A stretch of DNA of 64,000 bases from the NCBI RefSeq assembly GCF_900100305.1, contig NZ_FNEY01000005.1:124001-188000 (forward strand). The letters are read 5' to 3'. Both the position numbers and the translations under genes were made by a program. This stretch comes from Paracidovorax citrulli (GTDB lineage: Bacteria; Pseudomonadota; Gammaproteobacteria; Burkholderiales; Burkholderiaceae_C). Below, piece by piece: positions 1 to 64,000 of this stretch; positions within the stretch are counted from its first letter, which is position 1; each line of letters starts with the position of its first letter. The notes below the pieces were generated by a model. The model saw only the letters and a program-made list of their open reading frames with translations, searched no databases and was not told the origin of the DNA.

Positions 1-30
1 CTGGCGGCCTGGGTGCTGTCGCTCAAGTAA
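1..30 (+). CDS. 3' end of a gene running in from the left
   Basis: Only the last nine codons and the stop are inside the window. They read LAAWVLSLK and then TAA. A short hydrophobic ending of this kind (AAWVLSLK) is common at the C-terminus of small c-type cytochromes, but nine residues cannot establish a family. The reading frame is chosen because it is open from the first base and ends in a normal stop shortly before the transposase scar. Treat the cytochrome suggestion as a guess. Confidence 0.35.
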   Translation: MAAWVLSLK

Positions 31-101
31 CGCAGGCCGGACAGGCTGCTGAAATACCCCTTCGCCCGCGGACAACCCGAGTCGCAACCTCCTCCCATTC
101 C

Positions 102-218
102 ATGCCGGGCATTGCATCGGGAAAGCTGGTGCGGGCGATGCGGCTGCAGGTGTTCTACAGCATCCGTTCCCAGCGTCAGTTGATGGAGCGGGTGCAGCTC
201 CGCGGACGGCTGAGCTGA
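102..218 (+). pseudogene. Remnant of an IS5-type transposase
   Basis: A 38-codon frame contains the stretch VFYSIRSQRQLMERVQ preceded by SGKLVRAMRLQ. This closely resembles the N-terminal segment of IS5-family transposases (usually '...LLQxxYSIRSERQLMEQ...'). After that motif the frame diverges and stops, where an intact transposase would continue for more than 200 residues. No matching terminal inverted repeats or C-terminal DDE part were seen nearby, so this is a fragment and not a functional element. It lies immediately upstream of the lower-GC effector/immunity pair and is probably a relic of the event that brought or trimmed that pair. The bases at 31-101 hold nothing else recognisable. 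Confidence 0.6.
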
Positions 219-299
219 CACGACATGGTGGTGGCGCTGTTCAACGAGATTGGCGCAACAAGGCCAATCGCAGTACGCACTAAAAAAGCCGGAGGATTT

Positions 300-737
300 A
301 TGCCCTATGTATCTTTAAACTACAAAAACAACTCGGCAGCACCCGTAGGAAAGTGGACATGCGCCCCGACGTCGAATCTTCAGCCGTTTGGAGAAGTTCC
401 ACCGACCAACAAGACCGGGGGACCGAATTTCTGTGGCCAGTGCGTCTCTTACGTCAAAAAGGTTTGTCCATCTCTGCCAGGCACCACCCAATGGCGCAAA
501 GGTGCTCAAGTCAAAGACAATCAAAGCATAGCGCCCGGCACCGCCATCGCCACATTCAATGCCTCGGGCCACTATGAAGGCCACGCAGCCATCTACGTGA
601 GCCAGGATGCCGCCGGCATCAAGGTATACGATCAATACGTTACTCCGCCAAGCCCTAAAGCTGTCGGCCCAAGAGTTCTCCGATGGGGCGCCCATGGCAA
701 CTCAAACAATGGGAACAACTTTTATGTCATTGAGTAA
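300..737 (+). CDS. BPSL0067-like protein, probable T6SS peptidoglycan amidase effector
   Basis: A small protein of 145 residues without a signal peptide. Family-like landmarks are the QCVSYVKKVCP block with a candidate nucleophile Cys48, a TQWRKG segment near residue 65, and an IATF...GHYEGHAAIY block with candidate catalytic His95. Cys followed by His about 45-50 residues later fits the NlpC/P60-like fold of T6SS amidase effectors; the BPSL0067 family probably corresponds to Tae2, which I state from memory. The start at 300 is preferred over the in-frame start at 225 because GGAGG lies at 291-295 and because residues encoded before 300 look like transposase-scar sequence. The stop overlaps the next gene by 14 bp, the usual effector-immunity coupling. 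Base composition is visibly less GC-rich than the flanking genes. No T6SS structural gene is adjacent. Confidence 0.7.
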   Translation: MPYVSLNYKNNSAAPVGKWTCAPTSNLQPFGEVPPTNKTGGPNFCGQCVSYVKKVCPSLPGTTQWRKGAQVKDNQSIAPGTAIATFNASGHYEGHAAIYVSQDAAGIKVYDQYVTPPSPKAVGPRVLRWGAHGNSNNGNNFYVIE

Positions 738-1065
738 GCGAATTGCCGCTCTTCTACTTTGCCTCATTGGCTGCAGTACCGTGCTGGCGGCGCCTCCAGT
801 CTGCCCCATTCGACAGAATCAGCCACTTCGCTACGTCGATGTATTCGATGGAGAACCATCGGGTCTCGCGACTCTTGAACCTGACGTGGCGAAGAAGCGA
901 TACGGCCACTGGGTTCTCGGCTACATCTACGATGAGGGCCGGTTCGTTACCATGCGCTGCAAGTACGCGGACAAGCAAACGCATGATGTCAAGCTGGCGA
1001 GCCGTGTAGAGCAGTGCAGCTATTCCATCAATGCAAAGAATGTCCTTCGAGTAACTTGCAAATGA
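724..1065 (+). CDS. STY0300-like periplasmic protein, probable immunity protein to the upstream amidase
   Basis: A protein of 113 residues with a clear export signal: KR, then a hydrophobic stretch IAALLLCLIGCSTVLA. Cleavage may follow VLAA; a lipoprotein processing site at LIGC is the alternative. The mature part has CPIRQ, VDVFDGEP, LATLEPD, GHWVLGYIYDEGRFVTMRCKY and a final TCK, the pattern I associate with the STY0300 family often found beside BPSL0067-type effectors. Periplasmic location is where protection against a peptidoglycan amidase is needed. The start at 724 is chosen because it places the signal peptide at the N-terminus; the longer in-frame start at 607 would bury it. It overlaps the effector gene by 14 bp, so the two are likely translated together. 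Confidence 0.7.
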   Translation: MSLSKRIAALLLCLIGCSTVLAAPPVCPIRQNQPLRYVDVFDGEPSGLATLEPDVAKKRYGHWVLGYIYDEGRFVTMRCKYADKQTHDVKLASRVEQCSYSINAKNVLRVTCK

Positions 1066-1113
1066 ACGCGTACGCTGGCCGCCTTTTATTTCAAGCTCGG
1101 CAGCAACGGCCAC

Positions 1114-1150
1114 AGCCCTTTGGCGATCCCTGCATGCCCAAGGGCTTTTT
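1114..1150 (+). terminator. Probable intrinsic terminator after the effector/immunity pair
   Basis: AGCCCTT at 1114-1120 pairs with AAGGGCT at 1140-1146 and is followed by TTTTT at 1146-1150. The stem has a long partly paired loop, so strength is uncertain. It lies 48 bp after the immunity stop and just before the convergent LapA-domain gene. Confidence 0.45.
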
Positions 1151-1169
1151 CCGACGATAAGGACTTTGC

Positions 1170-1634
1170 TCACAGCACCGGATCGCGGCGCGTGCGCAAC
1201 TGGTCTTCCAACTGGCCCACATACGCCGCCGTGGCATTGTCGGATTCCTGCGCCCGGGCTGCGACATGCGACTCCAGCGCATCGATGCGCGCCAGCAGCG
1301 CGGCCTGGCCCTGCTGATGCTGCGACTCCAGAAACGCCCGCAGTTCGGTGAAGCGCGATGCCTCGGCCCGGTCGGCCAGTTCGCGCTGGGCCTGGAGTTC
1401 CTTGGCATGGCGGCGGGTTTCCAGCAGCACGGAGCCCTGCAGCGACAGCACGTAGGCGATGAAGAAAACGCCCAGCAGCACGGTAAGCCCCAGCATCAGC
1501 AGGCCGAGCGGTGCCTGAAAGGATGTGAAGCCGAGCGAAATCGCCGAGGGCGTGGCCAGGGTGGTCCAGTTGAGCGCGGCGAGCACGGCAATCGCCGCGA
1601 CGATGAGCAGGATGACGATGGATCGGAAGGCCAT
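1170..1634 (-). CDS. LapA-domain (DUF1049-type) inner-membrane protein
   Basis: A protein of 154 residues with two hydrophobic helices near the N-terminus (about residues 4-22 and 40-64) separated by a short loop containing NWTTLATP. A long charged, probably coiled-coil tail follows (about 70-145, rich in E, R, Q and A). This layout is that of LapA-domain proteins (lipopolysaccharide assembly protein A domain), small membrane proteins that in enterobacteria work with LapB in LPS homeostasis. Whether this copy has that role is unknown: the tail is longer than usual and no lapB is next to it. The start at 1634 is preceded by a GGAG on the minus strand; the longer frame upstream lacks one. It lies downstream of acs, about 145 bp from its stop, on the same strand. 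Confidence 0.65.
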   Translation of the reverse strand: MAFRSIVILLIVAAIAVLAALNWTTLATPSAISLGFTSFQAPLGLLMLGLTVLLGVFFIAYVLSLQGSVLLETRRHAKELQAQRELADRAEASRFTELRAFLESQHQQGQAALLARIDALESHVAARAQESDNATAAYVGQLEDQLRTRRDPVL

Positions 1635-1778
1635 GGTTGTTCTCCGGAAAGGGTGTCGGGCGCCGCGCCGCGAGGGCCGCGGCGGCGTTGGCACCCGGTT
1701 GTAACCCGGCCATGGCCGTCCCGCCGGCGCGGGGCCGGCGAAACAGATTCCGTCCTACAGGATGCGCCAGTCCCCGGA

Positions 1779-3773
1779 TCAGTTGGCCTGGGCCAGCTGA
1801 TCCAGGATCGCCGGATTCTCAAGCGTGCTGGTGTCCTGCGTGATCGCCTCCCCCTTGGCGATGGAGCGCAGCAGGCGGCGCATGATCTTGCCGCTGCGGG
1901 TCTTGGGCAGGTTGTCGCCGAAGCGGATGTCCTTCGGCTTGGCGATCGGGCCGATCTCCCTGGCCACCCAGTCGCGCAGTTCCTTGGCGATCGCTTTGGC
2001 CTCGTCGCCGGTGGGGCGCGGTCGCTTCAAGACGACGAAGGCGCAGATGGCCTCGCCGGTCAGGTCGTCGGGGCGGCCCACCACGGCGGCCTCGGCCACG
2101 AGGTCGGTCTTGGCGACCAGGGCCGATTCGATCTCCATCGTGCCCATGCGGTGGCCCGAGACGTTCAGCACGTCGTCGATGCGGCCGGTGATGCGGAAGT
2201 AGCCACGGTCGGCCGAGCGCACCGCGCCGTCGCCCGCCAGGTAGTAGCCCTTGAGCTCTTCGGGGAAGTAGCTCTTCTTGAAGCGCTCCGGATCGTTCCA
2301 GATGGTGCGGATCATGCTGGGCCAGGGGCGCTTGATGACCAGGATCCCGCCCGTGCCGTTGGGGATGTCGTTGCCGGATTCATCGACGATGGCGGCGGTG
2401 ATGCCGGGCAGCGGCAGCGTGCAGGAGCCCGGCACCAGCGGCGTGGCACCCGGCAGCGGGGTGATGACATGGCCGCCGGTTTCGGTCTGCCAGAAGGTGT
2501 CCACGATGGGGCAGCGCTCGCCGCCCACGTTCCGGTGGTACCACATCCAGGCCTCCGGATTGATGGGTTCGCCCACGCTGCCCAGGATGCGCAGGCTCGA
2601 GAGGTCCCAGTTCTTCGGATGCACCTTCTCGTCCGAATCGGCCGCCTTGATGAGGGAGCGGATGGCCGTGGGCGCGGTGTAGAAGATCGAGACCTTGTGG
2701 CGCTCGATCATCTGCCAGAAGCGGCCGGCGTCCGGGTAGGTGGGCACGCCCTCGAACACGACCTGCGTGGCGCCGGCGGCGAGCGGGCCGTACGCCACGT
2801 AGGTGTGGCCGGTGATCCAGCCGATGTCGGCCGTGCACCAGAACACGTCCTCGGGCTTGAGGTCGAAAGTCCAGTCCATCGTGAGCCTGGCCCACAGCAG
2901 GTAGCCGCCGGTGGAATGCTGCACGCCCTTGGGCTTGCCGGTCGAACCGCTGGTGTAGAGGATGAAGAGCGGGTGCTCCGCGCCCACGGGCACGGGGGCG
3001 CACTCGGCCCCCTGGCCGGCCAGCGCTTCATCGAAGGTCTTGTCGCGGCCCGCCACCATGTTGCAGGCCGTGGGCGTGCGCTGGAAGACGAGGATGCTGC
3101 GGATCGACTCGCAGCCGCCCATGGCGATGCCTTCGTCCACGATGGCCTTCAGCGGCAACTCCTTGCCGCCGCGCATCTGGTAGTTGGCGGTGATCACGGC
3201 CACCGCGCCCGCGTCGATGATGCGCTCCTGCAGCGCCTTGGCCGAGAAGCCGCCGAACACCACGCTGTGGGTGGCGCCGATGCGCGCGCAGGCCTGCATG
3301 GCCACCACGCCCTCGATGGTCATGGGCATGTAGATCAGCACGCGGTCGCCCTTCTTCACGCCCTCGGCCTGGAGGGCGTTGGCGAAGCGGCCCACGCGCT
3401 CCAGCAGTTCCCTGTAGGTGACCTTCGTCACGGCCCCGTCGTCGGCCTCGAAGACGATCGCGGTCTTGTTCTCGACCGGCGTGCCGATGTGGCGGTCCAG
3501 GCAGTTGGCGCTGGCGTTCAGCTCGCCGTCGGCGAACCACTGGAAGAACGGGGCGTTGGACTCGTCGAGCGTGCGGGTGAAGGGCCTGGTCCACTGCACG
3601 TTCTCGCGCGCCAGGCGCGCCCAGAAGCCCTCGAAATCACGCTCGGCCTCGGAGCACAGGGCCTCGTAGCCGGCCATGCCGGACACGCGGGCGGCTTGCT
3701 CGCAGGCGGCGGGCGGGGGGAACACGCGGTTTTCCACCAGCACGGATTCGATCGTGGACGATGACGCACTCAT
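1779..3773 (-). CDS. acs: Acetyl-CoA synthetase (AMP-forming)
   Basis: Makes acetyl-CoA from acetate, ATP and CoA through an acetyl-adenylate, in the cytoplasm; this allows growth on acetate and scavenging of overflow acetate. The protein has 664 residues, the usual length for Acs. Visible motifs: the phosphate-binding loop [12 protein letters not shown] near residue 275, [25 protein letters not shown] around 425-435, and near the C-terminus [10 protein letters not shown], whose second lysine (about residue 629) is the one acetylated by Pat-type enzymes in other bacteria. The start at 3773 has an AGGAGA ribosome site on the minus strand; a longer in-frame start lies upstream but adds a basic, unconserved stretch. 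It diverges from the UPF0114 gene across about 265 bp. Confidence 0.96.
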
Positions 3774-4038
3774 TTGCTTGTGTCTCCTGGGAATCGTTGG
3801 AACAGGTTTTCGCCGTACTTTCAGGGGGCCCACTTACATGCCACTGACGCATGCCCGCATGCGGCCGCAGCCCGCCGCCGGCGCGGCCCACATGCTACTC
3901 CCGGCACGGCGTCGCGGCCGGCGCCTCCACCCGCCCGGGCAGGGCAGCAGCCCCACCGACCGCCGGCCCGACGGCAGGCCCTAGAATCCCGCCGCGATCC
4001 TCCCGCTCCCCGGTTTTCACCACCCTTTTCCCACCGAT

Positions 4039-4650
4039 ATGGCCTTCCCCAAAGACTCCGCCCCGCGCCCGCAGGGCCCTGCCCTGAGCCCGCTCGCCTC
4101 GCTCATCTTCGCGAGCCGCTGGCTGCAGTTGCCCCTGTACCTGGGGCTCATCGTCGCCCAGGGCGTGTACGTATGGCATTTCCTGGTGGAGCTGTGGCAC
4201 CTCGTCGAAGCCGCCTTCGGCAACCCGACGGCGCTGCAGGCGCTGGTCACGAGCATCGGCTACAAGCCCGGCGTGGAGGTCACCGCCCTCAACGAAACGG
4301 TGATCATGCTCGTGGTGCTGGCGCTCATCGACGTGGTGATGATCTCCAACCTGCTCATCATGGTGATCGTGGGCGGCTACGAGACCTTCGTGAGCCGGCT
4401 CAACCTGCACACCCACCCCGACCAGCCGGAATGGCTGGGCCACGTCAACGCATCGGTGCTGAAGGTCAAGCTGGGCCTGTCGATCATCGGCATCAGCTCG
4501 ATCCACCTGCTCAAGACCTTCATCAACGCGGCCAACTACGACACCAAGGTGCTGATGTGGCAGACGATCATCCACGTGGTTTTCCTGGCCAGCGCGATCG
4601 CCATCGCCTACACCGACCGACTGCTGCACGTCTCGCACGAAAAGCATTGA
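4039..4650 (+). CDS. UPF0114 / TIGR00645 family inner-membrane protein (YqhA-like)
   Basis: A protein of 203 residues with three to four predicted membrane helices: about 35-60 ([19 protein letters not shown]), 85-115 ([28 protein letters not shown]), about 145-160 and 175-195. The segment [10 protein letters not shown] followed by [20 protein letters not shown] is characteristic of the UPF0114 family, to which E. coli YqhA belongs. Its molecular function is not established. It is transcribed away from acs and ends about 70 bp before the proU regulatory region. The start at 4039 directly follows a CACCGAT context without a strong ribosome site, but no other start gives the family's N-terminus. 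Confidence 0.85.
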
Positions 4651-4716
4651 ACATCTTTCGCGCACACGGCGGGACCGCGCCACGGTCGCGCTCGCGAATA
4701 ACACATCCTTAAAACC

Positions 4717-4765
4717 CGGTGTTTTGACTCAAAAACACCGAATGCTTACACTTTGTGGGTGTTTT
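4717..4765 (+). promoter_or_regulatory. Candidate proV promoter overlapped by three GGTGTTTT half-sites
   Basis: TTGACT (4724-4729) and TACACT (4747-4752) are separated by 17 bp, a good sigma-70 arrangement pointing toward proV. The -35 box sits in a perfect 9-bp inverted repeat, CGGTGTTTT at 4717-4725 and AAAACACCG at 4732-4740, with a 6-nt loop. A third copy, GGTGTTTT, recurs at 4758-4765, exactly 40 bp from the first. The layout fits a repressor or activator binding site better than a terminator, because no T-tract follows the stem on the plus strand. The regulator is not identifiable from the window. Confidence 0.5.
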
Positions 4766-5181
4766 ACCACCTGCAATGCAGGTAATCCGGTCCCAACCTC
4801 CTGTCCGGGGGGCAGCGGGGCCTGGATCATCGAGTCGGCGCCGCCGCAGCCTCGCCTGCGGCCCGCCGGCGCCACGGCCGGTTCCCGGCCCTGATGCCCC
4901 ACGGGGCGCCGGCGGAGTCCTCGCAGCCCCGACCTCTCCGCCGCGCGCCCCCCGCCCTTGCGCAGCGCTCTCGCGTGCCATGCGGGCCAAACCCGGGCCG
5001 AGTCTCCGAGCCCATCTTTTTTCCGGCAACGCCGGCGCATGCTTCGCAGCGGCGCCGCGCGGGGCCGCCGCATCAGGTTGCAGCCGATCGACCGGCCCCG
5101 TGCCCGGAAGGCGTTCCTGTCCCCAGGATCGCCGCCGGGCGTGTTCGTTCAACCCGTTCCGACCGAGGGAGGACCCACGAC
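4766..5181 (+). other. Long GC-rich leader before proV
   Basis: About 415 bp between the predicted transcription start and the proV start codon, without a convincing gene. A short perfect hairpin (ACCTGC, loop AAT, GCAGGT) lies at 4769-4783, directly after the predicted start of transcription. The rest is very GC-rich and could fold, but I see no known riboswitch consensus. Several frames are open by chance because of the base composition. Confidence 0.4.
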
Positions 5182-6453
5182 GTGGCCAAGCAAATCACCA
5201 TCGACCATGTATTCAAGGTATTCGGCGACGCGCCGGCCGACGCGCTCGAACTCGTGCGCCAGGGCTGCAGCAAGCAGGAGATCCTGGAGCGCACCGGCCA
5301 ATCCATCGGCGTCTTCGACGCCACCTTCACCATCGAGGCCGGCGAAATCTTCGTCGTCATGGGCCTGTCGGGCTCCGGCAAATCCACGCTGGTGCGCATG
5401 CTCAACCGCCTCATCGAGCCCACCGCGGGCCGCATCCTGGTCGAGGGCACCGACATCAACGTGCTGCCGGACCGCGCTCTGCGGGCGCTGCGCCGCAAGG
5501 ACATCAGCATGGTGTTCCAGTCGTTCGCCCTGATGCCCCACATGACGGTGCTCGACAACACCGCGTTCGGCCTGGAACTGGCGGGCGTGGCCCGCGCGGA
5601 GCGGGAGCAGCAGGCCGCCGCCGCGCTGGAGCAGGTGGGGCTCGGCGCCTGGGCCCAGAGCTATCCGGACGAACTCTCCGGCGGCATGCAGCAGCGCGTG
5701 GGGCTGGCCCGCGCGCTGGCGTCCGATCCGTCCATCCTGCTGATGGACGAGGCCTTCTCGGCGCTCGACCCCATCATCCGTACCGAGATGCAGAGCGAAC
5801 TGCTGCGGCTGCAGCAGATCCGCCGCCGCACCATCGTCTTCATCTCGCACGATCTCGACGAGGCCATGCGCATCGGCGACCGCATCGCCATCATGAAGGA
5901 CGGCCATGTGGTGCAGGTCGGCACGCCCGATGAGATCCTGCGCAATCCGGCCAACGACTACGTGCGCAATTTCGTGCGCGGCGTGGACGCGGCCGCCGTG
6001 TTCAAGGCCGGCGACATCGCGCGCAAGCGGCTGACCGTGGTGCGCGAACACACGGACCGGGGCTGCCGCCCCGCGCTGCAGCTCATCGAAGGGCATGACG
6101 ACAACTTCGCCTACGTGGTCACGCCCGCGCAGCGGTACCTGGGCACCGTCTCCGCCGACTCGCTGCGGGCCGCACTGCAGGGCCACTCGGGTCCGCTGGG
6201 GCTGCAGCATGCCTTCATCCCGGAGGTGAGCACGGTCCCGGCCGATGCACCCGTGGCCGACCTGTTCGGCCAGGTCGCGCAGGCCCCCTGCGCCCTGCCG
6301 GTGGTGGATCCCGACGGCCGTTTCCGGGGCGTGGTCAGCAAGACCACGCTGCTGCGCTTCCTGGACCGCGATACCCCACCCGTGCCGCCGACGATGCCCC
6401 CCGCGTCCGCGCCCCACCCCGCCGCATCCGAACCCGCAAGGAGCCACGCATGA
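5182..6453 (+). CDS. proV: Glycine betaine/proline ABC transporter, ATP-binding subunit
   Basis: Energises the ProU importer, which takes up glycine betaine and proline betaine during osmotic stress. The protein has 423 residues. Walker A (GLSGSGKST) is at about 60-68, the ABC signature LSGGMQQR at about 165, and Walker B with [12 protein letters not shown] near 187. After residue about 280 comes a pair of CBS-like domains (one contains [15 protein letters not shown]), the region that senses ionic strength in related OpuA/ProV proteins. The GTG start at 5182 is chosen because the protein then begins [15 protein letters not shown], matching the family's N-terminus, and GGGAGGAC lies just upstream. 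Its stop overlaps the proW start by 4 bp. Confidence 0.95.
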
Positions 6454-7805
6454 ACGCCACCCCGACGCCTCCTTCCACCTCCACGGGCACCGGCGCCCTC
6501 CAGGCCACCCAGGTGGCCCAGGCCCATCCCGCTCCGGCGCCCGACGCCAACCCCTGGGCGGCAGCAGGCGACGGCCCCGCCGCCGTGGCTTCGTTCGGCA
6601 CGCAGGCGACCCCTGCCACCGGCACGCCCCCCGCCGCACCCGCGGCAGACCCCTGGGCCGCCTCTTCGGCCACCGGCTCCGATGCCGGCGGCGCGGACTG
6701 GCTGAACGCCGCGCCCGACCCAACCGCCGTCAGCGGCACGCTGGCCCACGGCGCCCCGGGCGGCGCGGGCGATCCCTCGCAGGCCGCGGGCGGCCTGCAC
6801 CTTTCCCAGCTCTGGGACGGATCGCTTCCGGTGGAACATTGGATCAACCAGGGCCTGACCTGGACGGTGGAGCACTTCCGGCCCGCATTCCAGGCCGTGC
6901 GCGCACCGGTGGACGCCACGCTCGCCGGCGTGCAGTCGGTGCTCACCGGCCTTCCCACGCTGGGCATGGTCGCCGTCGTGGGCCTTCTGGCATGGCAGTT
7001 CGCGGGCCGCGCGCTCGCCCTGGGCGCGGTGGTCTCGCTGCTGCTGGTGGCGATGCTGGGCATCTGGCAGGAGGCGATGGTGACGCTCTCGCTCGTGCTC
7101 ACCTCGCTGGCGTTCTGCCTGGTGCTGGGACTGCCCCTGGGCATCCTGCTGGCCAGCAGCGACCGGGCACAGCGCCTGCTGCGCCCGGCGCTCGATGCCA
7201 TGCAGACCACTCCGGCCTTCGTGTACCTCGTGCCGGTGGTGATGCTCTTCGGCATCGGCAACGTGCCGGGCGTGGTCGTGACCATCGTGTTCGCGCTGCC
7301 GCCGCTGGTGCGCCTGACCAACCTGGGCCTGCGGCAGGTGCGCCCCGACCTGGTGGAAGCCGCCCGCGCCTACGGTGCCTCGCCGCTGCAGATGCTCTGG
7401 AAAGTGCAGCTGCCGCTGGCCATGCCGTCGATCATGGCCGGTATCAACCAGGCCCTGATGCTGTCGCTCTCGATGGTGGTGATCGCCTCGATGATCGCCG
7501 TGGGCGGCCTGGGCCAGATGGTGCTGCGCGGCATCGGCCGGCTGGACATGGGCCTGGCCACCGTGGGCGGACTGGGCATCGTGCTGCTCGCGATCACGCT
7601 GGACCGACTGACGCAAGCCATGGGCCAGCCGCGGCGCGGCGCGCGCCACTGGTGGCAGACCGGCCCCGCAGGCCTGGTGGTGGCCGCCTTCGCCGCACTC
7701 CGCCCGGCTCCCGGGCAAGCCCCCCGCGGCCGCACCGCCGCCGCGGAACCCGCCCCCGCCCTGTCCGCCGCGGAAGAGCCCACGCTGGCGGGAGCCGCCC
7801 GCTGA
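6450..7805 (+). CDS. proW: Glycine betaine/proline ABC transporter, permease subunit
   Basis: Membrane channel of ProU. The first 130 or so residues are a hydrophilic Ala/Pro-rich tail containing the repeated pieces NPWAA and DPWAA and the segment GGADWL; the tail of E. coli ProW, as I remember it, has the same kind of pieces. Membrane helices follow from about residue 165. The BPD-type permease core includes [20 protein letters not shown], the EAA-loop region [14 protein letters not shown], and [17 protein letters not shown]. At 451 residues it is about 100 longer than the E. coli protein as I recall it (about 354), from a longer tail and a Pro/Ala-rich C-terminus. ATGA overlap with proV and 29 bp to proX show one operon. 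Confidence 0.94.
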
Positions 7806-7834
7806 CGCCCCCCATCCAGGAACCACTTCTCCCT

Positions 7835-8878
7835 ATGCACATCACTTTCCAACGCTCTTTTCCCGTTCCGGCGGGCGTGCCGGCCTTCGCCCGCGCTGCC
7901 GCCTGCGCCGTCGCCCTCGCCCTGGCCGCGCTGCCCGCCGGCGCCCAGTCCCTGCCCGGCAAGGGCATTTCCGTGCAGCCGCTGCAAAGCTCCAATGCCG
8001 AGGAAACCTTCCAGACGCTGCTGGTGTCCCGTGCACTGCAAAAGCTCGGCTACGAGGTGCAGCCCATCAAGGAAATCGAGTACGCCACGGCCCATCTCGC
8101 GGTCGCCAACGGCGACGCCACCTTCATCGCCGACCACTGGGATCCGCTACATGCCGACTTCTACAAGAACGCCGGCGGCGACGCGAAGCTCTGGCGCAAG
8201 GGGGCGTATTCGCCCAACGCGGTGCAGGGCTACCTGATCGACCGCAAGACCGCGGAGCAGTACCAGATCACCCACATCGACCAGCTCAAGGACCCGAAGC
8301 TCGCGAAGCTGTTCGACGCCAACGGCGACGGGCGCGCCGACCTCACGGGCTGCAATCCGGGCTGGGGCTGCGAGGCGGTCATCGAGCACCAGCTCAAGGA
8401 CTTCGGCCTGTCGCGCACGGTCACGCACGTGCAGGGCAGCTACGCGGCGCTGATGGCAGACACCATCGCGCGCTACAAGCAGGGCAAGCCCATCCTCTAC
8501 TACACCTGGACGCCCTACTGGGTGAGCGGCGTGCTGCGCCCGGGCCGGGACGTGGTATGGCTGCAGGTGCCCCGCTCCTCTCTTCCGGGCGAGCAGGCCG
8601 GCATCGACACGAAGCTGCCGGACGGCAAGAACTACGGCTTCGTGCCGAACGTGCAGAAGATCGTGGCGAACAAGGCCTTCACCGAGAAGAACCCGGCAGC
8701 GGCGAAGCTGTTCGAAGTGATGCAGTTGCCGGTGGCCGACATCAACGCGCAGAACCTCGCCATGCAGAAGGGGCAGAACCGGCAGGCCGACATCGAGCGC
8801 CACGTGGACGGCTGGATCCGGGCGCACCAGAAGACCTTCGACGGCTGGATCGCGCAGGCGACGGCGGCCGACCACTGA
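7835..8878 (+). CDS. proX: Glycine betaine/proline-binding periplasmic protein
   Basis: The binding protein that delivers betaine to ProW. It has 347 residues, with a Sec signal peptide ([20 protein letters not shown]) cleaved near residue 38; the mature protein starts close to LPGKGISV. The residues forming the aromatic betaine cage in E. coli ProX are recognisable in [17 protein letters not shown] and [10 protein letters not shown], and the cysteine pair of GCNPGWGC that makes a disulfide in the E. coli protein is kept. Similarity to enterobacterial ProX runs along the whole chain (for instance [10 protein letters not shown] near the end), so substrate and mechanism are probably the same. 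Confidence 0.95.
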
Positions 8879-9017
8879 GGCGGGGGGCGGCGGAGAGCCG
8901 GCGTCCACTTTTTCTCCTGATTCGGTGGGCACAGTCGAACCCATCCATACTCGAGGAACACGGACGCCCGGCCGGCCCCGCGCCCGCCGGCACCCCTGGA
9001 CCACGCAGCCCGAACAG

Positions 9018-10601
9018 ATGCCACGACTGACCCTGCAGAGCAAAGCCTTCCTCGCGCTCAGCGTCCTGCTGGCCGTGTTGCTGGCACTGTTCGTGGGGTT
9101 CTCCCGCCTGGGACTGCAGCGGGGGCTGGGCCCCTACATCGCAGAGATCGAACTCGGCCGGCTGGACTGGCTCGCAGGGCGGCTGGAACGCGTCTATGTG
9201 CTGCACGGCGGCTGGCAGACCCTGCGCACGCAGCCCGAGCTGTGGCGCCAGATGCACAAGCCCGGCGTTGCCCTGCCCCGGGCGACCTTCGGGCCCACCC
9301 GACCCGCCCTGCCACCCGGCGGCGCGGCGCCACAGGGCGCACGGAACGCACCCGCGACGTGCGACGTGGATGCCTATGCGTTCGGCGATGGCACCCCCCC
9401 GGCCTCCGCCGGGACGCCGTCCGGTAAAGCCCCCTCCTCTCCCGATCCCAACCAGCACGCGCTGTCGGTCCGCCTGGGGCTGATCGACGGCGACCGCCAG
9501 CTGGTCGCCGGCGTCCAGCCGGTGCAGGGCACGGCCCGGCGCGTGCTGCGCGGCCCCCGCGGCGAAGCCATCGGCCAGCTCGTGCTGCTGCCGCCACTGA
9601 ACGTGGAAACCGAGGCGGACCAGGCCTTCCTGCGCCAGCAACTGGTGTTCGTCGCCTGGACGGGCGCCGCGGGCCTGATCCTCGCGCTCTGGCTGTCCTG
9701 GTGGCTGGCCCGGCGCTGGCTGGCCCCCATCGGCGCGCTGGTCCACGCCGCGCGCCGGGTGGCCGGCGGACGGCTGGACACGCGCGTGCCGGTGCAGGGC
9801 GACGACGAACTGGCCCGGCTCGCCTCCACGTTCAACGACATGGCGGAGCAGCTCGCGAACATGGAAGCCTCGCGCCGCCAGTGGATCGGCGACGTGGCGC
9901 ACGAACTCCGCACGCCCCTGGCGGCCATGCGCGCGGAAATCGAGGCCGTGCAGGATGGCGTGCGCACCTTCGACGACAGGACGGCGCTGCGCCTGCACCG
10001 GCAGGTGATGCGGCTGATCCAGCTGGTGGGAGACCTGCGCGCGAGCCTCGACGCCGCGGGCGACGCCACGCCCTCGGCGCCGGAGCCCGTGCAGCCGCTG
10101 CCCCTGCTGTCGGAGGCCGTCGCCTCGATGCAGGCGCGCTTCGACAACGCCGGCATCGCCCTGGACATGTCCGCCGTGGACGCCTGCGCGGGCAGCCACC
10201 CGCCCCCGGTGGTGCGGGGCGACCCGGCGCAACTGCACCGCGTGTACCTCAACCTGCTGGAAAACAGCCTGCGCTACACCGAAACGGGCGGCAGGCTCTG
10301 CATCGCCGCGCACACCGAACGCAAGGCGGGCGATGGTGCCTGGCTCGTGCTGCAATGGGACGATACGGCCCCCGGCGTCCCCGCACCGGAGCTGCCGCGT
10401 GTGTTCGACCGGCTCTACCGTGCCGAAGCCTCCCGCACCCGCGCCGCGGGCGACACCGGCGGCTCCGGCCTGGGGCTGGCCATCTGCCGGGCCATCGTGC
10501 AGGCGCACGGCGGACGGATCACGGCCGAGGCCTCGCCGCTGGGCGGCCTGCGCATTCTTCTCACCCTGCCCTTGCTGGAGACCCCCATCCATGACCGATG
10601 A
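9018..10601 (+). CDS. baeS: BaeS-like sensor histidine kinase
   Basis: Membrane sensor of 527 residues. Helix one is at about 10-30, then a periplasmic domain of about 180 residues with a low-complexity Pro/Ala stretch near its middle (around residues 125-145), then helix two at about 210-232 (VFVAWTGAAGLILALWLSWW). HAMP linker about 233-285, then the H-box GDVAHELRTPL with phosphoacceptor His295. The ATPase domain has an N-box (LLENSLRYT) and a G2-box (GGSGLGLAI). BaeS/BaeR in E. coli responds to envelope stress and turns on multidrug efflux genes; the stimulus here is unknown. Start 9018 places the first helix at the N-terminus. The stop overlaps the regulator gene by 11 bp. Confidence 0.85.
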   Translation: MPRLTLQSKAFLALSVLLAVLLALFVGFSRLGLQRGLGPYIAEIELGRLDWLAGRLERVYVLHGGWQTLRTQPELWRQMHKPGVALPRATFGPTRPALPPGGAAPQGARNAPATCDVDAYAFGDGTPPASAGTPSGKAPSSPDPNQHALSVRLGLIDGDRQLVAGVQPVQGTARRVLRGPRGEAIGQLVLLPPLNVETEADQAFLRQQLVFVAWTGAAGLILALWLSWWLARRWLAPIGALVHAARRVAGGRLDTRVPVQGDDELARLASTFNDMAEQLANMEASRRQWIGDVAHELRTPLAAMRAEIEAVQDGVRTFDDRTALRLHRQVMRLIQLVGDLRASLDAAGDATPSAPEPVQPLPLLSEAVASMQARFDNAGIALDMSAVDACAGSHPPPVVRGDPAQLHRVYLNLLENSLRYTETGGRLCIAAHTERKAGDGAWLVLQWDDTAPGVPAPELPRVFDRLYRAEASRTRAAGDTGGSGLGLAICRAIVQAHGGRITAEASPLGGLRILLTLPLLETPIHDR

Positions 10602-11289
10602 CCCCCAACGCATTCTGGTGGTGGAGGACGAGCCCGACATCGCGGACGTCGTTCTGGACTACCTGCGGCATTCCGGCTTCGAGGCCGAACACCTGGCCGA
10701 GGGCCCGGCCGCCCTCGCCCGCCTCACCGGGCCCACGCCGCCCGACCTCACCCTGCTCGACATCATGCTGCCCGGCGTGGACGGACTCGAAGTGCTCCGG
10801 CAGGCACGCCGGCACACCGACCGCCCCATCATCATGCTCACGGCGCGCGTGGAGGAGGTGGACCGGCTCATCGGGCTGGAACTGGGCGCCGACGACTACA
10901 TCTGCAAGCCTTTTTCGCCCCGCGAGGTCGTCGCGCGGGTGCGCACGGTGCTGCGCCGCAGCACGGCCCATCCGTCACCGGCCGCGCAGGACGCGCCGCT
11001 GGTGCTCGACGAGGCGTTCTGGCAGGTCCATCTGCGTGGCACCCCCGTTTCGCTCACGCCGCGCGAGTTCCGCCTGCTGCAGGCCCTGGCGAGCCACAGC
11101 GGCCGGATCTTCTCGCGCGCACAGCTGCTCGACATGGCATACGACGACACGCTCGACGTGAACGAACGCGCGATCGACAGCCACATCAAGAACCTGCGCC
11201 GCAAGCTGCGCGCTGCCGACGGCAGCGACCACGAATGGATCCGCTCGGTCTACGGCGTGGGTTTCTCGCTGGAGCCGCCCACGGAGTGA
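10591..11289 (+). CDS. baeR: BaeR-like OmpR-family response regulator
   Basis: A protein of 232 residues. Receiver domain about 6-120 with the acidic pair in VVEDEPD, phosphoacceptor Asp57 ([13 protein letters not shown]), the conserved Thr in MLTAR and Lys in [17 protein letters not shown]. The last stretch is close to E. coli BaeR, which has almost the same [20 protein letters not shown]. The winged-helix DNA-binding domain spans about 135-228 ([39 protein letters not shown]). It starts inside the 3' end of the kinase gene, so the two are co-translated. Target genes cannot be read from the window; the RND pump at 52 kb is one possible target in view of the BaeR role elsewhere, but no site was matched. 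Confidence 0.88.
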   Translation: [232 protein letters not shown]

Positions 11290-11396
11290 CGGCCGCGCGT
11301 CGCGCACCTTTCCCACCGGCGGGCCCTGGCGCTTCCTACAGCGCCGCGGAGCGAAACCGTGTGTGATGGACCCAGATCCGCACACAGGCCCCGTCC

Positions 11397-12617
11397 ATGT
11401 ACCTTCCAGCCGACCGCACCGCCCGCTCCCGCGACGCCGAGCCCCGCCCCGCTCCGCCGGAGCGACTTCCCGGCGGCCTGCGCTACGTCCACCCCGACAC
11501 CCTGCCGGGACTCACTCGCGTGCTGCGCGGCAAGCACTTCAAATTCCGCACGCCCGACGGGCAGTGGGTGACGGACGAGGAAGAGATCGCCCGCATCCGC
11601 AAGCTGGCGATTCCGCCTGCCTACACGAATGTCTGGATCTGCCCGCTGCCCGAAGGCCACCTGCAGGCCACCGGGCTGGATGCGCGCGGACGCCGGCAGT
11701 ACCGCTACCACCCCGAATGGCGCCAGCAGCGCGACGAGGCCAAGTTCGAGCGCATGCAGGCCTTCGGCCGGGCCCTGCCGCGCATCCGCGCCCGCGTGGC
11801 GCGCGACCTCCGCCCCCGGCGCGGCGAGCCCGCGCTCTCGCGCACGGTGGTGCTGGCGACCATCGTCCGGCTCCTGGACACGACCTTCCTGCGCGTGGGC
11901 AACGAGGAGTACGCGGCCGCCAACCGCTCCTACGGCCTCACCACGCTGCGCAACCGGCATGCGGGCGTGCGCGGCAGCAGGCTCACCCTGCGCTTTCGCG
12001 GCAAGAGCGGCGTGGAGCAGCAGGCGACCGTGGACGACCCGCGCGTGGCCCGCGTGGTGCGCCGGTGCCAGCAGCTGCCGGGGCAGGAGTTGTTCCAGTA
12101 CGAGGACGAAGACGGCACACGGCACACCGTGGGCTCCGGCGACGTGAACGACTACCTGCACGAGATCGCGGGCACGGACGAGGGAGCGCCGGGTGGCGGC
12201 ATGCGCTTCACCGCCAAGGATTTCCGGACCTGGCACGGCACGGCCCAGGCCCTGGAGCTCACGCGCATCGCCTGCACGCAGCCCGAGGGCGCCCCGGTCG
12301 CGACCGCCAAGCACATCCTGGCGGAAGTGGCGCGCCAACTGGGCAACACCCCGGCGGTCTGCAAGAAGTCCTACATCCATCCCGCCGTGCTGGAACTCGG
12401 TTCACGGCTCGCGTCGGACGCCGGCCCTGGCATGCAGGCGGTGTGGCAGCGCATGGGCGAGCGCGCCACCGGGGCCCGGGGCCTCAGCGCCGTGGAGCGC
12501 CGGCTGATGGCCTTCCTGCAGGACACCGCCCGTGCCCGGGCGCGCGCCGAAAGAAAAGCCCGCGCCGCCGGGCCTGCCCTGCCGGCCCGGCGCGCCCGCC
12601 GCAAGGCGGCGGCCTGA
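11397..12617 (+). CDS. DNA topoisomerase IB (poxvirus-like bacterial type)
   Basis: Relaxes supercoils by nicking one strand through a 3'-phosphotyrosine. The protein has 406 residues: an N-terminal domain with FKFRTPDGQWV and IPPAYTNVWICP, then the catalytic domain with LLDTTFLRVGNEEYAAANRSYGLTTLRNRH, the KSGVEQ piece, FRTWHGT, and the nucleophile Tyr326 in CKKSYIHP. These are the landmarks of the bacterial TopIB family related to vaccinia topoisomerase. The C-terminal tail (from about 370) is rich in Arg, Ala and Lys and probably binds DNA non-specifically. It stands alone between a regulator gene and convergent fumC, 12 bp from the fumC stop. Confidence 0.92.
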   Translation: MYLPADRTARSRDAEPRPAPPERLPGGLRYVHPDTLPGLTRVLRGKHFKFRTPDGQWVTDEEEIARIRKLAIPPAYTNVWICPLPEGHLQATGLDARGRRQYRYHPEWRQQRDEAKFERMQAFGRALPRIRARVARDLRPRRGEPALSRTVVLATIVRLLDTTFLRVGNEEYAAANRSYGLTTLRNRHAGVRGSRLTLRFRGKSGVEQQATVDDPRVARVVRRCQQLPGQELFQYEDEDGTRHTVGSGDVNDYLHEIAGTDEGAPGGGMRFTAKDFRTWHGTAQALELTRIACTQPEGAPVATAKHILAEVARQLGNTPAVCKKSYIHPAVLELGSRLASDAGPGMQAVWQRMGERATGARGLSAVERRLMAFLQDTARARARAERKARAAGPALPARRARRKAAA

Positions 12618-12629
12618 GCGGCTGCCGCG

Positions 12630-14015
12630 TCAGCGGCCCACCATGTTGCCGGGCACCACCCACTGGTCGAACTGCTCGCCCGTCACGTGGCCCGACGCCA
12701 CGGCCGCCTCGCGCAGCGAGGTGCCTTCCTTGTGGGCCTTCTTGGCGATGAAGGCCGCCTTGTCGTAGCCGATGTGGGTATTGAGCGCCGTCACCAGCAT
12801 CAGGGAACGCTCCACCAGCTCGCCGATGCGCTCGCGGTTGGGCTCGATGCCCACGGCGCAGTGGTCGTTGAAGCTCACCATGCCGTCGGCGAGCAGGCGC
12901 ACGCTCTGCAGGAAGTTGTGGGCCACCATCGGGCGGAACACGTTCAGCTCGAAATTGCCGGAGGCGCCGCCGATGTTGATGGCCACGTCGTTGCCGAAGA
13001 CCTGCGCCGCCAGCATGGTGACGGCCTCGCTTTGCGTGGGGTTCACCTTGCCGGGCATGATCGACGAGCCCGGTTCGTTCTCGGGAATCGTGATCTCCCC
13101 GATGCCGCTGCGCGGGCCGCTCGCCAGCCAGCGCACGTCGTTGGCGATCTTCATCATGCTGGCCGCCAGCGTCTTGAGCGCGCCATGGGCATGCACCAGC
13201 GCGTCGCACGAGGCGAGCGACTCGAACTTGTTGGGCGAGGTGACGAAAGGCAGCCCCGTCAGCCGGGCCAGTTCCTTCGCCACGCCCTCGGCGTAGCCCC
13301 TGGGCGCATTCAGCCCAGTGCCCACGGCGGTGCCGCCCAGCGCCAGTTCGCAGAGATGGGGCAGCGCGTCGCACACGTGCTTTTCGCCGTGCGCCAACTG
13401 GGCCACCCAGCCGGAGATTTCCTGGCCGAGCGTGAGAGGGGTCGCGTCCTGCAGGTGCGTGCGCCCGATCTTCACGATACCGTCGAACTCCGCCGCCTTC
13501 TTCTCCAGGGTGGCGCGCAGCTTCGCGATGGCGGGCAGCAGTCGGTGGGTGAGCGCCTCCACGGCCGCCACGTGCATGGCCGTGGGGAACACGTCGTTGC
13601 TGGACTGGCTGCGGTTCACGTCGTCGTTGGGATGGACCGCCCGGCCCTCGCCGCGCTCGCCGCCGAGGATTTCGCTCGCCCGGTTGGCCAGCACCTCGTT
13701 CATGTTCATGTTGGTCTGCGTGCCCGAGCCGGTCTGCCAGACGACGAGCGGGAACTCGTCCGGATGCCGGCCGGCGGCCACCTCGTCGGCCGCGGCGATG
13801 ATGGCCTCGGTCTTCCTGGCGTCCTGCAGGCCCAGGGCGTGGTTCACGCTGGCCGAGGCACGCTTGACCAGGGCCAGGGCATGGAGGATCTCGCGCGGCT
13901 GGCGCTCGCCGGAGATGTCGAAGTTCTGCAGCGAGCGCTGCGTCTGCGCGCCCCAGAGCCGGTGGGCCGGGACCTCGATGGGGCCGAAAGTATCGCGTTC
14001 CGTACGGGTGGTCAT
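12630..14015 (-). CDS. fumC: Fumarate hydratase class II
   Basis: Interconverts fumarate and malate in the citric acid cycle; this iron-free, oxygen-stable class is a homotetramer. The protein has 461 residues, the normal length. Motifs: [14 protein letters not shown] near 100-113, [19 protein letters not shown] near 130-150, [18 protein letters not shown] near 185-200, and the mobile signature loop [11 protein letters not shown] at about 315-325. The start at 14015 ([11 protein letters not shown]) gives the family N-terminus; the frame continues open upstream only because of base composition. It diverges from the GGDEF/EAL gene. A second, unrelated fumarase (class I) lies 2.5 kb away. Confidence 0.96.
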
Positions 14016-14249
14016 GGATGAATTTCCGCTGGATGGAAGGTGTGACGACTGGTGCATGCCCTGCGGATGCGCCCCGGCAACGGCTGGCGCGTTCTCTTCG
14101 GGGCCGCGCTGGCGAGGAAGCCTCGTCCTGCAGCATAAGCCACTGGAACGATTCTCATCCCGCACCGCCCGCCAAACCCCCAGGTCGGCAAGGCCTGTAA
14201 CCAATAGATACACTACGGCGCTGCGCCGCGATGGGCGGTCGCCTCCACC

Positions 14250-16460
14250 ATGTCCGCTACTTCCAATTTCGCCCTGACCGCCTTCATGCCGTCGCACTAC
14301 GATCCGATGGTGGTGGCGGCGTCGTTCGCCATCGCGGTGCTGGCCAGCTACGTCACGCTGGATCTGGCGCGCCGCGTGCATGTGTCGCAGCGGCACATCG
14401 GCCTGGTCTGGTGGGCCGCAGGCTCGGTGGTGATGGGCACGGGCATCTGGGCCATGCACTTTTTGGGCATGCAGGCATTCCAGCTGCCCATCGCGCTGGG
14501 ATTTTCCGGCGGCCTCACCCTGCTGTCCTGGCTGGCGGCGGTGCTGGCTTCGGCACTGGCGCTGGGGATGGCCAGCCTGCCGCGGTTCGGCCGGTGGCAG
14601 ATCCTCTTCGGCGCCGTATGCATGGGCAGCGGTATCAGCGGCATGCACTACATCGGCATGAAAGCCATGAAGATGTCCATCGACATCGTGTGGGATCCCG
14701 TGCTGGTGGCGCTGTCGGTCGCAGTGGCGTTTTTCGCCTCGGCCACGGCGCTGCGCATCTTCCAGTGGCTGATCCACGTACGGCAGGACCGGCGCAGGGC
14801 GTGGTACCAGGCGGCTGCGGCGCTGATCATGGGCATCGCGATCTGCGGCATGCACTACACGGGCATGGCTGCGGCGTCGTTCCCCGAAGGCTCGATCTGC
14901 CTGAGCGCCGACGGCCTCGGCGGACCGGGCCTGACGGCCATGGTATTGCTGTCGTCCGGCATGCTGCTGCTGAGCACGCTGTTCACCGCCGTGCTGGACG
15001 CGCGCCTGCAGAGCACGGCCCGGCAACTCAACGCCTCCCTGCAGGAGAGCAATGCGCGCCTCACCGAAGCCAATGCCCAGCTGCAGAAGCAGGCCTTCGC
15101 GGACCCCCTGACCCTGCTGCCCAACCGGCTACTGTTCGAGGACCGCCTGTCCCACGCCCTGCTGCGCCTGGACCGCATGCGGCGCCGCGATGCCGGCCAG
15201 CGTCTGGGCGTGATGTTCGTGGACCTGGACGGCTTCAAGCCCATCAACGACTCCTTCGGCCATGCGGCGGGGGACGCCATCCTGCGCAGCGCCGCGGAGC
15301 GCCTGCGGCTGCAGGCCCGCGAGAGCGACACGGTGGCCCGCGTGGGCGGCGACGAATTCCTGCTCCTGCTGGAAAACGTGAACGACCCGGCCGACTGCCT
15401 CGCGGTGGCGAACCGGCTGCTCAATTCCCTGGGCCAGCCGTTCGAGGTGGCGGGCAAGACCGTGCAGATCGCCTGCTCCGTCGGCATCGTGGTGTATCCG
15501 GACCACGGCGAGCGCGACAAGCTCGTCGCGAACGCCGACGCCGCCATGTATGCCGCCAAGCGGGCCGGCGGCAACGGCTATGCGATGTTCGAGTCGCACA
15601 TGGACTCCGACGCCACGGCCCAGCTGTCGCTTCAGCACGACCTGCGGCAGGCGATAGCCCGCGGAGAACTGTCGCTGCACTACCAGCCCAAGATCGACGC
15701 CCGGCGCGGCCGCATCAACGGCGTGGAGGCCCTGCTGCGCTGGCGGCATCCCCTGCGGGGCAACGTCAGTCCGGCCGAGTTCATTCCCGTGGCCGAGCGC
15801 TTCGGGCTCATCGCGCAGCTCGGCAACTGGGTGATCGAGGAGGCCTGCAGGCAGATGGCCGCGTGGAGCTGGGACGGGCTGCGCATGCGCGTGGCCATCA
15901 ACCTCTCGGCCTACCAACTGCGCGAAAGCGGTCTTGCCGACCGCATCCGCGACGCCCTGCAGCGGCACGGCGTGCCGGCCTCGCACCTGCTGTGCGAGAT
16001 CACCGAATCGGTGGCGATGGAAGACACGCGTGCCACCCAGCGGGCTATCGAGGAACTGGGCCGCATCGGCGTGTACCTGTCCATCGACGACTTCGGCACG
16101 GGCTATTCCAGCCTGCACTACCTGCGCAGCCTGCCGGCGCGCCAGCTCAAGATCGACCGCAGCTTCGTGCGCGACCTGGAGGAGCAGGAAGACGCACGCG
16201 CCGTGGTGGACGCCGTGGTGCGGCTGGCGCACGCCCTGGGCCTGCGCGTCGTGGCCGAAGGCGTGGAAACGGAAGGCCAGCGCGACATCCTGGCGGCCAT
16301 GCACTGCGACGAACTGCAGGGCTTCTACTTCGCCCGGCCCATGCCGGCCGACACCCTGCTCGCCTGGGCCGTGGGCGACAAGCCCGAGGGCGCGGCGGAT
16401 TTCAGCCCGTCCATCATCGACCTGCAGGCGCTCGACCCCTCAGTGGACGCACCGGCCTGA
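14250..16460 (+). CDS. MHYT-GGDEF-EAL membrane protein (c-di-GMP synthesis and/or breakdown)
   Basis: A protein of 736 residues. The N-terminal MHYT sensor has about seven helices (residues 15-250) with three metal-binding-type repeats: MHFLGM, GMHYIGM and GMHYTGM. A coiled linker (about 255-285) leads to a GGDEF domain with an intact [14 protein letters not shown] site near 365-378 and [17 protein letters not shown] before it. The EAL domain begins with [11 protein letters not shown] near 490 and keeps [13 protein letters not shown] and KIDRSFV. Both catalytic signatures look complete, so either activity is possible. MHYT domains are thought to sense gases (oxygen, CO or NO) through bound copper. 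It lies between two fumarase genes, divergent from fumC. Confidence 0.93.
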
Positions 16461-16541
16461 TGTTCCACGGTCGGCAAGCACCTCGCCGGGGCGCGGCGCG
16501 ATAATCATGGCCGTCAGTCCTACCTACAACGCATCCCCACC

Positions 16542-18101
16542 ATGAGCACCACCATCCGGTACCACGACCTCGTGGAATCCGTCGCCGCGTCCCTGCAGTA
16601 CATCAGCTACTACCACCCCGCCGACTTCATCGCCCACCTGGCCCGCGCCTACGAGCGCGAGCAGAGCCCGGCGGCCAGGGACGCGATGGCGCAGATCCTC
16701 ACCAACAGCAAGATGAGCGCCACCGGCCAGCGCCCCATCTGCCAGGACACCGGCATCGTCAACGTGTTCCTGAAGATCGGCATGGACGTGCGCTGGGAGG
16801 GCTTCCCGGCCGGCCAGGGCCTGGAGGACGCCGTCAACGAAGGCGTGCGCCGCGGCTACAACCATCCCGACAACACGCTGCGCGCGAGCGTCGTGGCCGA
16901 TCCGCAGTTCCTGCGCAAGAACACGAAGGACAACACCCCTGCCGTGATCTTCACGCAGATCGTGCCCGGCAACACCGTGGACATCACCGTCGCGGCCAAG
17001 GGCGGCGGCAGCGAGAACAAGTCCAAGATGGTCATGATGAACCCCAGCGACAACCTGGTGGACTGGGTGCTCAAGACCGTGCCCACCATGGGCGCCGGCT
17101 GGTGCCCTCCGGGTATGCTGGGCATCGGCATCGGCGGCACGGCGGAGAAGGCCGTCCTGCTGGCCAAGGAAAGCCTGATGGACGACCTGAACATGTACGA
17201 GCTGCAGGCCAAGGCCGCGCGCGGCGAGAAGCTCGACCAGGTGGAGGAGTTGCGCCTGGAGCTGTTCGACAAGGTCAACGCCCTGGGCATCGGCGCGCAG
17301 GGCCTGGGCGGCCTCACCACCGTGCTGGACATCAAGATCAAGATGTATCCCACGCATGCGGCCTCCAAGCCGGTCGCCATGATCCCGAACTGCGCCGCCA
17401 CGCGCCATGCGCACTTCGTGCTGGACGGCTCCGGCCCCGTGTACCTGGAGGCACCGTCGCTGGACCTGTGGCCGAAGATCGACTGGGCCCCCGACTACAA
17501 CAAGAGCCGCCGCGTCAGCCTCGATACGCTGACCAGGGAGGAGGTGGCCAGCTGGAAGCCCGGCGACACGCTGCTGCTCAACGGCAAGATGCTCACCGGC
17601 CGCGACGCCGCGCACAAGCGCATCCAGGACATGCTGGCCAAGGGCGAGCCGCTGCCCGTGGACTTCACCAACCGCGTGATCTACTACGTCGGCCCGGTCG
17701 ATCCGGTGCGCGACGAGGCCGTAGGCCCCGCCGGCCCGACCACGGCGACACGCATGGACAAGTTCACCGACATGATGCTCGCGCAGACCGGCCTGATCGC
17801 GATGATCGGCAAGTCCGAGCGCGGCCCCGTCGCCATCGAGGCGATCAAGAAGCACCAGTCGGCCTACCTGATGGCCGTGGGCGGCGCCGCCTACCTGGTC
17901 AGCAAAGCCATCAAGACCGCGAAGGTGGTCGGCTTCGAAGACCTGGGGATGGAAGCGATCTACGAATTCGACGTGGTGGACATGCCCGTGACGGTGGCCG
18001 TGGACGCCGGCGGCACCAGCGCCCACATCACGGGCCCGGCCGAATGGCAGAAGCGCATCGCCACTGGCGAGTTCAAGTCCATCGACGTCGTGGCGGCCTG
18101 A
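16542..18101 (+). CDS. fumA: Fumarate hydratase class I (iron-sulfur type)
   Basis: Same reaction as FumC but through an oxygen-labile [4Fe-4S] cluster. The protein has 519 residues and contains in one chain the alpha and beta parts that are separate in some bacteria. Three cysteines fall where the cluster ligands are expected: Cys67 (CQDTGI), Cys188 (GWCPPGMLGIGIGGT) and Cys284 (NCAATRH); spacings of 121 and 96 are close to those of E. coli FumA. The C-terminal part has GPAGPTTATRMD and GGAAYLVSKAI. The start gives MSTTIRYHDLVESV, the normal N-terminus. It ends about 95 bp before murI on the same strand. Confidence 0.92.
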   Translation: MSTTIRYHDLVESVAASLQYISYYHPADFIAHLARAYEREQSPAARDAMAQILTNSKMSATGQRPICQDTGIVNVFLKIGMDVRWEGFPAGQGLEDAVNEGVRRGYNHPDNTLRASVVADPQFLRKNTKDNTPAVIFTQIVPGNTVDITVAAKGGGSENKSKMVMMNPSDNLVDWVLKTVPTMGAGWCPPGMLGIGIGGTAEKAVLLAKESLMDDLNMYELQAKAARGEKLDQVEELRLELFDKVNALGIGAQGLGGLTTVLDIKIKMYPTHAASKPVAMIPNCAATRHAHFVLDGSGPVYLEAPSLDLWPKIDWAPDYNKSRRVSLDTLTREEVASWKPGDTLLLNGKMLTGRDAAHKRIQDMLAKGEPLPVDFTNRVIYYVGPVDPVRDEAVGPAGPTTATRMDKFTDMMLAQTGLIAMIGKSERGPVAIEAIKKHQSAYLMAVGGAAYLVSKAIKTAKVVGFEDLGMEAIYEFDVVDMPVTVAVDAGGTSAHITGPAEWQKRIATGEFKSIDVVAA

Positions 18102-18197
18102 CGCGCGTGCGCGCTCCGGCGCGCCCTGCACTACCATTCGGGGCCCGCGGCGCACACAGGGCGCGCCGCAGGCCCCTTTCACATTCGCCCCTCCGAC

Positions 18198-19088
18198 ATG
18201 ACATCAGCCACGCAGCGCCCCATCGGCGTGTTCGACAGCGGCGTCGGCGGCCTGAGCGTGCTGCGCGCGCTGCGTGCCGAACTGCCGCACGAGCGCTTCG
18301 TCTATCTGGCCGACAGCGGCAATGCGCCCTACGGCGAACGCGGCGATGCCTATGTGGCCGCGCGCACCCACGCCATCGCCGGGTATCTGCAGCGAACGCA
18401 CGGCATCAAGGCCCTGGTCGTGGCCTGCAACACGGCGACCGCGGCCGCCATCCATGAAGTCCGCGCACGGCATGCCGACCTGCCGCTGGTAGGGGTGGAG
18501 CCCGCCCTCAAGCCCGCGCTGTCCCTGACGCGCACCGGCCGGGTGGGCGTGATCGGGACGCGCGGGACGTTGTCGAGCGCCAAGTTCCAGCGCCTGCGGG
18601 CATCGCTGCAAGGCCCCGTCGAGTTCGTGGTGCAGCCCTGCGACGGGCTGGCCCACGCCATCGAGCGCAGCACGGCCGACACCCTTCCCGACGATCCTGC
18701 GACGGCCGAGATCCGCGCGCTCTGCGCCCGGTACATGGCAGCGCTCGGTCCTTTCGGCGCCGCGCCCGGGGAGATCGACACGCTCGTGCTGGGCTGCACG
18801 CACTACCTCTTCGCCGAGGATGCGCTGCGAGCGCACACCGGCCCGCAGGTGCGCCTGGTGGAGACGGGCGAGCCCGTGGCGCGCCAGACGCGCCGGCTGC
18901 TCGAAGCGGCCGGCGCCCTGGCCGCGGCCACCGTTCCGGCCACGGGCACCACGAGCCTCTTCACGACAGGAGCCCTGCCCCTGCTGCAGGCGGCCGCACA
19001 CCGCTGGCTGCAGTTGCCGGCATCGGCATGCGCCCTGGTCGAGGTACCTCAGGAAGCGGCCGGCGAATGGTTGGGAACGGGAACCTGA
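18198..19088 (+). CDS. murI: Glutamate racemase
   Basis: Converts L- to D-glutamate for peptidoglycan synthesis, without a cofactor. The protein has 296 residues. The N-terminal motif GVFDSGVGGLSVLRAL, LADSGNAPYGER, the first catalytic cysteine Cys77 in ACNTATAAA, GVIGTRGT, and the second catalytic cysteine Cys200 in LGCTHYLF are all present. Essential in most bacteria. A gap of about 95 bp separates it from the class I fumarase gene, so a separate promoter is possible. Downstream lie 214 bp without a recognisable gene before paoA. Confidence 0.96.
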   Translation: MTSATQRPIGVFDSGVGGLSVLRALRAELPHERFVYLADSGNAPYGERGDAYVAARTHAIAGYLQRTHGIKALVVACNTATAAAIHEVRARHADLPLVGVEPALKPALSLTRTGRVGVIGTRGTLSSAKFQRLRASLQGPVEFVVQPCDGLAHAIERSTADTLPDDPATAEIRALCARYMAALGPFGAAPGEIDTLVLGCTHYLFAEDALRAHTGPQVRLVETGEPVARQTRRLLEAAGALAAATVPATGTTSLFTTGALPLLQAAAHRWLQLPASACALVEVPQEAAGEWLGTGT

Positions 19089-19302
19089 AACGGTTCCGGT
19101 AGCACCGTCAAAAGCCCGGCGTCGCTGCGGCCCAGGGCCTGCGGGACGGCTCCCAGCTCTCCTGTATCTCCCCCCGGCGCCCACGGCGGTTTCAGCGCAC
19201 GGCCTACATGGCGCGGCCGCGGACTGTACGAGGCTGTGGAATTCGCGCGTGCCGTGCGCACGCAGCGCTTCCCCAGCCTTGTGACAGCCCCACGGAACCT
19301 CG

Positions 19303-19932
19303 ATGGAACACAACGCCCAGCTCCCCCTCTCGCGGCGCGATCTGCTGATCGCCAGCGCTTCATCGGCGGCAGTATCCGCCGTGCCGGTTTCCGCGGCGAG
19401 CCCGCCGGATGCGGTTCCGGCCCCGGTCCATGCCACCGTCCGCCTGAACGTCAACGGCACGGCGCACGAACTCGACCTCGATACCCGCACCACCCTGCTG
19501 GACGCGCTGCGCGAGCATCTGCACCTCAACGGCACCAAGAAGGGCTGCGACCACGGCCAGTGCGGCGCCTGCACGGTGCTTGTGGACGGCCGCCGCGTGG
19601 TGTCGTGCCTGAGCCTGGCGGTGATGCACCAGGATGCCGGGGTGACCACGATCGAAGGCCTGGGCACGCCGGCCGCGCCGCACCCGCTGCAGACCGCCTT
19701 AGTGCGGCACGACGGCTACCAGTGCGGTTACTGCACACCAGGGCAGATCTGCTCGGCGGTCGGAGCCCTTGACGAGCTGCGCCGCGGCGCGCCCAGCCAC
19801 GCCACCGCCGACATCGTGGCCCAGCCCCTGCTGTCGGCCGAGGAACTGCGCGAGCGCATGAGCGGCAACCTCTGCCGCTGCGGCGCCTATTCCAACATCG
19901 TGGATGCCATCACCGAAGTCGCGGAGGCTTGA
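19303..19932 (+). CDS. paoA: Aldehyde oxidoreductase, [2Fe-2S] subunit (PaoA/YagT-like)
   Basis: Small subunit of a periplasmic molybdenum enzyme that oxidises aromatic and other aldehydes. The protein has 209 residues and begins with a twin-arginine signal (LSRRDLLIASASSAAVSAVPVSA). It then carries a plant-ferredoxin-type cluster site (GCDHGQCGACTV...C, about 80-105) and a second cluster site (CGYCTPGQIC ... CRCGAY, about 145-195). The two extra cysteine sets are those of xanthine-oxidase-type iron-sulfur subunits. The Tat signal fits export of the folded complex, as in E. coli PaoABC. Only 3 bp separate it from paoB. Confidence 0.92.
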   Translation: MEHNAQLPLSRRDLLIASASSAAVSAVPVSAASPPDAVPAPVHATVRLNVNGTAHELDLDTRTTLLDALREHLHLNGTKKGCDHGQCGACTVLVDGRRVVSCLSLAVMHQDAGVTTIEGLGTPAAPHPLQTALVRHDGYQCGYCTPGQICSAVGALDELRRGAPSHATADIVAQPLLSAEELRERMSGNLCRCGAYSNIVDAITEVAEA

Positions 19933-19935
19933 GCC

Positions 19936-20886
19936 ATGAAGCCCTTCAGCTACGAACGCGCGACCTCGCCCGCGCAGGCCGCCGCCGCCGTCGCCGCCCG
20001 TCCGGGGGCCAGGTTCATCGCCGGCGGCACCAACCTGCTGGACCTGATGAAGCTGCAGATCGAGACGCCGGCCCATCTGGTGGACGTGAACGGCACCGGC
20101 CTGGACACGGTGGAGCCCACGCCGCAGGGCGGGCTGCGCATCGGTGGGCTGGTGCGCAACAGCGACCTGGCGGCCCATCCGCGCGTGCGGCGCGACTACG
20201 GGGTGCTCACGCGCGCCCTGGTGGCGGGCGCGTCGGGCCAGTTGCGCAACATGGCCACCACGGGCGGCAACCTGCTGCAGCGCACGCGCTGCCCCTACTT
20301 CTACGACACCCACATGCCCTGCAACAAGCGCCAGCCGGGCAGCGGCTGCTCCGCCATCGGCGGCTTCAGCCGCCAGCTCGCGGTGATCGGTGGCAGCGAG
20401 GAGTGCATCGCCACCCATCCGAGCGACATGGCCGTGGCGCTGCGGGTGCTCGATGCCACGGTGGAAACCGTGCGCGCCGACGGCGCGACCCGCGTCATTC
20501 CCATCGCCGACTTCCACCGTCTGCCGGGCAACACCCCGCACATCGAGACCGCGCTGCAGCCGGACGAACTCATCACCGCGGTCACGCTGCCCGCGCCGGT
20601 GGGCGGCACCCACGTCTATCGCAAGGTGCGCGACCGGGCCTCCTACGCCTTCGCGCTGGTGTCGGTCGCGACCATCGTGCAGCCCGACGGCAGTGGCCGC
20701 GTGGCGCTGGGCGGCGTGGCCCCCAGGCCCTGGCGGGACGAGGCGGCAGAGGCCGCCATGCCCCGGGGCGCGCAGGCGGTGACGGAACGGCTGCTGGCCG
20801 GTGCCCGCCCCACCCACGAGAACGCCTTCAAGCTGCCCCTGGCCGAACGCACGCTGGCCGCAGCCCTTTCCCAGGCCCGGAGCTGA
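19936..20886 (+). CDS. paoB: Aldehyde oxidoreductase, FAD-binding subunit (PaoB/YagS-like)
   Basis: The middle subunit passes electrons through FAD. The protein has 316 residues. The FAD site motifs are [13 protein letters not shown] (about 32-45) and [27 protein letters not shown] (about 98-125). Next comes [15 protein letters not shown], a cysteine-containing insert: PaoB-type proteins carry an additional [4Fe-4S] cluster here, unlike ordinary xanthine dehydrogenase FAD subunits, and the cysteines in RCPYF, MPCNK, GSGCSA and SEECIA are kept. The C-terminal domain starts near 175. No signal peptide; it would travel to the periplasm with PaoA. Confidence 0.92.
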
Positions 20887-20891
20887 CCGCC

Positions 20892-23141
20892 ATGAAGTTC
20901 GACACCCCCGCCACCGCCAACCCCATCGACCAGCTCAAGGTCGTGGGCCAGCCGGTGAACCGCATCGACGGCCTGCGCAAGACCACCGGCACCGCGCCCT
21001 ACGCCTACGAGAGGCACGACGTCGCGCCCGACGCAGCCTACGGCGTCGTCGTGGGATCGGCGATCGCGCACGGCACCATCCGCCACATCGACCTGGAGCG
21101 CGCCCGCCGTGCGCCCGGCGTGCTGGCCGTCGTCACCGCGCAGTCGGCGGGCAAGCTGGGCCAGGGCAGGATGAACACCGCGCCGCTGCTGGCGGGCCCG
21201 CAGATCGACCACTACCACCAGGCCGTGGCGCTGGTGGTGGCCGAGACCTTCGAACAGGCCCGCGCCGCCGCGCAGCTGGTGCGCGTGGACTACGACCGCC
21301 AGCCCGGCCGCTACGACCTGGCCGCCGCCAAGGACTCGGCCACGAAGCCCGAGGACATCAACGGCGATGCACCCGACACGGCGGTGGGCGACTTCGCGGG
21401 CGCCTTCGCCGCCGCCCCCGTTCAGGTCGATGCCACCTACACCACGCCCGACCAGTCGCACGCCATGATGGAGCCGCACGCCACCATCGCCGCCTGGAAG
21501 GGCGACCAGCTCACCGTCTGGACCTCCAACCAGATGATCGCCTGGGGCCAGGGCGAACTGGCGAAGACGCTGGGCATCCCGAAGGACAAGGTGCGGCTGG
21601 TGTCGCCCTTCATCGGCGGCGGCTTCGGCGGCAAGCTCTTCCTGCGCGCCGACGCCCTGCTGGCCGCCTTGGGCGCGCGTGCGGCGAAGCGCCCGGTCAA
21701 GGTGGCGCTGCAGCGTCCGATGATGATGAACAACACCACGCACCGGCCGGCCACCATCCAGCGCGTGCGCATCGGCGCCGACGCGCAGGGCAAGATCCTC
21801 GCGATCGGCCACGAGTGCTGGTCGGGCGACCTGCCCGGCGGCCAGGCCGACGGCGCCGTGGACCAGACCCGCAGGCTCTATGCGGGCGCGAACCGCATGA
21901 CCGCCACGCGCCTGGCCGAACTGCACCTGCCCGAAGCCAATGCGATGCGCGCGCCCGGAGAAGCCACCGGCCACATGGCGCTGGAAGTCGCCATGGACGA
22001 GCTGGCCGAGAAGCTCGGCATCGACCCCGTGGAACTCCGCATCCGCAACGACACGCAGGTCGTGCCCGACACCACGGGAGAAAAAGGCGGCGACAAAGGC
22101 GACGGCAAGCGCCCCGAAAAGCGCTTCTCGCAGCGCCGGCTGGTGGAGTGCCTGCGCCTGGGCGCCGAACGCTTCGGCTGGAATGCGCGCAACCCGCTGC
22201 CCGCGCAGCGCCGCGAGGGCCGCTGGTGGGTGGGCCTGGGTATGGCGTCGGCCTACCGCGGCGCGCCCGTCATGAAGTCCGCCGCCCGCGTGCGGCTGGA
22301 TGGCGAGGGCCGCATCCTGGTGGAAACCGACATGACGGACATCGGCACCGGCAGCTACACCATCATCGCCCAGACCGCGGCCGAGATGATGGGCGTGCCG
22401 CTCTCGCGCGTCGCGGTGCGGCTGGGCGACTCCGACTTTCCCGTCTCGGCCGGCTCGGGCGGACAGTGGGGCGCGGCCAGCTCCACTTCGGGCGTCTATG
22501 CCGCGTGCGTGAAACTGCGCGAGGCCGTCGCCAAGAAACTGGGCCTGGACCCGGCCACGGCCCAGTTCGCCGACGGGCAGGTGTCAGCGGGAGGGCGCAG
22601 CGTGGCACTCGCCGATGCCGCCCGCGATGGCGAGCCGGAGGCGGAGGACACCATCGAATTCGGCGTGCTGGAGAAGGAAACCCAGCAGTCCACCTTCGGC
22701 GCGCATTTCGTCGAGGTCGCCGTGGACGCGTTCACCGCCGAGGTGCGCATCCGCCGCATGCTGGCCGTGTGCGCGGCGGGCCGCATCCTGAATCCCAAAT
22801 CGGCGCACAGCCAGGTGATCGGCGCCATGACCATGGGCGTGGGCAGCGCGCTGATGGAGGAACTCGCGGTGGACACCCGCCTGGGCTTCTTCGTGAACCA
22901 CGACCTGGCCGGCTACGAGGTGCCGGTGCATGCCGACATCCCGCACCAGGAGGTGGTCTTCCTCGACGAGACCGACCCGCGCGCCTCGCCCATGAAGGCC
23001 AAGGGTGTGGGCGAGCTGGGTATCTGCGGCGTGAGCGCGGCCATCGCCAACGCGATCTACAACGCGACCGGGGTGCGCGTGCGGGACTATCCCATCACGC
23101 TCGACAAACTGATCGCCGGGATGCCGCGCACGGCGGTGTAG
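20892..23141 (+). CDS. paoC: Aldehyde oxidoreductase, molybdenum-binding subunit (PaoC/YagR-like)
   Basis: Catalytic subunit of 749 residues binding the molybdenum cofactor. Landmarks: VVGQPVNRIDGLRKTTGTAPYAYE at the start, the cofactor loops GGGFGGKLFLR (about 240-250) and AMRAPGEATGHMALE (about 350), and the base glutamate in GVGELGICG (Glu708). A Lys/Gly/Asp-rich loop near residue 395-410 (EKGGDKGDGKRPEKR) interrupts the conserved core, as it does in some relatives. The start at 20892 follows the paoB stop by 5 bp and gives the expected N-terminus. Maturation needs a dedicated chaperone (PaoD/XdhC type), which is not in the window. Confidence 0.93.
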   Translation: MKFDTPATANPIDQLKVVGQPVNRIDGLRKTTGTAPYAYERHDVAPDAAYGVVVGSAIAHGTIRHIDLERARRAPGVLAVVTAQSAGKLGQGRMNTAPLLAGPQIDHYHQAVALVVAETFEQARAAAQLVRVDYDRQPGRYDLAAAKDSATKPEDINGDAPDTAVGDFAGAFAAAPVQVDATYTTPDQSHAMMEPHATIAAWKGDQLTVWTSNQMIAWGQGELAKTLGIPKDKVRLVSPFIGGGFGGKLFLRADALLAALGARAAKRPVKVALQRPMMMNNTTHRPATIQRVRIGADAQGKILAIGHECWSGDLPGGQADGAVDQTRRLYAGANRMTATRLAELHLPEANAMRAPGEATGHMALEVAMDELAEKLGIDPVELRIRNDTQVVPDTTGEKGGDKGDGKRPEKRFSQRRLVECLRLGAERFGWNARNPLPAQRREGRWWVGLGMASAYRGAPVMKSAARVRLDGEGRILVETDMTDIGTGSYTIIAQTAAEMMGVPLSRVAVRLGDSDFPVSAGSGGQWGAASSTSGVYAACVKLREAVAKKLGLDPATAQFADGQVSAGGRSVALADAARDGEPEAEDTIEFGVLEKETQQSTFGAHFVEVAVDAFTAEVRIRRMLAVCAAGRILNPKSAHSQVIGAMTMGVGSALMEELAVDTRLGFFVNHDLAGYEVPVHADIPHQEVVFLDETDPRASPMKAKGVGELGICGVSAAIANAIYNATGVRVRDYPITLDKLIAGMPRTAV

Positions 23142-23162
23142 GCACGGTTGCGGCCCCGGCCG

Positions 23163-23699
23163 TCAGTCCTGCCAGAGCGGCTCGCCACCGCGCTCCAGGT
23201 GGGTGAGGTACACGCGCGTGTCGAACTCGTACTGGTGGTAGCGCGACTCCATGGATTCGCAGAGCTGGTAGAACGCCTTGCCGTGGTCCTTCTCGCGCAG
23301 GTGCGCCAGCTCGTGCACGACGATCATGCGCAGGAACTCCTCGGGCACGCGCTTGAACACCGATGCCACGCGGATTTCGTGGCGGGCTGCCAGGCGGCCG
23401 CCCTGCACCCGCGACGAGGCCGTGTGCAGCCCCAGCGCATGCCGCACCACGTGGATCTTGCTGTCGAAGACCACCTTGTTCAAGGGCGCGGCATGGCGCA
23501 GGTGGCGCGCCTTCAGGTCGGCCGCATAGCGGTAGAGGGACTTGTCGTCACGCACCGCATGGGCCTGGGGGTAGCGCCGCAGCAGCAGCCCGCCAAGCCC
23601 GTCGCCGTCCGCGAGGGCTGCGACCTGCGCGCGCAGCGGCTCGGGATAGCCTTGCAGGTAGGGCAGCAACGGATCGGCGCCGGACGGCCGGACGCTCAA
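23163..23699 (-). CDS. YgjP-like zinc metallopeptidase domain protein
   Basis: A protein of 178 residues with the metal-binding motif HELAHLREKDHGKAFY near 129-144 (HExxH, then a third His), the hallmark of the YgjP/DUF45 family related to zincin proteases. VFDSKIHVVRHALGLHT precedes it. In contrast with the typical full-length YgjP (about 230 residues) the N-terminal part differs. The role in the cell is not known for this family. The gene begins within the last codons of the preceding gene on the same strand (ATGA overlap at 23696-23699) and ends 21 bp from the convergent paoC stop. Confidence 0.8.
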   Translation of the reverse strand: MSVRPSGADPLLPYLQGYPEPLRAQVAALADGDGLGGLLLRRYPQAHAVRDDKSLYRYAADLKARHLRHAAPLNKVVFDSKIHVVRHALGLHTASSRVQGGRLAARHEIRVASVFKRVPEEFLRMIVVHELAHLREKDHGKAFYQLCESMESRYHQYEFDTRVYLTHLERGGEPLWQD

Positions 23700-24334
23700 T
23701 GCAGGTGGCGGGGCCTCCGGCCACCGCCGCCGCCGTGGCCGCCGGAACCGGGGCCGCCCCCCGTGCCGCGCGGGGGCTTGCCGATCTCCAGCGAATTCAC
23801 CAGGGCATCGAAGCGCTGCGAGAACAGCTTGTCGATCTCCGATACCACGCCGCCCAGTTCGGCGCCGTCGAAATGGCGCTCCATCAGGTGCACCACGTCC
23901 TGCACCAGCAGATCGCGCTGCACCTGCATGATGGCCGCGGGCGTCGGGCCCACGAAGAGCATGACGAAATCATCGCGCGCCTCGGTGCCGTCGTCTTCCT
24001 CGTCCTCGTCGAACTCCGTGTCGTAGAACGTCACCTCGATGGCCGCGCCCTGCTCCGAAAGTTCGTTCAGGCTCATGCACATCTCGTCCAGCGACTGGCG
24101 GAAATCCTCGTCGCCATGCACCGTCCAGCAGATGTTCAGCACGTGCTCCTTGGCATCGAACTCGATGCCCGGCTCTTCCTCGTACGCGCTCGCCGCACCG
24201 TCGGCCAGCGAACGGGCGCCCGCGTACTTCCAGAGCGGCTTGAGCGCGTCCTGCAGCTGCTCGAACGTGGTGTCGGCACGCATCTGCACCTGGCCGTGGA
24301 CATGGATTTCAAAAGGAGCGTTGTAACTTGACAT
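23696..24334 (-). CDS. Unrecognised acidic cytoplasmic protein, likely Burkholderiales-specific
   Basis: I do not recognise the family with confidence. The protein has 212 residues without signal or membrane helices. The N-terminal part (IHVHGQVQM...FEQLQDALKPLWKYAG) reads like a compact alpha/beta domain. A strongly acidic stretch follows at about 108-122 (DTEFDEDEEDDGTEARDD), then LFVGPTPAAIMQVQRDLLVQDVVHLMERHFD, and a Gly/Arg/Pro/His-rich tail (from about 190) ending in RRPRHLH. The start at 24334 is the first ATG after the tRNA and lacks a clear ribosome site. It is translationally coupled to the YgjP-like gene and lies 13 bp after tRNA-Leu, so it may share the tRNA transcript. Confidence 0.7.
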   Translation of the reverse strand: MSSYNAPFEIHVHGQVQMRADTTFEQLQDALKPLWKYAGARSLADGAASAYEEEPGIEFDAKEHVLNICWTVHGDEDFRQSLDEMCMSLNELSEQGAAIEVTFYDTEFDEDEEDDGTEARDDFVMLFVGPTPAAIMQVQRDLLVQDVVHLMERHFDGAELGGVVSEIDKLFSQRFDALVNSLEIGKPPRGTGGGPGSGGHGGGGGRRPRHLH

Positions 24335-24347
24335 GATCGAATCGTAG

Positions 24348-24439
24348 TGGTGCCCCGAGCCGGGATCGAACCGGCACGCCCCTTCGCAGGAAGCGGCGGA
24401 TTTTAAGTCCGCAGTGTCTACCAATTTCACCATCGGGGC
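24348..24439 (-). tRNA. tRNA-Leu (anticodon UAA)
   Basis: Reading the minus strand, the acceptor GCCCCGA pairs with TCGGGGC, followed by ACCA. A D-arm with TTGGTAGAC, an anticodon stem GCGGA/TCCGC around CTTAAAA with anticodon TAA, a long variable arm typical of leucine tRNAs, and the T-arm GCCGG TTCGATC CCGGC complete the cloverleaf. The CCA end is encoded. It lies between the T6SS locus and the acidic-protein gene; no integrase or duplicated 3' end was seen nearby. Confidence 0.96.
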
Positions 24440-24550
24440 GCCGGCTGCGCCGCCCGGGCTCCGCACTGCAGCGTACCCCCGGAGCGGGGTGAGTGCAATG
24501 TCCGCATGGCCTCCCGGGGGACAGTCAGGCGATGCCTGCCTGCGCGGCAA

Positions 24551-24578
24551 AGTGAAAAGGGAAGCCGCAGCTTCCCTT
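24551..24578 (-). terminator. Second hairpin downstream of clpV, minus-strand terminator
   Basis: AAGGGAAGC (24557-24565) and GCTTCCCTT (24570-24578) form a perfect 9-bp stem with a 4-nt loop. On the minus strand it is followed by TTTTC. It stands between the ClpV terminator and tRNA-Leu and may insulate the tRNA from T6SS transcription. Confidence 0.45.
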
Positions 24579-24678
24579 GTATCGACCGAAATGGGTGCCG
24601 TGCGTTCCGGCAGTTGCGCCGCGGCCGCAGGGCACCTGCCACCGGCCGTGGAAACCATCCATTATGTACCAAGTCGGG

Positions 24679-24698
24679 AAAAGCCCCCTTCCGGGGGC
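24679..24698 (-). terminator. Intrinsic terminator of the T6SS operon after clpV
   Basis: On the minus strand GCCCCC, loop GGAA, GGGGGC (24698 down to 24683) is followed by TTTT (24682-24679). It begins about 22 bp after the clpV stop codon and marks the end of the T6SS transcription unit. Confidence 0.65.
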
Positions 24699-24720
24699 GG
24701 CACCCGTTCCCGGGGACGGC

Positions 24721-27498
24721 TCAGGCCTCTTCGTACTCGATGGCGAAATCGCTGTCCGCCACGCCGAGGCGGATGCGGCGGATCGACTTCGAATCGACAG
24801 AGCTCTGCAGGAAGCGCATCGCCAGCCGCGGCAGCAGGTTCTGGGTGATGATTCCGTCCACCATCCGGGCGCCGGATTCCACCTCGGTGCAGCGCTGGCG
24901 AATGAGCTGCACGGCCGCATCGTCGATGTCCAGCACGGCGCCGTGGCGCTCGGCGATGCGCGTCTGGATGCGCTGCAGCTGCAGGCGGATGATCTGCTCG
25001 AGCATCGCGTCCGAGATCGGGTAGTACGGCACCACCACCAGCCGGCCCAGCAGCGCGGCCGGGAATTTCTCCAGCAGCGGCTTGCGCACCGCCTGGGCCA
25101 GTGCCTCGGGCTGGGGCGCCAGCTCCGGATCCCGGCACATGCCGGCGATCAGCTCCGAGCCCACGTTGGAAGTCAGGATGATGACCGTGTTCTTGAAATC
25201 GATGTAGCGCCCCTCGCCGTCTTCCATCCAGCCCTTGTCGAACACCTGGAAGAACAGCTCGTGCACGTCCGGGTGGGCCTTCTCGATCTCGTCGAGCAGC
25301 ACCACGCTGTAGGGGCGGCGGCGCACGGCCTCGGTCAGCACGCCGCCTTCGCCGTAGCCCACGTAGCCGGGCGGCGCGCCCTTGAGCGTGGAGACCGTGT
25401 GGGCCTCCTGGTATTCGCTCATGTTGATGGTGATGAGGTTCTGCTCGCCACCGTACAGCGCCTCGGCCAGCGACAGCGCGGTCTCCGTCTTGCCGACGCC
25501 CGAGGGCCCGGCCAGCAGGAACACGCCGATGGGCTTGCCGGGGTTGTCCAGCTGGGCACGCGCGGTCTGGATGCGGCGCGTGATCGCCTCCAGGCCGTGG
25601 CGCTGGCCGATCACCCGCTTCTCCAGCGTATCGGCGAGCGTCAGCACGGACTGCACCTCGTCGCGCACCATGCGGCCCACGGGGATGCCCGTCCATTCGG
25701 CCACCACCGCAGCCACCACGCTCGCATCCACGACGGGCTGCAGCAGCGGATCTTCGCCCTGCAGGCGCGCCAGGTCCTGGCGCAGCGCAGCCAGCGCCTC
25801 GGGAGTGGCGACGCCCGGGGACACCGCCGCGCCCTGTGCCGTACCGGCGGCAGCCGCCCCGCCGCTGCCGGCTTCTCCGGAGGCCTCCGATGCATGGGCC
25901 GGCGCGGTTGCCGGGGCAGGCGCCTGCGCCGCCCCGGCTGCCCCGGGCTTGCCGGCCGGCTTCAGCAACGCCGCCTCCGCGTCCACGATCTGCTGCACCA
26001 GCACCTTCTCGCGTTCGAACCGCTCCTGCAATTCGGCCTTTTCGGCCAGCAGGCGCTCGATCGCGGTGCCGATGTCGGCGAAGCGGCCGGCGTCGCCCAC
26101 GCCCAGGCCCAGCTCGCGCTGCACGATGTCCTTCTCGACCTCGAGCGCCTCCAGCTGACGCACCACCGACTCCAGCCGCGCCGGCGTCGCGTGCAGGCCC
26201 AGCGCCACGCGCGAGCACGCGGTGTCCAGCAGGCTCACGGCCTTGTCGGGCAGCTGGCGCGACGGGATGTAGCGGTGCGACAGCGTCACCGCCGCAGCCA
26301 CGGCGTCCTCGCCGATACGCACCTTGTGATGGCCTTCCAGCTTCGCGGCCACGCCGCGCAGCATGTGCACCGCCTTGGCCTCGTCCGGCTCGTGGATCTG
26401 CACGAGCTGGAAGCGCCGGGTGAGCGCCGGGTCCTTCTCGATGTATTTCTTGTACTCGGCCCAGGTGGTGGCGCCGATGGTGCGCAGCACGCCGCGCGCC
26501 AGCGCCGGCTTGAGCAGGTTGGCGGCATCGCCCGTGCCTGCCTGCCCGCCCGCGCCGACGAGCGTGTGCACCTCGTCGATGAACAGCACGATCGGCACCG
26601 TGCTGGCCTGCACCTCGTCGAGCAGCGAGCGCAGGCGGTTCTCGAACTCGCCCTTCATGCTCGCGCCGGCCTGCAGCAGGCCGATGTCCACCACGCGCAG
26701 TTGCACGTCCTTGAGCGGTGGCGGCACGTCGCCCGCCGCGATGCGCAGCGCGAGGCCTTCCACCACCGCCGTCTTGCCCACGCCGGCCTCGCCGACCAGG
26801 ATGGGGTTGTTCTGACGCCGGCGCATGAGGATGTCCACCATCTGGCGCACTTCCTCGTCGCGGCCGGTGACCGGGTCGAGTTCCTGCAGGCGCGCGCGCT
26901 CCGTCAGGTCCACCGTGTAACGCTTCAGGGCCTCGCCGGGCCCGGCCGCCTCGGCAGTGGCGCCGCTCGCCTCGCCGGGCACGCCGCCCAGGCCGCTGCC
27001 GTCCGCGGCCTTCAGGCGCGATTCCGGCGAATCCGGCAGCACGCGGCCGAACACCTCGCTCAGGGCAGGCTCGCCCAGCTTGTTGAATTCCCCCGAAATC
27101 GCGCGCAGCTCGTTGGCCAGCACGCGCGTGCGCAGCATGCCCGAGAGCCAGTAGGCGCTGCGGATCTGCGATTCGCCGTACATCAGCGTGGCGTACACCC
27201 AGCCGCGTTCGATCGAGGATTCGATCTGCGCCGAGAAATCGCTGATCGACGTGGCGCCGCGCGGCAGCCGGTCCAGGCTCTGCAGCACGTCGGTGGCGAG
27301 CCGGTCGGAATCCACCGCGAAGTGGCGCAGCAGCCGGATCAGGTCGGAATCCGTCTCCTGCAGCAGCTGGTGCAGCCAGTGCACCAGCTCCACGTAGGGA
27401 TTGCCGCGCAGCTTGCAGAACACGGTCGCGCTTTCCAGCGACTTGAAGAGCAGGGGATTGAGCTTGCCGAAAAGGGCTTGCCGGCTGATTTCAGACAT
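24721..27498 (-). CDS. tssH: T6SS ATPase ClpV (TssH)
   Basis: Hexameric AAA+ unfoldase that disassembles the contracted TssB-TssC sheath so that its parts are reused. The protein has 925 residues. The N-domain (about 1-150) binds the TssC helix in other systems. The first AAA domain has Walker A GEAGVGKT near 235 and Walker B VLFIDEVH near 302; the second has GPSGVGKT near 660 and VLLDEIEKAHPDV near 735. The middle region carries an Ala/Gly/Pro-rich insert (about 515-560, AGKPGAAGAAQAPAPA) that is longer than in most homologues. It is the last gene of the operon, followed by a terminator. Confidence 0.95.
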   Translation of the reverse strand: MSEISRQALFGKLNPLLFKSLESATVFCKLRGNPYVELVHWLHQLLQETDSDLIRLLRHFAVDSDRLATDVLQSLDRLPRGATSISDFSAQIESSIERGWVYATLMYGESQIRSAYWLSGMLRTRVLANELRAISGEFNKLGEPALSEVFGRVLPDSPESRLKAADGSGLGGVPGEASGATAEAAGPGEALKRYTVDLTERARLQELDPVTGRDEEVRQMVDILMRRRQNNPILVGEAGVGKTAVVEGLALRIAAGDVPPPLKDVQLRVVDIGLLQAGASMKGEFENRLRSLLDEVQASTVPIVLFIDEVHTLVGAGGQAGTGDAANLLKPALARGVLRTIGATTWAEYKKYIEKDPALTRRFQLVQIHEPDEAKAVHMLRGVAAKLEGHHKVRIGEDAVAAAVTLSHRYIPSRQLPDKAVSLLDTACSRVALGLHATPARLESVVRQLEALEVEKDIVQRELGLGVGDAGRFADIGTAIERLLAEKAELQERFEREKVLVQQIVDAEAALLKPAGKPGAAGAAQAPAPATAPAHASEASGEAGSGGAAAAGTAQGAAVSPGVATPEALAALRQDLARLQGEDPLLQPVVDASVVAAVVAEWTGIPVGRMVRDEVQSVLTLADTLEKRVIGQRHGLEAITRRIQTARAQLDNPGKPIGVFLLAGPSGVGKTETALSLAEALYGGEQNLITINMSEYQEAHTVSTLKGAPPGYVGYGEGGVLTEAVRRRPYSVVLLDEIEKAHPDVHELFFQVFDKGWMEDGEGRYIDFKNTVIILTSNVGSELIAGMCRDPELAPQPEALAQAVRKPLLEKFPAALLGRLVVVPYYPISDAMLEQIIRLQLQRIQTRIAERHGAVLDIDDAAVQLIRQRCTEVESGARMVDGIITQNLLPRLAMRFLQSSVDSKSIRRIRLGVADSDFAIEYEEA

Positions 27499-27570
27499 GG
27501 GACCTCGCGGATGGAAATGGAAATCGGTGAAGGAATGAACAAAGAAGGAAACACGCCACGGTGCCGCACG

Positions 27571-28737
27571 CTAGGACGCTTCGGCCGCCGGGACGGGCCC
27601 GGCCCGCGATCCCGCACCGGCATCCGCGCGGGCCCGCCTGCGCGATGCCAGCCACAGTTCGGGGTCCAGCCGGAAATCGTCCGGATCGCGCTGCGCGGGA
27701 CCGGAGAAGGACCACGTCGTCCATCCCAGCCGGACGCTGCCGCCGAGCTGGCAGGGCGGGACATCCTCGCGGCGCAGGATCAGCTCGTAATCCCATGCGA
27801 ACTCGATGCCGACGTAGTTGCGCACCCAGTCCACCAGCGCCCGGAAGTCTTCGCCGCCCGGCAGGAAGCGTTCGTACTGCGCGAGCGGCAGCGGGCCGAT
27901 GCGCAGCCGGAACTTGCCCTGCGCGTCGGGCACCCGGCTGCCCACCACCGTGTCCACGCCCAGGCGCGCGTTGCGCGGCACGCGCGACAGCGTGGTCTGC
28001 TGCTCCGGATCCAGCTCCAGGTAATGCAGCGTGAACTCGACCAGTTCCACGGGCACTTCGAAGAAGATCCGCAGGGCCGACACCAGGCCTTCGGGATTGC
28101 GGGTCCAGCGCGTCCAGTGGCCCGCCAGGTACTGCTTGGCATGGTCCGGTACGGTGTCGCGGTCGCGCTGGGACGCCTCGCCATAGCCGATCAGGCTGCG
28201 CAGGTGGCGCCCGAACAGGTCGCTGTCCGGACGGTCGAGCGAGGTCACTGGCTGCGTGTCGGACCACGCCCGGAAGAACAGCAGCAGCAGCCGGTGGTGG
28301 AAGATGTCGGAGAAGCGCGCGATCGTCGGGTCGTCGTGCTGCCGCAGCCGCTCGCGCACGTACTCGGTCAAGTGCGTGGGCAGCGGCCCGTTGGGGCCAT
28401 AGAGGCCGAAGTTCCAGACCGTGAGGCGCTCGGGCTGGCCGGCCGTGGCCGGCAGCACCTCGGCGAGGGTCGCGGGCGCGAAGGCCAGCGACGGGTCCTG
28501 GCCCAGGCGCAGCGGCTCGTCCCGCGGGCGCAGGGCCTTGCCGAAGCGCGGATGGCCGCGGCTGCGCGCCTGCAGCACGCGCAGCGCGAAGAACAGGTCG
28601 AACGGATGCGGATCGCGCCGCAGGCGCTGCCAGAACCCCGACGCATCCAGGCCGGCATCCGGCGCCGGCCCCTGCCCCGGTCGCGGTCCCGCCTCCGGCA
28701 TTGCGGAGTCCTCCTGCGCGGGCACACGGTCGCTCAT
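27571..28737 (-). CDS. tssG: T6SS baseplate protein TssG
   Basis: Baseplate wedge component acting with TssF. The protein has 388 residues. The recognisable run is FFALRVLQARSRGHPRFGKALRP near 50-72, then VWNFGLYGPNGPLPTHLTEYVRER near 108-130 and FSDIFHHRLLLLFFRAWSDTQP. These are the conserved TssG/ImpH blocks. The first 35 residues are Pro/Ala/Asp-rich and probably disordered. The start at 28737 overlaps the tssF stop by 4 bp (ATGA). The frame is open much further upstream through tssF, but only as a consequence of codon bias. Confidence 0.92.
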   Translation of the reverse strand: MSDRVPAQEDSAMPEAGPRPGQGPAPDAGLDASGFWQRLRRDPHPFDLFFALRVLQARSRGHPRFGKALRPRDEPLRLGQDPSLAFAPATLAEVLPATAGQPERLTVWNFGLYGPNGPLPTHLTEYVRERLRQHDDPTIARFSDIFHHRLLLLFFRAWSDTQPVTSLDRPDSDLFGRHLRSLIGYGEASQRDRDTVPDHAKQYLAGHWTRWTRNPEGLVSALRIFFEVPVELVEFTLHYLELDPEQQTTLSRVPRNARLGVDTVVGSRVPDAQGKFRLRIGPLPLAQYERFLPGGEDFRALVDWVRNYVGIEFAWDYELILRREDVPPCQLGGSVRLGWTTWSFSGPAQRDPDDFRLDPELWLASRRRARADAGAGSRAGPVPAAEAS

Positions 28738-30608
28738 GCCGCGGGCCTCTGGCCGGGGCGCACCTTCCAGCGCGCTACCGCCCCCCGCTGCCGCGACCGC
28801 AGCGACAGTTCGGTATAGCTGTTGACACCCACATGGCGGGCGAAGAAGCGCTCCAGGATCGACGCGAGGGGCCAGGGGCTCACGCCCGCGAGCGGCCCTT
28901 CGTCCACGCCCAGGGTGATGCCCACGCCGCGGCCATAGACCAGTTGCCCGTGCTGGGGCAGCCGGCGCGTGACCGGCGCGATCGCCAGCGACCGGATCGC
29001 CGCGATCTGCCCGGACAGGTCGCGGTCCCCGTGGTCGATGTAGAGCCGCAGCAGATCGCGCAGCGTCGCCGCGCCCTCTTCCTCCGACAGGTCGCTCATC
29101 GCCAGGTAGTTGAGGGACAAGTGCGAGATCAGCCGCCAGGTCATCTCGTTCTCGGCGATGCTGGCCGTGGGCCGCGTCGGGCCGGCCACCGTGCGCACCG
29201 AGGCCACGGGCGCGGACTCCACCAGGCTGAAGTCGCTCTGCTCGCCCTTGCCCCCCATGAGCAGCGGCAGGTCGCGGTTGGTGCACAGCGTCCGCACGCT
29301 GAGCTGCTTGAGGTCGTCCGCGAACGGCGCTGCCCTCTGGTCCACCAGCGAGATGAAAACCTCGCTGCCCAGATACTGGGTGCGCGGCCCGAAACGCGTG
29401 GCATGCTCCGAGAACAGGCGCGGCTCCCTGCGCACGGCGAAATAGGCCTGTTCGCTCGCGCGCAGGCCGTGCACCGACGCGAAGAACGGCAGGAAATCCT
29501 GGTCCTTGAGCTGCCCCTCCCGGTGGCCTGTCACGCCGAGAATCGAATAGACCTCGAAATCGCGCGGCCGCGTCCGGTCCGGCACCACGTGGTATTCGCT
29601 GACGCCCGGGGACACGTGGATGCGGTCGGCCGGGCGTTCGAACAAATTGATCGCCGGCACGCAGTGCAGGAGAAATTTGTTGCGGTCCACCTGCGCTTCC
29701 AGCGTGGGCTGCGCGCGCCGCAGCAGCAGCGTGATGCCGACCTGCGGGCCCGGCACGCGGTCGAGCGCCTCCCGCAGCCCCCGGATCGAGAAAAAGCGGA
29801 ACCGCGCGGGAAAGGCGAAATACTCGTGCAGCAGCCGGTGCCCCTGGAATGCCCGGTGGGTGTAGGGCAGCAGGGCCTGGGACTGCTCGTACCCCTCCGG
29901 CTGCACGGACTCCGCCGGCAACTGGGCCCAGACCCTGGATGCGTCCTGCGGATCGTGGACGATGACGCCCATGACGGACTCGTGGATCAGCTCCTGCAGG
30001 TGCGACGCCACGGCGTCCCCCGCGGAGATGTGCAGGTCGAGCCGGTCCATGCGCAGGTTGCGCCACTGCGCGGCGCCGCGCACCGACAGCGTGAAACGCA
30101 GATGGCCGGCAGCCTCTTCCGCCAGTCCGAAACGCGACAGCGGCAGGTCCAGCGGCGGCCCGCCCAGGCGGGCCTGCTGCAGATCGATGGGCCAGAGCGT
30201 GACCGCATGTCCGGTGCGGAAATCGCACGGCGTCTGGTCTTCCGCGGTCTTGCGCCCGCGGATCACGCTGCCGGCCTCCAGGGTGTAGCCTTCGACCAGG
30301 CTGCCCTCCGTGCCGCTGGGCTCCATCTGCACGACCACCATCGACGGCGTCGGGGCCAGGTAATGGGGACAGACCATCTCCAGGATGCGCTGCGAGAGAC
30401 GCGGAAACTCCGCGTCCATCTTCATCTGGATGCGTGCCGTGAGGAAGCTGAAGCCCTCGAGCAGCCGCTCCACGTAGGGATCGGCCACCTCCAGCTCGCG
30501 CAGCGACAGCCGCCCGGCGACTTTCGGGAAGGCGGCAGCGAACTCCGCGCCCAGTTCGCGCAGGTAGCTCAGCTCCCGGTTGTAGTACTCGACCAGCCGC
30601 GGATTCAT
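28734..30608 (-). CDS. tssF: T6SS baseplate protein TssF
   Basis: Main baseplate wedge component (ImpG family) of 624 residues. Its N-terminus MNPRLVEYYNRELSYLRELGAEFA is nearly invariant in the family, followed by VADPYVERLLEGFSFLTARIQMKMDAEFPRLSQ and a long beta-rich region. The C-terminal third has VSEYHVVPDRTRP, ITLGVDEGPLAGVSPWPLASILERFFARHVG. Between it and the upstream tssE gene lie 72 bp containing a perfect 7-bp hairpin (GGCCGCG, CAC, CGCGGCC at 30624-30640). Confidence 0.95.
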   Translation of the reverse strand: MNPRLVEYYNRELSYLRELGAEFAAAFPKVAGRLSLRELEVADPYVERLLEGFSFLTARIQMKMDAEFPRLSQRILEMVCPHYLAPTPSMVVVQMEPSGTEGSLVEGYTLEAGSVIRGRKTAEDQTPCDFRTGHAVTLWPIDLQQARLGGPPLDLPLSRFGLAEEAAGHLRFTLSVRGAAQWRNLRMDRLDLHISAGDAVASHLQELIHESVMGVIVHDPQDASRVWAQLPAESVQPEGYEQSQALLPYTHRAFQGHRLLHEYFAFPARFRFFSIRGLREALDRVPGPQVGITLLLRRAQPTLEAQVDRNKFLLHCVPAINLFERPADRIHVSPGVSEYHVVPDRTRPRDFEVYSILGVTGHREGQLKDQDFLPFFASVHGLRASEQAYFAVRREPRLFSEHATRFGPRTQYLGSEVFISLVDQRAAPFADDLKQLSVRTLCTNRDLPLLMGGKGEQSDFSLVESAPVASVRTVAGPTRPTASIAENEMTWRLISHLSLNYLAMSDLSEEEGAATLRDLLRLYIDHGDRDLSGQIAAIRSLAIAPVTRRLPQHGQLVYGRGVGITLGVDEGPLAGVSPWPLASILERFFARHVGVNSYTELSLRSRQRGAVARWKVRPGQRPAA

Positions 30609-30680
30609 GTCAGAAAAGCTCCAGGCCGCGCACCGCGGCCGTCAGGCGGGCCCGCCCCGGGCGGCCCATTGCACGCAACC

Positions 30681-31202
30681 TCACCGCTGCTCGGACACGG
30701 ACACCTGCCCGGTCTCCAGGTCGAGGCTGGTCTTGAGCAGCAGCTCCAGCGGATAGGGCGACGACCAGAACTGGCACCGGATTTCGAACTGCAGGGTGTT
30801 GTGGTGGTTGAACAGCTTGCTGGAAGGCGCCAGCGTCACGCTCAGGGTATGGGGCAGGATGCGGGGCTCGTGCTGGAGGATCGCCTTCAGGATGGCCGCT
30901 TCCACGTCCTTCCAGTCCAGCTCCGACAGCAGCTGGCCAGCCAGCGGCTTCATGCCGAAGTTCAGCACGGAGCGCTCGGCGTGGGGCAGGCCCTCGAAAT
31001 CGATGTGCGACGACGCGTCCGACGCATTCAGCAGCCAGTTGAGATCGCGCAGCAGTGCCTGCCGCAGGCGCGGCTCGGTCACATAGACCGATTCGGCCCG
31101 CTCCGTGCGGCGGGAGGGCTCGTGGTCGGTCAGCCGGTCCAGCAGCGCCGGCTGCAGCCGGTCCTTGCCGTTGCCGTATTTCTCCCTGCTCTGCGTCGCC
31201 AT
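30681..31202 (-). CDS. tssE: T6SS baseplate protein TssE (gp25-like)
   Basis: Small baseplate protein related to phage T4 gp25 that starts sheath assembly. The protein has 173 residues. The N-terminal segment has PALLDRLTDHEP, and the gp25 core follows with LRDLNWLLNASD, SVLNFGMKPLAGQ and the ILQHEPRILPHTLSV block, where the Glu-Pro-Arg motif of gp25-like proteins (EPRI) is kept. It ends 16 bp before the region of tagJ on the same strand, consistent with one message. Confidence 0.94.
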   Translation of the reverse strand: MATQSREKYGNGKDRLQPALLDRLTDHEPSRRTERAESVYVTEPRLRQALLRDLNWLLNASDASSHIDFEGLPHAERSVLNFGMKPLAGQLLSELDWKDVEAAILKAILQHEPRILPHTLSVTLAPSSKLFNHHNTLQFEIRCQFWSSPYPLELLLKTSLDLETGQVSVSEQR

Positions 31203-31218
31203 GGACCGTCCGCTCCGC

Positions 31219-32007
31219 TCAGGCGGACAGCTTCACCCGCCGCACGTCGAGCAGCGCGGCATCGCCCTGGTCCGTGGCCCACACGCGCTGGCCCCAGCCC
31301 GTCGCCTGGTCGTCCCCCAGGTCGCGCCATTCGGTGGCGCGTGCCAGCCGGATCTCGTCGCGCTCGGCGGTTTCGGAGCCCGGATAGCGCGTGGGGATGA
31401 ACCCATGCATCACGCCGCCGTTGTGCAGCGTGAGCTCGCAGGCCGACCAGACGAGATCGCGCAGGTCCTGCGGCTTCTCGAAGGCGATCTGCGACACGCT
31501 GGAAAACGGCACCCAGTAATAGCTGCCGTTGGCGTACAGCTCGCAGACCGGGCCCAGGCGCGCGTCGGAGTCGGCGATCCACTCGAACGCCTCGCCGTCG
31601 ATCTCACCAGCCGAGGCCGGCGCCTGCTCGAACGCGGCGGCGCGCAGTTCCGCGGCCTGACCGGCACGCCCCTCGGCCAGGCACTGCAGGCCTTCCACCA
31701 TCCATCCGAGCCATTCCGGGGGCTCGCCGACGATGTTGGGCGTGCGCTTGCCCGCGAACACGTCACGGCGCGCGACCTCGCACAGGATCACCTCCCGGTA
31801 GGCACGTGCCATGGCTTCCGCCTTGCGGTCCAGCTGGGCACAGATCTGCAGCTGGTCCAGCGCCTTCTGCCACTCCCCGTACACCGCCAGGACCTGGAAA
31901 TAGAACACCCGCAGCGGCGCATCCTGCGGCTTGGCCCGGATCGCGTCCTTGAGCTCGGCCAGCTGGCGGTCCAGCGGGCGCTTGAAATCGAAATTCATGG
32001 ATTGCAT
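31219..32007 (-). CDS. tagJ: T6SS accessory protein TagJ (ImpE)
   Basis: A protein of 262 residues, ImpE/TagJ family: an N-terminal tetratricopeptide-like part (RPLDRQLAELKDAIRAKPQDAPLRVFYFQVL) and a C-terminal part with WIADSDARLGPVCELYANGSYYWVPF, GFIPTRYPGSE and GWGQRVWATDQGDAALLDVR. In Pseudomonas TagJ binds TssB and may help present the sheath to ClpV. Two ATGs (32007 and 31998) are possible; neither has a strong ribosome site, and the upstream one is used here. The 121-bp gap before it holds two strong hairpins, listed separately. Confidence 0.9.
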   Translation of the reverse strand: MQSMNFDFKRPLDRQLAELKDAIRAKPQDAPLRVFYFQVLAVYGEWQKALDQLQICAQLDRKAEAMARAYREVILCEVARRDVFAGKRTPNIVGEPPEWLGWMVEGLQCLAEGRAGQAAELRAAAFEQAPASAGEIDGEAFEWIADSDARLGPVCELYANGSYYWVPFSSVSQIAFEKPQDLRDLVWSACELTLHNGGVMHGFIPTRYPGSETAERDEIRLARATEWRDLGDDQATGWGQRVWATDQGDAALLDVRRVKLSA

Positions 32008-32052
32008 GCGGTGGTCCGCAAAAATAGTTATGGGTTCTCCGCTGGGGGAACC

Positions 32053-32117
32053 GGCGGCAGGGGCGCGCCCCGCCACGCCGCCCTGCCGCCAACGGGCGCG
32101 GCAGCAGGCTGCCGCGC
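32053..32117 (-). repeat. Two adjacent perfect 10-bp inverted repeats between tssC and tagJ
   Basis: GCGCGGCAGC at 32096-32105 pairs with GCTGCCGCGC at 32108-32117, and GGCGGCAGGG at 32053-32062 pairs with CCCTGCCGCC at 32081-32090. Both are perfect. They lie 12 to 76 bp after the tssC stop on the minus strand, and neither is followed by a T-tract. They could act as mRNA-end or processing structures that set the tssB-tssC message apart from the downstream genes. Confidence 0.6.
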
Positions 32118-32128
32118 GCCCCGAAGGG

Positions 32129-33628
32129 TCAGTTGCCCGCCTGCTTCACCGACGGCAGCTTCGACACCAGCCGCAGGGACACGGTCAGGCCTTCGAGCTG
32201 GTAGTGCGGGCGCAGGAAGAACTTGGACGTGTAGTAGCCCGGGTTGCCTTCCACTTCGGCCACCTGCACCTCGGCCGCGGCCAGCGGCTTGCGGGCCTTG
32301 GTTTCCTGCGAGGAGTTGGCCGGGTCGCCGTCCACGTAGTTCATGATCCAGTCGTTGAGCCAGCGCTCCATGTCGGAGCGCTCCTTGAACGAGCCGATCT
32401 TGTCGCGCACGATGCACTTGAGGTAGTGCGCGAAGCGGCAGCACGCGAACATGTAGGGCAGGCGCGCCGACAGGTTGGCGTTCGCCGTGGCGTCCGGATC
32501 GTAGTATTCGGCCGGCTTGTGCAGGGACTGCGCGCCGATGAAGGCGGCGACGTCGGAGTTCTTGCGGTGCACCAGCGGCATGAAGCCGTTCTTGGCCAAT
32601 TCGGCCTCGCGCCGGTCGCTGATGGCGATCTCGGTCGGGCACTTCATGTCCACGCCGCCGTCGTCCGTCGGGAAGGTGTGCGCCGGCAGGTTGTCCACCG
32701 CGCCGCCGGACTCCACCCCGCGGATCGAGGTGCACCAGCCGTAGTACTTGAACGAGCGGTTGATGTTCACGGCCATCGCATAGGCGGAGTTCGCCCAGGC
32801 GTACTTGCTGTGGTCGCCGCCGGCCGTTTCCTCCTCGAAGTCGAACTCGTCCACCGGATTCGTCTTCGCGCCGTAAGGCAGGCGCGCGAGGAAGCGCGGC
32901 ATCGCCAGGCCGATGTACTTCGAGTCGTCGGAATCGCGCAGGCTGCGCCACGCGGCATATTCGGTGTTGGTGAAGATCTTGGTCAGGTCGCGGGGGTTGG
33001 CCAGCTCCTGCCAGGAGTCCATCTGCATCATCGCGGGAGACGCGCCGGCGATGAACGGGCAGTGGGCGGCGGCGGACACCTTGGCCATCTCGCCGAGCAG
33101 TTCCACGTCCGGCGGGCTGTGGTCGAAATAGTAGTCGCCCACCAGGCACCCGAACGGCTCCCCGCCGAACTGGCCGTATTCCTCTTCGTACACCTTCTTG
33201 AAGATCGGGCTCTGGTCCCAGCCCACGCCCTTGAAGCGGCGCATGTTCCGGTGCAGCTCCTTCTTGGAGATGTTCATCACGCGGATCTTGAGCAGCTCGT
33301 CCACCTCGGTGTTGTGGACCAGGTGGTGCAAGCCGCGCCATGCGCCCTCGAGCTGCTGGAAATCGCTGTGGTGGATGATCAGGTTGATCTGCTCGGAGAG
33401 CTTGCGGTCGATCTCGGCGATGATGGCCTGGACGGTCTGGTATGCATCGTCCGACAGCGTGGCCGAGGCCGCCAGCGCCTGCTGCGCGAGCGTCTGCACG
33501 GCCGATTCGACCGCCTCGCGCGCCTGGTCGGTCTTGGGCTTGAATTCCTTCTGCAGCAGCGAGGTGAATTCGCTGCCCTCGAGCGTCTGGGTGCCCTGCA
33601 CCGCGTCCAGAGAAGTCGTCGTGTTCAT
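32129..33628 (-). CDS. tssC: T6SS contractile sheath large subunit TssC
   Basis: Forms the contractile sheath with TssB around the Hcp tube. The protein has 499 residues, the usual length. Recognisable are DSDFQQ-type sequence HHSDFQQLEGAWRGLHHLV near 85-103, IFKKVYEEEYGQFGGEPFG near 145-163, SPAMMQMDSWQELANPRDL, and the C-terminal FFLRPHYQLEGLTVSLRLVS. The GDYYFDH and PYGAKTNPVDEFDFEE segments are also typical. A clear AAGGGA ribosome site precedes the start. It is 13 bp after tssB. Confidence 0.97.
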   Translation of the reverse strand: MNTTTSLDAVQGTQTLEGSEFTSLLQKEFKPKTDQAREAVESAVQTLAQQALAASATLSDDAYQTVQAIIAEIDRKLSEQINLIIHHSDFQQLEGAWRGLHHLVHNTEVDELLKIRVMNISKKELHRNMRRFKGVGWDQSPIFKKVYEEEYGQFGGEPFGCLVGDYYFDHSPPDVELLGEMAKVSAAAHCPFIAGASPAMMQMDSWQELANPRDLTKIFTNTEYAAWRSLRDSDDSKYIGLAMPRFLARLPYGAKTNPVDEFDFEEETAGGDHSKYAWANSAYAMAVNINRSFKYYGWCTSIRGVESGGAVDNLPAHTFPTDDGGVDMKCPTEIAISDRREAELAKNGFMPLVHRKNSDVAAFIGAQSLHKPAEYYDPDATANANLSARLPYMFACCRFAHYLKCIVRDKIGSFKERSDMERWLNDWIMNYVDGDPANSSQETKARKPLAAAEVQVAEVEGNPGYYTSKFFLRPHYQLEGLTVSLRLVSKLPSVKQAGN

Positions 33629-33641
33629 GCGGCTGTCCCTT

Positions 33642-34190
33642 TCACTGAGCGTCGTCGGTCTTCTCGGTCACGCCGCCGGCGGGCCGGTTGGGCATCGCGG
33701 CCAGCGATTTGAGCAGCGCCGGGTCCTTCAGCACCTTGCTGATCAGTTCCTCAGCGCCCTGCTTGCCGTCCATGTAGGACAGCAGGTTGTGCAGCTGGGT
33801 GCGGGCTTCCAGCAGGGAATTGAGCGCCCCCACCTTGCGCGCGATGGCGGCCGGGGAGAAGTCGTCCATGCTCTCGAACGTCAGATCGATGTGCAGGCGG
33901 CCATCGCCCGTCAGCGTGTTGGGCACGTTGAAGGACGCGCGCGGCTTGATCGACTTCATGCGCGCATCGAAGTTGTCGATGTCGATGTCGAGGAACTTGC
34001 GGTCCGCGATCTCCGGCAGGGGATCCACCGGCTTGCCGGAGAGGTCCGCCATCACGCCCATGACGAAGGGAATCTGCACCTTCTTCTCGGAGCCGTAGAT
34101 CTCGACGTCGTATTCGATCTGAACGCGTGGGGCGCGATTGCGGGCAATGAACTTCTGACCGCTCTTGCCGGTCTTGCTTAAGGTCACCAT
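33642..34190 (-). CDS. tssB: T6SS contractile sheath small subunit TssB
   Basis: Partner of TssC in the sheath. The protein has 182 residues. Family blocks: GQKFIARNRAPRVQIEYDVE near the start, VPFVMGVMADLSG-like IPFVMGVMADLSGKPVDPLPEIADRKF, IDNFDARMKSIKPR, and LHIDLTFESMDDFSPAAIARKV. The C-terminal tail ends TEKTDDAQ. The gene is preceded by 162 bp that separate it from tssA and contain a 9-bp hairpin with one bulge (34242-34265), so an internal promoter is possible. Confidence 0.97.
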   Translation of the reverse strand: MVTLSKTGKSGQKFIARNRAPRVQIEYDVEIYGSEKKVQIPFVMGVMADLSGKPVDPLPEIADRKFLDIDIDNFDARMKSIKPRASFNVPNTLTGDGRLHIDLTFESMDDFSPAAIARKVGALNSLLEARTQLHNLLSYMDGKQGAEELISKVLKDPALLKSLAAMPNRPAGGVTEKTDDAQ

Positions 34191-34352
34191 AGTGAAATCT
34201 TCTCTCTCGTAAGGCTAAAAACAGAGATCGGCCGGCCTTCACCGCCTGTGCCTGGCGCACGGCGGGCCCTCCACCACCTCGTCCGGCAGCGTGCCTGCTG
34301 AACAAGTATCCAGCGGGCAACAAAATACCGCTGTTACATTTCGTTTTCCAAA

Positions 34353-35393
34353 TCAGGATGGCGGATTTTGTCCTCCCGTGATCGTCTCGACCTGGCTGAC
34401 GCTGTCTGGAGAAAGCTCCCTCAGGATGTCGAGGAAACTGAGGCCCATCAGCTTGGCCGCGCGGCGGATCAGCAGCGGCGCCGGATTGGTGGGCTCGGTG
34501 CGCTCCAGGAATTCGGCCACCAGCAGCAGTTGTGCCAGCGCGTCGTCGCGGGTCCTGATCCCTGCCGGCCTGGCGGCTACCCCGCCGGCATCGCCGGCCG
34601 CGACACCTCCCGCCGGAACGGCGCCGGCGCCAGGAACGGCCCCTTCCTCCGGCGATGCCGCGGCGGCATCGGCCATGCCGATGGGCGCATGCGGCACCAG
34701 GTCGTTCAGGACCACCAGCAGCGACTGGAACTGCTCCAGGTCCGGCACCTGCGTGCTTTCCAGCCGGTCGCGGAACGTCGTCTGCAGGCTGCGCAGCGCT
34801 TCGCTGGCCGTGCTCCAGGCCCGCAGCGACTCATCGCCCTGCTGCCATGCCTGCGCCAGCGCCACCCGCAACTGATCGAGCGATATCCGCAGGCCGCCCT
34901 CGGCGGTCGCCCCCCGCGCCACCGACTCCGCGTCCCGCACGCTGATGGTGCCGCCGGGCAGGCGCACGAAGTCCTGCTGGCGGAGGTCGCGCAGCTGGCC
35001 CGTGATCTCGTTGAGCGACGACACGGCGTTCATGCGCATGAAGTGGTCGCCATCCTCGGGCAGCGGATGCAGGCCGTCCCAGTAACGGGCGAACATCCAG
35101 GCCATCAGCTGCACGCCCTGCGACATGCCGCGCACGCCCTGGACGTTGGTCAGTGCCCGGCACAGCAAGGCCGCGACGCGCGCATCCTTCGTGCGGACGA
35201 GCAGCGCGCGCGCGCGGCGCTCCACGTCGCGCCAGTCCGGTGGCTCGGCGGGGATCACCGTGTCCCCGAACTGCTGCTCCGGCTTGCCGGTGGCCGCGGT
35301 CTCCAGGGCCAGGAACTCCGCGTCGTAGGTGAGATCCGGCCCGCAGGGCGGCGTGTCCGCCGTGGGTTCAAGAAGCTCTTCGATGTCGATCAT
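34353..35393 (-). CDS. tssA: T6SS baseplate/cap protein TssA
   Basis: TssA organises baseplate and tail assembly. The protein has 346 residues. The N-terminal ImpA domain is clear: IDIEELLEPTADTPPCGPDLTYDAEF, DWRDVERRARALLVRTKDARVAALLCRAL, and GMSQGVQLMAWMFARYWDGLHPLPEDGDHFMRMNAVSSL. The middle is a low-complexity Gly/Ala/Pro segment (about 255-290) and the C-terminal part has FLERTEPTNPAPLLIRRAAKLMGLSFLDILREL, typical of the shorter TssA class. The start lies 46 bp after the tagF stop. Confidence 0.93.
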   Translation of the reverse strand: MIDIEELLEPTADTPPCGPDLTYDAEFLALETAATGKPEQQFGDTVIPAEPPDWRDVERRARALLVRTKDARVAALLCRALTNVQGVRGMSQGVQLMAWMFARYWDGLHPLPEDGDHFMRMNAVSSLNEITGQLRDLRQQDFVRLPGGTISVRDAESVARGATAEGGLRISLDQLRVALAQAWQQGDESLRAWSTASEALRSLQTTFRDRLESTQVPDLEQFQSLLVVLNDLVPHAPIGMADAAAASPEEGAVPGAGAVPAGGVAAGDAGGVAARPAGIRTRDDALAQLLLVAEFLERTEPTNPAPLLIRRAAKLMGLSFLDILRELSPDSVSQVETITGGQNPPS

Positions 35394-35439
35394 GATGGGG
35401 TTGTCGGTTCAATGCGCCCCGCGCGTTGCTGGCGTGCGC

Positions 35440-36153
35440 TTATGCATTCGGGCCTCCGCCGAAAAGACGCAGGAACAGGCTTTCATTGGGAACGCCCCAG
35501 TGCTCGCAGCTGCGGCCGCCGGCCCCGGGCGGGTAGGACCACCAGAAGCTGGCGGCCTGTCCCGCGCGCAGGATGTCCCGCCCACGGGAGAACATCGCCT
35601 CGCCCTGCCCGGCGGTCCCGCCCATGCCGAGATCGGAGAGGATGCCCGCCATGTCGCCGCCCTGCCCCCTGCCGTCCGGCGCCGTGGCGGCGAAGGGCCA
35701 TGGCAGCCTGGACAGGCGGGTGTCGAGCGCGTCCGCCGGCAGGGCCAGCCTGCGCGCCTCGATGACCGCATCGCAGGCCTCCGAGAAGAACTGCCCGAGC
35801 ACGCCATCGGCGGCCAGCGACTGCCGGCCGCCCTCGCCCACCGCCATCACGGTGAGCGGATAGCAGCGCCCCACGCGGTCGATGCTGGGGGCGAGCACGC
35901 CGCACGACGGAGCGGCGCCCTTGCCGCCGCTGGCCACGAAGGACCACAGCGGCGCCTGCGTGAACGTGCGCTCCCAGTCGCCATGCGCGGTGGACCGCAG
36001 GTGCCCCAGGCCGTGGCTCAGCCATTCGTCCCAGGCGCCGCTCATGGCCCGGGGCATGCGCCGGCCCACGAAGTCTCCCTGGCCGGGCAGCTTCCCGAAC
36101 CAGGCCACGCGCGGCTGCGCGCGGGACCACGGCATCAGAGATTGCCAGGACAC
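35440..36153 (-). CDS. tagF: T6SS-associated regulator TagF
   Basis: A protein of 237 residues of the TagF/ImpM family, opening with WFGKLPGQGDFVGRRMP, the family signature, and DEWLSHGL. In Pseudomonas TagF is a repressor of the secretion system that works on FHA protein, independent of the kinase/phosphatase branch. The Gly/Asp-rich stretch near 165-190 is a variable loop. It begins inside the last codons of tssM (19-bp overlap at 36135-36153), so both are co-translated. Confidence 0.9.
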   Translation of the reverse strand: MSWQSLMPWSRAQPRVAWFGKLPGQGDFVGRRMPRAMSGAWDEWLSHGLGHLRSTAHGDWERTFTQAPLWSFVASGGKGAAPSCGVLAPSIDRVGRCYPLTVMAVGEGGRQSLAADGVLGQFFSEACDAVIEARRLALPADALDTRLSRLPWPFAATAPDGRGQGGDMAGILSDLGMGGTAGQGEAMFSRGRDILRAGQAASFWWSYPPGAGGRSCEHWGVPNESLFLRLFGGGPNA

Positions 36154-39100
36154 GCGAACTCCTCCATGGCCTTGAGACGGAACGGGTTGAGCACGCTGCC
36201 CGTGGTGACCTCGAAGCGCAGCTTGCGCCCGCCGATATCGAAGGCGGCGACGAAGCGCTCGGGCGTGCTGCCCGGCAGAATCTGGGCCTTGTCGAAGAAA
36301 CGGTGCACGGCCCAGGGTCCCTCGGTCACCAGGCCCGTGTTCTCGGCACCGCCCCCGGTGATCTGCAGGCGGACCTGGCCCGTGCCCCGGGTGCCGGGCC
36401 AGGCCATCGATTTCGGGATCTGCGGGCCGTGCTGGTAGCGCAGCACCTCGCCGTCGATGTCCAGCACCATCTGCGAAATGGAGGCGTCCATTTCCAGCGG
36501 CTTGATGTCCATGCGGATGGACGGCACCTTGCCGCCCGCCCGGAAATACACGTCGCGGATGGTCGCGGCGCGCTGGAACGAGGCCAGCGCGGCCGATCCA
36601 CCGACCGGCGTCCCATCGACACCCTGGCGGAAGCGCCAGGGGGTGGTGGAGATGTCCACCATCGGCTGCAGGGTGTTGCGGAAGAACTCGTCCATCATGC
36701 CGCCCGGCGAGAACAGGCTGGCGAAGTCGTCGCTCGTCACGTCGCTGGCCGATCCCTTGGTGAAGGGATAGCGGCCGCCGATCGCCCTGCGGCAGAACGT
36801 CCCGATGGTGGCATTGAGGTTGCTGCCCACGGTGGCACGCACGTCGCGGCCTACCATGGCCGACGTGGACGATGCCAGATCCTCGTACATGGTGTTGAGG
36901 GGCGGCGGCACGCGCTTGGCCTCCATGCGCACGCGCTCCAGGGCCGGCGAGAGCGACGGCGGCACGGTGCCGCCGGCACTGATCTGCTGGCGCGCGGACG
37001 AGATGACCGCGGCGGCTTCGTTGAGCACCTGCAGGCTGGCGGCGATGGGCGCCGGGCCCGATCCGTTGGAGGTGGCGAGACGGCGGTATTCGCGGAAGCG
37101 GAAGTCCACCAGATCGGCCTCGAGGTTGGTGCTGGCCGCGAGCCCGCCGATGTTCACCCGCTTGCCGGTGAGGCGGCTGAGCTGCTCCTGCTCCTCCTTG
37201 ATGCGGTTGATCTTCTCGCCCAGCCAGCTGCTGGTGCTGCTGCCGCCGGCCCCCGGCTTCTGACCCAGCGTGGTTTCCTTGGCCACCGCGCGGATGAACT
37301 GCTCCAGGCTGGAATTGGCGGACGAATACAGCCGCGCCTGCTCGCCGGCCTGGTCGAGCGACGCCACCTGCACGGGCCGCACATCGGCGAGGAAGTCCTC
37401 CCAGACCTTGGCGTACTCCATGAGGTAGAGGCGCTTGACCTCGAGCGCGAGCTGCCCGGTCATGACCTCGTTGGCCACGCTGCGCTGCCCCTGCGCCTTG
37501 CCCAGCACCCAGGTTTCCTCCTGCGCCAGCAGCGAGGTCACCTTGGGCAGCTCATGCGAGAACACGCCGTAGTAGCCGTCGTAGGTGAACAGTCCAGAAA
37601 TCCCCTGAGTGAGCGGCTTGCCGCTGCGCCGCGTGAACACCTGCGGCGCCTCGGGGCCGGCGGCCCGCACCAGCGTGAAGTCCGGCGGCAGCGCCGTGCC
37701 CGTGGTCAGCAACTGCTTCAGCCGGCTGTAGGCCCGCTGCGCAGGCGACAGCTGCGCCAGCCGTTGGCGCACCTCGTCCACCAGCGGCTGGTCTATCGGA
37801 ATCGGCGAAACCAGGGCACGGTCTTCCATGAGCCGGTCGAGGTGGTGCGCCAGCTGGTCCAGCATGCCCGACTGCACCAGGGCCGGGGGCAGCGTGGCTT
37901 CCCACTCGTTGAGCATCCAGGCCTTCACCACGCGGGGGTTGAAGCGCTCCGGATCGTAGAGCATCAGATAGACCTTGAGCGCCTCGTAGCTGGCCTCGGG
38001 GTTGGCCGTCGAGGCCTGCTGCAGCGAATTGCGCAGGTGCCGCGCGAGGCGGGGCAGCCACGCATCCTCCAGCAGCCGCATGTAGGTCGCGTCGGCAGCG
38101 GTCTGCACCTTGGGCACCTGCAGCAATCCGTAGCGCCAGCTGAGCGGCGGCGAATCGCCGGTGTAGCGCTGGCTCACGGCGAGGGCCTCGGCGTGGTTCA
38201 GCAGCGGCAGCAGCGCCACCATGTTCTCGGGATCCGCGTCGCGGGATTCCTCCACCGCCTGCTTGAGCGTGGGCACCTTCGCGGCCACCTCGTCCAGGTA
38301 TTTCTGGTTGTTGCCGTGGCTGATCGTCCAGGCGATCGTGGCGCCCGCCAGCCCCGCGGCCAGGGCGAAAAAGCCGGCGGCCTGCAGCAGCCGCAACTGG
38401 CGCTCCTTCTTGGCATTGCGTCCCGTCAGCCCGGCCTCGTTGAAGATGACCCCCTTGAGCAGGGTCTCGATGAAATAGCTCTTGCCCGCGCGCCCTTCCC
38501 CGGCGGGATGGGCCGGAGGCGCCACCGAGAAGCGCCGCGACAGGGCGGACAGCACCCGGTCGAACGGCATGCCCTCCTGCGTGCCACTGGTGAAATAGAC
38601 GCCGCGGAACAGCGGCTTTTCCTTGAAACGCGAGGACGCGAAGATCGTGGACAGCGTCTGCTGGACCACGTCCCGCAGGCCGACGAACTGCTGCGGCAGG
38701 CCATAGATCTGGCCACGGCGCGCGAGGTCGGGCTCCGCCAGCAGGCGCTGCGGCAGCAACCGGTTGATCTGGTCGGCCAGGCCGTCGAATTCCTTGCGGA
38801 ACTGCAGCCCCGGGTCTTCCTGCGCCTGCCCTTCCACATAGGGATTGGTGAAGCCCCAGACCTGTGCCCGCTCCTCGCGGGTCATGTTGCCGAAGAACTC
38901 GTTGAAGCCGGCCAGCAGGTCGGTCTTGGTGACCAGCACGTACACCGGGAACTTGATGGACAGCCCCTCGCACAGCTCGGCCAGGCGCAGGCCGATCAGC
39001 CGGGCCAGGCGCTCGCGCTCCGCATCGCCGCCGCTCAGCAGCTCCTGCACGCTGAGGGTGACCAGCACCCCGTTGATGGGCTGCCGCCCGCGAAAGCGCC

Positions 39101-39764
39101 GCAGCAGGCCGAGGAACCCCGACCAGGCGGCACTGTCCTGCGCCTCGTCGCTCTCCTGCGTGGTGTAGCGGCCGGCGGTATCCAGCAGCACGGCCTGGTC
39201 GGTGAACCACCAGTCGCAGTTGCGCGTGCCGCCGACGCCGCGGATCGACGCCTTGCCGAACTGGGCGGCCAGAGGAAAATCGAGGCCCGAATTGACCAGT
39301 GCCGTGGTCTTGCCGGATCCCGGAGAACCGATGATGAGGTACCAGGGCAACTGGTAGAGGTAGCGGCGGGACAGCCGGCCGAACCAGCCCTGCTCCGTCT
39401 GCCCGAAGCGGGTCTTGCCCAGGACATCGACCGCCTCCTTGAAGCGCTTCTCGAGTTCGGCCACCTCCTCCTTGCCGGGACCGGCCTCGGGGGCGGAGGC
39501 ATCCGATGCGCCGATGCGGGCCAGCTGGCCCAGCAGGCGTGCATTCATCTCCTTGGCCCGCCACCACCGGATGAACAGCCGCAGGAACCAGATGCCGAAC
39601 AGCGCGGCGATGATCCAGCCGCGCACCGCCTCGCTCTCGAGCGGCTGGTAGGGCTTGATATAGACCAGCGGACCGACGAACCAGACCAGCAGGCTGAGCA
39701 GCACCAGGCCGCACAGCACCAGCGTGAACCGGTTGAAGAAGAATGAAAAGATCTTGCGCAGCAT
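36135..39764 (-). CDS. tssM: T6SS membrane-complex protein TssM (IcmF family)
   Basis: Large inner-membrane protein bridging to TssJ in the periplasm. It has 1209 residues. Helices at about 8-34 and 50-68 are followed by a cytoplasmic GTPase-like domain with an intact Walker A GSPGSGKT at about 146-153 and LLDTAGRYTTQE near 195-206. A third helix (about 455-478, AAGFFALAAGLAGATIAWTI) leads into a periplasmic part of some 730 residues with the C-terminal TssJ-binding region. A Gly/Ser-rich QKPGAGGSSTSSW linker is near 835-848. The intact Walker A suggests nucleotide binding, which some TssM proteins have lost. Confidence 0.95.
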   Translation of the reverse strand: MLRKIFSFFFNRFTLVLCGLVLLSLLVWFVGPLVYIKPYQPLESEAVRGWIIAALFGIWFLRLFIRWWRAKEMNARLLGQLARIGASDASAPEAGPGKEEVAELEKRFKEAVDVLGKTRFGQTEQGWFGRLSRRYLYQLPWYLIIGSPGSGKTTALVNSGLDFPLAAQFGKASIRGVGGTRNCDWWFTDQAVLLDTAGRYTTQESDEAQDSAAWSGFLGLLRRFRGRQPINGVLVTLSVQELLSGGDAERERLARLIGLRLAELCEGLSIKFPVYVLVTKTDLLAGFNEFFGNMTREERAQVWGFTNPYVEGQAQEDPGLQFRKEFDGLADQINRLLPQRLLAEPDLARRGQIYGLPQQFVGLRDVVQQTLSTIFASSRFKEKPLFRGVYFTSGTQEGMPFDRVLSALSRRFSVAPPAHPAGEGRAGKSYFIETLLKGVIFNEAGLTGRNAKKERQLRLLQAAGFFALAAGLAGATIAWTISHGNNQKYLDEVAAKVPTLKQAVEESRDADPENMVALLPLLNHAEALAVSQRYTGDSPPLSWRYGLLQVPKVQTAADATYMRLLEDAWLPRLARHLRNSLQQASTANPEASYEALKVYLMLYDPERFNPRVVKAWMLNEWEATLPPALVQSGMLDQLAHHLDRLMEDRALVSPIPIDQPLVDEVRQRLAQLSPAQRAYSRLKQLLTTGTALPPDFTLVRAAGPEAPQVFTRRSGKPLTQGISGLFTYDGYYGVFSHELPKVTSLLAQEETWVLGKAQGQRSVANEVMTGQLALEVKRLYLMEYAKVWEDFLADVRPVQVASLDQAGEQARLYSSANSSLEQFIRAVAKETTLGQKPGAGGSSTSSWLGEKINRIKEEQEQLSRLTGKRVNIGGLAASTNLEADLVDFRFREYRRLATSNGSGPAPIAASLQVLNEAAAVISSARQQISAGGTVPPSLSPALERVRMEAKRVPPPLNTMYEDLASSTSAMVGRDVRATVGSNLNATIGTFCRRAIGGRYPFTKGSASDVTSDDFASLFSPGGMMDEFFRNTLQPMVDISTTPWRFRQGVDGTPVGGSAALASFQRAATIRDVYFRAGGKVPSIRMDIKPLEMDASISQMVLDIDGEVLRYQHGPQIPKSMAWPGTRGTGQVRLQITGGGAENTGLVTEGPWAVHRFFDKAQILPGSTPERFVAAFDIGGRKLRFEVTTGSVLNPFRLKAMEEFACPGNL

Positions 39765-39767
39765 GTT

Positions 39768-41126
39768 TTAGTTCTTCGGATTGCCGGGGGCGGGCGTGCC
39801 GGCCGCAGCCGGGCCGGGAGTCAGCTGCAGCTCGGCATCGCGGGCCTGGGGCGGGACCATCAGCACGATCTCCACCCGGCGGTTCAGCGCCCGGCCTTCC
39901 GGCGTGCTGTTGGGGGCGATCGGGTCGCTTTCGGCACGGCCTTCGGCCCGCAGGCGGGACCCGTCGGCGATGGTCCTCTGCAGCATGGCCGCGACGGCCT
40001 GGGCCCGCTCCTGCGACAGGTGCCAGTTCGAAGGGAAGCGTGCCGTGCGGATCGGCTGGTTGTCGGAATAGCCGTTCACGACCACCTTGCCGGACACTTC
40101 GTTGAGCGCGGACGCGATGCGCTGGATCACCGCGACATAGCGCGGCTTGACTTCGGTGGACGCTGGATCGAACAGGCCATCTCCGCGCAGGGTCACGATG
40201 CTGCGGTCCGCCTGGTCGTTCACCTCGACCAGGCCTTCGCGGATCTCGGGCTCCAGGAACTGGCGCAGGCGCGGCTTCGGTGGCGCCACGGCCACCACGG
40301 AGGGCATCTTCGGCAGGCGGATGGCATTGATCGCGGCGAACAGCTCGTCCGAGCGCGATGCCAGCCGGTAGTTGAACCAGAGGAAGATCAGGAAGCCGAT
40401 GAGCAGGGTCAGCGCGGCCGCCACCCAGAACGGCACCAGGCTCCAGGGCGGCACCGCCGCGCGCTGCACGCCGCGCCAGTGCAGGGACAGCGCCCCGCTG
40501 CGGTCCCCGCGGGTGCTCTCGATCACCTGCAGCAGCCGGGCCTTCAGGCTCTCGAGCTGGCTGCGCCCGTTGTCGATGACGTGATAGCGTCCCTCGAAGC
40601 CGAGCATCAGGCAGAAGTACATGAGCTCGATGAGGTCGATGTGCTGGTGGGGCGTCTGGACCAGCTTGGACAGCAGCTGGAAGAACTTCTCCCCGCCCCA
40701 GGTTTCGTTGTGCAGCGCCACGAGCAGGCTGTACTGCGGCCAGACGCCCGAACCGCCCCACGGTGTCTGGGCCGCCGCCTCGTCGATCGCGGTGCAGATG
40801 CAGTAGCGCGCGCCGATGATGGTTTCCATCGGCACGCCCGCGCCGCCCGCCCGGCTCTCGAAATGCCGGATGCATTCGAGCAGGTAGTGCTGGAATGCCG
40901 CGGGATCGGGATTGGTCGCCATGCGGCGGATCTGCGGAATGAGGTTCAGCAGGGTATTGGCCGCGGCCACGAGCGGATTGCCGCCGCTCACGACATCGGG
41001 CAGGCCCGACGGCTTGGTGCCGGGCTCGGCACCGGTGCCGCCGGGAGGTGCGGACGCGGGCATGGCCCCGGCGGGCTGGCCCGGATGGCCGGCGGCGAAA
41101 ACGTTGACGGAGTTCTGCATGGACAT
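39768..41126 (-). CDS. tssL: T6SS membrane-complex protein TssL with fused OmpA-type peptidoglycan-binding domain
   Basis: Inner-membrane partner of TssM. The protein has 452 residues: a cytoplasmic DotU domain (about 55-215, with CICTAIDEAA and LLSKLVQTPHQHIDLIELMYFCLMLGFEGRY), one helix at about 227-250 (FWVAAALTLLIGFLIFLWF), and a periplasmic OmpA/MotB-like domain with VVVNGYSDNQPIRTARF, SNWHLSQERAQAV and NRRVEIVL. Fused OmpA domains anchor the membrane complex in peptidoglycan; in other clusters this part is a separate protein (TagL). The ATG at 41126 is preferred over a GTG at 41153 that would overlap tssK. It is separated from tssM by 3 bp. Confidence 0.94.
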   Translation of the reverse strand: MSMQNSVNVFAAGHPGQPAGAMPASAPPGGTGAEPGTKPSGLPDVVSGGNPLVAAANTLLNLIPQIRRMATNPDPAAFQHYLLECIRHFESRAGGAGVPMETIIGARYCICTAIDEAAAQTPWGGSGVWPQYSLLVALHNETWGGEKFFQLLSKLVQTPHQHIDLIELMYFCLMLGFEGRYHVIDNGRSQLESLKARLLQVIESTRGDRSGALSLHWRGVQRAAVPPWSLVPFWVAAALTLLIGFLIFLWFNYRLASRSDELFAAINAIRLPKMPSVVAVAPPKPRLRQFLEPEIREGLVEVNDQADRSIVTLRGDGLFDPASTEVKPRYVAVIQRIASALNEVSGKVVVNGYSDNQPIRTARFPSNWHLSQERAQAVAAMLQRTIADGSRLRAEGRAESDPIAPNSTPEGRALNRRVEIVLMVPPQARDAELQLTPGPAAAGTPAPGNPKN

Positions 41127-41134
41127 GTCCGCTT

Positions 41135-42469
41135 TCAGCGCCGTATGGCCCACATTTCGAGCTGCAGCTCAGGGAAGCCTCCCGAGACGTGCAGCGCCAG
41201 GCCGCCCGAGTTCTGCAACTGGCGCCACAGGTCGTGTCCCGTGTCCAGCTCGAAGTAGGAATAGCCCGCGTGGTAAGGGATCTCGCGCGGCGCGACCGGC
41301 AGCGAACGCAACGGCACGCCGGGCAGGTGCAGGTTCACGAGGTCGCGGATGCGTTCCACGGGCCCCATCTTGATCTGCGTGGGGAAATGCGCCCGCAGGA
41401 ACTCCACGGCGGTCTGCGCATGCACCGCCAGCACGAAGTCGCAGCTGGTGAGCAGTTCCGTGCTCGGGATGAGCGCCACGTGGACGCCGTACTGGCGTTC
41501 CTGCAACTCGATCTGGATCGCGTTCTGTTCCAGCACCGAGGAGAGCCCCCGGCGCAATTCGAGCATCAGGGGCAGGAAGCAGCTGCGCAGATCGTCGTGG
41601 TCGTAGGTCGGCATGGCCGCGGGCCGGCGCTGCTCGCGCGTGAACGTCGCCAGTTCGCCGGCCATCTTCAGCAGATCGTCGAACAGCCGCTCGGGGTGGA
41701 TGGCCCGCACGCGCACCCAGTGCTCCACCGCCGGCTCCCAGCGGTTCAGGAACTGCAGCATCAGGAAATCGCCGACCTCCCCCACGCCGCCCCGTCCGGG
41801 CTGGCTCAGTCGCTCTTCCAGCGCCGCGCCCCGCTGCCGCAGCAGGCCGAAGAGCTCGCGGCAGTAGGTGGCCAGCCCCGACATCTCGGAATTGTTGACC
41901 ACCGTGGGAATGAAGGACGGATCCAGCAGCAGCGATCCGTCCGCCCTGCGCTCCACCACCTGGGCCACGGGCAGGCTCACCCATCCGTCGGTGACGTCCT
42001 GCGCGGCGCGCAGCGACAGCTGGATGTTCCCGATCTGCACCTCGGCCGCCTGGGCGCCCATGTCGTTGACGTCCGGGACTTCCGCCACCTCGGCCGCATA
42101 GCGCACCGAAGCGCCGCCGGGCGCGCCCAGCGTCACCTCCGCGCCGGCCCTGCGCCGCATCGGCAGGGCCAGGTGGATGACCGTGTCCTTGACGTCCTTG
42201 CCGATCGCCAGCGCGGCGGGCGCCTGGTCATGGTGCGGAAAGCTGAACGGCGTGCCGTCCGGCAGCACGCCCTCTCCGGACAGCAGGCCCAGCTTGCCCA
42301 GCCCCAGCAGCTCCGTATCGAGCGCCAGCTTGGAGAAGCCCCAGAAGAAGAACTGGGCCGGCAACGTGCGGGCCTGCACGAGGAAATCGGTGTAGCGGTC
42401 CTGTTGCTGGAAATGCTGCGGGCGAAGGAACATCCCTTCGGCCCAGACGACCTTGCGCTGCCAAACCAT
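41135..42469 (-). CDS. tssK: T6SS baseplate-to-membrane adaptor TssK
   Basis: Trimeric connector between baseplate and TssM-TssL. The protein has 444 residues. Start and end carry the conserved blocks: VVWAEGMFLRPQHFQQQDRY near 8-27, FFFWGFSKLALD, and at the C-terminus IPYHAGYSYFELDTGHDLWRQLQNSGGLALHVSGGFPELQLEMW. The start at 42469 gives the family's N-terminus; the frame is open further upstream through the tssJ region by composition only. It lies 41 bp after tssJ and 8 bp before tssL. Confidence 0.95.
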   Translation of the reverse strand: MVWQRKVVWAEGMFLRPQHFQQQDRYTDFLVQARTLPAQFFFWGFSKLALDTELLGLGKLGLLSGEGVLPDGTPFSFPHHDQAPAALAIGKDVKDTVIHLALPMRRRAGAEVTLGAPGGASVRYAAEVAEVPDVNDMGAQAAEVQIGNIQLSLRAAQDVTDGWVSLPVAQVVERRADGSLLLDPSFIPTVVNNSEMSGLATYCRELFGLLRQRGAALEERLSQPGRGGVGEVGDFLMLQFLNRWEPAVEHWVRVRAIHPERLFDDLLKMAGELATFTREQRRPAAMPTYDHDDLRSCFLPLMLELRRGLSSVLEQNAIQIELQERQYGVHVALIPSTELLTSCDFVLAVHAQTAVEFLRAHFPTQIKMGPVERIRDLVNLHLPGVPLRSLPVAPREIPYHAGYSYFELDTGHDLWRQLQNSGGLALHVSGGFPELQLEMWAIRR

Positions 42470-42510
42470 GGTGGATTTCAGGCTTTCGTTATGTGTTCGT
42501 TCTTTGATGC

Positions 42511-43074
42511 TTAAGGAGCGGTCTGGATCTTCACCGCATCCTTGCCCACTGTGATGCGGTACTGCACGGGCTTGAGCCGCTCGGTTTCGCCCAGGCCCCA
42601 CCAGCGGCGGCGCATCTCCACGGAGTTGGGAGCGCCCGCGGTCGCGCGCCAGGTGCTGCGCTCCAGGTCGCGGTAGCCTGCGAACACGGCGAAGGTGCGG
42701 ACATCCGCACTGCCCTTGCGCTCGATGGTGCGCCGCTCGCCCGGCTGCAGCAGGATCTCCTCGCGCCGCACGAAATCGGCCCCCAGCTGGGCTTCGTCCT
42801 TGTCCTGCAGGTCCAGGTAGCTTGCCCGGTCGAAAGCCGCCGCCGCGCGCAGTTCGTAAATCCTCAGCAGGATGGGCTTGGGCGTGCCGTGGATATCGGG
42901 GTTGACGCCAGGGTCCGCGACGATTTCGAACACGGCCGGCGGCACGGCCGTGGGGGCCTCCTGCGGGCGGTTCAGGTTGCTGATCATGCCGCAGCCGCCC
43001 AGCAGCCATGCCGCCGCCGCGGCCGCGAGCCCCGCCCTGATGAATCCCTTCCGTGCCATCGCTTCCCGATGCAT
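42511..43074 (-). CDS. tssJ: T6SS outer-membrane lipoprotein TssJ
   Basis: Anchors the secretion apparatus in the outer membrane. The protein has 187 residues with a lipoprotein signal: KGFIRAGLAAAAAAWLLGGC, so Cys28 or so is the lipidated residue, followed by GMISNLNRP. The mature domain has PILLRIYELRAAAAFDRASYLDL, LLQPGERRTIERK and FAVFAGYRDLERSTWRAT, as in TssJ/VasD proteins. The start at 43074 has AAGGAG six bases upstream on the minus strand. It lies 43 bp after the phosphatase gene. Confidence 0.94.
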   Translation of the reverse strand: MHREAMARKGFIRAGLAAAAAAWLLGGCGMISNLNRPQEAPTAVPPAVFEIVADPGVNPDIHGTPKPILLRIYELRAAAAFDRASYLDLQDKDEAQLGADFVRREEILLQPGERRTIERKGSADVRTFAVFAGYRDLERSTWRATAGAPNSVEMRRRWWGLGETERLKPVQYRITVGKDAVKIQTAP

Positions 43075-43117
43075 ATCCGACTCCTTAGGTTCCGGTGAAA
43101 ACGCCACATCCGCCCTG

Positions 43118-43906
43118 TCAGGCGCCATCCTCGCTGTCCGCGACCCAGACCGCGAGGGCGCTGAAGTTGTCCTGGTAGGACTTGGCCTGGGCCCGCACGG
43201 CCGCCTCCATCTGCTCCAGCCACTCCTGCGGGGACTGGCTGTGACGCAGGGCGCTCTCCATCTGCTCTTCGTCCAGCCCCTCCCAGAGCCCGTCCGAACA
43301 GAGCAGGAACGCATCGCCGGCCGCCAGCTCGATGGGCCGCGGGAGCACCGTGGGCGGGATCTGCGATTCCGCGCCGATGGCACCCGCCAGCACGCTGCGG
43401 TTCGGCAGCCGCCGCGGATCCTGGTTGCGATACACGCCCGCATGCAACAGCTGCTGCACGACGCTGTGATCCTCCGTGATCTGAAGCACCTTCTGGTCCC
43501 TGAACCAGTACAGCCTCGAATCCCCCCAATGCGCCCAGAGCGCGCGCCCGGTCTTGCGATCGATGCACAGCAGCACCACGGTGGCGCTCATGTGCTTGCG
43601 CGAAATCGAAAGCGGCTGCGCGCCGGCCACCGCATGCTCGGCCAGCGAAATGAGCGAGGCCAGGCCCGCGGGCGCGAACAGCGGGTTGTGACCGAAGCCC
43701 TCGAGCACCGCGTTCACGGTGATCCGGGCCGCCAGCCCGCCGTGCCCGTGCCCGCCCGCGCCGTCGGCCAGCACGCAGCACAGGCCGCGGTGGCCCATGT
43801 CCACCATGCCCAGGAAATCCTCGTTCACCTCCCGGCCGCCCTTTTCCGACAGCGAAGCCGCCATCACCCGGAACCGGAACTCCTCGCCTGCGATATGGAA
43901 GATCAC
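43118..43906 (-). CDS. pppA: PP2C-type protein phosphatase of the T6SS (PppA-like)
   Basis: Removes phosphate from the FHA protein and so switches secretion off in systems with threonine phosphorylation control. The protein has 262 residues. PP2C metal and catalytic motifs are complete: VNEDFLGMV, LADGAGGHGHGG near 45-58, WGDSRLYWFRD near 127, ITEDHSVVQQL, LLCSDGLWEGL near 203 and DNFSALAVWV near the end. The start is a GTG overlapping the last codon of tagH (GTGA at 43903-43906); an internal ATG 14 codons later would still leave a full PP2C core. Confidence 0.9.
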   Translation of the reverse strand: MIFHIAGEEFRFRVMAASLSEKGGREVNEDFLGMVDMGHRGLCCVLADGAGGHGHGGLAARITVNAVLEGFGHNPLFAPAGLASLISLAEHAVAGAQPLSISRKHMSATVVLLCIDRKTGRALWAHWGDSRLYWFRDQKVLQITEDHSVVQQLLHAGVYRNQDPRRLPNRSVLAGAIGAESQIPPTVLPRPIELAAGDAFLLCSDGLWEGLDEEQMESALRHSQSPQEWLEQMEAAVRAQAKSYQDNFSALAVWVADSEDGA

Positions 43907-46236
43907 GTCCTGGCCTTCGCCGCCGCCTCGGCGTTTTCATAGGCCTCCAGGAAGGCCTGGCCAGAGAAGGCCGCCAGGTCGTCCTCGGCGCCGCGCCGGA
44001 TCTCGGCGAAATTGCGCTTGTACTCGTCCCACAGCGCTGCCTTGCGGCTCGTGGCCGACAGCTTGCCGAACACCCCACCGGTCACGTCGGTGCGCTGCTC
44101 CAGGGCCGCGGGATCGAAACGCTCCAGCGCCTCGGCGTAGGCCGCGCGCAGGCCGGCCATCAGGGCCACCTGGTGGACCCGCAGGTCGTCGTAGGCCTCC
44201 TGCATGGCGGGGATCGGCTTCATGAACCCCGGGAAATTCTGCCCGATCATCTGCATGACCACGCCCTCGGGCGTCGGCAGGAACTTCAGCGGATTGTTCG
44301 CGCCGGAGGAAATCACCGTCACGCCTGCGCGGAATTCGCGCTTGATCTCGGAGCGGGCGGCCAGCAGGTCGATGGTGCCCTGCACGGCCACGCGGAAGGC
44401 TTCCCCGAACGATCGCATGAACTCGGGACTGAGCTTCTGCGGCTCGACCTTCTTCTGCAGCACCCCCGCGCCTTCCAGGAAGGCGGCGATCAGCGACTGC
44501 AACTCCGCTGGCGAAGCGGCTTCCAGTTCCGGCAGCACCGGAGCCAGGGGCGACTTCGGGGTGCCCTCTTCCCCAGCCGGGCCGTGGGAGGCGGTGGGCG
44601 CAGGAGCGGGCGCGGGGGCCGGCGCCGGGACTGGAGCAGGCGTGCCGGCCGCGGCAGGAACATGCGCCAGCGCCACCTCCTCGATGGGCACGGCCTTCGC
44701 ATCGCCGGCAGCCAGCCCGGAAAGCGTGGCTTGCGGCAGCACGTCGACAGCAGCGGGGGCGGGCCCGCTCTCCACGGGCGGCCAGCCCAGTGGATCGGCC
44801 GAAGCGGAACCGGAGCCGAAGGCACCAAGGTCGAGTCCTTCCACACGCTGCAGGCCCTCCAGCGGAGGGGCCGGTGGCGCGGCGGACGCCATGCCCGGGT
44901 TCGTGCCGGCGCCCTGGACGACCGGCGGGGAACTTCCCGGCACCTCTGCCGCGCCGGGGAGCCCCGGCCCCACCGGCGCCTGCACGCCCCTCGGAAGGCT
45001 GAACGACTGAGACAGGTCGGACCCCGAACCGAGCACCATCGCCGAACGTTCGGGCACCAGTGCCGAGGCCGCATCCGAGCCGCCCGTGAAGAGCCGCAGC
45101 GGGTCGAGTTCGTCGCGCGGGTCCAGCGCCTTGGGCAGCCCGGCATGGGCCGGGTTGTCCATGTCGTGCGCGAATTTCGCGCCGCTGGCCGGCAGCGACT
45201 GCAGCAGTTCGTCGTGCCGCATGTTGGCGATCTCGCTCAGGCTCTTAGCCTGCAAACCGCTCCCCCAGGCATCCTTTTTCTCCTCGCCCTTGCGGGGGTC
45301 CACCGCGAAAAGATCGAAGTCCTCCGGAATGACGAGGGCCCGGGGGGCCGGTGCCGCGGCGGGCCTGTCCTGCGGCACCGCCGGGGACCAGGCATTGTCC
45401 TGCCGACCCTGGTCGGAAGGCACCGGAATCGCCGATGCGGGCGACGCGGCGAAACCATGGACCCCGTCCGGGGCAGGCATGGACGCGGACCGGGATGGCG
45501 GCACAGGTGCGTCGGCGGGCACGGGGCCGAACGCGGGTATGGGCGCAGTCGAGGCCGTGGGCAAGGCGGCCGGCGCCGGGGCCCGGGACGGGGCCGAGGC
45601 GGCGATGGCCGGCCCTTCCACGCGACCAAGCATCGCGAAGGGGTTGTCGTCTTCCTCCGCAGAGGCCGCGGCCGCCGCCAGGCCTTCTCCCGTTCCGGCC
45701 GCAGGCATCGCCACAGGCGGCGACGGCACGACAGTCAGCCCCTCGCCCTGCGGCACGTTCGCCACCGGAATGGCTACGGGAACGGAAACGGGAACCGGCA
45801 CGCCGGCGGCAGAGGCCGGGGACGACGGATTCGCTACCGGAGCGGGCGCAGATACGGGTTCGGGGGCGGGAGCCGGAACTGGAGCAGGAACAGCCGCCAC
45901 GGGAACGAAGGGCGAGCCCGGCACGACGGAATGCAGGACGTAGGGCCCGATGCGGACCTCGTCCCCCACTGCCAGGCGCACCTCTTCGCCCGAGCGCACT
46001 TCGGCACCCGCCACGAAAATCGACCGGCGCTCGCAGAGATTGGCGATGAAGGCGGCCTCGGATTCGATGCGCACCATCGCATGCACGCGGGCGACACCCG
46101 CATCGCTGTCGGACAGCACGAGCTTGTTCTGCCCTCCGCGGCCGATCGTTCCGCCCGCCACGCCGAATACCGCCGTCCATAAGCGGTCCACCGCTTCGTC
46201 CGCATGGCGGACGACCCTGAGTTCGACTTTGTCCAT
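43903..46236 (-). CDS. tagH: T6SS FHA-domain protein TagH (Fha)
   Basis: Phosphothreonine-reading scaffold that triggers assembly after phosphorylation. The protein has 777 residues: an N-terminal FHA domain about 25-105 with GGTIGRGGQNKLVLSDSD, VARVHAMVRIE and VGDEVRIGPYVLHSV. A very long Pro/Ala/Val-rich linker follows (about 110-550) with runs such as VPAPVPAPAPEP and AAPAPTASHGP. The C-terminal TagH/VasC domain (about 555-777) has FMRSFGEAFRVAVQGTIDLLAARSEIK and ALWDEYKRNFAEIRRGAEDDL. The linker contains numerous Thr/Ser that could be kinase targets. It lies 21 bp after the lipoprotein gene. Confidence 0.9.
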   Translation of the reverse strand: MDKVELRVVRHADEAVDRLWTAVFGVAGGTIGRGGQNKLVLSDSDAGVARVHAMVRIESEAAFIANLCERRSIFVAGAEVRSGEEVRLAVGDEVRIGPYVLHSVVPGSPFVPVAAVPAPVPAPAPEPVSAPAPVANPSSPASAAGVPVPVSVPVAIPVANVPQGEGLTVVPSPPVAMPAAGTGEGLAAAAASAEEDDNPFAMLGRVEGPAIAASAPSRAPAPAALPTASTAPIPAFGPVPADAPVPPSRSASMPAPDGVHGFAASPASAIPVPSDQGRQDNAWSPAVPQDRPAAAPAPRALVIPEDFDLFAVDPRKGEEKKDAWGSGLQAKSLSEIANMRHDELLQSLPASGAKFAHDMDNPAHAGLPKALDPRDELDPLRLFTGGSDAASALVPERSAMVLGSGSDLSQSFSLPRGVQAPVGPGLPGAAEVPGSSPPVVQGAGTNPGMASAAPPAPPLEGLQRVEGLDLGAFGSGSASADPLGWPPVESGPAPAAVDVLPQATLSGLAAGDAKAVPIEEVALAHVPAAAGTPAPVPAPAPAPAPAPTASHGPAGEEGTPKSPLAPVLPELEAASPAELQSLIAAFLEGAGVLQKKVEPQKLSPEFMRSFGEAFRVAVQGTIDLLAARSEIKREFRAGVTVISSGANNPLKFLPTPEGVVMQMIGQNFPGFMKPIPAMQEAYDDLRVHQVALMAGLRAAYAEALERFDPAALEQRTDVTGGVFGKLSATSRKAALWDEYKRNFAEIRRGAEDDLAAFSGQAFLEAYENAEAAAKART

Positions 46237-46257
46237 GTCCGCTACGACCCGCCGGGG

Positions 46258-46758
46258 TCAGGGCGCCTTCTTGGCCGGGAGGGCGCGCTTCGCGCGCATG
46301 GTGACCACCGCACGCGCGGCGTTGAATTCCTTGCCCCAGACCGGATGGCCCTTCTCGACATCGCTCAACTGGAAGCCGGGATCCTGCTGCAGCGCTGTTT
46401 CGAAATTCTGGCGGCACTGGCGCAGCCGTCCCAGGGCGCAATGGCTGAACGCGATGAACTTGTAGGCCTTGACCTGCGATGCGGAAGGCAGCTCGGGCGC
46501 GGTGCTCAAAGGCGTGAGGGCAGCGATGGCCTCGTCGTACCGGCCGTCCGCATAGACGTCGAGCGCCTGGGAGAGCGCCTCTTCCTTCAAGGCAGCCGGG
46601 TCTTTCGGTTTCACTGCTTCCTTGCCGTCCGCGCCGGCAGCGGTTCCTTCCGCCTGCGCCTGGCCGCCGCCCGCCTGGCCCGCAGGGGGCGTCTCGCAGC
46701 CGCTCAGCAAGATGCCCACCAGGCACATTCCACCAATGAGCTTCGTCTTAGATGCCAT
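46258..46758 (-). CDS. TssQ-like T6SS-associated lipoprotein
   Basis: A protein of 166 residues with a lipobox (KLIGGMCLVGILLSGC, Cys about residue 21), then a Gly/Gln/Ala-rich stretch. From about residue 55 there are tetratricopeptide-like helices: ALSQALDVYADGRYDEAIAALTPL, KAYKFIAFSHCALGRLRQCRQNFETALQQDPGF. The latter motif resembles the TssQ family of T6SS lipoproteins annotated in Burkholderiales; its function is not known to me. The start at 46758 has GAGGT just upstream and places the signal at the N-terminus. Confidence 0.75.
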   Translation of the reverse strand: MASKTKLIGGMCLVGILLSGCETPPAGQAGGGQAQAEGTAAGADGKEAVKPKDPAALKEEALSQALDVYADGRYDEAIAALTPLSTAPELPSASQVKAYKFIAFSHCALGRLRQCRQNFETALQQDPGFQLSDVEKGHPVWGKEFNAARAVVTMRAKRALPAKKAP

Positions 46759-46864
46759 GCTTACCTCGTCAAAAAAATGGCAGGTGCACCAGCGGCCGCG
46801 GCCGCCAGACACCGTCCCGTATTTCCACGCCCCGCCGGCCGGAGATCCGGCCACCGGAACGAAA

Positions 46865-48850
46865 TCACTCGAATTTGTGGGTCAGCACCACGGATTCGCC
46901 CCGCCGCACCTGCACCATCCGGGTGACCGTTTGCGATGCCGGATTGGAAAGCTCGATGCGGTGGAAGCCCTCCGACAGGGTCAACTGGGTCAGAGGCGGC
47001 GTGGTACCGACGGGAACCCGGTCCACGGTGACGTTGCCCCATGGCATGACACGCAGGATCACCCTGCCGGTGTTTTCCGCCTCGCGGCCGGCCGTCCGCG
47101 GGGACCGCGCGGAATCCTCCGCGGCAGGCACCGAAGCAGCCGGTGCCGGGCCCGCATGCGCCGCCGATGCCGCAGGAAGGGCCGCCGCCGCGGGTGCGCT
47201 GGCGCGCGACGCCGGCTCCGCCGGCGGCAACGCCGCGGACGCCACCACGGCAGGTGCAGAGGCTGCGGCATCCTGGGCCGCGGGAACGGCCGTCGCCTGC
47301 AGCGAACGCGCGGTCAGCTGGGTCAGGGCCTCTTCGGCCTGCATTCGATGGGCACCGTTCGGGAACGCGCTCAGATAGGCCTGCACGGATTCCACGGTAT
47401 TGATGCGGGAAGCCAGCTCCCACTGGCTCGCCTCCTGCACAGCCATCCGCTCGCGCGCTGCCGCCTCGCTGGATGCCTGCACCGTCCACCACACGCCACC
47501 GACCAGCAGCAGCGCCAGCACCGCCAGCAACGGCACGAGCCAGGCAGGTCGCCCGGACTTCGAAGGCACCGGAACGGACGCCGCCACGGCAGGCGCAGCG
47601 GCTCTGGCGCCAGCGGAGGACGCGGCTGCCGCCCGGGAGGCCGGCTTTTCGCCACGGTGGCCGCCGTCGCCGTGCATCTCCGACGCGACGGCGGCAGCGG
47701 ACGGCTCCATCCTCGAAGGCGGGATGTCCTGCAGCGGCATCGGCTGCGTGGGTTGCAGGAAGGCGTCATCCTCGGCCACGCGGCGTTCCGCGCCGGCGCC
47801 GTGGGCACCGGCAGGGGCCAAATGCGAAGGGATCATGGAAGCCACGGCCTCCACGGGGCGCAGCGCCGGAGAGGTTGCGGATGCCTCGGGCACCGGCTCC
47901 GACGCCCGGACCGCCACCTCCGCACCGGCGGCCGCCGCGGAAGCATGCGGCCAGGAAATGGTCACGGTCTTGAGACCCAGCAACTGCCGCAGCTCGGCAA
48001 TGCCCTGCGGCCGGTCCTGCGGCTTGACCGCGAGCGCGCTCTGCACACCGTGCAGGAAACGCGCGCTGAACCCCGGGCAGTTCTCCGGCGTGAGCCGGGC
48101 CAGCGGATCGTTGATCATCCGCGCGACCGACGTCGCGGGAGGACGCCCGGTGATCGCCTGGTAGAGCACCGCACCCAGCTGATAGATATCGGTCCACGCC
48201 CCCTGGGGCATCGCACCGTCGTCCACGTACTGCTCTATGGGCGCGAAGCCGGGCTTGAGCACCATGGTCAGCGCCTGGGTCATATCGCCGATGATGCGCC
48301 GCGCCGCGCCGAAATCCAGCAGCACCGGCATGCCCGATTCCTGCAGGAAGATGTTGTCCGGCGCGATGTCGCGGTGATAGCAGTCTGCCGCGTGGAGCAT
48401 CTCCAGCACGTCGAGGATGGGCACCAGCACCGCCGACAGCCAGGCCTCGTCCACCGTGTGCTGCTGTGCCAGGAAGGAGCGGAAGGTCTGCCCCTCGTAA
48501 TACTGCATGACCATGTAGGCCGTGCCGTTGGCCTCGAAGAACCGGTACACATGCACCAGCGCCGGATGGGAAAACTTGGCCAGGAGCCGCGCCTCGTTGA
48601 TGAAGCTGCGCAGTCCCGCGTCGAAAGCGCCGCGGTGCTGGGACCGCACATGCACCTCGTTGCCATCCTTGCGGCCGGCCAGGGTGGCGGGCATGTACTC
48701 CTTGATCGCCACGATGCGGTCAAGGCTCAGGTCGCGCGCCTTGTAGACGATGCCGAACCCCCCCTCGCCCACGACATCGTTCAGCCGGTACTCCCCGACT
48801 TGCACGCCGGGGCCCAGGCAGTTCGCGGAGCCACTGAATTCCTTGTCCAT
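46865..48850 (-). CDS. Transmembrane Ser/Thr protein kinase of the T6SS (PpkA-like)
   Basis: First gene of the minus-strand cluster, 661 residues. The kinase domain spans about 18-290: glycine loop GEGGFGIVY, the lysine of VAIKEY, catalytic loop HRDIAPDNIF (about 156-165) and DFGAAR (about 177). The catalytic loop has Ala where eukaryotic kinases have Lys (HRDxKPxN), a variation found in several bacterial kinases. An Ala/Pro-rich stretch leads to one membrane helix (about 430-452, WLVPLLAVLALLLVGGVWW). The periplasmic end has a PEGA-like beta domain (about 593-661, GRVILRVMPWGNVTVDRVPVGTTPPL). Probably phosphorylates TagH, opposed by the phosphatase in the same operon. Confidence 0.88.
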   Translation of the reverse strand: MDKEFSGSANCLGPGVQVGEYRLNDVVGEGGFGIVYKARDLSLDRIVAIKEYMPATLAGRKDGNEVHVRSQHRGAFDAGLRSFINEARLLAKFSHPALVHVYRFFEANGTAYMVMQYYEGQTFRSFLAQQHTVDEAWLSAVLVPILDVLEMLHAADCYHRDIAPDNIFLQESGMPVLLDFGAARRIIGDMTQALTMVLKPGFAPIEQYVDDGAMPQGAWTDIYQLGAVLYQAITGRPPATSVARMINDPLARLTPENCPGFSARFLHGVQSALAVKPQDRPQGIAELRQLLGLKTVTISWPHASAAAAGAEVAVRASEPVPEASATSPALRPVEAVASMIPSHLAPAGAHGAGAERRVAEDDAFLQPTQPMPLQDIPPSRMEPSAAAVASEMHGDGGHRGEKPASRAAAASSAGARAAAPAVAASVPVPSKSGRPAWLVPLLAVLALLLVGGVWWTVQASSEAAARERMAVQEASQWELASRINTVESVQAYLSAFPNGAHRMQAEEALTQLTARSLQATAVPAAQDAAASAPAVVASAALPPAEPASRASAPAAAALPAASAAHAGPAPAASVPAAEDSARSPRTAGREAENTGRVILRVMPWGNVTVDRVPVGTTPPLTQLTLSEGFHRIELSNPASQTVTRMVQVRRGESVVLTHKFE

Positions 48851-49418
48851 GAGTTCACGCTTCCAAGCACCGCTGCGGGCGGCGCGAACGTCGCCGGCCG
48901 CCGGGCAGGGCCCCGCCGCGAAATCCCGTCTCCTGCATGTCGAGCACCAAAGTCAAGGCATCACTCCCAGCCGGCTGTTTCTAGTCTGTATGGAGATGGC
49001 GGAAAAGTGTATCGCCCGCCGCCGTCTCGTTGACCCCGCCAGGCACCGGGAAAGCGGGGCTCTACGGGGGACCGGCAAGTGTAACGGGAACATGTGACAC
49101 GCCCCTGCCATCCCGGTCCCCGTCGAACAAAAAGACAAATTGTTTCTTTTGTTTCCTGAAACTAAACAATGTTGAAAATTGGAGTATTTTCAAACGAACC
49201 GCCCCTCCCTATCATCGGCGGCGCAACTAGGCACCCGAAGAAGCATGCCTGATCGCCTCGCGCAGCCCCTGGGAGGGGGGATGCTCCAGGCGAATATGGT
49301 CAGGGCTCTTTGGCGAAAGGCCCCGTTCGTGAGGAACAGGCCACCGCGATGCGAGCGGGTCGGTTCCATTTTTATCTTTCAAAGCGCGTACGCGCAGTCC
49401 ATCAAAAGGAAGCATTCC
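48851..49418. other. Divergent promoter region between the kinase operon and hcp
   Basis: 568 bp without a gene. The section nearest the kinase is GC-rich. At 49130-49200 the sequence becomes strikingly AT-rich, with the inverted repeats GTTTC-CT-GAAAC (49151-49162) and TTGAAAAT-N6-ATTTTCAA (49172-49193). Near hcp there is a perfect 12-bp palindrome GCGCGTACGCGC (49384-49395). I could not find a convincing sigma-54 site or a minus-strand promoter. Confidence 0.5.
49172..49215 (+). promoter_or_regulatory. Candidate hcp promoter with overlapping palindrome
   Basis: TTTTCA (49187-49192) and TATCAT (49210-49215) are 17 bp apart and point to hcp, leaving a leader of about 200 nt. The -35 box is part of the palindrome TTGAAAAT-N6-ATTTTCAA (49172-49193), so a regulator bound there would interfere with or help polymerase. 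The -35 match is only moderate. Confidence 0.4.
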
Positions 49419-49901
49419 ATGTCCGTCGATATGTTCATGAAGGTTGAAGGTGCCAGCGGCGAATCACAAGACGCCAACCACAAGAGCTGGACCGACATCC
49501 GCTCCTTCACCTGGGGCGCGACGCAACCCAACTCGATGGCCACGGGCAGCGGCGCCGGCGCCGGCAAGGTCACTTTCCACGACCTGAACGTCGTGGCCAA
49601 GATCGACAAGGCCTACCCGGCCGTGCTCAAGCACTGCTCCTCCGGCAAGCACCTGGGTCAGGTGGAGATCTCGATGTGCAAGGCCGGCGGCACGCAGATC
49701 GAATTCAGCAAGATCACGCTCACCGACGTGCTGGTCACGAGCGTCACCGTCAGCGGCACCGACGGCAGCGATGCCGTCCTGGTGAATTACGCATTCCAGG
49801 CCGCCAAAATCAAGACCCAATACTGGGAACAGACGAACCAGGGCGGCAAGGGTGCAGAAAGCTCGGCCGGCTGGAACATCAAGGAAAACAAAGAAGCCTG
49901 A
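49419..49901 (+). CDS. hcp: T6SS tube protein Hcp (TssD)
   Basis: Hexameric ring that stacks into the secreted inner tube and carries small effectors. The protein has 160 residues: VDMFMKVEGASGESQDANHKSW at the start, EIRSFTWG-like DIRSFTWGATQP, VTFHDLNVVAKIDKAYPAVLKHC, and VLVNYAFQAAKIKTQYWEQ, all typical of the Hcp1 class. AAAAGGAAG lies just before the ATG at 49419. It is transcribed opposite to the rest of the cluster and has its own terminator, as fits a protein needed in large amounts. The tube gene normally sits between tssC and tssE; here that place is taken by hairpins and tagJ. Confidence 0.96.
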   Translation: MSVDMFMKVEGASGESQDANHKSWTDIRSFTWGATQPNSMATGSGAGAGKVTFHDLNVVAKIDKAYPAVLKHCSSGKHLGQVEISMCKAGGTQIEFSKITLTDVLVTSVTVSGTDGSDAVLVNYAFQAAKIKTQYWEQTNQGGKGAESSAGWNIKENKEA

Positions 49902-49914
49902 TTCTTCGCTTCGC

Positions 49915-49950
49915 AAAAGCCGGAGCCTTCACAAAGGCTCCGGCTTTTTT
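49915..49950 (+). terminator. Strong intrinsic terminator after hcp
   Basis: AAAAGCCGGAGCC (49915-49927), loop TTCACAAA, GGCTCCGGCTTTTTT (49936-49950): a perfect stem followed by a T-run, 14 bp after the hcp stop. It would separate hcp from the effector remnant downstream, so the latter pair must have had its own promoter or relied on read-through. Confidence 0.9.
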
Positions 49951-50172
49951 CATGCAATGCATAAATAAATTGCATGCATTCTCACTGGAACCACCTGCCT
50001 GCCATTCGGGGCGGCGCGGCAGTCGGCAGGCCAGTGTTCGGCGTATTCGCCGATCCCCGTTATTCGCAGAGTTATCTCCCGGCGCCCTGCCGTACCGGCC
50101 GATTGCGCATGCGCGGCAAATCGCGCGCTTCCACGAATACGCGGCGGCTGATTACCTTCCAAAGGGCCCCTT

Positions 50173-50425
50173 CTGCCAGAACAAATCGACCACGCCTTCC
50201 TGAGCGCCCTGGAAGGCGGCCCGCAGACGACCGGCTACGTACCGGCGGAGAAAGTCAGCAAGAGCCGCGCGAAGATCGCGACCGGGTCGATCTCGGCCAG
50301 AGGTCCGAGAACGACCTGAAAAACCTCGGCCTCGCCAGCCCTTTCGCCAAGCTCAAACCCTACCTGACGTCCAAAGGCCTACCCGGCACGGCAAGGAAGC
50401 CGCACTGCCGGAGAAAATCAAATGA
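50173..50425 (+). pseudogene. Wreck of a pesticin/T4-lysozyme-like muramidase effector gene
   Basis: Three short pieces in three different frames resemble one protein. From 50173: LPEQIDHAFLSALEGG, then TTGYVPAEKVSKS, the N-terminal part of the pesticin-like muramidase domain. Just after IATG (about 50286-50288) a single missing base shifts the frame, after which DLGQRSENDLKNLGLASPF and KLKPYLTSKG continue; together they rebuild the family motif IATGFDLGQ. About 100 codons of the usual middle are then missing, and GKEAALPEKIK with a stop (50390-50425) in the third frame matches the usual C-terminus. The old stop overlaps the next gene's start as AAATGA. The sequence between the hcp terminator and 50173 is not recognisable. 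Confidence 0.65.
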
Positions 50426-51090
50426 AACGATGGATCGTCCTGGCGGCCGCGGCGCTGGCTGCCGGCACCCTGCAGGCTGCCGGGGCCCCCGCCCCCACCG
50501 TGCGCGTCGCCAACCCGGAACTGCTGGCCGCGCTGCAGAACCCCGAGGCAGCCCTTCAGGCCGCGCGCACGCCGCTCGCATTCGACAACGGCGAGTCGGC
50601 CCGCAACTGCCGCGAATATGCGGAGCTGCTGCCGAAGAGCCGCCCCGTCGAGTCGGAACGCAACTTCGAGATCCGCGGCGAATACCTGCTGTGCGACGCC
50701 CTGCACCTGGTGGCCGGCAAGCCCTTCGCCGCGGAGAAGGCCGGGGTCGCCGCGCGCCGGGCCAGAACGCTCCATGACAGGCTCGATGTGCGGACGTTCC
50801 CGTCATCGCTGCGCAACCGCGCCGATGCGAAGCGCCATACGGTCAAGACGGTGCTTCCCGGAGCCTCGCATGCCCAAGGCGCCGTCGTCGCGGTCGAGAC
50901 GCCGGACCAGCGCTTCCGGCTGGAAGTGGTGGCCACCGTCGCCCCGGGCAAAGGCCGGAAGCCGGAGTGGATCGTCTGGGTGTCGGACGAATCGAAAACC
51001 GGCACCTACCGGGGTTACAGCACCCTCGTCGTGCAACCGCCCCGGAACAAGTCCGGGGCCTACACCGCCGCAGACGCTTCACGCCCCTGA
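50422..51090 (+). CDS. Exported protein of unknown family, probable orphan immunity protein
   Basis: No family recognised. The protein has 222 residues with a Sec signal (MKRWIVLAAAALAAGTLQAAG, cleavage near residue 20). The mature part has two cysteines about 37 residues apart (ARNCREY and YLLCDAL) that could form a disulfide in the periplasm, then a basic region and a beta-rich end (FRLEVVATVAPG, EWIVWVSDES, YSTLVVQPP). The start overlaps the ancestral stop of the decayed muramidase effector (AAATGA), the usual coupling of effector and immunity genes. Periplasmic location fits protection against a cell-wall hydrolase. Immunity is inferred from position only. The reading frame is intact although its partner has collapsed. 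Confidence 0.7.
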   Translation: MKRWIVLAAAALAAGTLQAAGAPAPTVRVANPELLAALQNPEAALQAARTPLAFDNGESARNCREYAELLPKSRPVESERNFEIRGEYLLCDALHLVAGKPFAAEKAGVAARRARTLHDRLDVRTFPSSLRNRADAKRHTVKTVLPGASHAQGAVVAVETPDQRFRLEVVATVAPGKGRKPEWIVWVSDESKTGTYRGYSTLVVQPPRNKSGAYTAADASRP

Positions 51091-51176
51091 GCGGCATCGC
51101 CCGCCATGCCTGCGGAGCGCGCCGGCAGGTAGGGAAGGCGGCGCAGGCTCCACCCGACGGTGCCGCGCCTGCCGGG

Positions 51177-52214
51177 TCACATCGCCACGGCCCGGGCCAC
51201 CATCCGCAGCCAGTCGAAGCCCCCCAGCACCGGCCGGCGCACGAGGCTGTCGCCGCGCAGGGCTTCGACCTTGTCGAGAATGCGCAGCCCGCCCTGCACC
51301 ACGAGGCGCAGCTCCCAACCGATGCGGCCGGGCAGTTGGTGCACGAGCGGGGCGCCCTCCTCCATTAGCGCCCGTGCCCACGCCGCGTTGTCGGCCACCA
51401 GGGCACGCGCCCGCGGATCGGTCGGCTGACGCTGCAGCAGCGCGCGGTCGATGCCGAAGCGCGCCAGATCGGCATCGGTGAGGTAATGCCGTCCGCGGGG
51501 CAGGTCCACGCTGAAGTCCTGCCAGAAATTGATGAGCTGCAGCGCGGTGCAGATCGCATCGCTGCGGGCCAGCGCCCGGGCATCGCCGATGCCGTAGAGG
51601 TGCAGCAACAGCCGCCCCACCGGGTTGGCGGACCGCCGGCAGTAGTCGAGCAGTTCATCCCGATGCGCATAGGTGAGGCCGGCCGACGTCCGCACGATGT
51701 CCTGGGTGAAAGCGCTCAACAGGTCCGCCAGCAGCGGGACGGGAAGCGCGTGTGCACGGATCGCCCTCTGGAGCGGGCCGAACACCGCCGCCCACCGCGC
51801 TCCGGGTGGGTGGCCCGCGGCGATGCGGTGCAGTTCCGTGGTGTATTCCGCCAGTACCTCCAGCCGCTCTGCAGGCGTGTCATCGCCCTCGTCCGCGATG
51901 TCGTCGGCCGTGCGGGCAAAGCCGTAGATCGCGGCGATCGGCTCGCGCAGTGCCGGTGGGCACAGCCAGGACGCCACCGGAAAATTCTCGTAATGCGTGA
52001 CGGGCTGCGCGCGCCATTCCGCATCCCCTTCCGGGGGGCGCGACGACGCCGCCGGTTGGAAGCCTTCCGGTACCCGCGTGGCGGGCGGGGTGGCGGGCAG
52101 GTTGGGCGCTGCAGGCGGTTCAGGCGCTGCCGCCTCGGGAATGTCTGCGTCGCGGCGCGTGGAATGTGGCGTGGTCACCCGGCGATTGTCGCTTGACGCT
52201 GCCGAGGCTTTCAC
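51177..52214 (-). CDS. hpnC: Hydroxysqualene synthase HpnC
   Basis: Converts presqualene diphosphate to hydroxysqualene, second step of the HpnC-HpnD-HpnE route to squalene for hopanoids. The protein has 345 residues from a GTG start. The first 75 or so are Pro/Ala-rich, with the family core beginning at HYENFPVASWLCP. The squalene/phytoene synthase aspartate-rich motifs are ARTADDIADEGDD (about 100-113) and LQLINFWQDFSVDLPRGRHYL (about 225-245). The start is uncertain; a GTG 12 codons later is also possible. The partner hpnD is 11 kb away on the other strand (63632). Confidence 0.85.
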   Translation of the reverse strand: MKASAASSDNRRVTTPHSTRRDADIPEAAAPEPPAAPNLPATPPATRVPEGFQPAASSRPPEGDAEWRAQPVTHYENFPVASWLCPPALREPIAAIYGFARTADDIADEGDDTPAERLEVLAEYTTELHRIAAGHPPGARWAAVFGPLQRAIRAHALPVPLLADLLSAFTQDIVRTSAGLTYAHRDELLDYCRRSANPVGRLLLHLYGIGDARALARSDAICTALQLINFWQDFSVDLPRGRHYLTDADLARFGIDRALLQRQPTDPRARALVADNAAWARALMEEGAPLVHQLPGRIGWELRLVVQGGLRILDKVEALRGDSLVRRPVLGGFDWLRMVARAVAM

Positions 52215-52219
52215 CTAGA

Positions 52220-52241
52220 TTACTAACCAGTCAGTCATTAA
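52220..52241. promoter_or_regulatory. TetR-type operator before the RND efflux genes
   Basis: An AT-rich imperfect palindrome of 22 bp whose ends are TTA and TAA with internal ACC AGT and GTC pieces, containing the direct repeat CAGTCAGTCA. Such elements are commonly bound by TetR-family repressors of RND pumps. It lies between divergent hpnC (start at 52214) and the adaptor gene (start at 52263). No TetR gene is present nearby. Confidence 0.45.
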
Positions 52242-52262
52242 CCGCCCTCCTCGGGAACCACC

Positions 52263-53519
52263 ATGCCGCTTTCCGCGCAGCCCCGGACTTCCAGGCGCAC
52301 CCGCCCCCTCCAGCCCCTCCGTGGGGCTTTTTCGTGGCAGCCCGTGCTCAGCCGGCAGTGGGCCATGATCGCCTCCGTCGCGGCGGTCCTGGCACTCGGG
52401 GCCTGTTCCCGAAAGGAGCCGCCGCCGGAGCCCGTGCGCTCGGTCAAGCTGCTCACCGTCGGCACGTCGTCGCTCCACACGCATGCGGAATATGCCGGCG
52501 AAGTGCGCGCCCGCATCGAATCGCGCCTGGGCTTCCGCGTGGCGGGCAAGATCGTCCAGCGGCAGGCGGAACTCGGACAGCGCGTGCAGGCCGGCCAGGT
52601 GCTGGCGCAGATCGATCCGCGCGACTACCAGCTGTCCGCGGACGCGGCGCGTGCCCAGGTGGCATCGGCGCAGACCCAGCGGGATCTGGCGGCGGCGGAT
52701 TACCAGCGCTTTTCCGCGCTCAAGGCGCAGAACTTCATCAGCGGCGCCGAGCTCGACCGGCGCTCGGCCACGCTGAAGGCCGCCGAAGCCTCGCTCGAAC
52801 AGGCCCGGGCCCAGGCGGCCTCGCAGAGCAACCAGACGCAGTACACGCGGCTCGTGGCCGATGCCGCCGGCGTGGTCACCGGCATCGACGCCGAGCCCGG
52901 CCAGGTGGTCGCGGCCGGCACGCCGGTCGTGCGGATCGCCCAGGACGGGCCGCGCGACGTGGTGTTCTCGGTGCCCGAAGACCGGCTCGCCCGCGTGCGC
53001 CCTGGGCAGGCCGTGACCGTCCGCACTTGGTCGGGAGGCGGCGCGCTGCCGGGCCGGGTGCGCGAAGTGGCCGCGAGTGCCGATCCGGTCACGCGCACCT
53101 TCCTGGCCAAGGTCGCCATCGAATCCGACACGCCCCCGCCCCTGGGCGCCACCGCCTACGTGACGCCCGACGGGGCCGCGCAGCAAGGGCCGCAGGCCAT
53201 CAAGCTGCCGACGAGCGCGCTGCGCCAGGAAGGCGCGCAGACCGCCGTCTGGGTCTACGAGCCAGCCAGCGGCACGGTGCGCTCGCAGGCCGTGCAGATC
53301 GCGAGCGCCGACGGCAACGAGGTGGTGGTGGGCAGCGGCCTTGCGCCGGGCATGCAGGTGGTGGCTGCCGGCGTGCACGTGCTCTCTCCGGGGCAGAAGG
53401 TGCTGGTCTACCAGCCGCGCGCGTCCCGTGGCGGCGAGGCTCCGGCCACCACGCCCGTTTCCGCACCGGTTCCGGCCGCATCCGGCGCCGCGCCCGCGGC
53501 CTCCGCCACCGCACGCTGA
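52263..53519 (+). CDS. RND efflux periplasmic adaptor (membrane fusion) lipoprotein
   Basis: A protein of 418 residues with a long basic N-terminus, then a lipobox (MIASVAAVLALGAC, Cys about residue 48). Barrel-sandwich and hairpin elements follow: GFRVAGKIVQRQAELGQRVQAGQVLAQID near 85-113, a coiled hairpin from about 120 to 195, GVVTGIDAEPGQVVAAGTPVVRI near 205-228, and a beta-barrel plus membrane-proximal part with VRTWSGGGALPGRVREVAASADP. The C-terminal 35 residues are Ala/Pro/Thr-rich. It bridges the RND pump encoded 7 bp downstream to an outer-membrane channel encoded elsewhere. Confidence 0.92.
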   Translation: MPLSAQPRTSRRTRPLQPLRGAFSWQPVLSRQWAMIASVAAVLALGACSRKEPPPEPVRSVKLLTVGTSSLHTHAEYAGEVRARIESRLGFRVAGKIVQRQAELGQRVQAGQVLAQIDPRDYQLSADAARAQVASAQTQRDLAAADYQRFSALKAQNFISGAELDRRSATLKAAEASLEQARAQAASQSNQTQYTRLVADAAGVVTGIDAEPGQVVAAGTPVVRIAQDGPRDVVFSVPEDRLARVRPGQAVTVRTWSGGGALPGRVREVAASADPVTRTFLAKVAIESDTPPPLGATAYVTPDGAAQQGPQAIKLPTSALRQEGAQTAVWVYEPASGTVRSQAVQIASADGNEVVVGSGLAPGMQVVAAGVHVLSPGQKVLVYQPRASRGGEAPATTPVSAPVPAASGAAPAASATAR

Positions 53520-53526
53520 GGCCCCC

Positions 53527-56500
53527 ATGGAAAACGCGACGCAGCAGCCGCCCACCGGCGGATTCAACCTGTCCAAATGGGCGCTGGACCACCCCGCCCT
53601 CACGCGCTACCTCATGGTGGTGCTCATGCTGCTGGGCGTGGGCGCCTACTTCCAGCTCGGCCAGGACGAGGACCCGCCCTTCACCTTCCGCGCCATGGTG
53701 GTGCGCACCTATTGGCCCGGCGCCACCGCGCAGCAGGTGGCGGAACAGGTCACCGACAAGCTCGAACGCACCCTGCAGGAAGTGCCGTACGCAGACCGCA
53801 TGCGCAGCTACTCCAAGCCGGGCGAGTCGCAGATCATCTTCGAGCTCAAGGATTCATCGCCGCCCGGCGAGGTGCCCGGCGTCTGGTACACGGTGCGCAA
53901 GAAGATCGGCGACATGCGCGCCACCCTGCCCCAGGGCGTGCAGGGCCCGTTCTTCAACGACGAATTCGGCGACGTCTACGGCGTGATCTATGCCATCGAA
54001 GCGGAAGGCTTCAGCCCGGCCGAGCTCAAGACCTTCGCAGACGACATCCGCCAGCAGTTGCTGCGCGTGAAGGACGTGGCCAAGGTCGAGCAGTTCGGCA
54101 TCCAGGACGAGAAGATCTACATCGAGATCTCGCAGAAGCGCCTCGCCCAGCTCGGCCTGGACATGAACCAGATCCTGAACCAGCTCGGCCAGCAGAACGC
54201 CGTCGAGAGCGCGGGCACCGTCCAGACCCCGCAGGACCAGGTGCAGATCCGCGTGGCCGGACAGTTCGGCGCCGTCGAGGAACTGCGCGCGATGCCGATC
54301 CGGGGCGCCTCCGGCGCACAACTGCGGCTGGGCGATATCGCCGAGGTCCGCCGTGGCTACATCGACCCGCCCTCCATCAAGGTGCGCCACCAGGGCCGGG
54401 AAGTCGTCGCGCTCGGCGTGTCGATGGCCAAGGGCGGCGACATCATCCGCCTGGGCGAAGCACTGCACGCGGCCGCGCGCCGCATCGAGCAGACCCTGCC
54501 GGCCGGCGTGCGCCTCGTGAATGTGCAGGACCAGCCCCGCGCCGTGTCGTCGTCCGTGAACGAGTTCGTCAAGGTGCTCATCGAGGCCGTCGTGATCGTG
54601 CTCGCCGTGAGCTTCCTGAGCCTCGGCCTGCACAAGCGCCCCGGCAGCCATCCGCTGTGGCGCCGCTGGACGCTGGACATCCGCCCCGGCCTGGTGGTGG
54701 GCATCACGATCCCGCTGGTGCTGGCCGTGACCTTCCTGGCCATGTGGTACTGGAAGATCGGGCTGCACAAGATCTCCCTCGGTTCGCTCATCATCGCCCT
54801 CGGGCTGCTGGTGGACGATGCCATCATCGCCGTCGAGATGATGGTCCGGAAGATGGAAGAAGGCTACGACAAGGTCCGCGCCGCCACCTTCGCCTACGAG
54901 ATCACGGCCATGCCGATGCTCACCGGCACCCTGATCACCGCGGCGGGCTTCCTGCCCATCGGCATCGCCAAGTCGGTCACCGGCGAGTACACCTTCGCGA
55001 TCTTCGCGGTCACCGTGATCGCGCTCGTACTGTCGTGGTTCGTCTCGGTGTACTTCGTGCCGTACCTGGGCACGCTGCTGCTCAGGGTGCCCGAGCACCC
55101 GAAGGCGCAAGACCATCCGTCCGGAACCGCCCAGGGGGCGGCACAAGGGCCGCACGAGGTCTTCGACAGCCCTTTCTACAACACCTTCCGCCGCGCCGTG
55201 GATGCATGCGTGGAGCACCGCTGGATCACCATCGGCGTCACGCTGCTGCTCTTCGCGCTGGGCATCATGGGCATGGGGCGCGTCCAGCAGCAATTCTTCC
55301 CCGACTCCAGCCGCCCGGAAATCCTGATCGACGCATGGTTCCCCGAGGGCACCTCGTTCGCCGCGAACGAGGCCGTGCTCAAGCGCATGGAAAAACGCCT
55401 CGTCGAGGAGCCCGGCGTGCACTCGGTCAGCACCTGGATCGGCTCGGGCGTGCCGCGTTTCTACCTGCCGCTGGACCAGGTATTCCCGCAATCCAACGTA
55501 TCGCAGATCATCCTGCTGCCCCAGGACCTGGCACGGCGCGAAGCGCTGCGGCACGCGCTGCCGGCGATGCTGGCGCAGGAATTTCCCGAAGTGCGGGCCC
55601 GCGTCAAGCTGCTGCCCAACGGTCCGCCCGTGGCGTATCCGGTGCAGTTCCGCGTGATCGGCAACGATCCGGCGCGGCTGCGCCAGCATGCGGACGAGGT
55701 GCGCAAGATCCTGCGCGAACACCCGCAGATGCTCGGCGTGAATGACAACTGGAACGAATCCGTGAAGACCATGCGCCTGGAGATCGACCAGGACAAGGCG
55801 CGCGCGCTCGGCGTCACCAGCCAGTCCATCGCCCAGGCCGCTCGCACCGTGTTCACCGGCACCACCGTCGGCCAGTACCGGGAGGGCGACCGCCTGATCG
55901 ACATCGTGTTCCGGCAGCCGCCGGACGAGCGGCAGGCCATCACGGACATCGCGAACGCCTACCTTCCCACCGCATCGGGCAAGGCCATTCCCCTGACCCA
56001 GATCGCGCGCCCCGTGTTCGCCTGGGAGCCGGGCGTCATGTGGCGGCAGAACCGCGAGTACGCCATCACGGTGCAAGGCGACGTGATCGAAGGACTCCAG
56101 GGCGCTACCGTCACCGAGGCGCTGCTGCCCGGCCTGCGCCAGCTGGAAGCCCAATGGCATGCATCGGGAGACGCCGGCTACCGGATCGAGGTCGCCGGCT
56201 CCGTGGAGGAAAGCTCCAAGGGCTCCGCCTCCATCGCGGCGGGCGTGCCCATCATGCTGTTCATCACCTTCACGCTGCTCATGCTCCAGCTGCACAGCTT
56301 CAGCCGCGCCCTGCTGGTGTTCCTCACCGGCCCGCTCGGCATCGCCGGGGTGGCGGGCGCCTTGCTGCTGCTCGGCCGGCCCTTCGGGTTCGTGGCACTG
56401 CTGGGCGTGATCGCGCTCATGGGCATGATCCAGCGCAACTCCGTCATCCTCATCGACCAGATCGAGAGCGACCGCGCACGCGGCGTGCCGGCGTGGGACG

Positions 56501-56730
56501 CCATCGTGGAATCCGCGGTGCGCCGGCTGCGCCCGATCGTGCTCACCGCTGCCGCTGCCGTGCTGGCGATGATTCCCCTGTCGCGCAGTGTCTTCTGGGG
56601 GCCGATGGCTGTCGCCATCATGGGCGGGCTCATCGTCGCGACGGTGCTCACGCTGCTGGCGCTGCCTGCGATGTACGCCGCGTGGTTCCGCGTGAGGCGG
56701 CCCGAAACGCGGCCACCACGACCGGCCTGA
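53527..56730 (+). CDS. RND (AcrB/HAE1-type) efflux pump inner-membrane subunit
   Basis: A protein of 1067 residues, the usual size, with helix 1 (YLMVVLMLLGVGAYFQLG) and two large periplasmic loops. Proton-relay aspartates are visible in helix 4 (GLLVDDAIIAVEMM, two adjacent Asp). Other family markers are EDPPFTFRAMVV, WPGATAQQVAEQVTDKLE, FADDIRQQLLRVKDV and near the end GFVALLGVIALMGMIQRNSVILIDQI. Its closest subtype cannot be named safely; the sequence suggests the group whose loop 1 begins with the QDEDPPF motif. No outer-membrane factor gene follows; a terminator lies 51 bp downstream. Substrates unknown. Confidence 0.94.
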   Translation: MENATQQPPTGGFNLSKWALDHPALTRYLMVVLMLLGVGAYFQLGQDEDPPFTFRAMVVRTYWPGATAQQVAEQVTDKLERTLQEVPYADRMRSYSKPGESQIIFELKDSSPPGEVPGVWYTVRKKIGDMRATLPQGVQGPFFNDEFGDVYGVIYAIEAEGFSPAELKTFADDIRQQLLRVKDVAKVEQFGIQDEKIYIEISQKRLAQLGLDMNQILNQLGQQNAVESAGTVQTPQDQVQIRVAGQFGAVEELRAMPIRGASGAQLRLGDIAEVRRGYIDPPSIKVRHQGREVVALGVSMAKGGDIIRLGEALHAAARRIEQTLPAGVRLVNVQDQPRAVSSSVNEFVKVLIEAVVIVLAVSFLSLGLHKRPGSHPLWRRWTLDIRPGLVVGITIPLVLAVTFLAMWYWKIGLHKISLGSLIIALGLLVDDAIIAVEMMVRKMEEGYDKVRAATFAYEITAMPMLTGTLITAAGFLPIGIAKSVTGEYTFAIFAVTVIALVLSWFVSVYFVPYLGTLLLRVPEHPKAQDHPSGTAQGAAQGPHEVFDSPFYNTFRRAVDACVEHRWITIGVTLLLFALGIMGMGRVQQQFFPDSSRPEILIDAWFPEGTSFAANEAVLKRMEKRLVEEPGVHSVSTWIGSGVPRFYLPLDQVFPQSNVSQIILLPQDLARREALRHALPAMLAQEFPEVRARVKLLPNGPPVAYPVQFRVIGNDPARLRQHADEVRKILREHPQMLGVNDNWNESVKTMRLEIDQDKARALGVTSQSIAQAARTVFTGTTVGQYREGDRLIDIVFRQPPDERQAITDIANAYLPTASGKAIPLTQIARPVFAWEPGVMWRQNREYAITVQGDVIEGLQGATVTEALLPGLRQLEAQWHASGDAGYRIEVAGSVEESSKGSASIAAGVPIMLFITFTLLMLQLHSFSRALLVFLTGPLGIAGVAGALLLLGRPFGFVALLGVIALMGMIQRNSVILIDQIESDRARGVPAWDAIVESAVRRLRPIVLTAAAAVLAMIPLSRSVFWGPMAVAIMGGLIVATVLTLLALPAMYAAWFRVRRPETRPPRPA

Positions 56731-56781
56731 CCGGGAACGCTTCGCCGACAGGGTAAAATCGAAGGTTGACCAATTTCACGC

Positions 56782-56811
56782 AGCGGCGGTCCCCCGGGTC
56801 CGCCGCTTTTT
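56782..56811 (+). terminator. Intrinsic terminator after the RND pump gene
   Basis: AGCGGCGG (56782-56789) pairs perfectly with CCGCCGCT (56800-56807) and is followed by TTTTT. It closes the efflux operon before the tRNA-Leu. Confidence 0.8.
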
Positions 56812-56818
56812 GTCGGTA

Positions 56819-56838
56819 GCCCGCTGGGAACAGCGGGC
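56819..56838 (+). other. Perfect hairpin with GGAA tetraloop before tRNA-Leu
   Basis: GCCCGCTG (56819-56826), GGAA, CAGCGGGC (56831-56838): an 8-bp stem with a GNRA tetraloop. It lies 20 bases upstream of the mature tRNA 5' end and could belong to the precursor leader or promoter zone. No T-tract follows, so it is not an intrinsic terminator. Confidence 0.5.
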
Positions 56839-56857
56839 GGAAAGCCAAGTGGAAAAA

Positions 56858-56944
56858 GCGCGGGTGGCGAAATTGGTAGACGCACCAGGTTTAGGTCCTG
56901 ACGCCAGCAATGGTGTGGGGGTTCGAGTCCCCCCCCGCGCACCA
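56858..56944 (+). tRNA. tRNA-Leu (anticodon UAG)
   Basis: An 87-nt leucine tRNA with encoded CCA: acceptor GCGCGGG/CCCGCGC, D-loop TTGGTAGAC, anticodon loop TTTAGGT with anticodon TAG (56892-56894), a long variable arm, T-loop GTTCGAGTC. Followed 68 bp later by tig. Confidence 0.97.
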
Positions 56945-57012
56945 CGAACAACACGGTGAGGCGGTCCCGGCACGGGACGGCCGTCACGGTCCCATTACCT
57001 AGAGGAAGAGCC

Positions 57013-58323
57013 ATGGCCGTTACTGTTGAAACCCTTGAAAAGCTCGAGCGCAAGATCACGCTGAGCCTGCCCCTGACCGCCATCCAGTCGGAAGTGGACT
57101 CGCGCCTCAAGCGCCTGGCCCGCACGGTGAAGATGGACGGCTTCCGTCCCGGCAAGGTGCCGATGAACGTCGTGGCCCAGCGCTACGGTTACTCCGTGCA
57201 GTACGAAGTGCTGAACGACAAGGTCGGCGAGGCCTTCGCCCAGGCCGCCAATGAGGCCAACCTGCGCGTCGCCGGCCAGCCCCGCATCACCGAGAAGGAA
57301 GGCGCTCCCGAAGGCCAGGTGACCTTCGACGCCGTGTTCGAGGTGTTCCCCGAAGTGAAGATCGGCGATCTGTCCACGGCCGACGTCGAGAAGATCTCCG
57401 CCGACGTCACCGACGCCGCCATCGACAAGACCATCGACATCCTGCGCAAGCAGCGCCGCACCTTCGCCCAGCGCGCCCAGGGCACGCCTGCCGAAGACGG
57501 CGACCGCGTGACCGTGGACTTCGAAGGCAAGATCGACGGCGAGACATTCTCCGGCGGCAAGGCCGAAGACTTCCAGTTCCTGGTGGGCGAAGGCCAGATG
57601 CTCAAGGAATTCGAGGACGCCGTGCGCGGCATGAAGGCCGGTGAAAGCAAGACCTTCCCCCTCGCCTTCCCCGAGGACTACCATGGCAAGGACGTGGCCG
57701 GCAAGACCGCCGATTTCCTGGTCACCGTGAAGAAGATCGAGGCAGCCCACCTGCCCGAAGTCAATGAGCAGCTGGCGAAGTCCCTGGGCATCGCCGACGG
57801 CACCGTGGAAGGCCTGCGCGCCGACATCAAGAAGAACCTCGAGCGCGAGGTCAAGTTCCGCCTGCTGGCCCGCAACAAGCAGGCCGTGATGGAAGCCCTG
57901 GTGTCCAAGGCCGAGCTGGACCTGCCCAACGCCAGCGTGCAGGCCGAGATCGCCCGCCTGCTGGAAGGCGCCCGCGCCGACCTCAAGCAGCGCGGCATCA
58001 AGGACGCCGACAAGGCCGAGATCCCCGAGGACGTGTTCCGCCCGCAGGCCGAGCGCCGCGTGCGCCTGGGCCTGGTCGTGGCCGAACTCGTGCGCGCCAA
58101 CAACCTGCACGCCACCCCCGAGCAGTTGAAGGCGCACGTGGACGAGCTCGCCGCCAGCTACGAGAAGCCCGAGGACGTGGTCCGCTGGTACTTCGGCGAC
58201 CGCCAGCGCCTGGCCGAGGTCGAGGCCGTGGTCATCGAGAACAACGTCACGGCGTTCGTGCTGGACAAGGCCAAGGTCACGGAAAAGGCCATTTCCTTCG
58301 ACGAACTGATGGGCCAGGGCTGA
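57013..58323 (+). CDS. tig: Trigger factor (ribosome-associated chaperone, prolyl isomerase)
   Basis: Binds the ribosome exit tunnel and nascent chains. The protein has 436 residues: ribosome-binding domain with the signature [17 protein letters not shown] near 42-58, PPIase domain about 155-240 ([20 protein letters not shown] and [17 protein letters not shown]), and a helical C-terminal arm. AGAGGAAGAG precedes the ATG. The gene heads the conserved tig-clpP-clpX-lon order. Confidence 0.97.
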
Positions 58324-58380
58324 AGCCGCGGCGCCGGCGCATGCATCCGCAGCGCGCCGGCTCCTGCCCGCCATCCGGGG

Positions 58381-58408
58381 CTTGTGCTGGCGAGCACAGG
58401 CCCCAATT
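58381..58408 (+). promoter_or_regulatory. Sigma-32-like promoter before clpP
   Basis: CTTGTGC (58381-58387) as -35 and CCCCAATT (58401-58408) as -10 are 13 bp apart; the heat-shock consensus is CTTGAAA-N(11-16)-CCCCATNT. Four of seven and most -10 positions agree. It lies about 40-65 bp before the clpP start, in keeping with heat-shock control of clpPX elsewhere. Confidence 0.5.
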
Positions 58409-58445
58409 CATTTCTCGGTACAGTATCTGCATGACTGGAGAAAAC

Positions 58446-59054
58446 ATGAGCGCACTGGAAACACAGGCCCTGGGCATGATTCCCATGGTGATCGAGCAGT
58501 CGGGACGCGGCGAGCGGTCCTACGACATCTATTCGCGCCTGCTCAAGGAGCGGATCGTCTTCCTGATCGGCGAGGTGAACGACCAGACCGCCAACCTGGT
58601 CGTGGCGCAGCTGCTGTTCCTGGAGAGCGAGAACCCCGACAAGGATATTTCCTTCTACATCAACTCCCCCGGCGGCAGCGTGACGGCCGGCATGGCCATC
58701 TACGACACGATGCAGTTCATCAAGCCGGACGTGTCCACCATGTGCCTGGGCTTCGCGGCCAGCATGGGCGCCTTCCTGCTGGCGGCCGGCGCCAAGGGCA
58801 AGCGCTTCTCGCTGCCCAATTCGAAGATCATGATCCACCAGGTGCTCGGCGGCGCACGCGGCCAGGCCACGGACATCGAGATCCATGCACGGGACATCCT
58901 GCGTACCAAGGACCAGATGAACCGCATCCTGGCGGAACGCACCGGACAGCCCCTGGAAAAGGTCAAGGCCGACACCGAACGCGACTATTTCCTCACTGCC
59001 GACGAGGCCAAGGAATACGGCCTGGTCGACCAGGTGGTGACCCAGCGTCCCTGA
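58446..59054 (+). CDS. clpP: ATP-dependent Clp protease proteolytic subunit
   Basis: Barrel protease fed by ClpX or ClpA. The protein has 202 residues: [20 protein letters not shown], nucleophile Ser106 in GFAASMGAF, His131 in MIHQVLGG, and the Asp later near RTKDQMN. The start at 58446 is selected over the ATG at 58431 because GGAG lies seven bases upstream of it and the protein then begins [18 protein letters not shown]. The N-terminal propeptide is short. Confidence 0.97.
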
Positions 59055-59156
59055 CCAGCGGCGTTGCCTCCGGCGGCGTTTTCTGCCAGGGAAGGCGTCC
59101 GCCGCCATTTCGTTATCATCCCGCCCACAGTTCCCGCAACACGAGGCAATGCCCCC

Positions 59157-60422
<1,266 letters not shown>

Positions 60423-60504
60423 GCCGCCCTCCCCTGCCGGGGAGGCACTCGCCTGCGGCCGGACGCCCTGCCGCGGCCCCGGTCATCCAGGATGGTGCCG
60501 CGGG

Positions 60505-60531
60505 TTGAAAATACCGGCTGGTGGACCATAT
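60505..60531 (+). promoter_or_regulatory. Sigma-32-like promoter before lon
   Basis: TTGAAA (60505-60510) and GACCATAT (60524-60531) are 13 bp apart; six of eight -10 positions fit the heat-shock consensus CCCCATNT. Transcription would start near 60538, downstream of an in-frame ATG at 60521, which supports 60557 as the true lon start. Confidence 0.6.
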
Positions 60532-60556
60532 TCCACTCAGTTTCACAAGGATTCCC

Positions 60557-62983
60557 ATGTCCGGACATACCCCCCTGCCAGCCACCCCCATCGACCTCCC
60601 ACTGCTTCCCTTGCGCGACGTGGTGGTGTTCCCCCACATGGTGATTCCGCTGTTCGTGGGCCGGCCCAAGAGCATCAAGGCCCTGGAACTGGCCATGGAC
60701 GCCGACCGGCGCATCATGCTGGTCGCCCAGAAGACCGCGGCCAAGGACGAGCCGCTGGTGTCCGACATGTTCGACGTCGGCTGCGTCTCCACGATCCTGC
60801 AGATGCTCAAGCTGCCCGACGGCACCGTCAAGGTGCTGGTGGAAGGCCAGCAGCGGGCCCAGGTCACCTCCATCGAGGACCATGAAAGCCACTTCACCTC
60901 CACCGTGACGCCCGTGCCCGCCAGCGACGGCGACCACAAGCCCAGCGAGATCGAAGCGCTGCGCCGCGCGGTGATGCAGCAGTTCGACCAGTACGTCAAG
61001 CTGAACAAGAAGATCCCGCCCGAGATCCTCACCTCCATCGCGAGCATCGACGATCCGGGCCGCCTTGCCGACACCATCGCCGCCCACCTGCCCCTCAAGC
61101 TGGAGAACAAGCAGGCCGTGCTGGACCTGGCCGATGTCAAGGAACGCCTCGAGAACCTGTTCGAGCAGCTCGACCGCGAGGTGGACATCCTCAACGTGGA
61201 CAAGCGCATCCGCGGCCGCGTCAAGCGCCAGATGGAGAAGAACCAGCGCGACTTCTACCTGAACGAGCAGGTGAAGGCCATCCAGAAGGAACTGGGCGAA
61301 GGCGAGGAAGGCGCGGACATCGAGGAGATCGAGAAGAAGATCAAGGCCGCGAAGATGCCCGCGGACGCGCGCAAGAAGGCCGAGAGCGAACTCAAGAAGC
61401 TCAAGCTGATGTCGCCCATGTCGGCGGAAGCCACGGTCGTGCGCAACTACATCGAGGTCCTGACCGGCCTGCCCTGGAGCAAGCGCACGAAGATCAAGCA
61501 CGACCTCGCCAACGCGGAGGAAGTGCTCAACGAGGACCACTACGGCCTGGACAAGGTCAAGGACCGCATCCTCGAATACCTCGCGGTGCAGCAGCGCGTG
61601 GACAAGGTCAAGGCCCCCATCCTCTGCCTGGTGGGCCCGCCCGGGGTCGGCAAGACCTCGCTCGGCCAGTCCATCGCCAAGGCGACGGGCCGCAAGTACG
61701 TGCGCATGGCGCTCGGCGGCATGCGCGACGAGGCGGAAATCCGCGGCCACCGCCGCACCTACATCGGCGCCATGCCCGGCAAGGTGCTGCAGAGCCTGAA
61801 CAAGGTCGGCACACGCAACCCGCTCTTCCTGCTCGACGAGATCGACAAGCTGGGCACGGACTTCCGCGGCGACCCGTCCAGCGCGCTGCTGGAAGTGCTC
61901 GACCCGGAGCAGAACCACAAGTTCGGCGACCACTACGTGGAGGTCGATTTCGACCTGAGCGACGTGATGTTCGTGGCCACGTCGAACTCCATGAACATCC
62001 CGCCCGCCCTGCTGGACCGGATGGAAGTCATCCGCCTCTCGGGCTACACGGAAGACGAGAAGGCGAACATCGCCATCAAGTACCTGCTGCCCAAGCAGAT
62101 GGTCAACAACGGCGTCAAGGACGAGGAGTTGCGGGTCGAGGAAAGCGCGGTGCGCGACGTCATCCGCTACTACACCCGCGAGGCAGGCGTGCGCTCGCTC
62201 GAGCGCGAACTCTCCAAGATCTGCCGAAAGGTGGTCAAGGGCCTGCAGCTCAAGAAGCTCGAGCCCCAGGTGGTGGTCACCGCGGACAACCTGGCCGAAT
62301 ACCTGGGCGTGCGCAAGCACACCTATGGCCGGGCGGAACAGCAGAACCAGGTGGGCCAGGTGGTCGGCCTCGCGTGGACCGAGGTCGGCGGCGACCTGCT
62401 CACCATCGAAGCCGCGACCATGCCCGGCAAGGGAACCATCACGCGCACGGGCTCGCTCGGCGACGTCATGAAGGAATCCGTGGAAGCCGCGCGCACCGTG
62501 GTGCGCAGCCGCGCCCACCGCCTGGGCATCAAGGACGAGGTGTTCGAGAAGCGCGACATGCACATCCACGTGCCGGACGGTGCCACGCCCAAGGATGGCC
62601 CGAGCGCCGGCGCGGCCATGACCACGGCCTTCGTATCCGCCCTCACGGGCATCCCCGTGCGCAGCGATGTCGCGATGACCGGCGAGATCACCCTGCGGGG
62701 CGAGGTCACGGCCATCGGCGGCCTGAAGGAAAAGCTGCTCGCGGCACTGCGCGGCGGCATCAAGACGGTGCTGATTCCCGAGGAAAACGTCAAGGACCTG
62801 CAGGAGATCCCGGACAACGTGAAGAGCGGCCTGGAGATCATTCCGGTCAAGTGGATCGACAAGGTGCTGGAAGTCGCCCTGGAGCGCAAGCCGATCGCGC
62901 TGACGGAAGAAGAGATCGCCGCGTCCATCACCGCCCGGGAAAACCGCCAGGCACAGGGCTCCACGGATTCCGTGAAGCATTGA
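60557..62983 (+). CDS. lon: ATP-dependent protease Lon
   Basis: Single-chain AAA+ protease degrading damaged and regulatory proteins. The protein has 808 residues: the N-terminal domain starts [23 protein letters not shown], the AAA module has Walker [11 protein letters not shown] near 360-367 and Walker [11 protein letters not shown]. The protease domain has the Ser683 nucleophile in [10 protein letters not shown] and Lys726 in [11 protein letters not shown]. The start at 60557 follows AAGG and the predicted transcription start. Similar regulation to the ClpPX operon is likely through the heat-shock sigma factor. Confidence 0.98.
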
Positions 62984-63072
62984 ACGCGAAATTTTTCCGG
63001 AACCACCCAAAAAGTGCGCTACAATTCACTCCATCGATGCCAAACGTTGTAGAATGCAAGGCTTCGGTAAAT

Positions 63073-63148
63073 GCGGGAATAGCTCAGTTGGTAGAGCGCA
63101 ACCTTGCCAAGGTTGAGGTCGAGAGTTCGAGACTCTTTTCCCGCTCCA
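63073..63148 (+). tRNA. tRNA-Gly (anticodon GCC), copy 1
   Basis: 76 nt with encoded CCA: acceptor GCGGGAA/TTCCCGC, D-loop AGTTGGTAGAGC, anticodon arm AACCT TGCCAA GGTT with anticodon GCC, T-loop GTTCGAGAC. A GCTACAATTCA element upstream (63018-63028) repeats before copy 2. Confidence 0.97.
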
Positions 63149-63155
63149 GACTCCA

Positions 63156-63185
63156 AAAAAGGGGAAGCCAAAGCTTCCCCTTTTT
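63156..63185 (+). terminator. Strong terminator between tRNA-Gly and tRNA-Cys
   Basis: AAAAA, GGGGAAGC (63161-63168), CAAA, GCTTCCCC (63173-63180), TTTTT. A perfect stem with T-run directly after tRNA-Gly copy 1, so tRNA-Cys would need read-through or an own promoter. Confidence 0.85.
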
Positions 63186-63203
63186 GCCAAGGGAAGCATC
63201 TTC

Positions 63204-63277
63204 GGCGCGGTAGCAAAGCGGTTATGCACCGGATTGCAAATCCGTGTAGGTCGGTTCGACTCCGGCCCGCGCCTCCA
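63204..63277 (+). tRNA. tRNA-Cys (anticodon GCA)
   Basis: 74 nt with encoded CCA: acceptor GGCGCGG/CCGCGCC, anticodon arm CCGGATTGCAAATCCG with GCA, T-loop GGTTCGACTCC. It begins 18 bases after the terminator T-run. Confidence 0.96.
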
Positions 63278-63320
63278 GATACGGACAGCGGCTTGCACAT
63301 CGATCGGTGTTCAAGCCGAC

Positions 63321-63351
63321 TTGGCAAAGCACCAAAAAATGGTGCTACAAT
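63321..63351 (+). promoter_or_regulatory. Candidate promoter of tRNA-Gly copy 2
   Basis: TTGGCA (63321-63326) and TACAAT (63346-63351), with 19 bp between. The spacer is almost filled by a perfect 7-bp inverted repeat, AGCACCA-AAAAA-TGGTGCT (63328-63346). The spacing is on the long side. Confidence 0.4.
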
Positions 63352-63389
63352 TCAAGGCTTGTTGACGAGGCAACGAATCAACAGCCAAT

Positions 63390-63465
63390 GCGGGAATAGC
63401 TCAGTTGGTAGAGCGCAACCTTGCCAAGGTTGAGGTCGAGAGTTCGAGACTCTTTTCCCGCTCCA
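63390..63465 (+). tRNA. tRNA-Gly (anticodon GCC), copy 2
   Basis: Identical over 76 nt to copy 1, with encoded CCA. It sits in a separate unit with its own upstream element and terminator. Confidence 0.97.
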
Positions 63466-63497
63466 TACATGGAACATGCGCAATGCGGGTGTTCAAC

Positions 63498-63522
63498 AAA
63501 AAGGCCCTTCGGGGCCTTTTTT
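63498..63522 (+). terminator. Terminator after tRNA-Gly copy 2
   Basis: AAAAAGGCCC (63498-63507), TTCG tetraloop, GGGCCTTTTTT (63512-63522): a perfect stem with UUCG loop and T-run. Confidence 0.9.
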
Positions 63523-63631
63523 GTTTTTCACCTGGCCGGTATGCCCCCTCTTCCGGCATCCGCGGTCCCGAGCCCCTTTTGGCGCACGGCCGGGCTCGGG
63601 ATGCCGTTTCTGCATGGGACAATCCTCCTTC

Positions 63632-64000
63632 ATGACACCGGAACAGTACGTCCAACAAAAAGCCGCGGCGTCCGGCAGCAGCTTCTATTACGCATTCCTG
63701 TTCCTCCCGCCCGCCAGACGGGCCGCCATCACCGCCTTCTATGCATTCTGCCGCGAGGTGGACGACGTGGTGGACGAGGTGTCGGACGCCGGCGTGGCCC
63801 GGACAAAGCTGGCCTGGTGGCAGGCGGAAGTCGCCCGCTCGTTCGCGGGCCAGCCCCCGGCGCATCCCGTGATGCAGGCCTTGATGCCGCACACCGGCAT
63901 GTACGGCATCGAGGAGCGCCACCTGCAGGCCGTGATAGAGGGGTGCCAGATGGACCTCGAACAGACCCGCTACCTGGACTTCCAGGGCCTTTCTCGGTAT
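63632..64000 (+). CDS. hpnD: Presqualene diphosphate synthase HpnD (5' part)
   Basis: Open to the window edge: the first 123 codons are seen. Joins two farnesyl diphosphates into presqualene diphosphate, the substrate of HpnC. The N-terminus reads MTPEQYVQQKAAASGSSFYYA, followed by FLFLPPARRAAITAFYAFCREVDDVVDEV, the first aspartate-rich motif of squalene/phytoene synthases, and KLAWWQAEV. HpnD rather than HpnC is indicated by the SGSSFYYAFLFLP beginning. No strong ribosome site. Its usual neighbour hpnC is at 51-52 kb; hpnE may lie beyond the window. Confidence 0.88.
   Translation, partial: MTPEQYVQQKAAASGSSFYYAFLFLPPARRAAITAFYAFCREVDDVVDEVSDAGVARTKLAWWQAEVARSFAGQPPAHPVMQALMPHTGMYGIEERHLQAVIEGCQMDLEQTRYLDFQGLSRY

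What the first reader, a model, noticed from the sequence alone, without database searches (positions are those of the whole stretch)
32008..32128. Twin perfect 10-bp hairpins between tssC and tagJ
Two consecutive perfect inverted repeats occupy the gap just after the sheath genes and neither carries a T-tract. Sheath subunits are needed in large excess over tagJ, tssE, tssF and tssG, so these may stabilise the upstream tssBC mRNA end or dampen downstream transcription. In other clusters hcp often occupies this place.
Basis: partly seen in the sequence, partly recalled or inferred. Interest (0 to 1): 0.5.

Follow-up and report, generated by a model that had tools for sequence, protein, structure and literature searches.

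The report
mRNA hairpins after T6SS sheath genes
Two strong RNA hairpins really do sit between the sheath gene and the next gene of a bacterial harpoon (type VI secretion) operon, and they most likely shield the sheath mRNA from decay so that more sheath than baseplate is made, a trick already shown once in another bacterium.

Summary
The hairpins are real. On the transcribed (minus) strand the 121-nt tssC-tagJ gap holds HP1 (32117-32096) and HP2 (32090-32053), each a perfect 10-nt inverted repeat, plus a weak HP3, then an unpaired A/U patch before tagJ. No terminator or promoter call, no repeat family. Two such repeats arise in 1 of 5000 shuffles of this gap, but its folding energy is only modestly unusual (z -1.6; 76% G+C). 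The genome is a Paracidovorax. In 13 of 17 genomes of the genus tssC and tagJ flank an hcp-free gap. Close relatives keep about 90% of the pairs, without covariation beyond chance; distant ones have unrelated, often statistically strong hairpins at the same place. Where hcp lies between tssC and tagJ, the interval after hcp is more structured than the one before it in 25 of 30 genomes, repeated in 21 of 32 genomes outside the family. So a stem-loop tends to mark the end of the tube/sheath block, and follows tssC where hcp is gone. Best reading: a 3'-protective, decay-blocking stem-loop, as shown after hcp4 in Yersinia T6SS4 (PMC12503267). No RNA data were available; function is inferred. New member of a known kind.

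The parts
32096..32117 (-). HP1: perfect 10-nt inverted repeat, 2 nt between the arms (as RNA 9 pairs, 4-nt loop); 11 nt after the tssC stop codon
32053..32090 (-). HP2: 10-bp stem with an inner 4-bp helix; -31.0 kcal/mol
32033..32052 (-). HP3: weak stem GGTTC..GAACC, -7.3 kcal/mol, directly after HP2
   Evidence: variable in relatives
32020..32032 (-). A/U patch, unpaired probability 0.93-0.99 at 32021-32032; candidate endonuclease (RNase E-like) cut site; similar in 9 close genomes
   Evidence: cleavage is inferred
32008..32020 (-). HP4: small stem GCGG-ACCA-CCGC just before tagJ, invariant in the 8 aligned genomes
32129..33628 (-). tssC (sheath), upstream gene presumed protected
   Evidence: PF05943, PF18945
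33642..34190 (-). tssB (sheath), 13 nt before tssC
   Evidence: PF05591
31219..32007 (-). tagJ (ImpE family), downstream gene; likely start at 31998
   Evidence: PF07024; starts compared
30681..31202 (-). tssE (baseplate)
   Evidence: PF04965
28734..30608 (-). tssF (baseplate)
   Evidence: PF05947
49416..49901 (+). hcp, the only T6SS_HCP match found in this genome, far from tssBC and on the other strand

Best explanation
The gap encodes a block of stem-loops at the 3' end of the tssBC part of a longer T6SS mRNA. Most likely an endonuclease cuts the mRNA in the unpaired A/U patch between the stem-loops and tagJ. The upstream piece then ends in HP1-HP2(-HP3), which stop 3'-to-5' exonucleases, so tssB-tssC mRNA outlives the tagJ-tssE-tssF-tssG mRNA and sheath protein is made in excess. 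Shown here: the stems, their place, the lack of a terminator or repeat family, and the recurrence of structure at this boundary in relatives. Inferred: one transcript across the gap, the cut, the exonuclease block and the effect on protein ratio.
For: Two strong stems and no terminator or promoter call between genes on one strand. More distant hcp-less relatives have hairpins of unrelated sequence in the first 60 nt after the tssC stop: G007, SUPP3334, valerianellae and G419 0 of 500 shuffles as low, G016 and G424 5 of 500. In the first 40 nt, which hold HP1 alone, the G000 group has 12-26 of 500, konjaci 0, anthurii 21. After-tssC z: 10 hcp-less lineages (my grouping) mean -2.26 against -0.79 in 62 hcp-bearing genomes, one-sided Mann-Whitney p 0.004. 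Where hcp intervenes, the structure is after hcp: 25 of 30, p 7e-6; 21 of 32 outside the family, p 0.006. TssC tree of 92 rows, midpoint root: the 17 hcp-less family rows are one clade, SH-aLRT 96, amid hcp-bearing rows. Precedent: in Yersinia T6SS4 mutating the GC-rich stem-loop after hcp4 lowered only hcp4 mRNA, and genes downstream of hcp4 are less abundant (PMC12503267, section 10 read). A stable stem-loop with an RNase E site after it raised the upstream reporter in E. coli (PMC10667835, passages).
Against: The gap's own z is modest and the antisense strand folds as well. No covariation beyond chance: with the stems in their right register 91.2% of 215 cells pair, but only 2 pairs show changes on both sides, reached by 100 of 500 shuffles. 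G002 has z +0.3 and 365 of 500 in the 40-nt test; G009 96 of 500. In the 60-nt test, whose end cuts HP2, the nine close genomes have 33-426 of 500, and G362 has 240 of 500. HP1's 3' arm can pair instead with HP2's 5' arm (-24.3 kcal/mol). The RNase E-like motif RNWUU is weak evidence: found in 12 of 13 gaps, but in 27-92% of letter-shuffled gaps too, and absent from anthurii. In 11 of 32 outside genomes the post-hcp interval is not the more structured one. G946 lacks hcp and has only a 13-nt gap. No RNA-seq was available.
Confidence: 0.5

Rival explanations
1. No function: a very G+C-rich spacer folds by itself, and two perfect stems are a local accident or the scar of a lost hcp gene.
For: Gap z only -1.6; 9 of 200 shuffled windows hold such a close pair; G002 z +0.3; no covariation beyond chance.
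Against: 1 of 5000 gap shuffles has both stems; relatives with 60-64% G+C gaps have hairpins at the same place that shuffles rarely match; the boundary pattern repeats in 21 of 32 genomes outside the family.
Confidence: 0.25
2. Partial transcription terminator or attenuator without a U-tract, which lets only some polymerases pass into tagJ-tssEFG. In several relatives the post-hcp hairpin does have a T-run.
For: Strong stems between a high-demand and a low-demand gene; post-hcp hairpins with T-runs in some relatives, e.g. G334, G326, G337.
Against: No T-run after HP1 or HP2 and no terminator call in the gap; in Yersinia, mutating the analogous stem left the other tested T6SS4 transcripts unchanged (PMC12503267).
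Confidence: 0.15
3. The stems act on tagJ: they insulate or tune its translation start, which has no clear Shine-Dalgarno sequence, with the conserved A/U patch and HP4 as its initiation region.
For: The most conserved part of the gap is the last 25 nt or so before tagJ in the close genomes; no purine-rich SD is visible (by eye).
Against: HP1 follows tssC, not tagJ; in hcp-bearing genomes the structure tends to follow hcp, which also precedes tagJ, so this is only weak evidence against. The conserved patch is absent in the four distant genus members although they keep hairpins.
Confidence: 0.1

Closest known systems
3'-protective stem-loop downstream of hcp4, Yersinia pseudotuberculosis T6SS4 (PMC12503267; passages and section 10 read)
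   Same: GC-rich stem-loop in a T6SS operon at the end of the tube/sheath block and before tssE; genes upstream more abundant than genes downstream.
   Different: There it follows hcp4; here hcp is elsewhere and two stems follow tssC directly. Function was tested there, not here.
Selective RNA processing and stabilisation in E. coli operons (PMC10667835, passages) and programmed differential decay of operons (PMC5927463, passages)
   Same: Stem-loop at the end of the gene wanted in excess, endonuclease site downstream, no terminator motif.
   Different: Cleavage and decay were measured there; only sequence and folding evidence here.
Rhodobacter puf intercistronic hairpins (recalled; also cited in passages of PMC12503267)
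   Same: Intercistronic hairpin that sets a high ratio of upstream to downstream mRNA.
   Different: Unrelated operon and sequence.
EHEC hcp3 3' UTR element h3R (PMC13141884, passages)
   Same: Hairpin just after a T6SS tube gene; the authors report an element there that stabilises hcp3 mRNA.
   Different: Read there also as a terminator plus promoter separating hcp3 from vgrG3.

Membership tests
Intercistronic 3'-protective (decay-blocking) stem-loop | Stable stem-loop between two co-directional genes, shortly after the stop codon of the upstream gene | tested here: met
Intercistronic 3'-protective (decay-blocking) stem-loop | No intrinsic terminator (U-tract) | tested here: met
Intercistronic 3'-protective (decay-blocking) stem-loop | Structure recurs at that place in relatives | tested here: met
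   as a tendency; exceptions G002, G362, G009
Intercistronic 3'-protective (decay-blocking) stem-loop | Compensatory changes in the stems | tested here: inconclusive
   2 of 27 pairs with both-side changes, reached by 100 of 500 shuffles; 8 sequences, little variation
Intercistronic 3'-protective (decay-blocking) stem-loop | Endonuclease cut downstream of the stem | tested here: inconclusive
   unpaired A/U patch and RNWUU match, but the motif is common by chance
Intercistronic 3'-protective (decay-blocking) stem-loop | Upstream mRNA more abundant and longer-lived; 3' end at the stem | not testable with these tools
   no RNA data
Intrinsic terminator | GC stem followed at once by a U-run | tested here: not met
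REP / dispersed palindromic repeat | Many copies of the same stem in the genome | tested here: not met
   HP1 pattern 60 places against 44 for the reversed control at up to 2 mismatches, one exact; HP2 pattern 5 places, one exact, four with 3 mismatches; whole gap once
Known Rfam RNA family | Match over the gathering score | tested here: not met
   only five tRNAs in the window

The most novel reading that the evidence does not exclude
Many T6SS operons of the TagJ-bearing kind carry a stem-loop that marks the border between the genes for the bulk polymer (TssB, TssC, Hcp) and the genes for the few-copy baseplate, and sets their ratio by mRNA decay. The element keeps to the border rather than to a gene or a sequence: where hcp has left the operon, as in the Paracidovorax clade, structure is found directly after tssC instead.
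Probability: 0.3. Interest if true: 0.55.

Novelty: new member of a known kind. Interest (0 to 1): 0.33.

Why it matters
A T6SS needs many sheath and tube subunits but few baseplate subunits, often from one operon. If a decay-blocking stem-loop at the tube/sheath border is a general solution, the stoichiometry of this machine becomes directly testable by 3'-end mapping, and the Yersinia case is an example of a wider rule.

Tried and rejected
Dispersed repeat (REP-like) origin: rejected. Rfam family: none at the gathering score. Intrinsic terminator or sigma-70 promoter in the gap: none called. N-terminal extension of tagJ from the GTG at 32076: rejected, because relatives differ from G000 by 2 nt between HP2 and tagJ, which breaks the frame. 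hcp remnant: no hcp match in the genus loci. Covariation as proof: the RNAalifold consensus pairs HP1 in another register than its real stem, so I did not use its counts for HP1; recounted with the real stems the covariation is within chance. The 4-genome alignment A2 is poor and its structure was not used. G002 was left out of A1 because its gap is 206 nt.

At 80 nt the nine have 9-359 of 500.

Rows dropped. Family: of 60 places fetched (from the top of the list, G178 and G114 left out, the lower part not fetched), 18 lacked a tssC or tagJ match in the stretch; of the 42 left, 32 have hcp, 4 are hcp-less with gaps up to 1.1 kb, 6 are hcp-less by this query with gaps over 1600 nt; the 10 with gaps over 1600 nt were skipped. 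28 family plus 2 order genomes gave the 30 pairs. Outside the family: 58 places fetched (G640, G441 and G1055 left out), 18 lacked a match, 2 are hcp-less, 4 had no usable interval on one side, leaving 34 pairs, 32 of them new. Start codons in these loci were set by script, so interval ends may be off by some codons. Related genomes are not independent, so the p-values are optimistic. In the genus, 4 of 17 genomes had no TagJ match. Where hcp lies in the other 12 genus genomes was not examined.

Full report
Observation. The window lies in a Paracidovorax genome, judged from the nearest named loci by TagJ, P. oryzae (98%) and P. cattleyae (96%), whose contigs recur among the genomes of the same genus. 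The T6SS genes run on the minus strand: tssA, tssB, tssC, tagJ, tssE, tssF (Pfam); tssG and clpV are named from their reading frames, without a family search. The 121-nt tssC-tagJ gap (32008-32128) is the longest of the five gaps between tssB and clpV that I measured (13, 121, 16, 72 and 72 nt); the tssA-tssB gap, 162 nt, is longer, with z -0.9. Read as mRNA the gap holds HP1 (-22.5 kcal/mol), HP2 (-31.0), a weak HP3 (-7.3), an unpaired A/U patch and a small HP4 before tagJ. There is no terminator or promoter call, no Rfam match, no other copy in the genome.

Chance. Two perfect 10-bp stems occur in 1 of 5000 dinucleotide shuffles of the gap, but a close pair occurs somewhere in 9 of 200 shuffled windows. 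The folding energy is as low in 49 of 2130 window tiles and the z-score in 222 of 2130; the opposite strand of the gap has z -2.5. So the two stems are unlikely by chance at this spot, while the overall stability is largely a matter of G+C content.

Relatives in the genus. Thirteen of 17 genomes, ours included, have tssC, a gap of 121-206 nt without hcp match, and tagJ; the other four have no TagJ match. In the eight aligned in A1, 88.7% of HP1 cells and 90.2% of HP2 cells pair, but only one pair in each stem shows a change on both sides, which 100 of 500 shuffles reach for the whole structure: the stems are kept, covariation does not prove it. In the first 40 nt after the stop, HP1 of the five-genome G000 group is matched by 12-26 of 500 shuffles, anthurii 21, konjaci 0, G009 96, G002 365. 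In the more distant members the gap sequence is unrelated, yet a strong hairpin begins right after the tssC stop: G007, SUPP3334 and valerianellae 0 of 500 shuffles as stable in the first 60 nt, G016 5 of 500; in neighbouring genera G419 0 of 500 and G424 5 of 500, but G362 240 of 500. In that 60-nt test, whose end cuts through HP2, the nine close genomes have 33-426 of 500.

Where hcp went. Of 42 family loci with tssC and tagJ in reach, 32 have an hcp match between them. On a midpoint-rooted TssC tree of 92 rows the 17 hcp-less family rows form one clade (SH-aLRT 96) amid hcp-bearing rows; G946 and G840 are separate hcp-less cases. In this genome the only T6SS_HCP match is at 49416-49901 on the other strand, with a perfect 15-bp stem ending in TTTT just after it.

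Border rule. I compared the fold z of the tssC-hcp interval with that of the interval after the first hcp. In 30 genomes the second is lower in 25 (means -0.87 and -2.97, Wilcoxon p 7e-6). I then wrote down the prediction (note) and repeated it outside the family: 21 of 32 (means -0.71 and -2.16, p 0.006). Without hcp, the after-tssC interval is more structured than in hcp-bearing genomes: 10 lineages of my grouping mean -2.26 against 62 genomes mean -0.79, one-sided p 0.004. G840, a separate hcp-less case, has z -5.7 after tssC; G946 has only a 13-nt gap. The pattern is a tendency with exceptions, some post-hcp hairpins carry T-runs and may be terminators, and phylogenetic dependence was only partly removed.

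Mechanism. [quoted passage not shown] In E. coli reporters a stable stem-loop upstream of an RNase E site raises the upstream gene (PMC10667835, passages). The anatomy here fits: stems, then an unpaired A/U patch with an RNWUU match in G000, then tagJ. The motif match is weak evidence. I put 0.5 on decay protection.

Print status. Among the titles and abstract starts listed by the searches I saw no paper on stem-loops between tssC and tagJ. Only the listed part of each result was seen, and most subscription papers are not in that library.

Noticed in passing
35761-35881, minus strand: The lowest z of the 2130 window tiles (z -7.2 from 30 shuffles, -77.6 kcal/mol) lies inside the coding frame 35440-36153, whose product looks like TagF/ImpM (recalled from its start; no family search run): long complementary arms within a gene.
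   Followed up: partly
49915-49948: 15-bp perfect stem with A- and T-runs at its ends right after hcp, a terminator-like hairpin.
   Followed up: no
32053-32117: HP1's 3' arm (CTGCCGC) can pair with HP2's 5' arm (GCGGCAG), so an alternative fold of -24.3 kcal/mol competes; a switch was not tested.
   Followed up: partly
32008-32033: CCATAAC-A-TTTT-GCGGACCACCGC before tagJ is nearly the same in 9 Paracidovorax genomes, is found once in this genome at up to 3 mismatches, and shows no clear Shine-Dalgarno sequence.
   Followed up: partly
L062 (G257), about 2083-3188: A 1.1-kb stretch without hcp match between tssC and tagJ in a sister genus; what it encodes was not determined.
   Followed up: no
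27365-27389: Perfect 10-bp hairpin AGCTGGTGCAGCCAGTGCACCAGCT within the first part of the clpV frame.
   Followed up: no
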